Of a stretch of DNA of 41,889 nt, positions 1-41,889 are shown piece after piece. Numbering within the stretch: the stretch's first letter is position 1; each line of letters starts with the position of its first letter. The notes under the pieces were generated by a model that saw only the letters and a program-made list of their open reading frames with translations, made no database searches and was not told where the DNA came from. Made by a program: the position numbers and the translations under genes. This stretch comes from a virus, in the IMG/VR virus record IMGVR_UViG_3300003323_000498, positions 1 to 41,889 of that record, one strand, 5' to 3'.

Positions 1-34
1 CGGCAGTGTCGTCGTGATCTCACCCGCCACGAAT
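1..34. repeat. Terminal direct repeat, left copy
   Basis: The first 34 bases of the window are identical to 41275-41308. Both copies lie in the same tail gene and in the same codon phase, encoding FVAGEITTTLP on the minus strand. The simplest reading is the overlap of a circular genome opened at this point, which gives a unit length of 41,274 bp. After the repeat the two copies diverge: here the phage tail gene continues, at the right end a biotin carboxylase begins. Confidence 0.9.
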
Positions 35-1230
35 TCGCCGCCGCCCGTGCCGATCACGAGTTTGTCGGCGCCCTCGAGCCACTGAATCTCGTTCACGTCC
101 GCCGCTTGAAGCTGGCGGCTGATCGCGTTGTCCGTTTGCACCAGTCCGAAGAAATCCGCCGACATGTTCTCGAAGTCGTCGGGCACCGAGCCCCAAAGCC
201 GCTGCTTGCCGGCCCAGAAGAGACGTTCTCGGAAGAACGTCACCGAGGAGGGGTATTCGGTCGTCGCCGACCATGCGCCGAGCTGCCATCGCGTGGTGGC
301 CTTACCTGAGCTGACTACGCCCGCCGGCAGTTGCTTCAATCCGTTGATGGTGTCCGCGATGACGCTCGCGGTGACAGTCGTCGCATTGGTGAAGGCTGTG
401 ATGCGCGCGATGCCATAGCCCGAATCCTGGTACTCCCACTGCACACCGCTGGACGACTTTCCATCCCACGCCGTGCCCTGCTCGTGAACCGGTGGCGAAG
501 TGCCGCTCGTGGCGCCGTTCAGCGCCTTGTACGTCTTTCCATCGAAGCGGACGAGGTCGCCCGAGCTGTAAGAGACATTCACTTCCCATGGCGACATGTC
601 CAGATTCTGGATCTGGAGTCGCACGAGGCGGCCGACGTCGGACGATGCGAAGAGATTGGCGGAGGCGGTGAGTGTCACGCTCCCCGTCGATGCGCTCGCG
701 TAGATCGTCGTGCTGGTCGTGTTCTCTTCCAGGAACGGGCCCTGATTGGGCGCGTAGCTCGAGAACACCCAGTTCGTGTTCGCGACGCGCGTCAGCTTGC
801 GCGGCTCGTACGTTCGCTTCTGGTTGGCGATGTAGAGCACATCTCCGGATTGCACGATCTTCAGCGCGAAGGTTCCGTCGGCATTCGATAGATCGGCCAA
901 TGCGTATGGGCTCACGATCTCATAGGGCGACAGACCCGAAAGTAATACGCCGTGCAGGGTGTAGAAGCGAACGTAGAGATCGCCAAATTCCAGGATGAAC
1001 GCCTGCGTGGCGCTGAACTCGAACTTCACGAGCCACACGCGCTTGCTGTTGTCCTTCACCGCGGCGACATAGCGCGATCCGCCCCGGCGAGTCGCCGGAC
1101 CCTGCACCATGGGGAGAAACCCCTCTATGAGCTTGCAGCCCTGCGCGTACTTCGCAAGGTCGGTGCGCCCTTCGAGGGAAGGCGACAGCTCACCCGCATT
1201 CAGCGCGTTGATGATCGGCGCCGATTTCAC
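1..1230 (-). CDS. Tail tubular protein B (T7 gp12-like), N-terminal 410 residues
   Basis: This is the N-terminal part of a podovirus tail nozzle protein, which assembles below the tail tubular A ring as part of the DNA-ejection tube. Translation probably starts at the GTG at 1228-1230, whose GTGA overlaps the stop of the upstream tail tubular A gene. The protein opens with SAPIINALNAGELSPSLEGR, a typical start for this family, and later has QGPATRRGGSRYVA and a stretch ending LVIGTGGGEFVAGEI. The frame runs off base 1 without a stop and resumes in phase at 41274-40255. The joined protein is 749 residues, close to the 794 of T7 gp12. The split is caused by where the circle was opened, not by mutation. 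Confidence 0.88.
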   Translation of the reverse strand, partial: MKSAPIINALNAGELSPSLEGRTDLAKYAQGCKLIEGFLPMVQGPATRRGGSRYVAAVKDNSKRVWLVKFEFSATQAFILEFGDLYVRFYTLHGVLLSGLSPYEIVSPYALADLSNADGTFALKIVQSGDVLYIANQKRTYEPRKLTRVANTNWVFSSYAPNQGPFLEENTTSTTIYASASTGSVTLTASANLFASSDVGRLVRLQIQNLDMSPWEVNVSYSSGDLVRFDGKTYKALNGATSGTSPPVHEQGTAWDGKSSSGVQWEYQDSGYGIARITAFTNATTVTASVIADTINGLKQLPAGVVSSGKATTRWQLGAWSATTEYPSSVTFFRERLFWAGKQRLWGSVPDDFENMSADFFGLVQTDNAISRQLQAADVNEIQWLEGADKLVIGTGGGEFVAGEITTTLP

Positions 1231-1835
1231 TGGAGACGCCCCAGCACCCAGGTGTCATCGGCCTGAGACTGCGAGGCCGTCTCGATGGCATTTGCGCGCG
1301 TTCCTTCGCTTACGGCCATTTTGTAGTCGGCCATCGCGAGTTGGCGTTTGCTGTCAGATTGCGTCAGGCGCTCGCAGTTCTCGTAAGCGAGGCGTGAAGA
1401 GACCACCTCGCAGAACGCCGCATCCCAGGAGGCCACATCTACGATGCGGGCGATGTAGCGGATGCTGAGCGGCGCCGAGAGGTCGGTGAGGATGGTCGTC
1501 CCCTCGATCGAGTACAGGGCCTGCCCGTTCACGGTCCGAAAGTCGGAGAGGTCCGCAATCGACTGAATGTCCCCGCCCTCGATGAGGCGCAGGAAATCGA
1601 CGGGCAGCTGATATTGATACGCGTAATCCGAGAGCGGCGTCGCGGAGAGCGCCGGCAGAGATGCGCGCTTGATCGAGAACTTCCAGCGTCGGCGTCGGAG
1701 CTCGGCGTCACGAACCGTCGCGTAGCGCAGGTTCATGACCCGCGCGCGGTTGTTGTTGTCGTTGAGTGCGGTGATCGTGTCCGCGCCGAGTTTGGTCAGC
1801 GCGGCGTTACAGATCTCGACGTCGGATGCGGCCAT
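1227..1835 (-). CDS. Tail tubular protein A (T7 gp11-like)
   Basis: A 202-residue protein of the podovirus tail tubular A (gatekeeper) family, which forms the ring between the portal and the tail nozzle. The sequence shows the usual hallmarks: ICNAALTKLG near the N terminus, a W-K-F-S-I-K-R-A-S-L strand, YQYQLPVDFLRL in the middle and RLAYENCERLTQSDSKRQ in the C-terminal half. Length matches T7 gp11 (196 residues). It lies directly upstream of tail tubular B with a GTGA overlap. Its ATG is 8 nt downstream of a repeated promoter-like element (1842-1872) and I see no Shine-Dalgarno sequence, so it may be translated from a leaderless mRNA. Confidence 0.9.
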   Translation of the reverse strand: MAASDVEICNAALTKLGADTITALNDNNNRARVMNLRYATVRDAELRRRRWKFSIKRASLPALSATPLSDYAYQYQLPVDFLRLIEGGDIQSIADLSDFRTVNGQALYSIEGTTILTDLSAPLSIRYIARIVDVASWDAAFCEVVSSRLAYENCERLTQSDSKRQLAMADYKMAVSEGTRANAIETASQSQADDTWVLGRLQ

Positions 1836-1841
1836 GTCGGC

Positions 1842-1872
1842 CGAATATCTGAGTCGTGAGCGACGGAATCAA
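1842..1872 (-). promoter_or_regulatory. Repeated late promoter-like element, copy 1
   Basis: On the minus strand this reads TTGATT, a 17-nt spacer, then GATATT followed by CG, a fair match to sigma70 -35 and -10 boxes at ideal spacing. It shares CCGTC after the -35 box and A before the -10 box with three other copies (6539-6569, 9651-9681, 34870-34900). The stop codon of the upstream gene lies inside TTGATT. The ATG of tail tubular A begins 8 nt after GATATT, so transcription would start at or within two bases of the AUG. Confidence 0.7.
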
Positions 1873-2978
1873 CGCGGCAGACGGCGCCTGCGTAGCGGCA
1901 TGTTGTCGCCCGAACCGCCCACGGTGAACGATGTCACCGCCGCTGAGCCTCCCATGTGCAGCCCGCCGCTTGGCGTCACAGTCCGCGATGCCTCATGCGT
2001 CGAGTTGCCTGCCGTTCCGCCGAGTGAGATACCGCCGCTCGCAGTTCGCGCTGCGACGCGCGCCTCAGCGCTTGCGCCAGCGAGCTGCAGCCCTCCGGTT
2101 GCGGAGTAGCTATAGGATTGCTGACCGCTGTTGCTCGAGTAGTCCGCTGCACCGCCCAGGGCGACCCCGCCAGCGGGCGCGGGGACACGCACGCGCAGTT
2201 GAGCCGCGGCGCCGGATACTGTGATCCCGCCGGCCGCGGCAATCACTTTCCCCTTCGCAAATGAAGCAGCCCCGCCGAGCGCGACGCCACCCGAAGGAGT
2301 CGCTTGCTTGCGCACCCTCGAAACCGTCGCCGCGCCGCCGGTCGTAATCCCGCCCGCCGCCGCTTTGACGCGCGCGCGAAGTTGCGCTGATGTACCCGAT
2401 AGGGAGAGTCCGCCCGTCGCGCTGTAACTAAACGACTGCGTGCCGGAATCGAAGTCCCCACCCGACCAGTTATCGAGATTGTCGTTGGAGCCTCCCTGGC
2501 CGTACTGAATCCCAGGCTTTCCGGTCGAGAGCGTGCCGTTGGTGAATGAGCCGATGCTCGTTCCGCCGACTTTGACGGTGATCGTCGTGCCTTGAGCCTC
2601 CATGTACACGACCGAGCCATTGGCCACCGTTCCGGTGAGTGAGGCGATCTTGGTGTATGACCCGCCATTGGCGAGCCACACTCCCGCGCCACCCGACCAG
2701 GTGTAGCAGTCATACCCGCTATCCACACCCGAAGTGTTCTGGCGGATCGCAGGGCCGGCGCCGCTATTGTCCGCCCCACCAGGGCTTGCGACTGTGCACT
2801 GAGACCACTGATCAGCGGGGAAACTGACGGCGTTGTAGTACGCCGCCGAGTTGTCGGTGGTGGACGAGGCTTGATTGCTCGAAATCGAGAACGAGCCCAA
2901 CCCATCGCGGGTGGTCCAGTTGGACCCTAGCGAGGCATTATTGGCGCGGTTGAAGTCGTCGCTGGCAAGCGTGCTCAC
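1869..2978 (-). CDS. LamG-like virion protein with tandem glycine-rich repeats
   Basis: A 369-residue protein; GTG start at 2976-2978 overlapping the upstream stop. Residues 1 to about 175 (opening DDFNRANNASLG) look like a concanavalin/LamG-type jelly roll of the kind that binds glycans. Residues about 180-350 hold eight repeats built on [ST/A]GG[ILV]-x-[LTV]-[GS]-G-[AT], spaced about 20-30 residues, interrupted twice by a YSYSATGGL strand. The tail is basic (PLRRRRLPR). Position among tail and head genes suggests a minor virion protein, perhaps an adhesin or decoration. I infer the binding role from fold resemblance only. There is no reverse transcriptase nearby, so it is not a diversity-generating target. 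Confidence 0.72.
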   Translation of the reverse strand: MSTLASDDFNRANNASLGSNWTTRDGLGSFSISSNQASSTTDNSAAYYNAVSFPADQWSQCTVASPGGADNSGAGPAIRQNTSGVDSGYDCYTWSGGAGVWLANGGSYTKIASLTGTVANGSVVYMEAQGTTITVKVGGTSIGSFTNGTLSTGKPGIQYGQGGSNDNLDNWSGGDFDSGTQSFSYSATGGLSLSGTSAQLRARVKAAAGGITTGGAATVSRVRKQATPSGGVALGGAASFAKGKVIAAAGGITVSGAAAQLRVRVPAPAGGVALGGAADYSSNSGQQSYSYSATGGLQLAGASAEARVAARTASGGISLGGTAGNSTHEASRTVTPSGGLHMGGSAAVTSFTVGGSGDNMPLRRRRLPR

Positions 2979-3532
2979 AGGTCGCCAAGCGCTATCGTCT
3001 TGCCGGCCACGAATTGCTGGCCGAAATTGCGCAACGCCTCACGCAGGGTCGTGCTCGAGAGAATCTCACTTGAATCGATCCCGAGCTCGCTGCAGGCCTG
3101 ATACAGCGCGGTCTGGTAGTTCGCCGGCAGTTGCGAAATCGTTCGATTGAGATTGCCGGGGATGGTGACGTTCACTCCGAGAATCCCACTCATGCGCTGA
3201 GTGAGCTGGCTCATCCCGACGACGACCCGCAAGACGGTCCGATAGGTCATGCCCACCTGGACCCACTGCGCGGGGATATCGAGCGCTTCCAGCTCGCTCT
3301 TCACCGTGTTCAGCGCGCCAGCGCCGATCGTATTGTCGAGAGGCGGTACGACGAGGCAACTCGAATCGGCCTGCAGAGTGCTGAGCTCCGCCTGCGTCAC
3401 GTTCTGCCAGTAGACGATCGCCGATCCGCCAAGCGCGCATGAAGCCCACGAGCCAGTGCTTGGAAGGTACTTTGGCTCAAACGGGTCTTGCCGCGTTCCC
3501 GCGCCGACGATGGGTTCCACGAAGAAGCTCAT
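2975..3532 (-). CDS. Phage structural-region protein, unknown function
   Basis: A 185-residue protein opening MSFFVEPIVGAGTRQDPFEPKY. I do not assign it to a named family. It is mostly soluble, with no signal peptide or clear membrane span, and contains several proline-rich turns before a helical C-terminal third (SSTTLREALRNFGQQF). It overlaps the LamG-like gene by GTGA and follows another small structural-region gene, so it is almost certainly made with the virion proteins and may be a minor tail or baseplate component. Confidence 0.75.
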   Translation of the reverse strand: MSFFVEPIVGAGTRQDPFEPKYLPSTGSWASCALGGSAIVYWQNVTQAELSTLQADSSCLVVPPLDNTIGAGALNTVKSELEALDIPAQWVQVGMTYRTVLRVVVGMSQLTQRMSGILGVNVTIPGNLNRTISQLPANYQTALYQACSELGIDSSEILSSTTLREALRNFGQQFVAGKTIALGDL

Positions 3533-3543
3533 CGGCCGGCTCG

Positions 3544-3948
3544 TCAGTCGCAGGTGATCTGCGGCGTCAGCAGGATCTGGTCACCGTTGTTTGCTGGCGT
3601 GAAGCTGGTGAACGCCTCGGCGAGTACGAGATCGGTGTCGGTCGCGCGAATCGCGAAGTAGCCGTAGACCGTGGCGTTCGTCGTGAGCGCGCCGGTGAAA
3701 GTCCATGTCTGCTGCGCGTACGAGGCCGAGGTCGGAGCGCCATTCGTGACGCTCCAGCTCGCCCCGGTGAGCGTCTTCGCCGAGTAGCCACCGCCGGCTG
3801 CCTCGGTGTAGCTGCTCGCCGTGTCGGTCTCGGCCGGCGTGACGTTCGTCGCGAACAGGCCGTATATCAGATTGCGAACGGTCGTCGTCTTGCCGACGAG
3901 ATACGAGAGCGTGATGTTCTCGCCGACGTTGGGAACGAGCAGCGTCAT
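3544..3948 (-). CDS. Small virion-region protein, beta-rich, unknown function
   Basis: A 134-residue protein starting at the ATG at 3946-3948, whose ATGA overlaps the stop of the upstream gene; the frame is open further upstream but that would overlap the neighbour heavily. It opens MTLLVPNVGENITLSYLVGK and is rich in threonine and aromatic beta strands (TWTFTGALTTNATVYGYF), ending LLTPQITCD. The composition resembles small beta-sandwich phage tail or decoration proteins. No catalytic motif is visible. Confidence 0.75.
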   Translation of the reverse strand: MTLLVPNVGENITLSYLVGKTTTVRNLIYGLFATNVTPAETDTASSYTEAAGGGYSAKTLTGASWSVTNGAPTSASYAQQTWTFTGALTTNATVYGYFAIRATDTDLVLAEAFTSFTPANNGDQILLTPQITCD

Positions 3949-4343
3949 GCGGGCCTCGTGTGATAGCCGAAGCGCACAGCGTCCTCGTACTTGGGCCGGC
4001 GTGGCGCCGGAATCTCTTCGAACCACGCTTGGCGCAACTGCGCGGCAGGCACGTGGATCGCAAGCGCATTGAGGCCCGCATCGTCAACGAGCATCACGGA
4101 TGCGACATCGCCCGGTTCGAGGTCGGTGAGTATCCCAGTGCGTCCAGAGTAGGACACCCACATGCCGCGCTTGGGCGGCTGATCATCCCGAAGGTGGCTG
4201 CCAGTGTGATCCCGCGTCGGGCGCCGGCGCAGGCCGGACACCGCCGTCAGGTGCGAGGGCAGCTTCGTCGAGCCGCGCACGTCAACCACATGGCGGCGCG
4301 CCTCGGGATTCAGAAACGCATTTACTCGATCTCGCAAGCTCAT
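3945..4343 (-). CDS. Small virion-region protein, unknown function
   Basis: A 132-residue protein with a basic N-terminal region (about residues 1-60, many Arg and His) followed by a compact domain beginning GMWVSYSGRTGILTDLEPGD and ending in AWFEEIPAPRRPKYEDAVRF. The second part looks like a small beta barrel. It is joined to both neighbours by 4-nt ATGA overlaps, which supports it as a real gene of the late operon. The function is unknown; a minor head or tail component is likely from its position. Confidence 0.72.
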   Translation of the reverse strand: MSLRDRVNAFLNPEARRHVVDVRGSTKLPSHLTAVSGLRRRPTRDHTGSHLRDDQPPKRGMWVSYSGRTGILTDLEPGDVASVMLVDDAGLNALAIHVPAAQLRQAWFEEIPAPRRPKYEDAVRFGYHTRPA

Positions 4344-4714
4344 ACGCGATTCCGCCGGCAGACCATCTTGACGGTGAGGCTCGTCGTGCCGTCACCGCCT
4401 GTGACGTTCGGGCGAATCAGGAGCGGCGATTCTTCGAACACTTCGAGCGCAGCGGCGGTCTTCGTGACTGCGTTCCCCTGCGGATCGGTGAGGGCAGTGT
4501 ACGTCGGCGACTCGGACTCTTTGTCGTTCGAGCCTTCGAGCGTGACTGAACCGCCGGTACCAAACGTGCCTGTGATCTGCACGGTCCGGTCCGACCAATC
4601 CCCCATCTTCACAGGGCCACCCACATCGCCATTGGCCAACGGCGACCATACGACGCGCGCAAGATTTGCGTTGCCGTCGACCCCGTACTCGACTACCGGC
4701 AGGATGGTCGCCAC
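4340..4714 (-). CDS. Small virion-region protein, unknown function
   Basis: A 124-residue protein, GTG start at 4712-4714. It is beta-rich and acidic in the first two thirds (WSDRTVQITGTFGTGGSVTL), ending in a basic strand (VKMVCRRNRV). The pattern of short strands separated by Gly, Asn and Asp is typical of small phage head decoration or tail proteins, but no family is recognised. It lies between the capsid-proximal genes and the tail genes and overlaps the next gene by ATGA. Confidence 0.72.
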   Translation of the reverse strand: MATILPVVEYGVDGNANLARVVWSPLANGDVGGPVKMGDWSDRTVQITGTFGTGGSVTLEGSNDKESESPTYTALTDPQGNAVTKTAAALEVFEESPLLIRPNVTGGDGTTSLTVKMVCRRNRV

Positions 4715-4717
4715 GGG

Positions 4718-4912
4718 TTATCCGATCGGGTTGCCCTCGGTCGTCTGCAGATAGTTCAGGAGCGCCCGAACTGCCTGCAGTACGCCGAGCTTCGACGAAT
4801 ACGCCGTATCGCTGATGCGCAGCTCGACAGCGGCCGAAGTCGTCGACCCGGATTCGGTGACGTCCTTCGGCTGCATGCCGCCGACCGCGATACCGTAGAA
4901 GCGGTCTGCCAT
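4718..4912 (-). CDS. Small capsid-proximal protein, unknown function
   Basis: A 64-residue protein opening MADRFYGIAVGGMQPKDV and ending in a helix (LQAVRALLNYLQTTEGNPIG). It sits two genes downstream of the major capsid gene in the same orientation with gaps of only 3-4 nt on either side. No family is recognised. Confidence 0.68.
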   Translation of the reverse strand: MADRFYGIAVGGMQPKDVTESGSTTSAAVELRISDTAYSSKLGVLQAVRALLNYLQTTEGNPIG

Positions 4913-4916
4913 GGCG

Positions 4917-5435
4917 TTACACCATGTACTCGGCGCGCAGGCCGATCGTGCCCGCCGCCGTGGTCGCCGCGGTGAGCGTCAGCACCACGTCGTACCAGAC
5001 CTTCGGGTCTGAGGTCAGACCGAGCCGCTGCCACAGCGGCTTTTCCAAGTCCGCAAGGCCGTAGCCCGAACCCGAATCGGTCGCGTCCGCTTCGTGCTCG
5101 ATCTCCGTGCCTGTCGTGATCGCCGAGGCGATCGACTGCGCGGAGGCGTAGAAGTCCGCGTCCACAACCGCGCCACCGTCCGCGGTCGTGCGATAGATGC
5201 CGAGGTCGCCCGCACCCGAGGTGATGGCGTCGCAGTAGAGCTTCATCAGCTCGCCGTACGCGTTGCTCGGAACGCTGCCCAGGATGTACTTCGAGCCGAT
5301 CGAGTCGCCGTTGGCGGCCTCCACCGTCGCGAGGAAGCCGCGCTTCATGCCGGCCGCCACTGAGGCATTCGACAACACGCGCGGGGTCGCATCGCGATTG
5401 GTGATGGCGCCCGCTTTGACAGTCACTACAGCCAT
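4917..5435 (-). CDS. Capsid-adjacent protein, likely head decoration
   Basis: A 172-residue protein immediately downstream of the major capsid gene. It opens MAVVTVKAGAITNRDATPRV and ends in a beta strand (AAGTIGLRAEYMV). A clear Shine-Dalgarno (GGAG) lies about 8 nt before its ATG, unlike several other late genes. In podoviruses of the BPP-1 type a cement or decoration protein is encoded next to the capsid gene. I infer that role from position, size and beta-rich composition; there is no motif that proves it. Confidence 0.75.
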   Translation of the reverse strand: MAVVTVKAGAITNRDATPRVLSNASVAAGMKRGFLATVEAANGDSIGSKYILGSVPSNAYGELMKLYCDAITSGAGDLGIYRTTADGGAVVDADFYASAQSIASAITTGTEIEHEADATDSGSGYGLADLEKPLWQRLGLTSDPKVWYDVVLTLTAATTAAGTIGLRAEYMV

Positions 5436-5481
5436 GAAACTCTCCTGCCCTACCGACTACCGGGGGCGTTCAGAAATCGAA

Positions 5482-6393
5482 TCAGCGCGCCCAGATCTTC
5501 ACGACCTTCTTCTCTTCGAGTCGGGTCGCGTTCGCGCTCATCTTCGTGTAGGCCTGCCACGGCCGGCCCTGGATGTCCGCACGCACATCGATCGCGGTCT
5601 CGATGTCGTTCCAGATGCCCAGGTGCATGCCGCTCTTCAGCCACATCGGCAGCGCGCGCGAGCTGCCGGACTGATCGTCCGTCGCAGTCGTCGTGATCCA
5701 GGGACGCTCGGAGTGGATGAAATTGAAGCCGCGCCACTTCTTGATGATGCCGTTCTCGTCGTAGGTCACTTCCTTGTTGAAGTCGAGCGAGATCACCTGA
5801 ATCTCGTTCAGCAGCGACTCGTGATCGATCGAGGTGATGGCGACGTAGAGCGGCTCGGGGTTGTCACTGTTCAGCGCTTCCGTCGAGAGCAGGATGCGCC
5901 GGCCACGCTCCAATTTCGCGACGTTGAGGCCGGAAGCGGAGCCCCCGATGTTCACGCCTACCACCTGGTTCGTGGTGTCGAAGCTGGTCGACGTGCCGCC
6001 GGTGACGCCCGTCTGCGCGGATGCGAAGAATGCTGCACCGATGCGGTCATCGAACTTGCGATTGGCTGCGGCGGTTGCGCCCTGCACGTACGTCGAGCTC
6101 GGATCGGTGAGCAGGCGCAGCTTGTCGAAGCTGTCGATGAGTTGGGCGACGTCCGCATCGAGCGGCGCGACCCAACGGCGATCGAGGGGAGCATCCGTGC
6201 GACCCATCGGCGAGTACCGGGTCGTCACGTCGTTCATCTCGATGATGCCGTACTGATCGACCGGGGAGGCCTGATTGCCGACGTAGTTACCGCTCGTGAC
6301 GGCCTCGCGCATGCGCGATTTCGTCTGCTGCACGAGCAGTTGAATGTTTGTGCTGTACTGCTGGACGTACCAGGTAGGGATATTGACCGACAT
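5482..6393 (-). CDS. Major capsid protein
   Basis: A 303-residue protein in the expected place, downstream of the portal and scaffold genes. I place the start at the ATG at 6391-6393 (MSVNIPTWYVQQYSTNIQLL); a TTG six bases upstream is less likely. Features consistent with an HK97-fold podovirus capsid are the helical N-terminal segment (QQTKSRMREAVTSGNY), a domain containing DPSSTYVQGATAAANRKFDD and the C-terminal WNDIETAIDVRADIQGRPWQ. It has its own leader of about 150 nt preceded by a repeated promoter-like element at 6539-6569, fitting a protein needed in large amounts. Confidence 0.85.
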   Translation of the reverse strand: MSVNIPTWYVQQYSTNIQLLVQQTKSRMREAVTSGNYVGNQASPVDQYGIIEMNDVTTRYSPMGRTDAPLDRRWVAPLDADVAQLIDSFDKLRLLTDPSSTYVQGATAAANRKFDDRIGAAFFASAQTGVTGGTSTSFDTTNQVVGVNIGGSASGLNVAKLERGRRILLSTEALNSDNPEPLYVAITSIDHESLLNEIQVISLDFNKEVTYDENGIIKKWRGFNFIHSERPWITTTATDDQSGSSRALPMWLKSGMHLGIWNDIETAIDVRADIQGRPWQAYTKMSANATRLEEKKVVKIWAR

Positions 6394-6538
6394 GGACAAG
6401 CCGCTCCGAAAAACGAAGTTGAATTCACGTTTCTCGAAGGGCTTGTCTCTTGCGAGGGCCGCTTCTTCCCGCTTACGGCGGGCAGGCGGAGCGCTTTCGC
6501 TCGGTCAGTCGGGGCGCGTGGCCTTGTCGACTTGCAAA

Positions 6539-6569
6539 CGAATATCTTGAAGCCGAGTGACGGAATCAA
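6539..6569 (-). promoter_or_regulatory. Repeated late promoter-like element, copy 2 (capsid)
   Basis: Minus-strand TTGATT, 17-nt spacer, GATATT, with the same invariant CCGTC and CG flanks as the other copies. It begins 4 nt after the scaffold stop codon. Unlike the other three, it is followed by 147 nt before the capsid ATG. That leader contains a small hairpin (CCCGC-CGTAA-GCGGG at about 6467-6481) and a weak GGAG before the start codon. Confidence 0.72.
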
Positions 6570-6573
6570 GCCC

Positions 6574-7353
6574 TCATGCGGCTTTCTCTGCGAGTGGCGC
6601 GAGCTTCGCCATCTGTGCGTGAAACTCAGCATCGGTCACCTGACCCGCGAGGCGCTTGGTGCGCAAATCCGCGAGCTGCTGTTTCGCCGCAGCCGGACTG
6701 ATGCTGAATCCGCCACCGCCCTCGCCCTTGTCGCCTTCGGCAAAGGCATGCTCGCCGAGCTTTGAGCCGAACGAGTGGAAGGTCTTCAGCATGTCCGCCG
6801 TGCCGAATGCTTCCTCGTACGCCTTCACCTTCTCATCGCTCCAGCCGGCCGAGCGCAGGAAGCGCCGCGCGTACTCGGAGTTCTTGTCGAAGTCGTTGCC
6901 CCACTCGGTCTTGAGCGCGCCGAGCTGCTTGTCCGCTTCGGCTTTCAGCGTATCGCCGTCGCGCTTCAACATGTCGGTGAAGAACGTGTTCCACTCGTTG
7001 GCGATGGCGACCGCCGCGTCCTTGGGCACGCCCGCCTTGTGGAACCACTGTGCCGCCTGCTTCGCAAACGAGCCGTCGTCGTTCTGCGGGAACGGGAGCG
7101 AGTAATCCTCGGGCTTCTCCGGCACTCCCAGCTTTGCGCGGAATGCCTTGATGCCGTCGGCATCGTTCGCGTCCTTGGGCATGACGACGGTACGGCCCGC
7201 CTTGTCGGCGCCGATCAGCTTCTCCAGGTTCTGGAACGAGGTGATGGCGTCGTCGCCGCTCTTCCAACCCTTGTTGGTTACGAAGTCCTTGTGCGCATCT
7301 CCGAACCAGGAGACGGGAGCATCATTCGGCGGTGGCGTGTTCGAGTCCGGCAC
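6574..7353 (-). CDS. Scaffolding / capsid assembly protein
   Basis: A 259-residue, highly charged, mainly helical protein directly upstream of the major capsid gene, the standard place for a podovirus scaffold. GTG start at 7351-7353 with a good Shine-Dalgarno (GAGGAA). The N terminus is short and proline-rich, followed by WFGDAHKDFVTNKGWKSGDD, a central EKPEDYSLPFP segment, a glycine-rich linker (EGGGGF) and a C-terminal helix (KQQLADLRTKRLAGQVTDAE), the region that in scaffolds contacts the capsid protein. Family assignment rests on position and these features. Confidence 0.8.
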   Translation of the reverse strand: MPDSNTPPPNDAPVSWFGDAHKDFVTNKGWKSGDDAITSFQNLEKLIGADKAGRTVVMPKDANDADGIKAFRAKLGVPEKPEDYSLPFPQNDDGSFAKQAAQWFHKAGVPKDAAVAIANEWNTFFTDMLKRDGDTLKAEADKQLGALKTEWGNDFDKNSEYARRFLRSAGWSDEKVKAYEEAFGTADMLKTFHSFGSKLGEHAFAEGDKGEGGGGFSISPAAAKQQLADLRTKRLAGQVTDAEFHAQMAKLAPLAEKAA

Positions 7354-7624
7354 GGTCTTGTTCCTCAGTCAGTTGGATGTCATCGAGTTCGATGAAGCCT
7401 GCGATACGCAGATACGCATCGCGCAGACCTGCCGCATAGGCGGTCGCGTATGGATCGACGGTGCGCGTCACAGGACTCACCACGATTCCGCCACGGTTCA
7501 CGCGGCAGAACCGTCGTAGGTCAGCCAGCACGCGCAACGCTTCCGGGTGCGGCCGTTGGCCGTCGCCACAGAATGTGCGCAGGTAGGCCAGGCGCTTGCG
7601 ATGGAGGAGTTCACGCAGGTTCAA
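7322..7624 (-). CDS. Bbp19-like phage protein
   Basis: A 100-residue protein resembling Bbp19 of Bordetella phage BPP-1 and its relatives. The recognisable core is LAYLRTFCGD, then ALRVLADLRRFCRVN and DPYATAYAAGLRDAYLRI. The function in BPP-1 is not established; it lies between the portal and scaffold genes in such phages, as here. The start codon appears to be TTG at 7622-7624, overlapping the portal stop as TTGA; the last 32 nt overlap the scaffold gene. Confidence 0.82.
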   Translation of the reverse strand: MNLRELLHRKRLAYLRTFCGDGQRPHPEALRVLADLRRFCRVNRGGIVVSPVTRTVDPYATAYAAGLRDAYLRIAGFIELDDIQLTEEQDRAGLEHATAE

Positions 7625-9243
7625 CCGGCGCCACCCATGCGCAGACTCTCCGCCTTCGCAGCGTTGAGCGCGGCCTGCGAGACTTCCGGCGCCATCGCCG
7701 CCTGCTGCATGCTCGCTTCAGCCTGCTGCTTCTGCGCGACGATCTGCTCGACGGTCTTCTCGTCGCGGATGTACTTGGCCGGCACGCCGTTGATCTCGGC
7801 GAGCTCGCGCGCACTGCCGGGAACATCGAGCACGTACGCTGCATTCGGATCGAGGCCGATCGCTGCGGGCAGCGCTTCCCAGGTCCGCAGAATCGCCGCA
7901 CCGTCCTGAGCACGCATCGCGCGCGCAAGCGGCGAGCGATATTCGATCTTGTACTGGCCGCCGACTTCGCGCAACGCGTCGGGCATCTCGGGCAAAAGGC
8001 CGGCGCGCGCCGCGATGTCGAGCTCGCGCGCGATGAGCGGCCCCAAGTCCTCGGAGTGCTGACGCCCCATGATCGGCGCCAAGAGCACCCCACGCTGCTG
8101 AGCGATCTCCAGCACCTGGGTTGCCGTCATCTGCGGGTTCTCTACCAGCACGCGGAACACGGTCGTGAGGAACGCGTCTTCGAGGTCCTGCGTCTCGAGC
8201 GCCATCAGCTCCATGCCGAGCGGGATATTCGCACCCGACTTGAAGGGAACCGCGAGCGGCACGCCTTCGGCGCTCACGGTGCCATGGTTCAGTGCACCCG
8301 GCCGTAGGTTGAAGGGCTCGAGCGCGCCGTCCTCGGTCAGGAGAATCGGCGGGTCGACTTCCTTCTGGCCCGCTCGAAGGATGGTCTTCTTTTCCTCGTT
8401 CAGCGTAAGGATGGCTGACCAGCACGCCATGGCCGGCGAGCGCGCGTAGGTCTCACCAGCGCCGAGCATGTAGCGCCCGATCGAGTACGGCCAGCTCGAG
8501 TAGCCGCCCACATCGAGCATCTGCTTCGACTCGACGGCGACGTAGTACGAAGCCCACGCCATGCCGGTGTAGTCCTGGCGCCCCGCCTTGCGATCGTCGT
8601 TCGGTCGCACGCAGTGCACGAACTCGCACTTCTCGAACGGCTTCTTCTCAGCGGCGTTGCGAATCTTCTCCGGCAGCTTGTTGCCGAAGCGCTGCAACGC
8701 CTGGCGCGCCGTCATCTTGAAGCGGCGATAGTGGATGTCCACCATCCCGTGCTGATTCTCGGCCCAGAAGCTTTCCTTGGTCGGGATGTGGCGATACCGC
8801 GGCCCAACGCCTACTTCCTCGTCGATGAACATCGAGGAGTTGCCGAAGGCGCCGACCGACAGATACCCCTGATGCTTCTGGCTCGCAAAGTTTGCGCGCG
8901 GGCTGTAGCGCATCGCGAAGAGGACCTTGTTTACCTCTTCGAGATATTCCTTCACGTCCTGGTCGTCTGACAGATCCTCGTCGACCGGCAGCAGCACGCT
9001 CCAGATTTGCGTGCGCGGCGTCAGCAGATCATCGAGCACCGCGCCGAAGCGCTCATTCAGGATAACGGGCTTGCCGGTGAAGAGTCGCTCGGTGCGATGT
9101 TGGCCCTGCTCGGTCTCGACGGTGAACGTCGCCTCGCTCGGCATCACCCGATATGCGACCTGCTGCCACCAGTTCGTAAAGTTGAAGCGCTCGGATTCGA
9201 GCTGCGACTGGTGCTGCAGAATTGAGTTGGCGTCGTCGCTCAT
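7621..9243 (-). CDS. Portal / head-to-tail connecting protein
   Basis: A 540-residue podovirus portal of the T7-type head-tail connector family. It forms the dodecameric ring at one capsid vertex through which DNA is packaged and ejected. Visible hallmarks are FTNWWQQVAYRVMP near the N terminus, TERLFTGKPVILNERFGAVL, RYSPRANFASQKHQGYLSVG, and the family signature YARSPAMACWSAILTLNEEK followed by PPILL. The C terminus is Ala/Gln/Met-rich. Length is typical (T7 gp8 is 536). The gene is joined to both neighbours by 4-nt overlaps. Confidence 0.92.
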   Translation of the reverse strand: MSDDANSILQHQSQLESERFNFTNWWQQVAYRVMPSEATFTVETEQGQHRTERLFTGKPVILNERFGAVLDDLLTPRTQIWSVLLPVDEDLSDDQDVKEYLEEVNKVLFAMRYSPRANFASQKHQGYLSVGAFGNSSMFIDEEVGVGPRYRHIPTKESFWAENQHGMVDIHYRRFKMTARQALQRFGNKLPEKIRNAAEKKPFEKCEFVHCVRPNDDRKAGRQDYTGMAWASYYVAVESKQMLDVGGYSSWPYSIGRYMLGAGETYARSPAMACWSAILTLNEEKKTILRAGQKEVDPPILLTEDGALEPFNLRPGALNHGTVSAEGVPLAVPFKSGANIPLGMELMALETQDLEDAFLTTVFRVLVENPQMTATQVLEIAQQRGVLLAPIMGRQHSEDLGPLIARELDIAARAGLLPEMPDALREVGGQYKIEYRSPLARAMRAQDGAAILRTWEALPAAIGLDPNAAYVLDVPGSARELAEINGVPAKYIRDEKTVEQIVAQKQQAEASMQQAAMAPEVSQAALNAAKAESLRMGGAG

Positions 9244-9644
9244 CCGCCGAGAGTCGTGTTGCCCACCTGCGGGGTGCTAGAGGTGTTGCCCGCGTAGATG
9301 TTCGCGAGCACGCCGCGCCGGCGCCGGATGCGATCGAGCGCCTGCTGATCCTTCGCGGCTTCATCGATGGTCGGTGCGCCAGGGGCCTTCAGTGAGTCGG
9401 CAAGCTGCTTCGCCTGCTCCTTCTGAGCGACGTATTGCTGGCCGGCTGCGTAGAGCTGCAGAGGCGCCGTGCTCCCGGTGAGATACGACGCGCCGGCGGC
9501 AATGACGAGACCGCCTGCCTCTTCACCAGTATCCATCGAGCGATCGATGAGGCGTCCCGCGGAGCCATGTCCGCGTATCGCCTTCATTACCGGGTCGAGC
9601 TTTGTGAGGCTGTCGAGGAACTTCGGCTTTTTGAGAAATCCCAT
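9240..9644 (-). CDS. Portal-adjacent virion protein, unknown function
   Basis: A 134-residue protein opening MGFLKKPKFLDSLTKLDPVM and with an alanine/glycine-rich helix in the middle (GLVIAAGASYLTGSTAPL). The segment DEAAKDQQALDRIRRRRGVL is a motif I associate with small podovirus proteins encoded beside the portal. It is possibly an internal or head-completion protein. Its ATG lies exactly 8 nt after a repeated promoter-like element (9651-9681) and no Shine-Dalgarno is visible, so leaderless translation is likely. Confidence 0.75.
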   Translation of the reverse strand: MGFLKKPKFLDSLTKLDPVMKAIRGHGSAGRLIDRSMDTGEEAGGLVIAAGASYLTGSTAPLQLYAAGQQYVAQKEQAKQLADSLKAPGAPTIDEAAKDQQALDRIRRRRGVLANIYAGNTSSTPQVGNTTLGG

Positions 9645-9650
9645 GCGGCC

Positions 9651-9681
9651 CGAATATCTTTCGAGCGAGCGACGGAATCAA
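9651..9681 (-). promoter_or_regulatory. Repeated late promoter-like element, copy 3
   Basis: Minus-strand TTGATT, 17-nt spacer, GATATT, CGGG. The element starts 2 nt after the stop of the upstream gene and ends 6 nt before the ATG at 9642-9644, so it occupies practically the whole intergenic gap. A sigma70-type start would fall at or next to the AUG. Confidence 0.72.
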
Positions 9682-9683
9682 TG

Positions 9684-9872
9684 TCAGGTCAGCGCATATT
9701 TCGGCTTTGGCTTCGGGTTGTACTTGCCGCCGCTCACGAAGTCGCGCGCGGTGGCGCGAGCGTAGTGCTCGGGGCCAATCTCAGCGAGCTTGCGCTGCAA
9801 CTCTGGTATGAGTCGCATCGACTCAGCCGGCGATGGCGAGCCAGACCCATTCCCAGAACGCAGTCGAGACAT
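9684..9872 (-). CDS. Small basic late protein, unknown function
   Basis: A protein of 62 residues, or 44 if the internal ATG at 9816-9818 is used. The internal start is attractive because it lies 4 nt after the stop of the overlapping membrane protein gene, avoiding a 50-nt overlap. The conserved-looking part is LIPELQRKLAEIGPEHYARA followed by SGGKYNPKPKPKYALT. No family is recognised. Confidence 0.55.
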   Translation of the reverse strand: MSRLRSGNGSGSPSPAESMRLIPELQRKLAEIGPEHYARATARDFVSGGKYNPKPKPKYALT

Positions 9873-9936
9873 AGAACCCCGCGGCGAACACGATAGCGAT
9901 CATGATCATCAGCGCGACCACGGCGACTTGCTTCAC
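9823..9936 (-). CDS. Small single-span membrane protein
   Basis: A 37-residue reading frame with a GTG start whose GTGA overlaps the stop of the terminase large subunit. It encodes one strong transmembrane segment (VALMIMIAIVFAAGFYV) and an aromatic tail (FWEWVWLAIAG). The overlap pattern matches that of neighbouring genes, which is the main reason to think it is translated. Function is unknown; small single-span proteins in phages can assist lysis or membrane exclusion, but nothing here proves that. Confidence 0.5.
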   Translation of the reverse strand: MKQVAVVALMIMIAIVFAAGFYVSTAFWEWVWLAIAG

Positions 9937-11246
9937 GTGACAGCGTACCTCGGTCGATTGGCCTTCTGCTCCTGCCGCACGAGGCCAGGGAACAGCTCGT
10001 AGCACGCCCAGATCATAGCATCGGCCCGGTTGGGGCTCCCCTCGCCCATGTAGCCGGTGGTGCTGAACGACAGCAGCTCCTGTTCGAGCTCGCGGAACTC
10101 GCCCACGAATCGCACCTTGCCCGACTCGCAGAGGGCCGAGATCGGCTCCGCGCGCACGACCTTCCCGCGTGAGGCCGTCACCGCCTTGAATGGCGTTCGT
10201 GGACGTGCGGTCTGAATCGTATGCCCCACCATCGCGCCGCCGAAGTTGACCTCGCCCACCACGATATCGGCGGCGTGTCGATCGAATGCGCTCGTCGCGA
10301 TCTTGCCCCAGGTGAGCGGGCCCGCCTTCACGGAGCAATCCTCCAAGACGTAGCCGACGCCATCGCGTCCGAGCGCAGCCACCACGATGCCGATCTCGTC
10401 GTTCGCCTGGTTGTCCTCGTCGTCCGATCCTGACGGATCAACCCCCACCACGATGCGCTGCAGGTCCGGCAGGCTCGCATCGAGCACGCGCCAGCGCTCG
10501 AGCGTCGCCTCCGTCCAGAGCGCATTTGGATTGGCCTCGGCGAACTCCCCATGCAGGAAGCGCTTGCGCATCCGCTCGGGCATCGACTGCAGGGTGGCGA
10601 GGTACTCCGGCGCAAGGTTCGCGGTGTTGTCCGCCGGATTCATCTGCATGCATGCGTAGTTGGCAGGGTGCGCAATCTCCATGCGCGTCGTCGGGTCCAG
10701 CTTCGCGATGAAGATCAGGTACGTCCAATGGTTCTTCGGCGGCGGGTTGCAGTCGTAGTACATCCGCGGCTTCAGCGGCTCCGGCGGTAGCCCTTCGACG
10801 TTCTGCATCACCTGTTGCGCGAGCCGGGTCAGGGCGATGTCACGCGAGGACATGGCGATCTGGCTGCACTCGTTCAGGTAGATCGTCACGTACTCCTGGC
10901 CGAGTACCTTCTCCGTACGCTCCTTGTCGTCGAGACCGGCGAACCAGATGGTCGCGCCGTTATCGAACGATACGAACCAGTCGGTCTTGTCGAGGTGCCA
11001 CTTCACCTCGGGGAAGCACACCTCCATCACCTTCGGGAAGGTGTCGTAGATGATCGAGGCTTTCAGGTGGTTGAAGCGGAAGCGCAGGATGGCGTGGCGC
11101 GACTTCGGAGCCTTGAGTGCGCGCATGACGACGGCGCGCACCAGCAGGAACGTCTTTCCGGAACGCGAGCCGCCATACAGCAGGATATGCGTGGCAAGCC
11201 CAGCAAGAAGCGCTTGGGCTGCGAGCTGCCGATCGGTGAACTTCAT
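9933..11246 (-). CDS. Terminase large subunit
   Basis: A 437-residue packaging motor ATPase and nuclease. Walker A is GGSRSGKT (residues 25-32). Walker B with the catalytic acid is VTIYLNE (120-126). The coupling segment is YYDCNPPPKNHW (about 163-174). The C-terminal RNase-H-like nuclease carries acidic residues at D270 (VVGVDPSGS), E332 (VVGEVNFGG) and D409 (PNRADAMIW). It acts with the small subunit encoded 143 nt upstream. The genome being circular in the assembly fits either headful packaging or cohesive ends; I could not identify a cos site. Confidence 0.95.
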   Translation of the reverse strand: MKFTDRQLAAQALLAGLATHILLYGGSRSGKTFLLVRAVVMRALKAPKSRHAILRFRFNHLKASIIYDTFPKVMEVCFPEVKWHLDKTDWFVSFDNGATIWFAGLDDKERTEKVLGQEYVTIYLNECSQIAMSSRDIALTRLAQQVMQNVEGLPPEPLKPRMYYDCNPPPKNHWTYLIFIAKLDPTTRMEIAHPANYACMQMNPADNTANLAPEYLATLQSMPERMRKRFLHGEFAEANPNALWTEATLERWRVLDASLPDLQRIVVGVDPSGSDDEDNQANDEIGIVVAALGRDGVGYVLEDCSVKAGPLTWGKIATSAFDRHAADIVVGEVNFGGAMVGHTIQTARPRTPFKAVTASRGKVVRAEPISALCESGKVRFVGEFRELEQELLSFSTTGYMGEGSPNRADAMIWACYELFPGLVRQEQKANRPRYAVT

Positions 11247-11389
11247 GCCAGCCGCGGCCGGTAGGTGTTACGCCGGAGGCGACCCGTACCCGCTGGCTCT
11301 GTGCGGTTTTGCAATGTCGAGGCACTCACACAGTTATCCTCGTCCGCGCTACCCCGCATCAGCGGCCCTCGCGGCTAGGGTGCCGATAT

Positions 11390-11677
11390 CTAGAGCCGAT
11401 CGTCGTGTGGCGACGCCTGCACGAGCGCAAGGTCTTTGCCGTCCTTCCCGGTCAGCTCGGTTCGCGCAAGCTTCGGGATGTGGTACTCGCATAGGTCGCT
11501 GAAGCACTTGAAGGCGGCGAGCGGCCCATCGTTCTTCTCGATCGCATCCAGCCACCGCTGCAGGCGGGCGGAGTTGCCGTCTACGAAACGGGCTATAGCC
11601 TCCCTAGCGTTGGCTGTCGCCTTGTTTGGCGAGCCCTTCGGCCTGCCTGCTCCCGGACGTTTCCCGCCCTTGCCCAT
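11390..11677 (-). CDS. Terminase small subunit (putative)
   Basis: A 95-residue protein opening MGKGGKRPGAGRPKGSPNKA, a basic Gly/Arg/Pro/Lys DNA-binding N terminus found in many phage terminase small subunits. It continues with a helical body (AREAIARFVDGNSARLQRWL) and YHIPKLARTELTGKDG. It lies directly upstream of the large subunit in the same orientation. The intervening 143 nt (11247-11389) hold no gene and would be a natural place to look for a packaging recognition site. Confidence 0.78.
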   Translation of the reverse strand: MGKGGKRPGAGRPKGSPNKATANAREAIARFVDGNSARLQRWLDAIEKNDGPLAAFKCFSDLCEYHIPKLARTELTGKDGKDLALVQASPHDDRL

Positions 11678-11694
11678 TGATCTTCCCCGATTGT

Positions 11695-11955
11695 TTATCC
11701 GCTCTTCGCACGAACTCGGTTGACCGCGCGCCGTACATGAGACTGCGCATCTTCCACGGGTGTGTTGGTTTCATGTCCGAGTTCGCGAAGGATGATGTCG
11801 GTGATGCGAGCGAGCAGAAGATTGCCGCCGTCGCCCTGCAGGCGATCGACAGCCTCCTGGTTGCCGTCGGTCGAGCTCAGGAAGATGCGCAGGCGCGTCA
11901 GCTCTCCCGCCATGCCGCGGGTGATGCGACTGCGGATGAGCTCGACGTTCTTCAC
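11695..11955 (-). CDS. Small protein upstream of terminase, unknown function
   Basis: An 86-residue, largely helical, charged protein; GTG start at 11953-11955 overlapping the stop of the secreted protein gene as GTGA. It contains GDGGNLLLARITDIILRELG and a basic C-terminal end (SHVRRAVNRVRAKSG). No family is recognised. Position before the terminase pair suggests a role in the packaging or late-early transition, but this is a guess. Confidence 0.65.
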   Translation of the reverse strand: MKNVELIRSRITRGMAGELTRLRIFLSSTDGNQEAVDRLQGDGGNLLLARITDIILRELGHETNTPVEDAQSHVRRAVNRVRAKSG

Positions 11956-12386
11956 TTCAGTGTGATTTCGACCGTGTTCATCGTGGCGGATCCAGGTGTT
12001 GCGGCCTTGACGACGCCGCTTGCCTGATTCGACGTTGGGCCACAGTTGCCCGCTAGGTTGCAGACCTTCACGCGCGCATACACGGTATCGCCCACAGATG
12101 CAGCGAACTGTGAGGTCGACGTGGTACCTGGAGCCGCTTCAGACGTTGGCGGCCCACTGACATCGACATCGGTAGCCCACGGCGTGAGAGACAACCAGAC
12201 TTGCACCTTTGCGAGCGAATTCGGGCCCGTCGCAGGGATTGTGGTGCCATCTGTGTTCACGGTCGGCATCGTGTACTTCAACACGACGCTCGCGGTGGCA
12301 GTCTGCGCATACGCGCAGCGAACCGCAATGAAGTCGAGCGCAATGAGCGCGAGCGCAATGACCAGAAGCGAGTAAACGCGAGACAT
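11952..12386 (-). CDS. Secreted protein with fibronectin-III-like domain
   Basis: A 144-residue protein starting at the ATG at 12384-12386, which has a GGAG Shine-Dalgarno about 7 nt upstream. Residues 1-28 form a typical Sec signal peptide (SRVYSLLVIALALIALDFI, cleavage after AYA). The mature part looks like one fibronectin-type-III beta sandwich: ASVVLKYTMP at the start and YARVKVCNLAGNCGPTSNQA near the end, with two cysteines that could form a disulphide outside the cytoplasm. A periplasmic protein between replication and packaging genes is unusual; superinfection exclusion or a surface role is possible but unproven. Confidence 0.7.
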   Translation of the reverse strand: MSRVYSLLVIALALIALDFIAVRCAYAQTATASVVLKYTMPTVNTDGTTIPATGPNSLAKVQVWLSLTPWATDVDVSGPPTSEAAPGTTSTSQFAASVGDTVYARVKVCNLAGNCGPTSNQASGVVKAATPGSATMNTVEITLK

Positions 12387-12428
12387 GTGAACTCCGGAGT
12401 GATCCACGCTCGGGAATTCTCGCGCGAT

Positions 12429-12659
12429 CTACTTCGGTTCGCTTGACTGTGAGTTGACATTCGCTGAACGAATATCAACTTTGATCTTCGCCTCTATCTC
12501 GCGGCGCTTCTTCGCGATGATGTTCGCCGCGTATCCATAGGCGATGCCCGCCTCCGCGGCGAGTTCTTTCGTGCGTCGGCGCTCGATGCGCGGAACTCGA
12601 GACGCGCGACGCTCGGCTTCGGCGCTCAGCAATGCGTCGGCTTCACTCGTCAGTTTCAT
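12429..12659 (-). CDS. Small helix-turn-helix-like protein
   Basis: A 76-residue protein with a probable helix-turn-helix at about residues 30-55 (TKELAAEAGIAYGYAANIIA), preceded by a charged helix. This is the pattern of small phage DNA-binding proteins in replication regions. It overlaps the upstream nuclease-like gene by ATGA. It is possibly a regulator or an accessory to replication; no named family is recognised. Confidence 0.65.
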   Translation of the reverse strand: MKLTSEADALLSAEAERRASRVPRIERRRTKELAAEAGIAYGYAANIIAKKRREIEAKIKVDIRSANVNSQSSEPK

Positions 12660-12967
12660 GTCAGGTCAATCTCCCGCAGTTGATATCGACCATTCGCGCG
12701 CTTGGTCCAGCCGTGCACGCTGATGTGCCAGCCCACTCTGCGCACAATCGAAAGCTTCTCGTGCTCGGTGATCTTCGCGACACGTGCAGCCACATTGCTC
12801 CCGCTCGTTGCCTGGACCGCGAGCACGTGATCGTCCTTCAGCGCAATGATGTCGATAAAGCCTGCGAAGTCCTTGCGGATGTTCGCGCCAGGTATCCAGC
12901 GCTCGACGACTTCCGCGTGGTATCCGCGTTCGCGTAGCAATTTGAGACTTCGCGCGGTCGGGCTCAT
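12656..12967 (-). CDS. VRR-NUC / resolvase-like nuclease (putative)
   Basis: A 103-residue protein starting at the ATG at 12965-12967, whose ATGA overlaps the upstream stop. The pattern KDFAGFIDIIALKDDHVLAV followed by QATSGSNVAARVAKI resembles compact PD-(D/E)xK phage endonucleases of the VRR-NUC or Holliday-junction-resolvase type, with D39 as the likely first acidic residue and Q53 in the position of the second motif. The family is often found beside replicative helicases. The assignment is by motif only. Confidence 0.65.
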   Translation of the reverse strand: MSPTARSLKLLRERGYHAEVVERWIPGANIRKDFAGFIDIIALKDDHVLAVQATSGSNVAARVAKITEHEKLSIVRRVGWHISVHGWTKRANGRYQLREIDLT

Positions 12968-13164
12968 CCGGTCTTCCCGTACCAAAAGCGCATGCGTTCC
13001 TCGATCCATGAGCGCTCACCAATGGGCTCACCGCCTGGCTCTTTGCCGATCTCAAGTGAATCGGTTTTGAGCCAGACGAGCTTCGCGCCGAATCTCTCGC
13101 GGAGTTGGTCAGCGACCGAGGTGAACTCGGGCCCCATGGCCTTTCTGATTTCTTCAGCCGTCAT
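12964..13164 (-). CDS. Small replication-region protein, unknown function
   Basis: A 66-residue protein (MTAEEIRKAMGPEFTSVADQ to FWYGKTG). It begins with ATGA overlapping the primase-helicase stop and ends with ATGA overlapping the nuclease-like gene, so it is part of the same translational chain. No family is recognised. Confidence 0.65.
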   Translation of the reverse strand: MTAEEIRKAMGPEFTSVADQLRERFGAKLVWLKTDSLEIGKEPGGEPIGERSWIEERMRFWYGKTG

Positions 13165-15059
13165 GTGCCGGCCTGTCCGGTTTGCATGTCCAAACCCGGT
13201 CCGTCAGAAAAACCCTTCGGGTTTTTTTCGGACACGGTGTCCGGCAGTACGGATTCGGACTTTTTGGACATTTTGGACATCACCTCATCCGGCAATCTGT
13301 ACCCACCAAAGGCACACGCGGTGAGGTACCACGTCGCCACGGCGGCACAGGTCTCCTGTGCGGTCTGTCGTTTCATGCCAAGCTCACGCGCGATACGCCG
13401 AAGCTCTGGCGGGCCCCATATCAGCGGCTTCTCACTCTTGGCTTGGAGATCCCTTAGCGCGCCGAGCAATTCGCGCTGGCGCAACCCCCGTGGCGCGTAG
13501 CCACGGGTTTCGGTTGCGACGGTCGAGCTGTCCACAGGGGTCAAGGCAAGAGAAGTTACCGGCCGCTCGTCGTCGTCGATCTCACACAAATCGACCACAT
13601 CCGCGCGGTAGGCCAGCGGGGGGAGATCGCCGCTGTCCTTGAATCGCTCCCGGCTCACGGTAATGGCCCGTTCGCCAGGAGCACGAGCAATCACATAGGC
13701 CGCGTCCGTATCCGCTTCCAATGCGGAAGCGCCACGGGCCCGGCCCTTCTCGATGTGCCCGGTGTGATGCACCAGAAGCACAGTTGCGCCGTACCGGCGC
13801 TTCAAGTGAACGTCGAGGTTGCCAATGAAGGCTTTCGCCTCGCTGTTCGAATTCTCATCCATTCCGCCCGAATTCTTCGAGAGCGTGTCGATGATGATGA
13901 GAACGGGTGGCGCTTCCAGCGCATCGATATCCGCACACAGCGCGGCGATCGATTCCAAGCTGTTGAAGTCCACGCGTTGCTCGAGCGCGTAGACCGGCAG
14001 ATTCTGCGGCTTGATGTTCGGCGCGTGTTTCATGAGCCACGCGCGAAAGCGCCGATCGATCCCACGACCCTCGGCGGAGATAATCACGACCGGATTGCCT
14101 TCGATCGCGATCGACATCGCCCAGTGGATGGCGACGAAGGACTTGTAGGTCCCGCGGGGGCCGAGCAGGATTCCAACCACGCCTTGCTCTATTACGTCGC
14201 GAATCAACCATTGCGGCCGCGTCGGCTCTGCGATGATCTCCGCGAGACGCTTCAGGCGCAGAGCTGGTTTTGCATCGTCGAGCCAATCGGAAACGTCTCG
14301 ATTGTCTTTCAGCGCATCCGCAAGGTCCCAGGCGTCCGGAAGGTCTTTGGCCTTGTCGGCTGGATCTACGGTGCGAATGCTGGCGGCGAGATCCTTCACA
14401 TGCTCGCGCACCCACGCCATTGCCTTGCGGCCAGGCTGATCACAATCTGGAATCAGCGTGAGCGCGCGCCCTTTGATGGGCATCCAGTCGGCTTGGCCGA
14501 CCGATTGAGCTCCACCCGGCCAGGTAGTCGAGATGTATTCGGGAAAGAGCCGCTGCGCGGCATGCGCTGTCTTCTCACCCTCGACGACGATGACCGGCTT
14601 GTCGGGCTCGGCCGCGAGGCGATCGAGCTGAAAGAGCGGCCGCGGATTTGGATGGTGTTGCCATTTCCACCCTTCCGGCGTCTTCACGATCGGGCGAATA
14701 TCCTTGCGTCCGCCGGGCTGCTGCCAACGGCAGACGCGCATGATCACTTGGCCATACGCGTCGCGGTAATCCCAATGCTGGTGATATTCGCCGAGCTGGA
14801 AGTGTTCTTCGGGAATGCCTTCGGTCTTGCGCGAGAGTTGCGCACCATTGGCTTCGAGTGCCTGCGCGATATCGCGATAGCTGCATCCGGCATAGCAAAC
14901 GAGCGCGAGCCCATCTTTGCCGTCAGCCAGAAAGAGCGACGGATTGCGATCATCGTGCGCCGGGCAGCATGCTTTCCAACCCGTGGGCGTCTTCTGCGGC
15001 TTCTTAAGTAACGCCGCGCAACGCTCCGCCCCCCAAGGTTGTGACATGACGGCCACCAT
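13161..15059 (-). CDS. Primase-helicase (CHC2-type zinc finger, TOPRIM, RepA-like ATPase)
   Basis: A 632-residue replication protein. I choose the ATG at 15057-15059, which overlaps the upstream stop as TGATG; an ATG 12 nt further in is an alternative. Residues 28-60 form a zinc-binding primase finger (CCPAHDD, then CYAGC). A TOPRIM-like domain follows (VVEGEKTA at 158-165; PDCDQPG at 204-210). The C-terminal half is a RecA-fold helicase: Walker A GPRGTYKS (300-307), Walker B VLIIID (386-391) and a sensor LLVHHTGH (428-435). It should prime and unwind at the phage fork. The last 40 codons have unusual repeats and a hairpin (see 13174-13279). Confidence 0.88.
   Translation of the reverse strand: MVAVMSQPWGAERCAALLKKPQKTPTGWKACCPAHDDRNPSLFLADGKDGLALVCYAGCSYRDIAQALEANGAQLSRKTEGIPEEHFQLGEYHQHWDYRDAYGQVIMRVCRWQQPGGRKDIRPIVKTPEGWKWQHHPNPRPLFQLDRLAAEPDKPVIVVEGEKTAHAAQRLFPEYISTTWPGGAQSVGQADWMPIKGRALTLIPDCDQPGRKAMAWVREHVKDLAASIRTVDPADKAKDLPDAWDLADALKDNRDVSDWLDDAKPALRLKRLAEIIAEPTRPQWLIRDVIEQGVVGILLGPRGTYKSFVAIHWAMSIAIEGNPVVIISAEGRGIDRRFRAWLMKHAPNIKPQNLPVYALEQRVDFNSLESIAALCADIDALEAPPVLIIIDTLSKNSGGMDENSNSEAKAFIGNLDVHLKRRYGATVLLVHHTGHIEKGRARGASALEADTDAAYVIARAPGERAITVSRERFKDSGDLPPLAYRADVVDLCEIDDDERPVTSLALTPVDSSTVATETRGYAPRGLRQRELLGALRDLQAKSEKPLIWGPPELRRIARELGMKRQTAQETCAAVATWYLTACAFGGYRLPDEVMSKMSKKSESVLPDTVSEKNPKGFSDGPGLDMQTGQAGT
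13174..13279. repeat. GGACA/TGTCC cluster and AT-rich hairpin in the primase 3' end
   Basis: Within 106 bp there are six copies of GGACA or its complement (13174, 13187, 13230, 13238, 13266, 13275). Two of them form the perfect palindrome CGGACAC-G-GTGTCCG at 13229-13243, and two are tandem TTTTGGACA repeats. Between them is a hairpin AAAAACCC-TTC-GGGTTTTT (13208-13226) that looks like a bidirectional intrinsic terminator. All of it lies inside the primase coding sequence, encoding a low-complexity Ser/Lys tail. Confidence 0.6.
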
Positions 15060-15184
15060 CAGCCGAAGAGGCGCGTGAGAACATTGAGCAGCCACAGCGG
15101 CGCGCCGTGGTGATACGCAAAGCGAACGATGCGCGAATAGCGCGTGTCCGCGTCGAGACTGGCGTCGGTTGTCCAGTCTCTCAA
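15059..15184 (-). CDS. Very small replication-leader protein
   Basis: A 41-residue frame with a TTG start at 15182-15184 overlapping the upstream stop as TTGA, preceded by a good AAGGA Shine-Dalgarno, and ending as TGATG over the primase start. It encodes RDWTTDASLDADTRYSRIVR and a hydrophobic end (APLWLLNVLTRLFG). No family is recognised; the coupled arrangement is the main support. Confidence 0.5.
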   Translation of the reverse strand: MRDWTTDASLDADTRYSRIVRFAYHHGAPLWLLNVLTRLFG

Positions 15185-15333
15185 GCACGTAATCCTTTTT
15201 CGCGCTCCAGGCGCTGTATCTGCTCGCGCATTTCGGAGAATGCTGCGGCCCTGCTCTCCCTGCACGCGGCATCACACAGCTCACGCCATGCGGCTTGGAT
15301 CAGCGCTTCGAGGGCATCGTCGCGGGCGCTCAT
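15181..15333 (-). CDS. Small coiled-coil protein
   Basis: A 50-residue frame (ATG at 15331-15333, overlapping the upstream stop as ATGA). It encodes MSARDDALEALIQAAWRELC followed by a charged helix (EMREQIQRLEREKGLRA) that should form a coiled coil. The function is unknown. Confidence 0.6.
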   Translation of the reverse strand: MSARDDALEALIQAAWRELCDAACRESRAAAFSEMREQIQRLEREKGLRA

Positions 15334-15581
15334 GATTGCCCTCGCTTCGCGAGGAGCGCTTCAAGCTCGATCTCGTTGAACAAATCGCACGGCGCGCGGG
15401 AGCCACGATCACGGCCACGCTCGCGTAGGAGCGTAGTTTGCTGATATGAGGGATTTGGCTTATGACAGGCGTCAGGGCCAAAAAAAAGCGGAGGGGTCGC
15501 ACTTCCCTCCGCAAACGGGGGGTCTACAGGAGCAGCGCCGTTGCCGTCGGCGCTGCAATTCGGTTGAGATTCGGCTGTCAT
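15330..15581 (-). CDS. Small early leftward protein containing a terminator hairpin
   Basis: An 83-residue frame starting at the ATG at 15579-15581. The N-terminal half is disordered and proline-rich (PPFAEGSATPPLFFGPDACH); the C-terminal half contains TTLLRERGRDRGSRAPCDLF and NEIELEALLAKRG, a helix. Its codons 33-44 coincide with a perfect intrinsic terminator (15480-15512), so translation of this frame could influence termination, like an attenuator leader peptide. Alternatively the N-terminal half is not translated and the gene is shorter. Confidence 0.5.
   Translation of the reverse strand: MTAESQPNCSADGNGAAPVDPPFAEGSATPPLFFGPDACHKPNPSYQQTTLLRERGRDRGSRAPCDLFNEIELEALLAKRGQS
15480..15512 (-). 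terminator. Intrinsic terminator inside an early reading frame
   Basis: On the minus strand the sequence is GCGGAGGG, a 9-nt loop, CCCTCCGC and then eight consecutive T residues. The 8-bp GC-rich stem with a T8 tail is a textbook Rho-independent terminator directed against leftward transcription toward the primase. It lies downstream of the cro-like gene and about 420 nt upstream of the primase start, suggesting antitermination or attenuation control. Confidence 0.85.
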
Positions 15582-15977
15582 GTGCGAAGACCCCGTCAGC
15601 TTCAAAAATTCGAACAGCTTTCAAGCTGCTTCTTTTTGGCAGAATTAGCGGCAGTCCTGCCAACTAAAGTTAACTTGTATCGAAAGTGAGATATTCGGCG
15701 CGCTCGGCGCAGTAATACCTTCTTGCGTTGAGCAAAACTTGACTGGAATCCGATACATGCGCGTCCGAAACTGGCGCAGTTCAGGGGTTCCCTTGATATC
15801 GATACAGGATTAACCTGCACTAATTGGGAGCGTTCACTAGCGTGTGAGCGATGAGGACTCTCCGCCCCGACCACAAGATGGGTCAGCAGAACATCCGCAC
15901 CAGCGGAGAGGGGATTTAGTTCAAATGGCCACACGGACTCGTTCGCTTCCTCGATACTCCCGGAAAACCAAAAACAA
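15582..15977. other. Non-coding early control region
   Basis: Nearly 400 bp with no convincing gene on either strand and lower GC than its surroundings, especially 15660-15830. It contains three copies of the heptamer TGTATCG/CGATACA (15676-15682, 15751-15757, 15800-15806), an inverted repeat CAGG-ATTAA-CCTG at 15805-15817 and a GTTAAC site at 15669. It separates the Cro-like gene from the replication genes and may hold secondary promoters, operators or the replication origin; I cannot tell which. Confidence 0.5.
15795..15823 (-). promoter_or_regulatory. Possible leftward promoter
   Basis: Minus-strand TTAGTG, 17-nt spacer, GATATC. The -10-like box resembles the GATATT of the repeated late elements but the -35 box is weak and the conserved flanks are absent. 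The spacer contains a TGTATC heptamer and the CAGG-CCTG inverted repeat. It is placed to drive the replication genes if used. Confidence 0.3.
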
Positions 15978-16190
15978 TCAGGCGCTCTTGCGCCTCGCGA
16001 AATCCGAGCACTTCAGCCTATGCAACTCATCGAGCTTCAGAGCCGCATCGCCCCGCGGGGCCGAGGAGCGCCCCTGCTCGATGTCGCTGATGGCCGATGG
16101 CGAGAGCCCGCAGAGCGAGCCAATCTCAGCCAAGGTCATTCCGATCGGCTCCTTTCGGAGGTCAGAGATGCGTGATGCCCATGTAGTCAT
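15978..16190 (-). CDS. Cro-like XRE-family regulator
   Basis: A 70-residue protein with a classic Cro/CI helix-turn-helix: MTLAEIGSLCGLSPSAISDI at about residues 18-37, then EQGRSSAPRGDAALKLDELH. It is the first gene of the leftward (lytic) arm and diverges from the CI-like gene, so by position it is the Cro equivalent. Its ATG is 7 nt after a -10-like TAAGGT box, so its mRNA is probably leaderless or nearly so. The operator at 16201-16217 overlaps this promoter. Confidence 0.82.
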   Translation of the reverse strand: MTTWASRISDLRKEPIGMTLAEIGSLCGLSPSAISDIEQGRSSAPRGDAALKLDELHRLKCSDFARRKSA

Positions 16191-16197
16191 GGGCCCT

Positions 16198-16227
16198 ACC
16201 TTACGAAAACCCGTAATTCACTGTCAA
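16198..16227 (-). promoter_or_regulatory. Leftward early promoter (cro-like gene)
   Basis: Minus-strand TTGACA (16222-16227), an 18-nt spacer and TAAGGT (16198-16203). The -35 box is perfect, the -10 box weak. Operator TTACG-N6-CGTAA lies across the spacer and -10 box. The start codon of the cro-like gene follows after 7 nt, predicting a leaderless transcript, as known for lambda cI from PRM. Confidence 0.65.
16201..16217. promoter_or_regulatory. Repressor operator O1
   Basis: TTACGAAAACCCGTAAT, an inverted repeat TTACG-N6-CGTAA. It differs at one position from the reverse complement of the site at 16703-16720. It lies in the 73-bp divergent intergenic region, covering the leftward promoter. 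Near it are CCGTTACGG (16235-16243) and an ACGGA-GT-TCCGT inverted repeat (16240-16251), likely further half-sites or a second operator. Confidence 0.75.
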
Positions 16228-16263
16228 CGACAACCCGTTACGGAGTTCCGTGAAAATGGTGGT

Positions 16264-16659
16264 ATGCCACGACCGCCAGGACTCCCGCGCTTCTCGACTC
16301 TCGGACCTCGCATCCGATGGTGGCGCGAACACCGCGGCCGCGACCGCCGCGAATTCGCGCGTGCGGTCGGCATTCCTTACAGCACGCTCGCGGACCTTGA
16401 GAATGATCGCGCGAAGTCAACCAAAAAACTTCGCCAAATCGCCGAGGAGCTGCGCCTGCGTCTCGATTATCTTGAGACGGATGAGGGCGAGCCCGAGGTC
16501 ACTGCCTCCCCTGCCGCCTCAGAATGGCCTCTGCCGGGCGTTCCGCGTGAACGCCTAGAAAGGCTCACGCGCATCGAGCGCGAACTTCTAGCATTCAAGC
16601 TCCGCGACATCCTCGACGATATCGAAGCCGATCGCCCGGCCACCCGTAAAACGGGCTGA
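16264..16659 (+). CDS. CI-like XRE-family repressor
   Basis: A 131-residue protein; ATG at 16264 preceded by GGTGG. The helix-turn-helix covers about residues 20-60: RRIR-type entry, DRREFARAVGIPYSTLADLE, then NDRAKSTKKLRQIAEELRLR. The C-terminal half (VPRERLERLTRIERELLAFK) is helical and may dimerise; there is no S24 peptidase domain, so it is not a LexA-like self-cleaving repressor and induction would need another route. It is the first gene of the rightward arm that leads to the integrase, so I interpret it as the lysogeny repressor. Confidence 0.8.
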   Translation: MPRPPGLPRFSTLGPRIRWWREHRGRDRREFARAVGIPYSTLADLENDRAKSTKKLRQIAEELRLRLDYLETDEGEPEVTASPAASEWPLPGVPRERLERLTRIERELLAFKLRDILDDIEADRPATRKTG

Positions 16660-16669
16660 TTTCACACTC

Positions 16670-16686
16670 CCGTAAATTTGTTACGG
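16670..16686. promoter_or_regulatory. Repressor operator-like inverted repeat O3
   Basis: CCGTAA-ATTTG-TTACGG, a perfect 6-bp inverted repeat with a 5-nt centre, 11 bp after the repressor stop codon. Half-sites match those of O1 and O4 but point the opposite way, so binding could be cooperative with the next site. Confidence 0.6.
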
Positions 16687-16693
16687 ATACCCG

Positions 16694-16722
16694 TTGACGC
16701 CGATTACGGGATTTCGTAATCT
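16694..16722 (+). promoter_or_regulatory. Rightward promoter for the accessory arm
   Basis: TTGACG (16694-16699), a 17-nt spacer and TAATCT (16717-16722), 38 nt before the first gene downstream. The inverted repeat at 16703-16720 overlaps the spacer and the -10 box. The arrangement is nearly a copy of the leftward early promoter, so the same repressor should control both. Confidence 0.65.
16703..16720. promoter_or_regulatory. Repressor operator O4
   Basis: ATTACG-GGATTT-CGTAAT, an 18-bp perfect inverted repeat arms-wise. Its reverse complement matches O1 (16201-16217) at 16 of 17 positions. It is placed over the promoter that follows the repressor gene. Confidence 0.75.
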
Positions 16723-16760
16723 GCTCTCCACGGTCAGCACTGACCGAACGGGAGGGCGAG

Positions 16761-17003
16761 ATGGCGAGCAACGACGGCATCCAGGGCAGCGGGCTCACAA
16801 GGCAGAGCAACAGCATCCGCACGGCAGACACTCGAATCATTCCAGTGAAGCGAGCGAACAAGGTTCAGACCGTCCAGAAACTGGAAAGCGGCGACCTGCA
16901 GGTAACGCTCTGCTCCGGCGATGTCTACACGATCGCGAAGGACGACGAGCTGTTTCAGGCCTTCGTGGTCTGGACCATGCTCAACAGCGAGTGCACGGAA
17001 TGA
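16761..17003 (+). CDS. First gene of rightward accessory operon, unknown function
   Basis: An 80-residue protein with a disordered N-terminal 25 residues and a small beta domain (IIPVKRANKVQTVQKLESGD, VTLCSGDVYTIAKDDELFQA). It is 38 nt downstream of the operator-controlled promoter. No family is recognised. It ends in an ATGA overlap with the next gene. Confidence 0.7.
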   Translation: MASNDGIQGSGLTRQSNSIRTADTRIIPVKRANKVQTVQKLESGDLQVTLCSGDVYTIAKDDELFQAFVVWTMLNSECTE

Positions 17004-17251
17004 GCGCGCTCAACAGCCAAGAAATGAAAATAGCCACGGGCTACCAGATGGCGTACGCGCAGTGGTGTGCGCTGCTCTACGGTCAACGTCCCGCGTCGGT
17101 GAGTCCTGCCGCTTATCGCTTCTTCGGCCAGTGGGCCGAGATGCAAGGCCAGCTCGATAACCCGCGTCCGTGGTTGGCGCCGCAGTGTTGCCCCGCATGC
17201 GGCGGCGGTCATCCGGTGGGCTGCTGCGCGCAGGACGGGAGCGGCGGATGA
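17000..17251 (+). CDS. Small protein with C-terminal zinc knuckle, unknown function
   Basis: An 83-residue protein; ATG overlaps the previous stop. A helical N-terminal part (MKIATGYQMAYAQWCALLYG) is followed by a cysteine-rich end, CCPACGGGHPVGCC, which could bind zinc. The function is unknown. Confidence 0.65.
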   Translation: MSALNSQEMKIATGYQMAYAQWCALLYGQRPASVSPAAYRFFGQWAEMQGQLDNPRPWLAPQCCPACGGGHPVGCCAQDGSGG

Positions 17252-17466
17252 GCATCACACGTGTAGAAGACCGGTTGCGCGAAGCGCTCGAAGACGCTGC
17301 AGATATGCTGCATGAATGCGCCCTCGAATGCGCGCATTGCAACTACGGCAACGGCGCGACGGGCAAATCGTCGGACGGCGGTATCTGCGAGGAATGCGCG
17401 CCAATTCGCGAGGCCGAGCGCCGGGCGCGAGAGTCACTGTCGGATGAGGAGATGAGCCATGGATGA
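17248..17466 (+). CDS. Zinc-ribbon protein, unknown function
   Basis: A 72-residue protein with a helix (LREALEDAADMLHECALECA) and a CxxC-CxxC zinc ribbon (CAHC at about 28-31, CEEC near 47-50), then a charged helix. ATGA overlap with the preceding gene. Such zinc ribbons occur widely in small phage accessory proteins with unknown targets. Confidence 0.65.
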   Translation: MSITRVEDRLREALEDAADMLHECALECAHCNYGNGATGKSSDGGICEECAPIREAERRARESLSDEEMSHG

Positions 17467-17629
17467 GTTCGACTCCCTATTGCGAGCCCACGAAGACGCG
17501 ATGCTGCTTGTGAGCACTCATCGCGATCTCAATGCGCCCGAGTACATCATGGACCGCGAACGCGCGATGGCCACGCGCACTGCCCTGCGCGACTGGGTGA
17601 GCAATGTATACGCCGGAGGCGCGCCGTGA
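17459..17629 (+). CDS. Small helical protein, unknown function
   Basis: A 56-residue frame, ATG at 17459 overlapping the previous gene by 8 nt. It encodes MDEFDSLLRAHEDAMLLVST and continues as helix (MDRERAMATRTALRDWVSNV). It ends with GTGA shared with the next gene. No family is recognised. Confidence 0.6.
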   Translation: MDEFDSLLRAHEDAMLLVSTHRDLNAPEYIMDRERAMATRTALRDWVSNVYAGGAP

Positions 17630-17814
17630 CACGCCGAGATCGCACATCTCACGCGGTCGCTCGCGTGAAGACTTGGGTCGACATTCACGAGGCCGCGGCC
17701 ATCGTCTACGACAGTTACGGCCGCCCAATCGATGAGCTCGAAGAGCAGCGCGCCGCAGAGGCCCGCGAAGATCAACGCCGCGATGACGACTATCGCGAGG
17801 AGAACGACGAGTGA
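17626..17814 (+). CDS. Small charged protein, unknown function
   Basis: A 62-residue protein, GTG start overlapping the previous stop. It contains RVKTWVDIHEAAAIVYDSYG and a very charged helix (EEQRAAEAREDQRRDDDYRE). The function is unknown. Confidence 0.55.
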   Translation: MTRRDRTSHAVARVKTWVDIHEAAAIVYDSYGRPIDELEEQRAAEAREDQRRDDDYREENDE

Positions 17815-17993
17815 ACACGAAGATTTGCCCGTTCCCGCTGAAAGACGTCATGGGCTGGCGCGACGAGAACCGTCGCCAAGCCGAGATCAATCGCATCAAC
17901 GAGCGGATCGCCGCGAAAGAGCGCGAGATTGCGAAACTCGGCCACGACATTTGGCTGCTGCGGCTGGAGAAAGAAGGATTGTCCCATGGGTAA
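17811..17993 (+). CDS. Small coiled-coil protein, unknown function
   Basis: A 60-residue protein with GTG start in a GTGA overlap. Residues 18-55 form a heptad-like coiled coil (ENRRQAEINRINERIAAKER). No family is recognised. Confidence 0.6.
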   Translation: MNTKICPFPLKDVMGWRDENRRQAEINRINERIAAKEREIAKLGHDIWLLRLEKEGLSHG

Positions 17994-18213
17994 TCTGACC
18001 GACGAGGACTTCAACGCGATGGGCGTTCGAATGACCGCCGATGTCGTGCGCGAGCAGCAGAAAGAGATTCGCCGGTTGGAGCGGATCGAACACGCGGCAA
18101 TGCGCGTCGCGATTGCGCGTGAGCCTGATGGTGTCGTCCGGAATCACGGCTGCCTCGATGCGCTGGTGCGAGCGCTGGTCGATATGCCGGTCGATATGCC
18201 GGAGGAAGGCTGA
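17986..18213 (+). CDS. Small helical protein, unknown function
   Basis: A 75-residue protein starting at the ATG at 17986, overlapping the preceding gene by 8 nt. It contains FNAMGVRMTADVVREQQKEI and ends with repeated VDMP units (VDMPVDMPEEG). The function is unknown. Confidence 0.6.
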   Translation: MGNLTDEDFNAMGVRMTADVVREQQKEIRRLERIEHAAMRVAIAREPDGVVRNHGCLDALVRALVDMPVDMPEEG

Positions 18214-18214
18214 C

Positions 18215-18397
18215 ATGCAGTCTGACGAGAAGCGCCTCGGTCGGATGCGCAAAGCCTTCGAGACGTGGGTTCGCCGCTCGTGGCACGAGAGTTGGCGCAA
18301 GGGCCTCAAGCGCAACGAGCACGGAACCTACCAGATGCTCGACCTGCAGCAAGCGTGGTTTGCCTTTCAGGCTGGCTGGCGGAGGGCGAGACGATGA
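18215..18397 (+). CDS. Small phage accessory protein, unknown function
   Basis: A 60-residue protein opening MQSDEKRLGRMRKAFETWVR and ending QAWFAFQAGWRRARR, a pattern of aromatic residues around a helical core that I have seen in short phage proteins of unknown function. The frame is open further upstream but the ATG immediately after the previous stop is the natural start. Confidence 0.65.
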   Translation: MQSDEKRLGRMRKAFETWVRRSWHESWRKGLKRNEHGTYQMLDLQQAWFAFQAGWRRARR

Positions 18398-18576
18398 CTA
18401 CCGAAGAGCGCCTACGCGGCCACGGCCAGCCGTTCATGTTCGTCTTTCCGACCGGCGCAAAGTGGTCGAGCGAGATGTCTCGCGAAGAGCTGCTGCACGT
18501 GATCGAGTACCTGCAAGGTTCGGTCGAGTTCTACAAGCGCGAGGCAAAGAACGCTCTCGCATTGGCGGCCCTATGA
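18394..18576 (+). CDS. Small phage accessory protein, unknown function
   Basis: A 60-residue protein, ATGA overlap at both ends. Core: FVFPTGAKWSSEMSREELLH and a helix VIEYLQGSVEFYKREAKNAL. No family is recognised. Confidence 0.6.
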   Translation: MTTEERLRGHGQPFMFVFPTGAKWSSEMSREELLHVIEYLQGSVEFYKREAKNALALAAL

Positions 18577-18824
18577 CAGACGCTCGGACCAATGATCGGC
18601 GGGTCACTCCCGTGAAATACGCCGACGAGGCCGCATTCCCTCGACCTGAGTTCGTCGGGCCTTCGCTCGTATTGCCAACGCAATGGGGCCTCACCAAGCG
18701 CGAGCTGTTCGCGGCGATGGCGATGCAAGGACTCTGCGCTGAAGGCGATACGTTCAACGCCAAGAAGGCCTTGGAATGTGCCGACGCTCTGCTTGCCGCA
18801 CTTGGAGCCAGCAATGGCCGATGA
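18573..18824 (+). CDS. Small phage accessory protein, unknown function
   Basis: An 83-residue protein. The segment TKRELFAAMAMQGLCAEGDT followed by ALECADALLAALG resembles a widespread family of short phage proteins of unknown role. ATGA overlap with the preceding gene and an 11-nt overlap with the next. Confidence 0.7.
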   Translation: MTDARTNDRRVTPVKYADEAAFPRPEFVGPSLVLPTQWGLTKRELFAAMAMQGLCAEGDTFNAKKALECADALLAALGASNGR

Positions 18825-19065
18825 ACAGCGCCTAACCGCGATGAGCGTCATTGCGACGATGCGCGAGCGCTTCACCTCAGCCAACGAGGTGCCCGTCGAG
18901 CGCGCGCATATCACTCGCAAGGAATGGGCCGCGCTGCTGAAGGATGTGCGCGACTTCGATGAGTTGGGCTTTCACGGCAGCGGTCACCATGGCGGCTGTC
19001 ATAGCTGCGCTGTTGCGCGCGCCATCATCGACGCGCTCACCGCACTTGAGCAGAACCATGGGTGA
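18814..19065 (+). CDS. Small phage accessory protein, possible metal site
   Basis: An 83-residue protein with a helical N terminus (MADEQRLTAMSVIATMRERF) and a His/Cys cluster (GFHGSGHHGGCHSCAVARAI) that could coordinate a metal. No family is recognised. Confidence 0.6.
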   Translation: MADEQRLTAMSVIATMRERFTSANEVPVERAHITRKEWAALLKDVRDFDELGFHGSGHHGGCHSCAVARAIIDALTALEQNHG

Positions 19066-19243
19066 TCTCGAAGTCCTCGGCTGGATCACCGTCGGGCTCT
19101 TCATGCTCGTGACCGTGATCACCTCCATCTGCGTCCACGAGGAGCGCAAAGAGCGCCGACGCCTGAACCGCTACCGGCCGACTCACGACAACCGATATCC
19201 GCACAGAGACGAGTGGCGGGCATTCATGAGGGATTGCAAATGA
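19058..19243 (+). CDS. Small single-span membrane protein
   Basis: A 61-residue protein with one N-terminal transmembrane helix (LGWITVGLFMLVTVITSICV) followed by a very basic cytoplasmic tail (HEERKERRRLNRYRP). It overlaps the neighbours by 8 and 4 nt. The function is unknown; small membrane proteins expressed with the immunity arm can act in superinfection exclusion, but that is speculation here. Confidence 0.65.
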   Translation: MGDLEVLGWITVGLFMLVTVITSICVHEERKERRRLNRYRPTHDNRYPHRDEWRAFMRDCK

Positions 19244-20379
19244 GCATGTTGAAGAAGGCAACCAACAAGATGGCCTACGCGAAGGTTGGCATCTACGGCG
19301 GCCAAGGCGCCGGCAAGTCCCGCACTGCTGCGGAGATCGCGATCGGACTTTACAAGCACGCGAAGTGCGACAAGCCCGTTGCCATGTTCGATACAGAGCC
19401 GGGTGCCTCGTTCCTGATTCCGCTGTTTGAAAAGGCCGGCATCGAGTTCATGGTGTACGACGAGAGTCGCGCATTCACCGATCTGATGAAGTGGATGTAT
19501 GAAGCCCGCGAGGCCTGCAGCGTGCTCATCATCGATTCCATCACGCACATCTGGCGCGATCTGCAGAAGTCATATCTGGCGCGCATCAATGATCACCGAC
19601 GTCAGAAGGCCGAGAATGCGGGTTGGACGTTCAGGCCGCTGACCAGCCTCGAGTTCCAGCACTGGGGGCCAATCAAGCAGGAGTGGGAAGAGTTCACTGA
19701 TGCTTTCCTATCGTCCAAGGTTCACACAATCGTATGCGGCCGTGCCGGCAGTGTGTACGAGTACCAGGAGAACGAGGACAAGGGCGGCAAGAAGGAACTC
19801 ATCACCGTCGGAACCAAGATGGCGACGGAAAAAGAGATGGGTCACGAGCCGTCTCTGCTCATCGAAATGGAACGCCGCTACGACGACGGCAAGATCGTAA
19901 ACACGGCCGTCATCGAGAAGGATCGAGCGGACAAGCTCAACGGTCGAGAGATTGCGTTCCCGACGTTCGAAAAGCTACGCGCGCACTTCGATTGTCTCGC
20001 CCTTGGCGGAGAGCACTTCGGCTCGTTGAGCGGTCGTGATTCGCGCGAACGTTTCTCAGACGCCGCCGAGGACTCGTTCGCAGGCGAGATGCGCCGGAAG
20101 GAAGTGGCGCTCGACGAGATCAAGGAAGAAATTCTCAGCCACCTTGGACACGGTATGGACGCCGGCACCAAGGCCGCCAAGTCCGCACTGCTGGAGAAGA
20201 TCGCGGGCACGCGCTCCTGGGCAAAGCTCGAATCGATGAAGCTCAGTGACGTTCAGCGCATCCGGAACGATCTGTGGGTGGAAACGCGCGGGCACAGATA
20301 CGGGGAGCAGCCGGCACCTGCGGTGCCCACTGAAGACGCGCAGCCTGCCGAACAGCAGAAGACCGAGGCTGCCGCGTGA
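19240..20379 (+). CDS. Phage RecA-core ATPase (Sak4/AAA_24-like)
   Basis: A 379-residue protein whose first 250 residues are a RecA-type nucleotide-binding domain: Walker A GGQGAGKS (20-27), an acidic strand VAMFDTEPG (47-55) and Walker B VLIIDS (95-100). This is the architecture of phage AAA_24 proteins, including Sak4-like single-strand annealing recombinases. The C-terminal third (KEVALDEIKEEILSHLGHGM onward) is helical and ends in a disordered Pro/Ala/Glu tail. With the HNH protein two genes downstream it likely forms a recombination module. ATG overlaps the previous stop. Confidence 0.75.
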   Translation: MSMLKKATNKMAYAKVGIYGGQGAGKSRTAAEIAIGLYKHAKCDKPVAMFDTEPGASFLIPLFEKAGIEFMVYDESRAFTDLMKWMYEAREACSVLIIDSITHIWRDLQKSYLARINDHRRQKAENAGWTFRPLTSLEFQHWGPIKQEWEEFTDAFLSSKVHTIVCGRAGSVYEYQENEDKGGKKELITVGTKMATEKEMGHEPSLLIEMERRYDDGKIVNTAVIEKDRADKLNGREIAFPTFEKLRAHFDCLALGGEHFGSLSGRDSRERFSDAAEDSFAGEMRRKEVALDEIKEEILSHLGHGMDAGTKAAKSALLEKIAGTRSWAKLESMKLSDVQRIRNDLWVETRGHRYGEQPAPAVPTEDAQPAEQQKTEAAA

Positions 20380-20561
20380 AAGGTTCCCGCGGCCCGGCCG
20401 GCAAACTCAAGCCAGAGGACGTGCGCGAGATCCGCGCCGTTGCAACTGCGAACCGCGGTACGCGTAGGCCATGGCGAAAGCAGATGGCTCGCGCCAAAGG
20501 CATTAGCCCTCTGTACATCAGCGACGTCGCATCTGGCCGGGCCTATGGGTGGGTGAAATGA
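20376..20561 (+). CDS. Small helix-turn-helix protein
   Basis: A 61-residue basic protein with GTG start in a GTGA overlap. KLKPEDVREIRAVATANRGT leads into SPLYISDVASGRAYGWV, the second half of a helix-turn-helix like those attached to phage homing endonucleases. It probably binds DNA; the role is unknown. Confidence 0.65.
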   Translation: MKGSRGPAGKLKPEDVREIRAVATANRGTRRPWRKQMARAKGISPLYISDVASGRAYGWVK

Positions 20562-21208
20562 CAGACGTCCGCGCCATCGCTGGTCAACTCATGAGCTATC
20601 GCACGCTCGCTGATGGCTCACTTCGAATAACGGTCGATCTGCCGGAGACCGAGACGCAACATTTTCATGGGCTCTTTCCGGCAGTCCACTGCGAGGTCGC
20701 CGTCGCGCCGATGCGTCCGGTGCAAATGGCGGCCTCGCAGACCAAGGGACTCTGGGGCGAGCAAGCGCGCGAGCTGCGACTCTCCGCGTTCTTCGGCTAC
20801 CGCGATGTATGGGAAGCGGTCGGCAGCGACGAGCAATTTCTTGCATGGGTGCGCACGCAGAAGTGCGTTGCGCGCTCGGGGAGGCCCTGTGATGGTCCTA
20901 TTCAGGCCGCGCATGTATGGCGCCTCAAAGACGACTTCGGAAAGGGAATCAAAGGTCCCTATGCGGCCGTGCCGCTGTGCGCGTTCCACCACCGCCTGCA
21001 CCACCAAGAGACCGAGGACGCAATCGGCGGCCGGCCGTATCTCGAGGAAAAGCGCTACGCGACGGTAGTCGCATGGTGCTGGGCCACGATGAAGAAGGAT
21101 ATGAACGTCGAGAGCATGGCGGACGCTGCGCCCGCTCTCGTGCTCGCGTGGTGCCAGAAGCGCGACGTTGCGAAGTACCTGCCCGCCTCCTACCGGGAGG
21201 CTGCTTGA
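20558..21208 (+). CDS. HNH-type phage recombination nuclease (DUF968-like)
   Basis: A 216-residue protein. The N-terminal domain (MSYRTLADGSLRITVDLPET) is of a kind found in phage recombination proteins. The C-terminal half has a Cys/His HNH-like centre: C103 and C111 (CVARSGRPC), H119 (QAAHVWR), C141 and HH at 144-145 (PLCAFHHRLHHQ). The layout resembles DUF968-type nucleases involved in phage recombination. It follows the RecA-core ATPase and a small HTH protein in one coupled set. Confidence 0.72.
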   Translation: MTDVRAIAGQLMSYRTLADGSLRITVDLPETETQHFHGLFPAVHCEVAVAPMRPVQMAASQTKGLWGEQARELRLSAFFGYRDVWEAVGSDEQFLAWVRTQKCVARSGRPCDGPIQAAHVWRLKDDFGKGIKGPYAAVPLCAFHHRLHHQETEDAIGGRPYLEEKRYATVVAWCWATMKKDMNVESMADAAPALVLAWCQKRDVAKYLPASYREAA

Positions 21209-21465
21209 ACACCGAACACAATAGGGTCTCTTGGGGGAGTTGCTGCCCCTGGCAAAGTCATACCGAGCGCAAGGTCCGCAAGCCTGAAGCGCTCTCTGTA
21301 GCCGGCTCGCGGGGGACGCCCCAGATCACCGGAGTGGCTTGCGGTGCCGAGACCCGCCACCGCGAAGGGCCGAACCACGCGTCGTATCCGGTAATGCCGG
21401 CGACGCGTGGGGAGGCCTGTCTGTCCGAAGCACAACGGACCCTACAACAGTCGGAGAACACATGA
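21205..21465 (+). CDS. Doubtful coupled reading frame
   Basis: An 86-residue frame with a TTG start overlapping the previous stop (TTGA) and an end overlapping the next start (ATGA), which is the local habit of real genes. The protein, however, has odd composition (NTEHNRVSWGSCCPWQSHTE, TRHREGPNHASYPVMPATRG) and about 36 nt of it are a long hairpin (21375-21410). It may instead be an untranslated spacer with an RNA structure. Confidence 0.3.
   Translation: MNTEHNRVSWGSCCPWQSHTERKVRKPEALSVAGSRGTPQITGVACGAETRHREGPNHASYPVMPATRGEACLSEAQRTLQQSENT
21375..21410 (+). other. Long stable hairpin
   Basis: CCACGCGTCG, a TAT bulge, CCGG, loop TAATG, CCGG, CGACGCGTGG. The two arms pair over 14 bp with only the TAT bulge. 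There is no T tract, so it is not an intrinsic terminator. It lies about 50 nt before the next start codon and may be an RNA processing or regulatory structure. Confidence 0.7.
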
Positions 21466-21860
21466 CGATCGAGCACGTTCAGCAACTCGCTGATGCAGTC
21501 GGCGGCAAGATTGAATCCGCGGGTGTGGCGCCAGATGGCTCTGGCTTCGCCACGATGTCGATGCCGCTCCCGAAGGACCACTGGATTTACGCGAAGACTG
21601 CTGCTGGCTGGAGCTTGCCGCCCCCGATGCCGTTCCGGATGAGCGCGCTCGACCCGATGCGGCACGAGTGGTCCGAGAAGGTTCGCGAGGCGGCGAAGTA
21701 TGCCATCCGCGGCGCGACGATGGGCGGCACGGCGATGGACTTCGATCCTGATGCGCTCGTGCAGAACCTGATCGTTGGCATGTTCGGCTACCACACTGAA
21801 GACGGGCTCACGAGCGACGAGTGGGCCAATCCTGATCCTGTGCCGCCGCTCTTTCGCTGA
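21462..21860 (+). CDS. Phage accessory protein, unknown function
   Basis: A 132-residue protein opening MTIEHVQQLADAVGGKIESA with a middle segment FRMSALDPMRHEWSEKVREA and ending FGYHTEDGLTSDEWANPDPV. It appears well folded (balanced composition) but belongs to no family that I can name. It follows the hairpin region. Confidence 0.65.
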   Translation: MTIEHVQQLADAVGGKIESAGVAPDGSGFATMSMPLPKDHWIYAKTAAGWSLPPPMPFRMSALDPMRHEWSEKVREAAKYAIRGATMGGTAMDFDPDALVQNLIVGMFGYHTEDGLTSDEWANPDPVPPLFR

Positions 21861-21872
21861 CCGCAACATCCC

Positions 21873-22052
21873 ATGACCAACGGCAAGCGTGCATATCAAT
21901 TCGACTGGGCTCGTGGAACCGCCGGCATCGCGTTCTGGCTGATGGAGACGGCCTATTTCGGCTGGAACGCTACCCCGAAATCAGACGCGGAACTCATATG
22001 CGACGGAATCTCACTCCTGATATGGGCGCTTGCTTGGCAGAGGATTTCATGA
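21873..22052 (+). CDS. Small hydrophobic/aromatic protein, unknown function
   Basis: A 59-residue frame: KRAYQFDWARGTAGIAFWLM, then a short polar loop and SLLIWALAWQRIS. Two hydrophobic stretches suggest membrane association. It ends in an ATGA overlap with the next gene, which supports translation. Confidence 0.5.
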   Translation: MTNGKRAYQFDWARGTAGIAFWLMETAYFGWNATPKSDAELICDGISLLIWALAWQRIS

Positions 22053-22339
22053 GCACCGATGATGTTTCGGTGATGTACCGGGTTCATCCATGGAAGTCGG
22101 AGATCAAGGCTGTCGACGTCGTGACGCGCACGAATTGCTTCGTGACGTATCGAGAAGATGAATGGCCCGGCAGGCCGCTGCGCAAGGTGCGCATTGAGGG
22201 CGAGTTCTTCGATACCTGGGAAGCCGCGCATGCTGCTCTCACGGAGCGCGTGTCAAAGGCTATCGAGCGCGCCAAACAGGCATTACAGGTGCATCGCTCG
22301 GAACTGGGCAAGATCGAGAGCATGAGAAAGCCTGCATGA
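22049..22339 (+). CDS. Accessory protein with TWEAAH helix motif, unknown function
   Basis: A 96-residue protein: MYRVHPWKSEIKAVDVVTRT forms the N-terminal strand region and FDTWEAAHAALTERVSKAIE the C-terminal helix, ending LGKIESMRKPA. The C-terminal half has a relative at 25810-26043 (YPTWDEAHSWLL to LGKLRRMRAP) in the same phage, so this is a small paralogous family. The function is unknown. Confidence 0.65.
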   Translation: MSTDDVSVMYRVHPWKSEIKAVDVVTRTNCFVTYREDEWPGRPLRKVRIEGEFFDTWEAAHAALTERVSKAIERAKQALQVHRSELGKIESMRKPA

Positions 22340-22605
22340 CCACTGAAATGCAGTTCCAGAATCCGGATGCGCCGAATTACGACTGGCAGAAGGATCGCGA
22401 GTGGTTCAATCAACGGCTCGCCAAAGCGCGAATCCACAACAGTGAATTGGAACAGGAAGTGGCGCGTCTGCGCATCGACGCCAAGCGCTACCGCTGGCTC
22501 CGCGATCACATCGCTCTGACGATCTGCGCTCGCATCGACAAGACCATCACGCATGGCACGCCCGAGAAGATGGACGAGCTGATCGATTCACGGAGGGCGA
22601 GGTAG
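22336..22605 (+). CDS. Small coiled-coil protein, unknown function
   Basis: An 89-residue protein with a coiled coil at about 25-55 (NSELEQEVARLRIDAKRYRW) followed by LRDHIALTICARIDKTI. The RLRxDAxRYRWLRDH pattern occurs in many short phage proteins of unknown role. Confidence 0.65.
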   Translation: MTTEMQFQNPDAPNYDWQKDREWFNQRLAKARIHNSELEQEVARLRIDAKRYRWLRDHIALTICARIDKTITHGTPEKMDELIDSRRAR

Positions 22606-23279
22606 TGTCTGTAGAAACTGAAGTCGCGCGATGGGTTGATCGAAGCGACCGCGAATGGCCTGTAACCGTGGTGTCAGCGCGAGACTATGACGCGCTGGCG
22701 ACGCAATTGAAGGACACGCAGGCCGTTCTCGCCGCGTGCAATAAGGTGCTGCAAGAGGAGCGCGCGCGAGCTGGGTCGGCTCATCCGTCCTCAAATGAGC
22801 CTACCGTGGACGAGGTGTATCGCGTGGTTCGCGAACGCTTCGGCGGGACCATGCCCGCCTATACCACACTGGCTCGTGCGCTCTACACGTTCGTCTTCAT
22901 GCCGCCCTCACCTGCCGAGACGCCAGTAGTTCATATGGGACTCGACGGCGAAACACCGCACGAAGGCAAGCGAGCCGACTGCGCGCGATGCTCGCAGCCA
23001 GCCCCTACCACCGGCGCCGACACGCTACTCCAGCGACTTCGCGCATACCGCGGGCGTGAGTGGGAAACGACGGAGTGCTTCAACGGGATACGAGAAGAAG
23101 CGGCTGCGGAGATCGAGCGCCTGCGAAGCGCTGAGAAAACAGTTGCAGAGCCAGTGCTGCCCTTCACGCACTGGAGTAAGGACCCGCTAATTCCGTACGC
23201 TGGATGCGAGTGTCGCTCGTGCGTGGATGCGCGCAAGGCCTCGGGCGGCTGCATCCACTGCGGTGACGATGAGCACTGA
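22605..23279 (+). CDS. Accessory protein with C-terminal cysteine cluster, unknown function
   Basis: A 224-residue protein with GTG start at 22605 sharing one base with the previous stop. It begins with a coiled-coil segment (ARDYDALATQLKDTQAVLAA), has a central region with CARC, and ends in a possible zinc site (CECRSCVDARKASGGCIHCG). The mosaic look suggests that several small modules were fused. The function is unknown. Confidence 0.6.
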   Translation: MSVETEVARWVDRSDREWPVTVVSARDYDALATQLKDTQAVLAACNKVLQEERARAGSAHPSSNEPTVDEVYRVVRERFGGTMPAYTTLARALYTFVFMPPSPAETPVVHMGLDGETPHEGKRADCARCSQPAPTTGADTLLQRLRAYRGREWETTECFNGIREEAAAEIERLRSAEKTVAEPVLPFTHWSKDPLIPYAGCECRSCVDARKASGGCIHCGDDEH

Positions 23280-23296
23280 ATAAGGGTCATGAAGTC

Positions 23297-23479
23297 ATGA
23301 ACAGATATCCGAGTGAAAGCGTCGAGCGGATGGACCAGCAATGGGCCGAGACCGAGGAGGAGCGAAACGATCGACTACGTCGAAAGCGCCAGATGCGTAC
23401 GCATGAAGTCACCCGTGACTCTGACGGGACGCAGTTCGTGCCCACGGAAGACGGCTACGTGCAGATCGATCCGCTGTGA
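23297..23479 (+). CDS. Small charged protein, unknown function
   Basis: A 60-residue protein: DQQWAETEEERNDRLRRKRQ followed by a short beta part (DSDGTQFVPTEDGYVQIDPL). It lies just upstream of the excisionase-like gene. No family is recognised. Confidence 0.55.
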   Translation: MNRYPSESVERMDQQWAETEEERNDRLRRKRQMRTHEVTRDSDGTQFVPTEDGYVQIDPL

Positions 23480-23494
23480 GTGAGGGATGACGTC

Positions 23495-23998
23495 GTGACC
23501 GATCTGGCAGGTAAGGACTACTTCACCATTCCCGAGGCGGCGCACTACTGCTGCGTCTCGGTCTCGCAGTTCCGCGAGAAGGTGAAGCAGGCCGGCCTGG
23601 AACCTGGCCGACTCTGGGGTAAAGTTGTCTATCGACGGGTGGATCTGGCTCGGCTGGTCGAACAAGAACTCCAATGGCCACAATCTACTGGCGAGGCAAG
23701 CGGGCATATCTCAATTGGTCAGCCGACGGTGTCCAGCACCGCAAGTCCCTTGGACCGGTTTCGCCGCACGTCGCCGAAAACAAGAGGCTCGCGAAAGAAC
23801 TCGAACTCCGAACCGGCGTCCAGCTCTTCAAGCCGTCCGAACTCTTCGGAGTCACCGCGGTTCGATACCTCGACTGGCATCGATTCCAGTATCCCGACTC
23901 ACATGCCCGCGTCCGATTCATCGTCGAGCACCGCCTTACCAAGTTCCACGATCGTCCCTTGGCCGCACTCGAGCAGGGAGAGATCGAGAAATGGGTAG
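23495..23998 (+). CDS. Excisionase-like HTH protein with long overlap into integrase
   Basis: Residues 1-60 form a winged-helix excisionase domain (DYFTIPEAAHYCCVSVSQFR, then KVVYRRVDLARLVEQEL). I prefer the GTG at 23495, which has GAGGGA upstream; a GTG at 23480 is possible. An excisionase of this kind should end near 23680, just before the integrase ATG, but the frame continues without a stop to 23998. It therefore overlaps the integrase by 325 nt as a Ser/Pro-rich tail that looks like out-of-frame integrase sequence. Either the stop was lost by a small indel or the tail is tolerated. Product: directionality factor for prophage excision. Confidence 0.6.
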   Translation: MTDLAGKDYFTIPEAAHYCCVSVSQFREKVKQAGLEPGRLWGKVVYRRVDLARLVEQELQWPQSTGEASGHISIGQPTVSSTASPLDRFRRTSPKTRGSRKNSNSEPASSSSSRPNSSESPRFDTSTGIDSSIPTHMPASDSSSSTALPSSTIVPWPHSSRERSRNG

Positions 23999-24663
23999 TC
24001 GCCCGCGCATCAGAGGTAAAGGCGCAGACCGTCGAGAAAGAACTGCGCACGCTCAAAGCGCTATTGAACAAGGCGGTCGAGTGGAGGAAGGAAACCGGGC
24101 TGGAAGAGAACCCGGCAGAGAACGTCGCGCCACCGCAGAACGTCGAAAGCGAGCCGATTCACTGGTATCGGCCGCCCGAGCTCAAACGGCTCTACAAGAA
24201 GGACCGCATGCATGCAGCCTGCTGGCAGTTCCTGGCGAACACGGGGCTGCGCCGGCGCGAGGCCATGCATCTGCGGTGGGACGATATTCGGGACGGGTCG
24301 GTGTGGGTCTCAAGCCGGCCTGGTGCACGGACGAAATCGGCGAAGTGGCGGCAGATTCCCCTCTCCCCCGGCGCGGCAACTGCGCTCGCGAAGCTGAGGC
24401 GTGGAAACAAGAGCATCTACGTTCTGCCGAGGATGGCAAAAGAGAGCTGGTCGAGAGCCTTCGCCAAAGCCACGGAGAGAGCCAGTCTTGGCGGGTCGCT
24501 CCACTCGCTGCGGCACACCTTCGCCGCCAATCTTGTAGTCCAGGGCGTGAACCTGCGCGTCGTGCAGAAGCTGATGGGCCACGCGACCATCAAGACGACG
24601 GAACAGTATGCCCACGTAGCGGGCACGACCCTCGAAAGTGCGGTCGAGGGTCTGAAGCTCTAG
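23674..24663 (+). CDS. Tyrosine-recombinase integrase
   Basis: A 329-residue phage integrase. The N-terminal arm-binding part is beta-rich (ATIYWRGKRAYLNWSADG), the core-binding domain spans about 60-155 and the catalytic domain about 160-329. Active-site residues are visible: R193 (TGLRRREAMHLRW), K221 (TKSAKWRQIPL), H277 and R280 (HSLRHTF), H303 (LMGHATIKTT) and the nucleophile Y312 (EQYAHV). It inserts the phage into a host tRNA-Glu gene, judging by the attP 98 nt downstream. The start codon lies inside the excisionase frame. Confidence 0.92.
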   Translation: MATIYWRGKRAYLNWSADGVQHRKSLGPVSPHVAENKRLAKELELRTGVQLFKPSELFGVTAVRYLDWHRFQYPDSHARVRFIVEHRLTKFHDRPLAALEQGEIEKWVVARASEVKAQTVEKELRTLKALLNKAVEWRKETGLEENPAENVAPPQNVESEPIHWYRPPELKRLYKKDRMHAACWQFLANTGLRRREAMHLRWDDIRDGSVWVSSRPGARTKSAKWRQIPLSPGAATALAKLRRGNKSIYVLPRMAKESWSRAFAKATERASLGGSLHSLRHTFAANLVVQGVNLRVVQKLMGHATIKTTEQYAHVAGTTLESAVEGLKL

Positions 24664-24668
24664 CCAGT

Positions 24669-24711
24669 GTGCTAACTGTGCTAAATCCGCAGCGCACAGT
24701 GGCGCACAGTG
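24669..24711. repeat. Left-arm repeats of attP
   Basis: Two GTGCTAA copies 9 bp apart (24669-24675, 24678-24684), followed by a perfect tandem repeat of GCGCACAGTG (24692-24701, 24702-24711). Together with GTGCTAT and GTGCTAC on the other side of the core, the first pair probably represents integrase arm sites. The tandem decamer could bind excisionase. Confidence 0.6.
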
Positions 24712-24760
24712 GCGACCATCCCATCGTTTGCCAGCAGATCGCCGCTCTCGCGGCGTCTGA

Positions 24761-24808
24761 TGGCGTCCCCAAGGGGATTCGAACCCCTGTTACCGCCGTG
24801 AAAGGGCG
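24761..24808 (-). other. attP: attP core: 3' half of tRNA-Glu(UUC)
   Basis: Read on the minus strand this is the 3' half of a bacterial tRNA-Glu gene: anticodon stem-loop CGCCCTTTCACGGCG with anticodon TTC, variable loop, T arm (GGGGTTCGAATCCCC) and GGGGACGCCA at the end. Only the 3' half is present, so it is not a functional tRNA. It lies just after the integrase gene and restores the tRNA on integration. As phage genes continue on both sides, this genome is in the unintegrated (circular) form. Confidence 0.88.
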
Positions 24809-24848
24809 ATGGAGAACCCGCCAAGATCAATCGACTAGCTGCCCATGT

Positions 24849-24866
24849 GTGCTATCAAAGTGCTAC
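24849..24866. repeat. Right-arm repeats of attP
   Basis: GTGCTAT (24849-24855) and GTGCTAC (24860-24866), in the same orientation as the two GTGCTAA copies left of the core. The spacing of 11 bp is about one helical turn. They are probable integrase arm-type sites. Confidence 0.55.
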
Positions 24867-24997
24867 TGGATTGTAGTTCATACAGTCCCCGGCGAGCGTA
24901 GCCCCTGTCTTCACATCCGAGATTTCCTGCATAGTCTAGCGGACCGTGAACGAAAACATGGTCTGCACGGTCGGCAGCATTCGCGAAGGACTGCCTG

Positions 24998-25636
24998 ATG
25001 GGCCCGGCACCGAAGGACATTACCGGGCTGCGCTTCCATCGGCTCATCGCCTTGGAACTCGTCGAGGTGCGCAAGGGCAAGCGCGATCGAGTCAGACTTT
25101 GGCGCTGCCGCTGCGACTGCGGGAACGAGCCCACCGTCACGCAGCGAAACCTGACCGCCGGGGACACGAAGTCTTGCGGCTGCATCATCGGCAAACACAA
25201 GCGCACGCATGGTGGAACAGGCACCACTGAGTTCCGCATCTGGGACAGCATGCGTCGCCGCTGTAGCGACCCTAAGCACCCTTCCTACCCAGATTACGGC
25301 GGACGCGGCATCCGCGTATGCGAGTCCTGGCAGGACTTCGCTACCTTCCGTCAGGACATGGGGTTGCGGCCATCGCCAAATCACTCGATCGACCGAATCG
25401 ACAACGACGGTCCGTATGCGCCCGACAACTGCCGGTGGGCCACGATGGTGGACCAGAGCAACAACCGCCGAAGCAGTCGGATACTCACGGTCAACGGCGA
25501 AACGCTGACCATGGCGCAATGGGAGCGCCGCACTGGGCTCAAGCCTGGAACCGTGTTCAAGCGCCTAGCGCAGGGCTGGCCGCCTGAACAGGCCGTAACG
25601 CAAGCGCCTCGGAAGTATCGAGGTCAGTCAGCATGA
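24998..25636 (+). CDS. HNH-type homing endonuclease-like protein
   Basis: A 212-residue protein of a common phage family. The N-terminal zinc site has C37, C39 and C41 (WRCRCDCG) and C60/C62 (KSCGC). Then come YGGRGIRVCESW and the HNH-like core HSIDRIDNDGPY (129-140) with NCRWAT (144-149), and a C-terminal DNA-binding helix-turn-helix (MAQWERRTGLKPGTVFKRLA). Such genes are often mobile and inserted between phage genes; it is the first gene after attP. Whether it still cuts DNA cannot be told from sequence. Confidence 0.78.
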   Translation: MGPAPKDITGLRFHRLIALELVEVRKGKRDRVRLWRCRCDCGNEPTVTQRNLTAGDTKSCGCIIGKHKRTHGGTGTTEFRIWDSMRRRCSDPKHPSYPDYGGRGIRVCESWQDFATFRQDMGLRPSPNHSIDRIDNDGPYAPDNCRWATMVDQSNNRRSSRILTVNGETLTMAQWERRTGLKPGTVFKRLAQGWPPEQAVTQAPRKYRGQSA

Positions 25637-25747
25637 GTGCGCGTGTACCGGCGTGGCGTGGAGCGCCAGGCGCGAGGTCTACGAGCGGAAGCTTCGCGAA
25701 CAGCTCGGCGAGCCGGAAGCAGACGACGAGCCGAACGGGAACAAAGC

Positions 25748-25921
25748 ATGAGCATGTCAGTGCAGCTCACGCCGCAGGAATTGCAACTCATCTCCGATGC
25801 GCTTTCCAGCCATCGCGCTTGGTTGACACGGACGTTGGAGAAATCCTTTGTACATCACCTGAAGAATCGGATTGGTGCCGCTACTACCCGACATGGGATG
25901 AGGCGCATTCCTGGCTTTTGA
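25748..25921 (+). CDS. Truncated small phage protein (N-terminal half of a hybrid)
   Basis: A 57-residue frame. MSMSVQLTPQELQLISDALS with SHRAW looks like the start of a short phage protein family with a conserved N-terminal helix. After about residue 25 the sequence becomes unusual (FVHHLKNRIGAATTRHGMRR) because the DNA there encodes a different protein in another frame. A very short upstream frame ending at 25751 (EVYERKLREQLGEPEADDEP) overlaps it by ATGA. Confidence 0.4.
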   Translation: MSMSVQLTPQELQLISDALSSHRAWLTRTLEKSFVHHLKNRIGAATTRHGMRRIPGF

Positions 25922-26043
25922 CGAAAGCTGAGCGTGTATTAGCAGGCGCGCGCCTGTCACTCGATCGAGCAGAAAGCAAACTCGGAAAGCTGCGCCGCAT
26001 GCGTGCGCCATCACCGTCTACATCCACACCGAGTCAGACATGA
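25810..26043 (+). pseudogene. Fragment of a paralogue of the 22049-22339 gene
   Basis: In this frame, open from an ATG at 25633, only the C-terminal part looks like a protein: LVDTDVGEILCTSPEESDWC, then YPTWDEAHSWLLTKAERVLA and LGKLRRMRAPSP. It resembles the C-terminal half of the product of 22049-22339. The upstream part (SSASRKQTTSRTGTKHEHVS) is unlike any folded protein. I infer a deletion that joined two small genes out of frame at about 25820, although translation from 25633 through the whole frame is possible. Confidence 0.45.
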
Positions 26044-26237
26044 ACGGCAAAAGCCAAAAGCGTCAAGAAAAGAAGGCACGAATGGCGGCCATGTACCGGG
26101 AATTCTTCGCTGACCCGAAGATGCAGGAGAAGATCCGCGAGCTAAAACTCGAATGGTGCGTCAACGTGAATCCGCGATTGGTGCGAGACACGGTGCTGGG
26201 CTCATCGGGTAGTGCGGAAGGACAGCATGCCAAGTAA
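26040..26237 (+). CDS. Small basic protein, unknown function
   Basis: A 65-residue protein, ATGA overlap with the preceding frame. It opens NGKSQKRQEKKARMAAMYRE and is lysine-rich with a helical middle (FFADPKMQEKIRELKLEW). No family is recognised. Confidence 0.55.
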   Translation: MNGKSQKRQEKKARMAAMYREFFADPKMQEKIRELKLEWCVNVNPRLVRDTVLGSSGSAEGQHAK

Positions 26238-26478
26238 ACGCGAAATAGAGCTTGAGGCCATCGTCCGCAAGCTGATGCCTGCCTTGCGTGACATTGCGTG
26301 GTGCCATCTCGTGTGGAACGACCACAATTTCACGCAAGCCGATCTGTTACGGCATGCGAAAGATGCCGGCGAAGCGCTCGGCTTCAAGAGGATCGACGGT
26401 GTCGATTCGTTCAATGAGTTCTGGGGCCACGTCGAGCAGCTCCTCGGCTCACCGATCAATGGAGAAGCGAAGCCATGA
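26227..26478 (+). CDS. Small accessory protein, unknown function
   Basis: An 83-residue helical protein opening MPSKREIELEAIVRKLMPAL and containing DLLRHAKDAGEALGFKRIDG. It overlaps its neighbours by 11 and 4 nt. The function is unknown. Confidence 0.6.
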   Translation: MPSKREIELEAIVRKLMPALRDIAWCHLVWNDHNFTQADLLRHAKDAGEALGFKRIDGVDSFNEFWGHVEQLLGSPINGEAKP

Positions 26479-26768
26479 AAGAACCGTGGGCCAATCTCGA
26501 AAAGCAGCGCGGCGTGTTGCTCGACCGTCTCCATGAGCTGACCGGCTGTGGCGATGTAGTGAAACTCGCTCACGTACGCGATGCTATCGATCACCTGATC
26601 ATGGAGCGCTTGGAATATTCCGGCAAACCGACCATCACCGAGTCTTTCGTGCTCAAGGCAATCGAAGAGCTGCGAACGGTCGAACTCGAAATCGGCGTGC
26701 CGTCGAAGGCGCTGCAACTGCTCGGGTGCTCACAAATCAGCGCAGGAGATGATCGTGCCAAAGGTTGA
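26475..26768 (+). CDS. Small accessory protein, unknown function
   Basis: A 97-residue helical protein (KEPWANLEKQRGVLLDRLHE; TESFVLKAIEELRTVELEIG). Start is the ATGA overlap at 26475. No family is recognised. Confidence 0.6.
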   Translation: MKEPWANLEKQRGVLLDRLHELTGCGDVVKLAHVRDAIDHLIMERLEYSGKPTITESFVLKAIEELRTVELEIGVPSKALQLLGCSQISAGDDRAKG

Positions 26769-27069
26769 CATCAGCACGCCAGAAGGCCGGGCCGCTCACG
26801 ACCTAGACTTGGGTCGGCGTCGCCCCTATCACGGCAAGCAGCCGAAAGATTGGGCTGAGGCAGCAGCACTCGCTATCTGCGCGAACCTTTGCGATCGAGG
26901 CGGCATAAAGCACGCGATGCGTGATCTAGTCGAAGATGATGAAAGCCGAGAGATCTCAGCTGAGATCGTCGAATCATTCGCGGAAATCATCCGCTATGCC
27001 GCGGCACATCCAACCGTGTCACGTGAGCATCCCGAGGACGAAGCTGGAAAGGCGGTAGGCGATGCATAG
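26755..27069 (+). CDS. Small accessory protein, unknown function
   Basis: A 104-residue protein. I choose the GTG at 26755 because AGGAG lies 6 nt before it, whereas the ATG at 26749 would abut that Shine-Dalgarno. It includes DLGRRRPYHGKQPKDWAEAA, then AICANLCDRGGIKHAMRDLV and a helical end. The overlap with the previous gene is 14 nt. The function is unknown. Confidence 0.6.
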   Translation: MPKVDISTPEGRAAHDLDLGRRRPYHGKQPKDWAEAAALAICANLCDRGGIKHAMRDLVEDDESREISAEIVESFAEIIRYAAAHPTVSREHPEDEAGKAVGDA

Positions 27070-27184
27070 CCGAAACCAACTGCTGCCAGTCAGCCGACGA
27101 GATCGGTCGGCCACTATGGAGGGGATTGCAGTCCTCCCGTTCTCGGCATGCTCATGTGACCCCACGTCCGAGGAGCCGCGCTGA
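27062..27184 (+). CDS. Very small protein, doubtful
   Basis: A 40-residue frame (MHSRNQLLPVSRRDRSATME and a Cys-containing end) overlapping the previous gene by 8 nt and the next by TGATG. Only the overlap pattern supports it; the composition is uninformative. Confidence 0.3.
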   Translation: MHSRNQLLPVSRRDRSATMEGIAVLPFSACSCDPTSEEPR

Positions 27185-27486
27185 TGGGCATGTTCGATGA
27201 TGTGACCGAGGTACCGCAGCAGAAGTGCCAAGGATGCGGAACCGATCTGGCTGGCTGGCAGAGCAAGGACGGTCCGTGCCAACTAGAGCAGATACCGTTC
27301 TGGCGCGTGAGCGAGTTCTATACGAGTTGCCACAAATGCGGGATGTGGCATCAATTCGATCTTCGTGTAGAGCCGACGCCGCGGCCGCTATCTGACTACG
27401 TCCTTTCGATCCGAGCAAAGGATGCTCCGTGGGAAGACCTGCGATCCGCTGAACCACAGACACCATCTCACGAGGACCAGCAATGA
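27184..27486 (+). CDS. Zinc-ribbon accessory protein, unknown function
   Basis: A 100-residue protein with two CxxC knuckles (CQGCGTDLAGW at about 15-25 and CHKCGMWHQF at about 49-58), a rubredoxin-like zinc ribbon, and a disordered C-terminal tail. It is an accessory phage protein of unknown function. Confidence 0.65.
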   Translation: MGMFDDVTEVPQQKCQGCGTDLAGWQSKDGPCQLEQIPFWRVSEFYTSCHKCGMWHQFDLRVEPTPRPLSDYVLSIRAKDAPWEDLRSAEPQTPSHEDQQ

Positions 27487-27806
27487 AGATTGCTATCACG
27501 CTAGACGTACCCGACCCGGCGCGGCTCTACATCGCGCAGCTCGTCGAGGACGCGGAGACGATCAACAAGGGGCTGGCCACGCGGGAGGCCTGCATCGCAT
27601 ACATTCAGGCGCACCTTGCTCGTCTCGCGTCTGACGGCAGCGTCCTGCCCACCGGCAAGCTCACTCTTGAGGAAGAGGATGACGCCAAAGAGGCCGTGAC
27701 GTATCTACGTGCCCAGGGCAAGACTGAGGGTCAGATCAGGGCGTGGCTATTGCTGCAGAAGGCTCGATTCAACTTCGGACCGCAACGGACGCGCAACGAT
27801 GAGTAG
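27483..27806 (+). CDS. Small accessory protein, unknown function
   Basis: A 107-residue protein, ATGA overlap at the start. It opens MKIAITLDVPDPARLYIAQL and has helices (TREACIAYIQAHLARLASDG, KEAVTYLRAQGKTEGQIRAW). No family is recognised. Confidence 0.65.
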   Translation: MKIAITLDVPDPARLYIAQLVEDAETINKGLATREACIAYIQAHLARLASDGSVLPTGKLTLEEEDDAKEAVTYLRAQGKTEGQIRAWLLLQKARFNFGPQRTRNDE

Positions 27807-27981
27807 GGACGGTAGGGAGCCATTCATCGGCTATGTCGCCGCTGGCGGATACCGCGATACTGGGTTTACCGTAGCTCCGATGAGCCTCGTGCGCCTCGGC
27901 CAAGGGCACTATGTGCTGATCCCAGTTCTGAGTGAGCGCGAGGGCGACGAGCTCATCAAGCGACTACGTAATCAACCATGA
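27799..27981 (+). CDS. Small beta-rich protein, unknown function
   Basis: A 60-residue protein: REPFIGYVAAGGYRDTGFTV and LGQGHYVLIPVLSEREGDEL. It looks like a small folded beta domain with a terminal helix. It overlaps the neighbours by 8 and 4 nt. The function is unknown. Confidence 0.6.
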   Translation: MSRDGREPFIGYVAAGGYRDTGFTVAPMSLVRLGQGHYVLIPVLSEREGDELIKRLRNQP

Positions 27982-28211
27982 CCGCCTCACTCTTACCTTG
28001 CCCATTCTGCGGAGGGACCGAGATAAGCATTCAACCTCAGCACTACTGGACTGGCATGCGTAACACCGTCCTGAGTGTCGAGGTTCGGCATTGGTGCGAC
28101 GATAGACAGCCCGGCGTGCGTGGATCGAGCATCACCATGCGAGGCAAGACAGAAGAAGAAGCTGTGGCGAAATGGAACAGACGCGGTGATAACTCATCTT
28201 CAGAGCCATGA
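27978..28211 (+). CDS. Lar-like zinc-finger protein
   Basis: A 77-residue protein with the hallmark start of the Lar restriction-alleviation family, LLPCPFCGG, and the matching end EEEAVAKWNRR. In lambdoid phages Lar weakens host restriction by modulating the type I enzyme; most homologues are untested. The expected second zinc pair is not a clear CxxC here (one C in HWCDD), so the site may be degenerate. Confidence 0.7.
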   Translation: MTASLLPCPFCGGTEISIQPQHYWTGMRNTVLSVEVRHWCDDRQPGVRGSSITMRGKTEEEAVAKWNRRGDNSSSEP

Positions 28212-28438
28212 AACGACACGTCACAAAGGAAGGCATCGAGGTTTGGCCGGGCCAATGCTGGCGCGACTTGGATCATCGCATGGGCGACCGCAAGCGCTAC
28301 GTCATCGCAATCGACGACGAGAAGGGCAAAGCGCAGATGGCCGACTCGATGACCTCTCGCCATACCACATGGGTTTCGATCCGCCGGATGCACAAGCACA
28401 GCACAGGCTGGGCGCTGGTTTCCGATGTGCCTCGTTGA
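28208..28438 (+). CDS. Small accessory protein, unknown function
   Basis: A 76-residue protein with VWPGQCWRDLDHRMGDRKRY and IRRMHKHSTGWALVSD, resembling a short family of beta-barrel phage proteins of unknown function. ATGA overlap with the Lar-like gene. Confidence 0.68.
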   Translation: MKRHVTKEGIEVWPGQCWRDLDHRMGDRKRYVIAIDDEKGKAQMADSMTSRHTTWVSIRRMHKHSTGWALVSDVPR

Positions 28439-28466
28439 CTACATCGAAATGCGGGAGACTGACCGG

Positions 28467-28946
28467 ATGACAAACGAGCAGAGCTTGCTTCCGTGCCCGT
28501 TCTGCGGCAGCACCGACCTTGGCCTACAACGCAAAGCCGACCCAAGTCCGCCTAGCTATCCAGACGGCGTATGCGTGATCGAGTGTTTCGGATGCGGTGC
28601 GCTAGGGCCGTTCTGCGAGGAAGATCAGAACGCCGCAAAGGCATGGAACGATCGGGGCAGGCCTATCCATACATGCGAAACGCGATCGTACTGTGACGCA
28701 TGCGATGCTGATGCCAGAGGCACTGCCGAACCGAAAGCGGACGTTCCGCTCTGGATGTGTCGCGGGAAGTATGAGGGTATCTGGGTCTACTTCCGCCCTG
28801 GCGAGACTCGCATGGAGGTCTACGACATCATCATGGAGAAGGCGCGAAAAGAAGGGTTCCGCGGGACCATTCAAGAGCGTCTGAAGGAACTCGGGTGGGA
28901 AGTGGTGCCTATGAAGGCATACCTAGACTTAGCTGAGAACCGGTGA
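28467..28946 (+). CDS. Lar-like zinc-finger protein with extra C-terminal domain
   Basis: A 159-residue protein. I choose the ATG at 28467 (MTNEQSLLPCPFCGSTDLGL), since the Lar-like motif follows at once; upstream ATGs at 28425 and 28449 are alternatives. The first 55 residues are a Lar-like zinc domain (CPFCG, then CFGCGALGPF, ending AAKAWNDRG). The rest (ETRSYCDACDAD, then VPLWMCRGKYEGIWVYFRPG) is of unknown function. Together with the gene at 27978 it gives two Lar-type proteins in one phage. Confidence 0.68.
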   Translation: MTNEQSLLPCPFCGSTDLGLQRKADPSPPSYPDGVCVIECFGCGALGPFCEEDQNAAKAWNDRGRPIHTCETRSYCDACDADARGTAEPKADVPLWMCRGKYEGIWVYFRPGETRMEVYDIIMEKARKEGFRGTIQERLKELGWEVVPMKAYLDLAENR

Positions 28947-28955
28947 GCAGCTCGC

Positions 28956-29270
28956 ATGCCTAGATACATCATTCACAAAGACGGCGCTTACAACTTCTTT
29001 TCGACCGTCGTCGATGCAGCTTGCTACGAAAGCGCTTTGACACTCGAACAGGTCGAAGGGATCGTGAAAGAAAAACACGGCAGCGATGGTATGCGGGACC
29101 TCCCTGCTCGCCTGAAGCGAGCGCACGAAACCGGCTGTAGTGCTGATGGCTGGACGCTCGATGACTGCATCGCAGGGAATCGCCAAGGTCCCAACGAGTC
29201 TGAGATGCCGCGCGATGAGTTTATCCGTCGATATTTGACGTTTCCTGCGAGAACCTCCGATGAGCGCTAG
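28956..29270 (+). CDS. Small accessory protein, unknown function
   Basis: A 104-residue protein opening MPRYIIHKDGAYNFFSTVVD with a helical, charged middle and an end DEFIRRYLTFPARTSDER. The last gene before a terminator-like hairpin. No family is recognised. Confidence 0.62.
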   Translation: MPRYIIHKDGAYNFFSTVVDAACYESALTLEQVEGIVKEKHGSDGMRDLPARLKRAHETGCSADGWTLDDCIAGNRQGPNESEMPRDEFIRRYLTFPARTSDER

Positions 29271-29279
29271 AAACGAAAA

Positions 29280-29302
29280 CGGCCCCGCCTTGTTCGGGGC
29301 CG
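29280..29302. terminator. Bidirectional terminator-like hairpin
   Basis: CGGCCCCG, loop CCTTGTT, CGGGGCCG. Ten bases after the stop of the preceding gene. The T-rich tail is better on the minus strand (TTTTCGTTT) than on the plus strand (CTTCT). It probably ends or reduces rightward transcription; the 175 nt that follow (29303-29477) contain no convincing gene. Confidence 0.65.
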
Positions 29303-29477
29303 CTTCTGGGATCGAGCGAGCTATTCCACTGTTCGTGCGCGCGCACGCGGAAGTGCCTAGCAGCTTTGACCTCGACCTTGATGCGCAGTGTACATGGGCC
29401 GTTCAAGCGCACAAGGCTCCGCTCACGAGCGCAATCTTGCGAGAGCGAGTCACTTTCCGACTCGCTCCGCGTCGATC

Positions 29478-29669
29478 ATGACCTCGCTCGACTTCATAAA
29501 GTTCGCCACCATGCATCCGCTACAGGAACGGGTAGCCGAGCTTGGTACGTGCCCAAACTGTCACGTAAAATCTTTGCGGGCACTTGGTCTAGTGGCAGAA
29601 ACCGAGTGGTTTCAATGCCGACGATGTTCGCATGTCTTTGTGCTGCCCGATCGCAGGCTTACAGGTTAG
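29478..29669 (+). CDS. Small zinc-ribbon protein
   Basis: A 63-residue protein with two CxxC knuckles (CPNCHVKSLRAL and CRRCSHVFVL), a standard zinc ribbon. An open frame begins upstream but the ATG at 29478 precedes the recognisable part. The function is unknown. Confidence 0.55.
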   Translation: MTSLDFIKFATMHPLQERVAELGTCPNCHVKSLRALGLVAETEWFQCRRCSHVFVLPDRRLTG

Positions 29670-29711
29670 CGGACCTGGTTAGGGACTCCGCGTCCGGTCT
29701 ATCATCGCGCG

Positions 29712-29894
29712 ATGTCCGAAAAGCTCCTCCAAGACGCCATGGCGGTGCTGCACCGCTACGCTATCCCGCCCCCGATTGATCCCGACCTACGCTCCGTGCG
29801 GGCCGCGCTCGACCCCTTCATCTTCGACGGCGATCACTGCCGGGACGACGTGGCCGAAGTCTGCATGAAGCTCGATGACGTGCTAGGCGAGTAA
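29712..29894 (+). CDS. Small accessory protein, unknown function
   Basis: A 60-residue acidic helical protein (SEKLLQDAMAVLHRYAIPPP; RDDVAEVCMKLDDVLGE). One-base overlap with the next gene (TAATG). No family is recognised. Confidence 0.6.
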   Translation: MSEKLLQDAMAVLHRYAIPPPIDPDLRSVRAALDPFIFDGDHCRDDVAEVCMKLDDVLGE

Positions 29895-30151
29895 TGGGCC
29901 GCTGGCACGAGGACCCGTACACGAAGATCCGCCGAGCTCGCGCGGGCGGCTATGTGCGCCGACCGCGGCCCGAGAGGTTCCAGATGGACGCCCAGTGGCA
30001 GCGGGACTTCGGAAACTGGATCAAGGCCACACAGGAGTGCGAGCGGCACCGGGACGCGGGCGACCTTGAGGCAGCGCGGGAATGCCTGGAGCGTGCCGAG
30101 TGCCTGCATCATGCGCTCAAGTTCATGGAAGATCGGCCGACGGACTGCTAA
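29894..30151 (+). CDS. Small accessory protein, unknown function
   Basis: An 85-residue protein with a basic N terminus (RWHEDPYTKIRRARAGGYVR) and two helices with HRDAGDLEAARECLERAECL. TAATG overlaps at both ends. The function is unknown. Confidence 0.6.
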   Translation: MGRWHEDPYTKIRRARAGGYVRRPRPERFQMDAQWQRDFGNWIKATQECERHRDAGDLEAARECLERAECLHHALKFMEDRPTDC

Positions 30152-30336
30152 TGCTCATCGACATCCCACAGCAAGAGCTGATCTATATCGCCCTGGCGTT
30201 CAGAGTGACCGCGCAGAAGGAGCGCGAGTACGCGGACAAGGCCACGAGCATGTCCGTGAAGGACGCCCATAGGAACGCAGCCGTGACGTACGATCGGCTG
30301 GCCGAGAAATATGAGCGGCTGAGCCAGGAGCGCTAG
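30151..30336 (+). CDS. Small accessory protein, unknown function
   Basis: A 61-residue helical protein (QQELIYIALAFRVTAQKERE; HRNAAVTYDRLAEKYERLSQ). It converges on the XRE regulator with a 4-nt overlap of stop codons. Confidence 0.58.
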   Translation: MLIDIPQQELIYIALAFRVTAQKEREYADKATSMSVKDAHRNAAVTYDRLAEKYERLSQER

Positions 30337-30542
30337 CTCCCGAGTATCGCGAGAAATCGCTTCCAGAACCGCAGCGGCGTGACCTTCAGTCCCTTCGCGA
30401 TCGTCGGCAGCTCCGACGCGATCACCGGCCGATGCGCCTTCTCGACAGCCGTCACCCACTTCTGATTGCGCTTGATCGCAGCGCCGAGTTCGGTCTGCGT
30501 GAGACCGGCTTCTAATCGCAGCGTACGTATCGTGTTGGCCAT
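30333..30542 (-). CDS. Second XRE-family repressor-like regulator
   Basis: A 69-residue helix-turn-helix protein: MANTIRTLRLEAGLTQTELG, then AAIKRNQKWVTAVEKAHRPV, ending LKVTPLRFWKRFLAILG. I choose the ATG at 30540-30542; a TTG at 30602 would add 20 residues. It is the only minus-strand gene in the right arm and diverges from the CsrA homologue, with a 17-bp palindrome between them. It is probably a local repressor of the csrA-like operon, or an immunity gene. Confidence 0.75.
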   Translation of the reverse strand: MANTIRTLRLEAGLTQTELGAAIKRNQKWVTAVEKAHRPVIASELPTIAKGLKVTPLRFWKRFLAILGS

Positions 30543-30642
30543 AGCCAACGCGGCTCTCGGGTGTCGAATCGCAGGCAAGCAACGCTCCAACTGGGGCGTC
30601 AATGCTCGCGAATTGAGTCAAATACCCGAACTACGCGACATT

Positions 30643-30659
30643 TACTCGTGTGGCGAGTA
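30643..30659. promoter_or_regulatory. Palindromic operator between XRE and CsrA genes
   Basis: TACTCG-TGTGG-CGAGTA, a perfect inverted repeat of the size typical for XRE repressors. It falls in the spacer of a candidate rightward promoter, GCGACA (30635-30640), 17 nt, TATTCT (30658-30663), about 80 nt before the csrA-like start. Its half-sites differ from those of the main operators (TTACG), so a different protein should bind. Confidence 0.6.
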
Positions 30660-30745
30660 TTCTAAATTCAGACCCTGGCATCTGTACTGCAGCGCACATT
30701 TGCGCCGCTGTGCGGCCACGAATTCGAAGGATAGGAGAGCAACGA

Positions 30746-30964
30746 ATGCTCATACTCCTCAGGCGCCCAGGTGAGAAGATCTACATCGGGGACGATGTCA
30801 CGATCACGGTGCTGAGCCTCAAAGGATGCCAAGTCCGCATCGGCATCACTGCGCCAAAGCACTTGCCCGTACACCGCGAAGAGATCTACGAGCGCATCAA
30901 GCGCGAGCAGCAAGAGAATGCTGAAGACGGCGAGCCGGCCGGCAAGGCAGAGTTCGCGCGCTGA
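30746..30964 (+). CDS. csrA: CsrA/RsmA-family translational regulator
   Basis: A 72-residue CsrA homologue (about 61 in E. coli) with a strong Shine-Dalgarno (AGGAGAG). The first 50 residues fit the family throughout: [45 protein letters not shown]. Key RNA-binding residues L4, R6 and R44 are present. CsrA dimers bind GGA motifs in mRNA leaders and alter translation. The C-terminal tail (about 52-72) is extra, acidic and disordered. A phage-borne copy could reprogramme host carbon storage, motility or biofilm genes, or act on phage mRNAs. Confidence 0.9.
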
Positions 30965-31123
30965 ATCGGGCCGCTCGCCTAGCCGCCTCCCGAACTTTGG
31001 CCAGAGCGGCGGGCGACGGGCGGCCGGCTCGTTCCTGAGACGGGCATCACGAAAATCGAACAACGGTGATCGTGCACTTCTCCGTCTGAGTGCAAGGAAG
31101 AACAACCACACAGAGGGGCCGAT

Positions 31124-31375
31124 GTGAGCTATGAAGTTTGGCTCGAGAAGAATCGGGCTGCGTTAGAAGCAGCGTATCGAGGTAAAGACTGCATGCAGGG
31201 CGAACCCCCGCCCTGCCGCAACATGAAGTTCGACGTGTTTGTGGCGGGGCGGTGGGAGCAGGAGCAGCAGCTCCGCGGAGCTGGAGTTTCAGGGAGCGCG
31301 AGCGATCGCGTCAACGAGAGCCTGACGGCCGGCGTCGGCCTCTCCGGTGATGGCCTTCCACTCGTCCGGGGTTAG
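31124..31375 (+). CDS. Small terminal gene of right arm, doubtful C terminus
   Basis: An 83-residue frame with GTG start. The first 50 residues look protein-like (SYEVWLEKNRAALEAAYRGK; MKFDVFVAGRWEQEQQL); the last 30 overlap the convergent lysis-region gene by 87 nt and may only be its complement. No family is recognised. The 160 nt before it (30965-31123) contain no gene. Confidence 0.45.
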   Translation: MSYEVWLEKNRAALEAAYRGKDCMQGEPPPCRNMKFDVFVAGRWEQEQQLRGAGVSGSASDRVNESLTAGVGLSGDGLPLVRG

Positions 31376-31483
31376 ATCGCGGCCAGCGGCCTGAGCTCCG
31401 GCGACGAGCGAGGAGATGCGCTGCGAGCGCGTGAGAAGCTGCAGGGCTAGCTCGATGGCGAGCGAGATCGTTGTGGCGCTCAT
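31289..31483 (-). CDS. Small lysis-region protein, unknown function
   Basis: A 64-residue protein, the last gene of the leftward arm. It opens MSATTISLAIELALQLLTRS, an amphipathic helix, and continues SSLVAGAQAAGRDLTPDEWK. Short proteins of this type occur beside phage holins and lipoproteins. ATGA overlap with the lipoprotein gene. Confidence 0.65.
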   Translation of the reverse strand: MSATTISLAIELALQLLTRSQRISSLVAGAQAAGRDLTPDEWKAITGEADAGRQALVDAIARAP

Positions 31484-31824
31484 GACTTCTGGTGACTCCG
31501 GAGATAGGCCTGGACTTGCGTGAGCACTGCCACTGCAAGATCGAGTTTCGTCGATGCCGCCTGTGGGTCAGTGTCGAGCAGCGACTTCGCGCCATCGAGC
31601 AGCGTGCGCGATTGATCGGCGAGCTTGAGGACTGTCTGCGCATCCGACTTCGAGAGATCACCTGCGTTCGTGGCGTCCGCCGCAGCGAACTCCACGGCCG
31701 AAAGCGTGCCGTAGCCGTACGCGAGGCGATCCGAGAGGCTTTTAGCTGGCGCGAGTCCGAGAGACTGGCATGCGACAAGCAGCCAGCAGAGAACGCCCGC
31801 GAGGGCCAGATAGCGAAACTTCAT
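31480..31824 (-). CDS. Phage lipoprotein of the lysis region
   Basis: A 114-residue protein with a lipoprotein signal peptide (MKFRYLALAGVLCWLLVACQ; lipobox LVAC, lipidated Cys at 19). The mature part is helical (AKSLSDRLAYGYGTLSAVEF; DQSRTLLDGAKSLLDTDPQA). Its position after holin and lysozyme suggests a spanin-like or lysis accessory role, but there is no proline-rich Rz1 signature. ATG at 31822-31824, ATGA overlap. Confidence 0.72.
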   Translation of the reverse strand: MKFRYLALAGVLCWLLVACQSLGLAPAKSLSDRLAYGYGTLSAVEFAAADATNAGDLSKSDAQTVLKLADQSRTLLDGAKSLLDTDPQAASTKLDLAVAVLTQVQAYLRSHQKS

Positions 31825-32039
31825 GATGTCTTGGTCTCCGGTGGAACGGGATCGGAAGAAGTGCGCTGGCGCATGAACCAGAACGCGGCGCAGAGCATGA
31901 CGACATCCTTCAGGCTGCTCGCGGTGCCGGGTGCGAGGTATTTCATCGCCTCGCCTGCGACGATGGCGAAGTAGCCGGTGAAGATGAGATAGGACAGGCC
32001 CACCTGGGCGCTCGCGACGACTGCGTGTGGAAGCCTCAT
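31821..32039 (-). CDS. Holin-like protein
   Basis: A 72-residue protein with two hydrophobic segments (QVGLSYLIFTGYFAIVAG and DVVMLCAAFWFM) and a charged, Ser/Pro-rich C terminus, the usual shape of a small class II holin. It lies directly after the lysozyme gene with an ATGA overlap. Holins form inner-membrane lesions that release the endolysin. Confidence 0.68.
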   Translation of the reverse strand: MRLPHAVVASAQVGLSYLIFTGYFAIVAGEAMKYLAPGTASSLKDVVMLCAAFWFMRQRTSSDPVPPETKTS

Positions 32040-32500
32040 TGCCGAACCCCAGAGCGAAGTTGCTCAACCAACCGAGGCCCGCGGCTCTTGACCTGCTTGA
32101 ACCAAAGCGAATCTTCCAACTCATCTGCCGCGACGTTGTAATCCCCCGCTTTGATCGCGGCGAGCATGTTTTTGAACTTGAATAGCTTCGGCAGGCCGAT
32201 GTTGTAGGCCAGCATCGTGATCACTTCCTTGCGCACGTCATCAAGCGCCGGCCACCATGGGAATGCGATCGCGCATTGGGTTTGGCACTGAAGGATTCCG
32301 CTCGCGAGCAGCCGACGAGCGCCACTGATCGAGAGGCTGACCGCGAGCTCGCCGTTGTCGTAGAGCAGCCGCCATTCATCACCCGTGAGCGGGTTCGTCT
32401 GCAGGCAGCGCCCAATGCCGAATGTCAGCAGGCCCTCGGTGTCTAGGTAAAGATTCGCGCGGTAACCCTCATCCCGCTCGAGGTCATCGGCGAGACTCAC
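32036..32500 (-). CDS. Endolysin, T4-type lysozyme (GH24)
   Basis: A 154-residue muramidase that cuts peptidoglycan between MurNAc and GlcNAc. GTG start at 32498-32500 in a GTGA overlap. The catalytic triad sits at the same residue numbers as in T4 lysozyme: E11 (DEGYR), D20 (YLDTEG) and T26 (LLTFGIG). There is no signal peptide, so it depends on a holin for export. The C-terminal half contains DVRKEVITMLAYNIGLPKLF, also typical of the family. Confidence 0.9.
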   Translation of the reverse strand: MSLADDLERDEGYRANLYLDTEGLLTFGIGRCLQTNPLTGDEWRLLYDNGELAVSLSISGARRLLASGILQCQTQCAIAFPWWPALDDVRKEVITMLAYNIGLPKLFKFKNMLAAIKAGDYNVAADELEDSLWFKQVKSRGPRLVEQLRSGVRQ

Positions 32501-32730
32501 GACACGCCACCCTTCAGCATCCCGATCAGCTTCGTTATCGATACGCCGATCGCGCTGCCCGCCGCTCCTACAGCGAGAATGAGCTTCCATCCTCCCCGCG
32601 CCTGCGCGACGTACTCCATGAGCGTGTCCATCTTCACTTCGATACGCTCGAGCCGTTCCTCGGCCGAAGCAACCTGCGCCTCCAAGCGGCCGATGATGCG
32701 GTTCTGGTCTGTCATTTCGACGTCTTTCAT
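32497..32730 (-). CDS. Coiled-coil membrane protein, holin-like
   Basis: A 77-residue protein: a coiled coil (RLEAQVASAEERLERIEVKM) followed by one transmembrane helix (LILAVGAAGSAIGVSITKLI). This layout is like XhlA/hemolysin-type phage holin partners. An internal ATG at 32713-32715 is an alternative start. It is coupled to the lysozyme by GTGA. Confidence 0.68.
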   Translation of the reverse strand: MKDVEMTDQNRIIGRLEAQVASAEERLERIEVKMDTLMEYVAQARGGWKLILAVGAAGSAIGVSITKLIGMLKGGVS

Positions 32731-32766
32731 TTCGTGCTAGGCCGTCCTTCTTGGCTCATGTGGTCC

Positions 32767-34863
32767 TCACCCGCGTATCTGTACGAAAAGCGTGATGTAC
32801 AGATCGTTCGTGCCAGCTGGTAGCCAACCGGCATCCGTCGTCACGACCATGCCAATACGCTTCGCAGGGCTCGAATTCACGATGAGCGACGGCGAGAAGA
32901 TGTCCTGCCGAATCGCCCCCGTCGCATTAAACGTGTTCGAGGAATTGAGCAGCACATCCGCAGTCGAATTGATTTTCGTGCCGTCGGCCGTGACCCACAG
33001 TTGGGCCGAACCCGCAGTGATAGCAGCGGAACAACGGATATTTGCTGAGTGCACATGCCAGGAACCTGGCAACAGAATCTCGCTTACCACCTGGCCCGGA
33101 ATTCCCAGCACTAAATTGGTCTGTGACGCCGCCAGGTTGTCGGAGAAAAACGTAATCGGAATCAGGTCCGACCAGTTCCCCGGTTGGAACTTGTCATTGA
33201 GATGCGTCAATGATGCGTTAATGGCGAGTCCAGAGCCAAGAGAGGAAATTTCGCCTCCTCGTATCATGGTTTTCTGCACTCCGGGCCGAAGTACGAGAAA
33301 GCTCGGATTGCTCGGCGCATCGCCCTCCGCATAGGCATCTACAATCACATTGCCTTGTCCGTGATTGCTGTAGACGCGATATGTGCTCGTCGCATCCGGA
33401 AGCGTTCGCCAATACGGATTGACGGTTATCGCGGTAGAGGTATTCGAAAGAATCTCTCTGAACTGCCCCGAGCCTGTACCGCCTGTTATCTCGACTGCGC
33501 CACCGACGAACTGATTCGCTGCCCAACTCTTCCCTGAATCCGTTAGCGTGTTGATGGCCCCGGCAGTGGCCGTCCCTGAATCATCGAATGTGGCGCCAAA
33601 GTCATAGTGCGCCGTTTTCATGCTCTCGCCGATGAGTTCGCGGAACACGTTTCCATTTCCGTCGATCATCTTCACCATCGTGTCGAATCCCGAGATTCGG
33701 CCACCAGAGAAGCGATTCGCGTTAGGTCCGTTGTAATTGAAATTTGAGACGAGGACGCGATCCAAGTAATACGCCACGGAGTTCGTCGTACCTCCGTTAA
33801 TATTGTTCGAGAAGCAATCGATTTGCTTGAATTGGTTGTAATACGGCCGATCGCCAGTTGTGCGCCCAATTCCGTACACGCCACGAGTGGTATTCCCATA
33901 CACAACGAGCACCAATCGCTCAAACGACGAATAATCGAAATGCGAAAAGTCGATCGCTATGCATCCATCCTTGCCAGTACCCCCGTTTAACTCGATGCGA
34001 AAGTCGCGTATGGTGATGTTGTTACGCAGCGTCGTGCCGTTATTCTCGATGACGACATCATTGGTGCCGCCGCCCCAATTGACTATTGTCTGTCCGTAGC
34101 GCCCATCGCCGTAGAGAACTTGTCCGTCACCCTTGAACTGCAGGGATGAGGTCACTTTGTACGTTCCGGCCGGCAGATAAATTTCGCGCTGACAGTTGAG
34201 CGCCGCCTGAATGGCGGCGGTATCATCAGAAATCCCATCGCCTATCGCACCGTACCGCCGCACATCTCCCGGCGGATACGCATAGTTGACCGGCGTCACC
34301 CCGGCGGAGATCTCGGCGGCGGTGCGCTTGAGCGAATCCAGCGTCGTGCCAATGAGCGAACTGGAAAGCGTCGAACCTGACAACTGTGCGGCGTATTCCG
34401 GCGCCCCAGTCGTTGCGTTGAAAAAGAGATACTTTCCCTTGCGATTCGCGACCGCATCAAGCTGCCCATCCGCGACCCCATCGCCATCAGGAAAACGTAG
34501 CGTGCGCAGAAGCATCTGGTATAGACGCTTGCTGATGCGTACGCCGCGATCGAGCGCGCCTTCGTGTGTCTCCGCCGGGAAGGCGTCATTCGAGATGTAA
34601 TCTGCGGTCTGCGTTCGCTGCGGATCATCGAGGATTGTGATCGTGTAGCCAGAGACCAGCGCCGGGGAAATGGTCAACGTCCCTGTAGAGCCAGCCCCGC
34701 CGGCAACGCTGAATCCGCTCGACAACACAGTGGCGTTGCCGCTCGAATCGGTTTTGATCACCTTCAGGTCCGCCGAGGTATCAAAGACGAACGGGATCGG
34801 AAAATCCGTCGTGACACCATCAGTTGCGTGGGAAATCTCGGAAGACGTAGCTGAGATAGTCAT
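32767..34863 (-). CDS. Tail spike / tail fibre with pectate-lyase-like domain
   Basis: A 698-residue receptor-binding protein. Residues 1-150 resemble the T7 gp17 N-terminal tail-attachment domain (TDFPIPFVFDTSADLKVIKT; DPQRTQTADYISNDAFPAET; HEGALDRGVRI). At about 200-225 is the typical start of a right-handed beta-helix of the pectate lyase superfamily (RRYGAIGDGISDDTAAIQAA), followed by many Asn/Gly turns. The last 150 residues form a compact C-terminal domain. It probably binds or degrades a capsule or O-antigen. Its ATG is 8 nt after a repeated promoter-like element (34870-34900) without a visible Shine-Dalgarno. Confidence 0.87.
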   Translation of the reverse strand: MTISATSSEISHATDGVTTDFPIPFVFDTSADLKVIKTDSSGNATVLSSGFSVAGGAGSTGTLTISPALVSGYTITILDDPQRTQTADYISNDAFPAETHEGALDRGVRISKRLYQMLLRTLRFPDGDGVADGQLDAVANRKGKYLFFNATTGAPEYAAQLSGSTLSSSLIGTTLDSLKRTAAEISAGVTPVNYAYPPGDVRRYGAIGDGISDDTAAIQAALNCQREIYLPAGTYKVTSSLQFKGDGQVLYGDGRYGQTIVNWGGGTNDVVIENNGTTLRNNITIRDFRIELNGGTGKDGCIAIDFSHFDYSSFERLVLVVYGNTTRGVYGIGRTTGDRPYYNQFKQIDCFSNNINGGTTNSVAYYLDRVLVSNFNYNGPNANRFSGGRISGFDTMVKMIDGNGNVFRELIGESMKTAHYDFGATFDDSGTATAGAINTLTDSGKSWAANQFVGGAVEITGGTGSGQFREILSNTSTAITVNPYWRTLPDATSTYRVYSNHGQGNVIVDAYAEGDAPSNPSFLVLRPGVQKTMIRGGEISSLGSGLAINASLTHLNDKFQPGNWSDLIPITFFSDNLAASQTNLVLGIPGQVVSEILLPGSWHVHSANIRCSAAITAGSAQLWVTADGTKINSTADVLLNSSNTFNATGAIRQDIFSPSLIVNSSPAKRIGMVVTTDAGWLPAGTNDLYITLFVQIRG

Positions 34864-34869
34864 GCCGCC

Positions 34870-34900
34870 CGAATATCTGAGGGGCGGGTGACGGAATCAA
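34870..34900 (-). promoter_or_regulatory. Repeated late promoter-like element, copy 4 (tail spike)
   Basis: Minus-strand TTGATT, 17-nt spacer, GATATT, CGGG. It begins 5 nt after the stop codon of the large internal virion protein and ends 6 nt before the tail spike ATG. Same geometry as copies 1 and 3. Confidence 0.72.
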
Positions 34901-34905
34901 CGCTA

Positions 34906-37900
34906 CTACTGCACCGGCATTTTCAGCGCGCGCTGCTGGGCCTGCTTCTCGCGAACATCGGCCGCAAGCTTCGGAAACTCCTTCAAGAGTTGCCCGCGCG
35001 CGAGCTCGCGGTACTGACGAATGGTGTCGCGGATGAACACGTCTTTGCCACCTTCGGGACCGTCTGAGCGCAGCCGATAGACAGCGGACAGCGGGTGCTG
35101 ACCGGTGACGACCTTGTTCAGCAAGTCCTTCGCGCCGAGGTTCCATGCCGGGTTCTTCAGCGCGTTGCCGGCAAGTTCCACATACCGCGAATACGCCTCC
35201 GGATACTGGGAGAGGTCGACCGTCACTCCATTGAACGAGGTCTTGCGAGAGGGCATGGTCACATTCGACTGCAGGCGCAGAATCTCCTGATCGATCGGCT
35301 CCGGAGTCGGCTTCGCGCTATAGAGCGGTGAGAATGCGTCCCAGGCTTTCGACCCGCTCTCGTTCTTCACCGGCTCGCCCCAGAGGTCGCGCCGCGGCGG
35401 CAGGTTGCCCGAGAGGCCTGGCGTGCGCGCGCGAATGGCATCCATCATCGAGTTCACTTCGCGGATAGTCGGGTCTTCAACCCGTGTCGCCTGAGCCACT
35501 CCGGCCGGAACGACGGAGCCAGCGAGCTGCTGCGTCCACCGCTCGGCGGATTGCTGCGGGTCGTTCAGCGCTTCGATGATACTAGAGAGGCCCGACAGGT
35601 AGGTCTTGTTCGTGATGTTGCCGGCGAATGCGAGCGCCGTCGCAACGGCCAACTTCTCCGTGTCGGGGTCATCGAGCGCATCGTGCTGGGCCTGCATCAG
35701 CATCTCGGCCGCATCTGCGGCCATGCCCATGAGCGAACCTGCGGGGTCTGTGCGCGCGTAGCTCACCCATCGGTTACCGATCTTCACCGAGTACGGCTTC
35801 CAGCCCTCGCGCGTCATCGCGTCCTTTTGACCCTTCTCGATCGGCCCGCGGCCGGTCACCTGCCCGCTCATCGTCATGTCCGCAAACGACAGCATCGCTG
35901 CCGTGCCGAGCGTCACCTGCGCAAGCGCGAGATCGCGGCGCGCGCCACCGGCCGCGACGTTAGCCCTGAACTTCGACATCAGGGGCGCGAGCGGCGTGCG
36001 CTCGAAGGTGAAGTTCAAAATGTTCGCTGGCGTACGCGTGAACGGCAGAATCACCTTGAGCGCCGGATAATGCGAGGTGAGTTGTCCGAGTGACTGCGCA
36101 AGCTTGCCTGGTGCATTGGTGAATGTCTGGTACGTCGCCGCATCTACCGCCGCCATCCGCAGGTTTTCGGGCGGATTCTCGATGAGCTGAGCGATGCGGG
36201 ACTTCAACGCTTCCGGTGCCGCATCAGGCGCTTCGGAGACAGCCTGACGCAGAGCCTGCGCGTGCAGCTCCATGCGATAGCCGATCGTCTTGAAGAACTC
36301 GTCCGACGCGGATAGTGCACGGCCCGGTGTGCGTACGGCACTGCCCAGTAGATCGACGCCGCGGCCGAGCGCCGTATCAGAGCCGAGCTTGAATGCTTCG
36401 GAGGTGATTGCACCCTCGCGCGGCGCCTCGATCTTACCGAGCCCGAATCCTGACTCTCCGGTGCGCGCCGACTTCGCCGCGTATCGGAACGCGTCCTTCA
36501 GCCCCTGCGTAAGCCCGAACCATTGCGAGGCCGCCTCACCTGCCGCGACGCCGCCATCGGACCCGAGAAGGGAACTGATCTTCGCGGCGATCCCACGCTC
36601 GGCCATGCGTAGGAACACGACAGAGGAATTCGAGAGCGCGTTCGCTGCGTGTGTTGTCGGATTCGACAATAGGCCGTTGACCCACGCCTCTACGACTGCA
36701 TCGCGCGTGCGCGCATAGGCGCCTTTCTCGACTACAGACTGCAGCTCCTTCACCATCCCCGCCTTCGCGAGAGCTGAGACCCGCTGCGCAAGCTCGCGTG
36801 AGACGTCAGAACCGCCGTTTGCTTCGAGCGCTTGCTGAACCTGCTGCAGCCGTTCCGCCGGGCCTCCGGCCGGAATGCGCCAGGACGAAAGAGCGCGCGC
36901 CGTCGCCGCGCGCGCGCCGAGCACTTGTCGCTGCACGAGATCGTGCACCTCGAGCATTTTGCGAAAGGCGAATAGATTCGCCTCCGACGGATTCTCCGCT
37001 GCCGCCTGAGCGAGCTTCGTCACCTTGTCGGTCGCTGCGACCCACAGTTCACGAGCCGCCAGTGATTCGGAATCTGAAAGCGGCTGGCCCTGGCGGCGAT
37101 TCACCAGCAGTTCCCACGCGTCCTTGTGGGCAGCGTCGAGCTTCATGGTCGCGAACGAGCGCACTCCGGCGCGCGCCTCATCCGCTGCTGGCGGCCCCAT
37201 GTCCGCAAGCTTCTGCATCACTTTCTGAACATCTTCAGGCGCATCGATGCGCGCAAAGTTGATGTAGGTCTGCGGCGCTGCCTGATCCCCGCCGCCCTTC
37301 GCGGCCCCTGCCACATCGCCGGCAGTCGCCGCGGTCGGCTTGGGCACCTTCACGAGCGGCGCCGTCGGCGCTTCGCTACCGAGATCTCGGAAGGCATTCT
37401 CCGGCAGTTCCGGCTTCGCCGCGCCGGCGGCAGCGAGCGCAGCGTCATCGGCGCCGTCAGCCGCCGCGCGAGCCGCGCCCGCCTCGCGCAGTACCTTCAC
37501 TCCCTTGACGAATCCATCGGTCAGGATGCCCAAGCCGAGGCCTTCCAGCGCGTTCTTGAAGCGGCCCTCGGCCGCGTTGTCATCGGACTGCGAAGCGAGG
37601 AATTCCGTCACCGGGTTCTGCAGCGCTGGAAACTTCTCAATGAGATTGGACAGGCGCTGCTGGTGTGGATCGAAGGCGGCGAAGTTGGCGATCGCACCCT
37701 TCAGCGCGTTCAGACCATATCCGGCGGCACCCGCCATTTCCGGCACGCCCGCGATCTTCGCGAGCTTGTTGGCGCCCGCCATGCCGACGATGAACTGCGA
37801 GACGCCCTTCACGAGGCCGCCCGTGACAGTCTTCGGCGCGCCGATGTCCGGCAGATCGTAATCACCCGGCCGAATCACATCGGCGTTCGCAAGCTCCTTA

Positions 37901-38271
37901 CCGCCCACGAGCCGCACACCTTTGTCATCGATGATGATGCCGCCACCAATGTTGTTTTGCTCGAGCCAGCCGCCGAGTTCGCGGCCAATGTTGATCGTGT
38001 TCTGGTAGGCATCACGAATACCCTTCACGATGCCCCGAGGCGTCTCGACGACACCGAGACCGATGTCTTTCGCAACACGGCCGACGACTGATTCTTGCGG
38101 ATTGGGTTGTCCGCGGATCATTGACTCGATCCCGCCCGGCGCTGTGGCTGGCGCGACCGGCATACCGCTCTCCGACGGCGCGCCCTTCGCGAACTGCTCC
38201 AGCTCATCGACTGCGGCGCCTTGCGCCATGCTCGCGCGGTGCGCCATGTAGGACGGAGAAACATCGGTCAT
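34906..38271 (-). CDS. Large internal virion / ejection protein
   Basis: A 1,121-residue protein, the largest in the phage. Features: a glycine-rich hydrophobic region at about 150-200 (VKGVSQFIVGMAGANKLAKI), a long Ala-rich linker at about 260-335, then mainly helical sequence with alternating charged and alanine residues. There is a cluster near 690-830 (FTNAPGKLAQSLGQLTSHYP; LPFTRTPANILNFTFERTPL). Size, position between tail spike and another internal-type protein, and composition fit an ejected core protein analogous to T7 gp16. I see no lytic transglycosylase motif. It overlaps the preceding gene by ATGA. Confidence 0.78.
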   Translation of the reverse strand: MTDVSPSYMAHRASMAQGAAVDELEQFAKGAPSESGMPVAPATAPGGIESMIRGQPNPQESVVGRVAKDIGLGVVETPRGIVKGIRDAYQNTINIGRELGGWLEQNNIGGGIIIDDKGVRLVGGKELANADVIRPGDYDLPDIGAPKTVTGGLVKGVSQFIVGMAGANKLAKIAGVPEMAGAAGYGLNALKGAIANFAAFDPHQQRLSNLIEKFPALQNPVTEFLASQSDDNAAEGRFKNALEGLGLGILTDGFVKGVKVLREAGAARAAADGADDAALAAAGAAKPELPENAFRDLGSEAPTAPLVKVPKPTAATAGDVAGAAKGGGDQAAPQTYINFARIDAPEDVQKVMQKLADMGPPAADEARAGVRSFATMKLDAAHKDAWELLVNRRQGQPLSDSESLAARELWVAATDKVTKLAQAAAENPSEANLFAFRKMLEVHDLVQRQVLGARAATARALSSWRIPAGGPAERLQQVQQALEANGGSDVSRELAQRVSALAKAGMVKELQSVVEKGAYARTRDAVVEAWVNGLLSNPTTHAANALSNSSVVFLRMAERGIAAKISSLLGSDGGVAAGEAASQWFGLTQGLKDAFRYAAKSARTGESGFGLGKIEAPREGAITSEAFKLGSDTALGRGVDLLGSAVRTPGRALSASDEFFKTIGYRMELHAQALRQAVSEAPDAAPEALKSRIAQLIENPPENLRMAAVDAATYQTFTNAPGKLAQSLGQLTSHYPALKVILPFTRTPANILNFTFERTPLAPLMSKFRANVAAGGARRDLALAQVTLGTAAMLSFADMTMSGQVTGRGPIEKGQKDAMTREGWKPYSVKIGNRWVSYARTDPAGSLMGMAADAAEMLMQAQHDALDDPDTEKLAVATALAFAGNITNKTYLSGLSSIIEALNDPQQSAERWTQQLAGSVVPAGVAQATRVEDPTIREVNSMMDAIRARTPGLSGNLPPRRDLWGEPVKNESGSKAWDAFSPLYSAKPTPEPIDQEILRLQSNVTMPSRKTSFNGVTVDLSQYPEAYSRYVELAGNALKNPAWNLGAKDLLNKVVTGQHPLSAVYRLRSDGPEGGKDVFIRDTIRQYRELARGQLLKEFPKLAADVREKQAQQRALKMPVQ

Positions 38272-39728
38272 TGCGGATTACTCGTTGTGCCTGCGGTTGC
38301 GTCGCGCCATTCCTTGATGAGCTGCGCTTGGCGCGCGTACTCGGCTTCGTCTATCTCGCCCTTCTGCCGCGCCTCGACAGTTGCCTTCGCGGTCGCCTGC
38401 AGGTCCGGCGTAAGCCGGGTGCCGACCATGAACTTCGGCAGCGGCAACCCGTTCATCTTCACGAGCGAGTTGTGCGAGACGATATCCTGGTAGGCAATCT
38501 GCGCTTCCCGATCGGTCGCTTTCGGATGCGCTTCCGCCCAGTCATTCCACCGATCCAGCATTGTCGCCTTGTCGGCTGCCGCCGTGGGCGTCGGGTTCAA
38601 CTGCGAGTAGCCGGACATCGTGGAGATGTACTCGCTCCCGCGCTTGTACCAGCCAGGGCGCTCGCTCTCGACTTCGCCGACGACGCGATCGTAGTCCGAT
38701 GGGCGAATGGCGCCGCGCTGAAGCGCCACGCGCGCTTCCGCACGCACATCGTATCCACGCCCAGCACGGTCTCGCAGATCCGCGTACAGCATCGGATCGT
38801 GGAGCGTGTCGTCGCCGCCATTCAGCGCGCGCGAGAAGTAGCGGTAGTCCTGGGGATCGAGCCGATCTCGGTTGGCTTCGATCCACGCCGGCGTGAGATG
38901 CGCGGTACGCAGAAGCTGGTCGCCCTCCTTCGAGGCGGCGTCGGCGACTTCCTTCTTCGCGCGCTCAGAGAGCGTGTATTCATGCGCCTCCTGTGCAAGC
39001 TTGCGCTGCTGCTGCGTGTACGAGGCGCTATCGATGCGCTGCGCCCAGACTGCCTGTACTTCCCCGGAGAGATGGGGATACTGCCCGGTCGCGAGCTTCA
39101 TGGCTGCCGCATCCGGATCGATCATCATGTCGCGCCGAATCGCCGCCTCGCTCGAATCTTGATCGAATTTCGTGAGCAGCGCATTGCGTTCAGAATAGGT
39201 CAGATTTCCCGTGAGAGCGTTGCTCTCGATGGCAATGCGCGCCTGCGCGCGCAAGAGCGAGTCCGTTTCGGCATCACGGCCCGTGAGCTGTGATAGATCG
39301 AACAGCGTGTTACCAAGGTCGGTGCGAACCTTTCCCGCTTTCGCCTTCTGCGCCTCGACGGCGACCTGAGCAGCGCCAGACTGTGCCGCGCGCTCAAAGT
39401 CCTGCTTGAAGATCGGCGCAATCGTGGAGTTGCTGAGGCTCTCCATCGTGCGCTTCTGAATCTCCTGCGCCTTCTCCAGGTAGCGCGTCGACTGCGTATC
39501 GAAGTCCTCGTCCGCGGCGAGCTCACCGCGAAACGATTCGAGTTCACCCAGCGCCTTCGCGGTGGAATCCGCAAGGCGCCACGACTCGGACGACTGGCGC
39601 ACCTTGAGTGCGAGCTGCGCAGCCGCAGCTCCAAGCTCGAGACCGGCGCCGCCGGTGCCCGTCGGGCCTGGGCCGAGTCCCGCGCCGAGAGCGCCGGTAC
39701 GCTGCTGGTACTCTGGAATTACGGGCAT
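38268..39728 (-). CDS. Internal virion protein
   Basis: A 486-residue helical protein, N-terminal 35 residues Gly/Thr/Pro-rich (GALGAGLGPGPTGTGGAGLE), then continuous Ala/Gln/Glu-rich helices and a C-terminal QGATs-type region ending DATAGTTSNPQ. Composition and position match podovirus core proteins such as T7 gp15, which line the ejection channel. One-base or ATGA-type overlap with both neighbours. Assignment is by context. Confidence 0.72.
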   Translation of the reverse strand: MPVIPEYQQRTGALGAGLGPGPTGTGGAGLELGAAAAQLALKVRQSSESWRLADSTAKALGELESFRGELAADEDFDTQSTRYLEKAQEIQKRTMESLSNSTIAPIFKQDFERAAQSGAAQVAVEAQKAKAGKVRTDLGNTLFDLSQLTGRDAETDSLLRAQARIAIESNALTGNLTYSERNALLTKFDQDSSEAAIRRDMMIDPDAAAMKLATGQYPHLSGEVQAVWAQRIDSASYTQQQRKLAQEAHEYTLSERAKKEVADAASKEGDQLLRTAHLTPAWIEANRDRLDPQDYRYFSRALNGGDDTLHDPMLYADLRDRAGRGYDVRAEARVALQRGAIRPSDYDRVVGEVESERPGWYKRGSEYISTMSGYSQLNPTPTAAADKATMLDRWNDWAEAHPKATDREAQIAYQDIVSHNSLVKMNGLPLPKFMVGTRLTPDLQATAKATVEARQKGEIDEAEYARQAQLIKEWRDATAGTTSNPQ

Positions 39729-40258
39729 CAGGCGTACCCGGCGCTCGAAGGCCCGAGCAGCGAGTCCGCGGCGGCGGTGCCCGCGCCCAGGGAACTGCGC
39801 GAAGGCTTGCGGTATCGAGACAGGCCATACCGCACGCTGTCGACCGCTCCCGGAATCGAGAATCCGCCGGTGTAATTGTCGGCGATGCCGGTCAGCAGTT
39901 TCTGACCCGCCAACATAGCGCCTTGCTTCTTGGCTGCGGCGGCCTCCGACATCAGGCCCGCGCGCGCGAGTTGCCCGCGATAGCGGATGTTCAACGCATC
40001 AAGATTCGCCATGAGCTCAGACTGACGCACCACGCCCTCGTCGATGCCGCCGCCCGCCTGCGCCATCGCCGCGGCTTGCGTGCCGAGCAGAAGTCGCGTC
40101 TCACGACGCTGCGCTTCTTCGTCAGCCGTAGCCTCCTGGCTTACGACGCGTGCCTGCTGGCGATATGCCTTGGCCGTGCTCCTGCCGCCTTGGAGCGCGG
40201 AGAATGCTTCCAAGATCGTCGGGGCGTAGAGCGCAAGCCCTCCGAGACTGAGACTCAT
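39728..40258 (-). CDS. Internal virion protein (T7 gp14-like position)
   Basis: A 176-residue protein; ATG at 40256-40258 overlaps the tail tubular B stop as ATGA. SLSLGGLALYAPTILEAFSA is followed by helices with KAYRQQARVVSQEATADEEA, then GTQAAAMAQAGGGIDEGVVR, and a Gly/Ser-rich end. This arrangement (small Ala/Gln-rich protein directly after the nozzle gene) corresponds to T7 gp14, an ejected membrane-pore protein. Confidence 0.75.
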   Translation of the reverse strand: MSLSLGGLALYAPTILEAFSALQGGRSTAKAYRQQARVVSQEATADEEAQRRETRLLLGTQAAAMAQAGGGIDEGVVRQSELMANLDALNIRYRGQLARAGLMSEAAAAKKQGAMLAGQKLLTGIADNYTGGFSIPGAVDSVRYGLSRYRKPSRSSLGAGTAAADSLLGPSSAGYA

Positions 40259-41308
40259 GGATCGTAGGTCCTCATGCGCGGCAGGATGGCTGCGACGGTC
40301 ATCGGCAACGGCTGGTCCTGTCTGATCTCGATCAGCGCGTCGGTGTCGTACTCGCCAGGGAAGTCCGTCACAAAGTCTCCGGAGAAGATGCTCGGTGGCC
40401 CGTCCATTGGGTCCGCTGGATTGCGCAGACTGATGTCGTCGAGCGTTCCGTTGAAGCGACCCACCTTGCCGCCGAGCGTATCGACGAAGCGGATCGTAAG
40501 ACCGTTGATGCGCTTCGTTTTGCCCTGGCTCGTACCGTCTTGGCTTCCGGATTCGAGCCGCATCGGCACTAGTCGCGCGATCGACTGAAGGCCTACTTGA
40601 ACCTTGCTGGCAGCGCGCGAGAGCGTGATCTGTCCGCTCGCTACGGTCTTCGACGGCTGTACCGCCCCATCGGCCAGTATCTGCACTTCCTCGCCTTCGA
40701 GGTGATCCAAGCCGCTGATCGTCGTCGTCGACGCTCCGTCGTAGGTGAGCCCGGCGTCCACGTAGAACGCATCCTGCTGGTCGTCTCCCGCGGTGCCGTC
40801 TTGGTCGACACCCTCCCAGGCCTTCTCCAGGAATTCGACATAGCGCTTGGTTGCGCCGTTGATCGTGCGCTTGACCACAATCCACACTTCTTCGCGCGAG
40901 CCATCCGGCGAGGGTATGACGTTCACCGCTTCCACAAAGCCGTTCCCGCCGATCGGGTGCCGATGCCATCCCGTCACGTTTTGCTCGAGATCGTAGGTGA
41001 AGCCCACGAGCTTGCCATTCGATAACACGCACCAGACGATTGAGGCCGGCTCGCCTTGAAATGCCATGTCGACGATGCCCGATCGCGTCATTCGCTCGGC
41101 GAGCACCGCAAGGTCTGTCGAGGCGAAGGTGTCGGACTCGAATGCGTAGTTGAGCGAGAGCAGCTTTCGGCCGGCGCGCTGGACGTAGAGGAGCGAGGTG
41201 CCGACCGCGAGCGGCTGGACGCCGCGTACTCGGCGCTTGCTCTGCCGCACGATCGAGAAGTTCGCGGGTCCAAGCGGCAGTGTCGTCGTGATCTCACCCG
41301 CCACGAAT
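40255..41308 (-). CDS. Tail tubular protein B, C-terminal part
   Basis: This completes the tail nozzle gene that is cut at base 1. The phage part starts within FVAGEITTTLP (the 34-bp repeat) and continues LGPANFSIVRQSKRRVRGVQ, then LLYVQRAGRKLLSLNY and RMTRSGIVDMAFQ, all typical of T7 gp12-like proteins. It ends ILPRMRTYDP. Upstream of the repeat the same reading frame runs into biotin carboxylase sequence without a stop, so as assembled this is a chimeric frame; in the closed phage circle it joins 1-1230. Confidence 0.85.
41275..41308. repeat. Terminal direct repeat, right copy
   Basis: Identical to bases 1-34. It is the exact point where phage sequence (left of it) changes to biotin carboxylase sequence (right of it). 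Confidence 0.9.
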
Positions 41309-41889
41309 ACCGGATCTTCGGCGAGCGCCGCGAGGTAGGCGAGATTGGTCTCGATGCCGCCGATGCGCGTTCCAGCGAGCGCGCCCCGTAGCTCGGCGAG
41401 CGCCTGCGATCGGTCGTCTCCGTGCACGATGATCTTGGCGAGCAGCGGGTCGTAAAACGGCGAGACCTCCGTGCCGCGTTCGATCCAGCTGTCGACGCGC
41501 GCTTGGGGCAGGACGACTTCGGTCAAAAGTCCCGAGCTCGGCTTGAAATCGCGCGAGGGATCTTCGGCGTACACGCGTACCTGGATCGAGTGTCCGCGCG
41601 GCTTTTTCCCTTCGAATTGCGACAAATCCGGGGGCTCACCCGCGGCGGTACGGATCATCCACTCCACCAAGTCGATGCCCATGACCTCTTCGGTCACGCC
41701 GTGCTCGACCTGAAGACGCGTATTGACCTCCAAGAAGGAGAACTCGCGCCGCTCGGCATCGAACACGAACTCGACCGTGCCGGCCGAACGGTAACTCACG
41801 GTTTTGCCGAGTATGACCGCGGCTTCATGGAGCGCCCGTCGCAGCTCCGGCTCGAGATTGGGAGCGGGCGTCTCCTCGATCACCTTCTG
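41309..41889 (-). pseudogene. Biotin carboxylase fragment (urea carboxylase type), non-phage
   Basis: The frame enters from beyond 41889 (QKVIEETPAPNLEPELRRAL) and covers about 193 residues of an ATP-grasp biotin carboxylase. Hallmarks are FLEVNTRLQVEHGVTEEV, with the catalytic Glu and Arg, then GIDLVEWMIRTAAGEPPDL, SIQVRVYAEDPSRDFKPSSG and YDPLLAKIIVHG. HGVTE after the QVE motif is typical of urea carboxylase rather than AccC (HPVTE). Neither end of the gene is present. After GIETNLAYLAALAEDPV it passes in frame into phage tail sequence. The enzyme itself carboxylates biotin with ATP and bicarbonate; this fragment would be inactive. Confidence 0.88.

Follow-up and report, generated by a model that had tools for sequence, protein, structure and literature searches.

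Gene layout around the divergent repressor genes

The stretch of DNA analyzed here (the window) is an entire virus record of 41,889 bases. Its genes form two arms that diverge between a pair of putative repressor genes. The leftward, lytic arm begins with a cro-like repressor gene (15978..16190, minus strand, 70 aa) and also includes the primase/helicase (13161-15284) and terminase (9933-11246) genes. The Cro protein matches HTH_3 (9e-08), HTH_31 (6e-08) and a PHROG of transcriptional repressors, and its relatives could be found and aligned. The rightward arm, counted from 16264, consists of the CI-like repressor gene (16264..16659, plus strand, 131 aa) and then a long run of small genes. The CI-like protein has an HTH_3 domain and a C-terminal helix, with no S24 peptidase domain. 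Past cI, the first gene of the rightward arm (16761..17003, plus strand, 80 aa) has a Shine-Dalgarno leader, in contrast to cro and cI. Its product has one relative and sub-threshold Pfam matches only, and no PHROGs family was found for it at E≤0.01. Farther along the same arm are the genes for a Sak4-like annealing protein (19213-20379) and a tyrosine integrase (23674..24663, plus strand; PF00589 at 24211-24621, E = 2.3e-27). Because these two proteins are encoded there, the arm is better named the counterpart of the lambda left arm than the 'accessory arm' of the preliminary description.

Several other features of the rightward arm were observed. The 51 bp directly 3' of the integrase gene (24761-24811) are ~96-98% identical to the 3' part of tRNA-Glu genes; no complete tRNA is predicted at these positions, and the segment is likely to be the attP core for integration at tRNA-Glu. 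The arm also encodes a Lar-type restriction alleviation protein (28425-28946, plus strand; PF14354, E = 5e-08) and, near its distal end, a CsrA-family protein (30650-30964, plus strand; PF02599, E = 5e-24).

In lambda, cI lies between OR and OL with cro divergent from it, cI points to the PL promoter and the integrase gene is on the PL side; the operators comprise 3+3 sites. The window shares with lambda and P22 a cI gene between two operator sets, a divergent cro, the co-directionality of cI with a PL-type promoter and the integrase on the PL side, all arranged as a mirror image. Features typical of a lambda-type immunity region are found here: divergent cI and cro with predicted operators in between, three of them (O1-O3) common to the cro and cI promoters (the OR unit), and a second set of the same sequence past cI, on the promoter of the other arm (the OL unit). 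The window differs from lambda and P22 in having one operator per promoter hexamer, a 3 bp overlap of O2 and O3, 3+2 sites, a CI without the S24 domain and a cro that is apparently leaderless too.

Predicted operators and promoters in the window

We identified five predicted operators within 520 bp, each a 16-bp palindrome with the consensus TTACGG-N4-CCGTAA. Three are located between cro and cI and two on the rightward promoter immediately 3' of cI. O1 (16201..16216; matrix score 16.9) matches the motif exactly and covers the -10 hexamer of the cro promoter, while the degenerate O2 (16225..16240; 13.9), whose position is kept in relatives, covers its -35 hexamer. O3 (16238..16253; 17.7) shares 3 bp with O2 and is located at the predicted cI promoter. 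In the OL unit, O4 (16681..16696; 17.1) is on the -35 and O5 (16704..16719; 20.0, the best score of the window) on the -10 hexamer of the rightward promoter. Each unit thus has one operator per promoter hexamer, with a half-site of the -35 operator extending into TTGAC, and the operators are spaced by 24 bp in the cro unit and 23 bp in the rightward unit. Promoters and start sites are consensus readings throughout. The cro promoter (16198..16227, minus strand) reads TTGACA-N18-TAAGGT and the rightward promoter, the PL counterpart (16694..16722, plus strand), TTGACG-N17-TAATCT, both as the preliminary description had given them. The predicted -10 hexamer of the cI promoter, GAAAAT (16252..16257, plus strand), ends 6 nt 5' of the cI start codon.

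The twin operator-promoter units described earlier were confirmed in the sequence. The exact motif TTACG-N6-CGTAA has only two copies in the window, O1 (16201-16216) and O5 (16704-16719), and the window-wide search for further copies that the preliminary description had proposed found it nowhere else. The 17-mers of these two sites are identical at 16 of 17 positions when compared in inverted orientation, also as described. With one mismatch allowed there are 3 matches compared with 0.39 expected, a count reached in 1 of 100 shuffles. A looser scan (up to 3 mismatches) gave 10 sites versus 8.0 expected, a number that by itself is not above chance; the case for the predicted operators is therefore one of clustering and conservation, not of the loose-scan count. 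A weight matrix built on the operators of relatives, with the window excluded, ranks O1-O5 as the first five sites of the window, the next being at 25402 with a score of 9.4. The best score in each of 30 mononucleotide shuffles averaged 11.3, the largest being 17.8.

As to the number of operators, which is five, the preliminary description had undercounted them, giving two sites plus two odd repeats. We rejected both repeats as separate sites. CCGTTACGG (16235-16243) is the junction of the overlapping O2 and O3. CCGTAA-N5-TTACGG at 16670 borrows the left half of O4, and its extra half-site is not generally kept among relatives. Since a CCGTAA half upstream of the OL unit was seen in only one other row (L049), its presence at 16670 is probably due to chance.

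Conservation of the units and start codons among relatives

Relatives were collected in two ways. Nine loci were found through the Cro protein alone and thus represent a set unbiased by the motif. All nine have O1 and O3 beside cro, and all seven with long enough DNA have the OL unit, one of them (L005) with a weaker O4. A stringent scan with the unit motif produced 51 viral-contig and 10 bacterial genome-contig stretches; the hosts with names are Stenotrophomonas, Rhodanobacter, Luteimonas, a Lysobacteraceae strain and MAGs including Methylotenera. As the motif itself served to collect most of the relatives, conservation in the motif-found loci is partly the result of selection. No strand of 31 whole records has more than one copy of the unit, and the reversed pattern, used as a control, was present in 0 of 31. 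Under a relaxed definition, two units are present in 45 of 58 representative loci, which are not all independent (L072, L075 and L091, for example, have one common OR segment); in 45 of 45 cases the two units fire outward, at a distance of 0.4-2.1 kb. The remaining 13 loci showed a single unit, several of them because the DNA stretch is short and one, L052, because its two units overlap. The overlapping units of that locus (L052:88-160) point outward without an intervening cI, so that the cI segment may be lacking or placed at another position.

In the relatives, OR is flanked by divergently encoded HTH proteins, Cro and CI, and a third operator is present at the cro/cI unit and absent from the other unit. 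An OR unit with O3 is recognizable in 48 loci. In two more, L045 and L049, the unit next to the Cro relative lacks O3, and the Methylotenera-type loci L068 and L069 have a different Cro/CI pair at the same positions. Among named phages, there was no match by tblastn with the Cro or CI of the window and none by blastn with the OR unit of a relative. Using tblastn with the Cro of one relative we found only the Acidovorax phage Aval, while the Cro of a second relative matched Streptococcus satellite phages only, and these at the HTH level.

Within a genome, the operators of OR and OL are alike to a degree far above chance. Among 34 distinct genomes with two units, O1 and the OL -10 operator of the same genome agree at 4.26 of 6 variable positions, compared with 2.86 after shuffling, and 0 of 2000 shuffles reached the observed value. 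The pairs of O1 with the OL -35 operator, of O2 with both OL operators and of the OL operators with each other are also above shuffles. When only one genome per Cro clade was kept (n = 17), a rough guard that lessens shared ancestry but leaves some of it, no shuffle reached the O1-OL match in any of 40 draws. Phage Aval has a variant half-site, TAACGG instead of the TTACGG of the window, at OR and OL alike. O3 does not covary with the others: 650 of 2000 shuffles were as good for O1-O3 and 346 of 2000 for O3 and the OL -10 operator. This would be expected if a different balance of CI and Cro binds O3 or if the cI promoter constrains it. Because of this within-genome likeness of OR and OL together with the two-unit layout in 45 of 58 loci, the earlier claim that a single recognition sequence serves the cro, cI and rightward-arm promoters is well supported, the binder being a predicted one.

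The OL unit might alternatively be a decayed duplicate of the cro promoter without any regulatory role, a possibility to which we give very little weight. The two units are indeed alike in layout. However, the OL units fit the strict pattern at least as well as the OR units do (0-1 mismatches of 24 in most rows), they consistently lack O3, and in 29 of 34 cases a Shine-Dalgarno-led start comes after them. The sites could also be read by a host regulator of the same consensus, which is highly improbable: seven host genomes have just one or two copies of the unit, two copies always being a close outward pair. A looser pattern, applied to 398 genomes of the order, matched 7 genomes against 9 for the reversed control. 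Apart from close pairs, the order-wide matches thus do not exceed the control and therefore give no sign of a host regulon of the unit. With the control at 9 of 398 genomes and the pattern at 7 of 398, this search was discarded as an estimate of prevalence.

The start codons of cro and cI also keep near-fixed places. In the window, the cro start codon is 7 nt past the -10 hexamer. Among the OR loci this distance is 6, 7 or 8 nt in 47 of 48 (the exception is L052), a range bounded by the search, which covered 8-16 nt past the unit, and with which the homologous N-termini agree. In one subclade (L009, L012, L013 and L093) the promoter sits 3 bp away from its usual place with respect to O1, and the ATG has moved with it; therefore, the ATG tracks the promoter and not the operator. 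The cI start lies 23-25 nt past the unit in 44 of 44 loci, in most of them with an AAT-ending hexamer 6-8 nt upstream; A, A and T are found at positions -9, -8 and -7 in 31, 30 and 31 of 35 distinct contexts. We rejected an in-frame alternative for the cI start, located 25 codons upstream at 16189, as 44 of 44 CIs begin at the fixed place.

Of 35 distinct contexts, 2 have a Shine-Dalgarno tetramer 5' of cro, each time within the -10 hexamer itself, and none of 35 has one 5' of cI. The control in this comparison is internal and consists of the OL first genes, whose transcripts have a Shine-Dalgarno-led start in the same 29 of 34 cases and an ATG 7-8 nt past the -10 hexamer in only 6 of 34. All open reading frames of ≥200 aa, among which 44 of 261 have a Shine-Dalgarno sequence at the first ATG and 69 have one when the first four are considered, proved unfit as a control, since these frames are mechanical. 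Because their start codons stand at a near-fixed short distance past the predicted -10 hexamers, the cro and cI mRNAs both look leaderless, starting at the start codons. The predicted OL transcript of the window opens with a perfect short hairpin, CGGTCAG-CA-CTGACCG (16732-16747). We considered it as a candidate antitermination site; the OL leaders of many relatives fold weakly or otherwise.

The repressors and the proposed switch

The CI and Cro proteins differ in how well they are conserved. Single-linkage clustering unites all 47 Cro proteins at 50% identity, whereas the CIs separate into 7 clusters at 40%, yet the operator is unchanged. This would favor Cro rather than CI as the reader of all five sites, with CI confined to OR. 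We nevertheless consider such an arrangement improbable. The recognition helices of the two proteins in the window, PYSTLADLE (CI) and SPSAISDIE (Cro), are similar, and a lysogenic repressor requires just such operators, placed on the -35 and -10 hexamers of both arms; with Cro alone shutting the second arm, a lysogen could not stay silent. In Stenotrophomonas-type relatives (L072:2263-2718 and similar), Cro has an extra conserved C-terminal part of ~80 aa.

By length, 44 CIs divide into 26 long and 18 short ones. In a domain scan of ten, Peptidase_S24 was detected in 4 of 5 long CIs (215-235 aa; the exception is that of L077) and in 0 of 5 short ones (131-167 aa), which include the CI of the window; the latter thus lacks the domain of the self-cleaving lambda CI family. 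The same operators are therefore paired both with S24-peptidase CIs and with short CIs devoid of S24. For the S24-type CI of one relative, lambdoid repressors were found as matches at ~32-35% over 96%. In an AlphaFold2 model (17 sequences; mean pLDDT 81.3, pTM 0.53), the CI of the window has an HTH domain that a linker joins to a long C-terminal helix, and in a Foldseek search the HTH part alone matched solved structures well (P22 c2 and 434 Cro). Because the CI is short and has no S24 domain, RecA-assisted self-cleavage is unlikely for the phage of the window. An ImmA-type metalloprotease (PF06114) able to inactivate a short CI was sought in the window and not found.

Taken together, the region is, with a probability of about 0.9, a temperate-phage immunity region laid out as a mirror image of lambda OR/OL, with predicted CI sites that would silence both arms. 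We infer CI and Cro as the binders, along with the order of occupancy, the autoregulation and the mRNA starts at start codons. The short CI, presumably a dimer, would bind all five operators (TTACGG-N4-CCGTAA). By occupying O1 and O2, which cover the -10 and -35 hexamers of the cro promoter, it would shut the leftward lytic arm. Through O4 and O5, which cover the -35 and -10 hexamers of the rightward promoter, it would shut the integrase/recombination arm. Binding at O3 and through the O2/O3 overlap would restrain transcription of its own gene. Cro would compete at O3 and at the overlap, favoring lysis.

In the literature searched on such switches we found no description of the operator system of these phages. 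The closest parallel for its start codons is the telomere phage PY54, for which the report, as far as we could consult it, gives one leaderless mRNA each for cI and cro, determined by RACE, and a 16-bp palindromic operator between the two genes (PMC4488713). The window likewise has 16-bp palindromic predicted operators between cI and cro, with PY54 the case in which leaderless mRNAs are proven. According to the same parts of that report, the PY54 Cro binds a single site, and they describe no second operator set 3' of cI (PMC4488713). Phage Aval (OP131589) is cultured and, in the portion of the paper available to us, is taken as temperate by its authors (PMC11619371). It has a Cro relative, twin units of the same geometry as in the window and a cro ATG 7 nt past the -10 hexamer, with the cro gene unannotated in the record OP131589. 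Its CI, unlike the short CI of the window, has 220 aa and an S24-like motif seen by eye.

A broader reading, which we put forward tentatively and regard as somewhat less probable than its opposite, is that one immunity platform, with the same operator code, the same Cro family and leaderless switch mRNAs, operates with two kinds of CI, an SOS-cleavable S24 type and a short type devoid of S24. If so, prophages with opposite modes of induction could recognize the same operators and repress one another at them, and the lysis-lysogeny decision would depend on both competitors being translated from leaderless mRNAs.

Beside PY54, the phages described here provide an apparent case of a switch with both mRNAs leaderless, conserved over many genomes. 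They also form a natural series that combines one operator system with cleavable and, judged by domain content, non-cleavable repressors. For this large and mostly uncultured phage group, with hosts including Stenotrophomonas, Rhodanobacter, Luteimonas and Methylotenera, the operator code is readable from sequence, and immunity groups could thereby be predicted from DNA.
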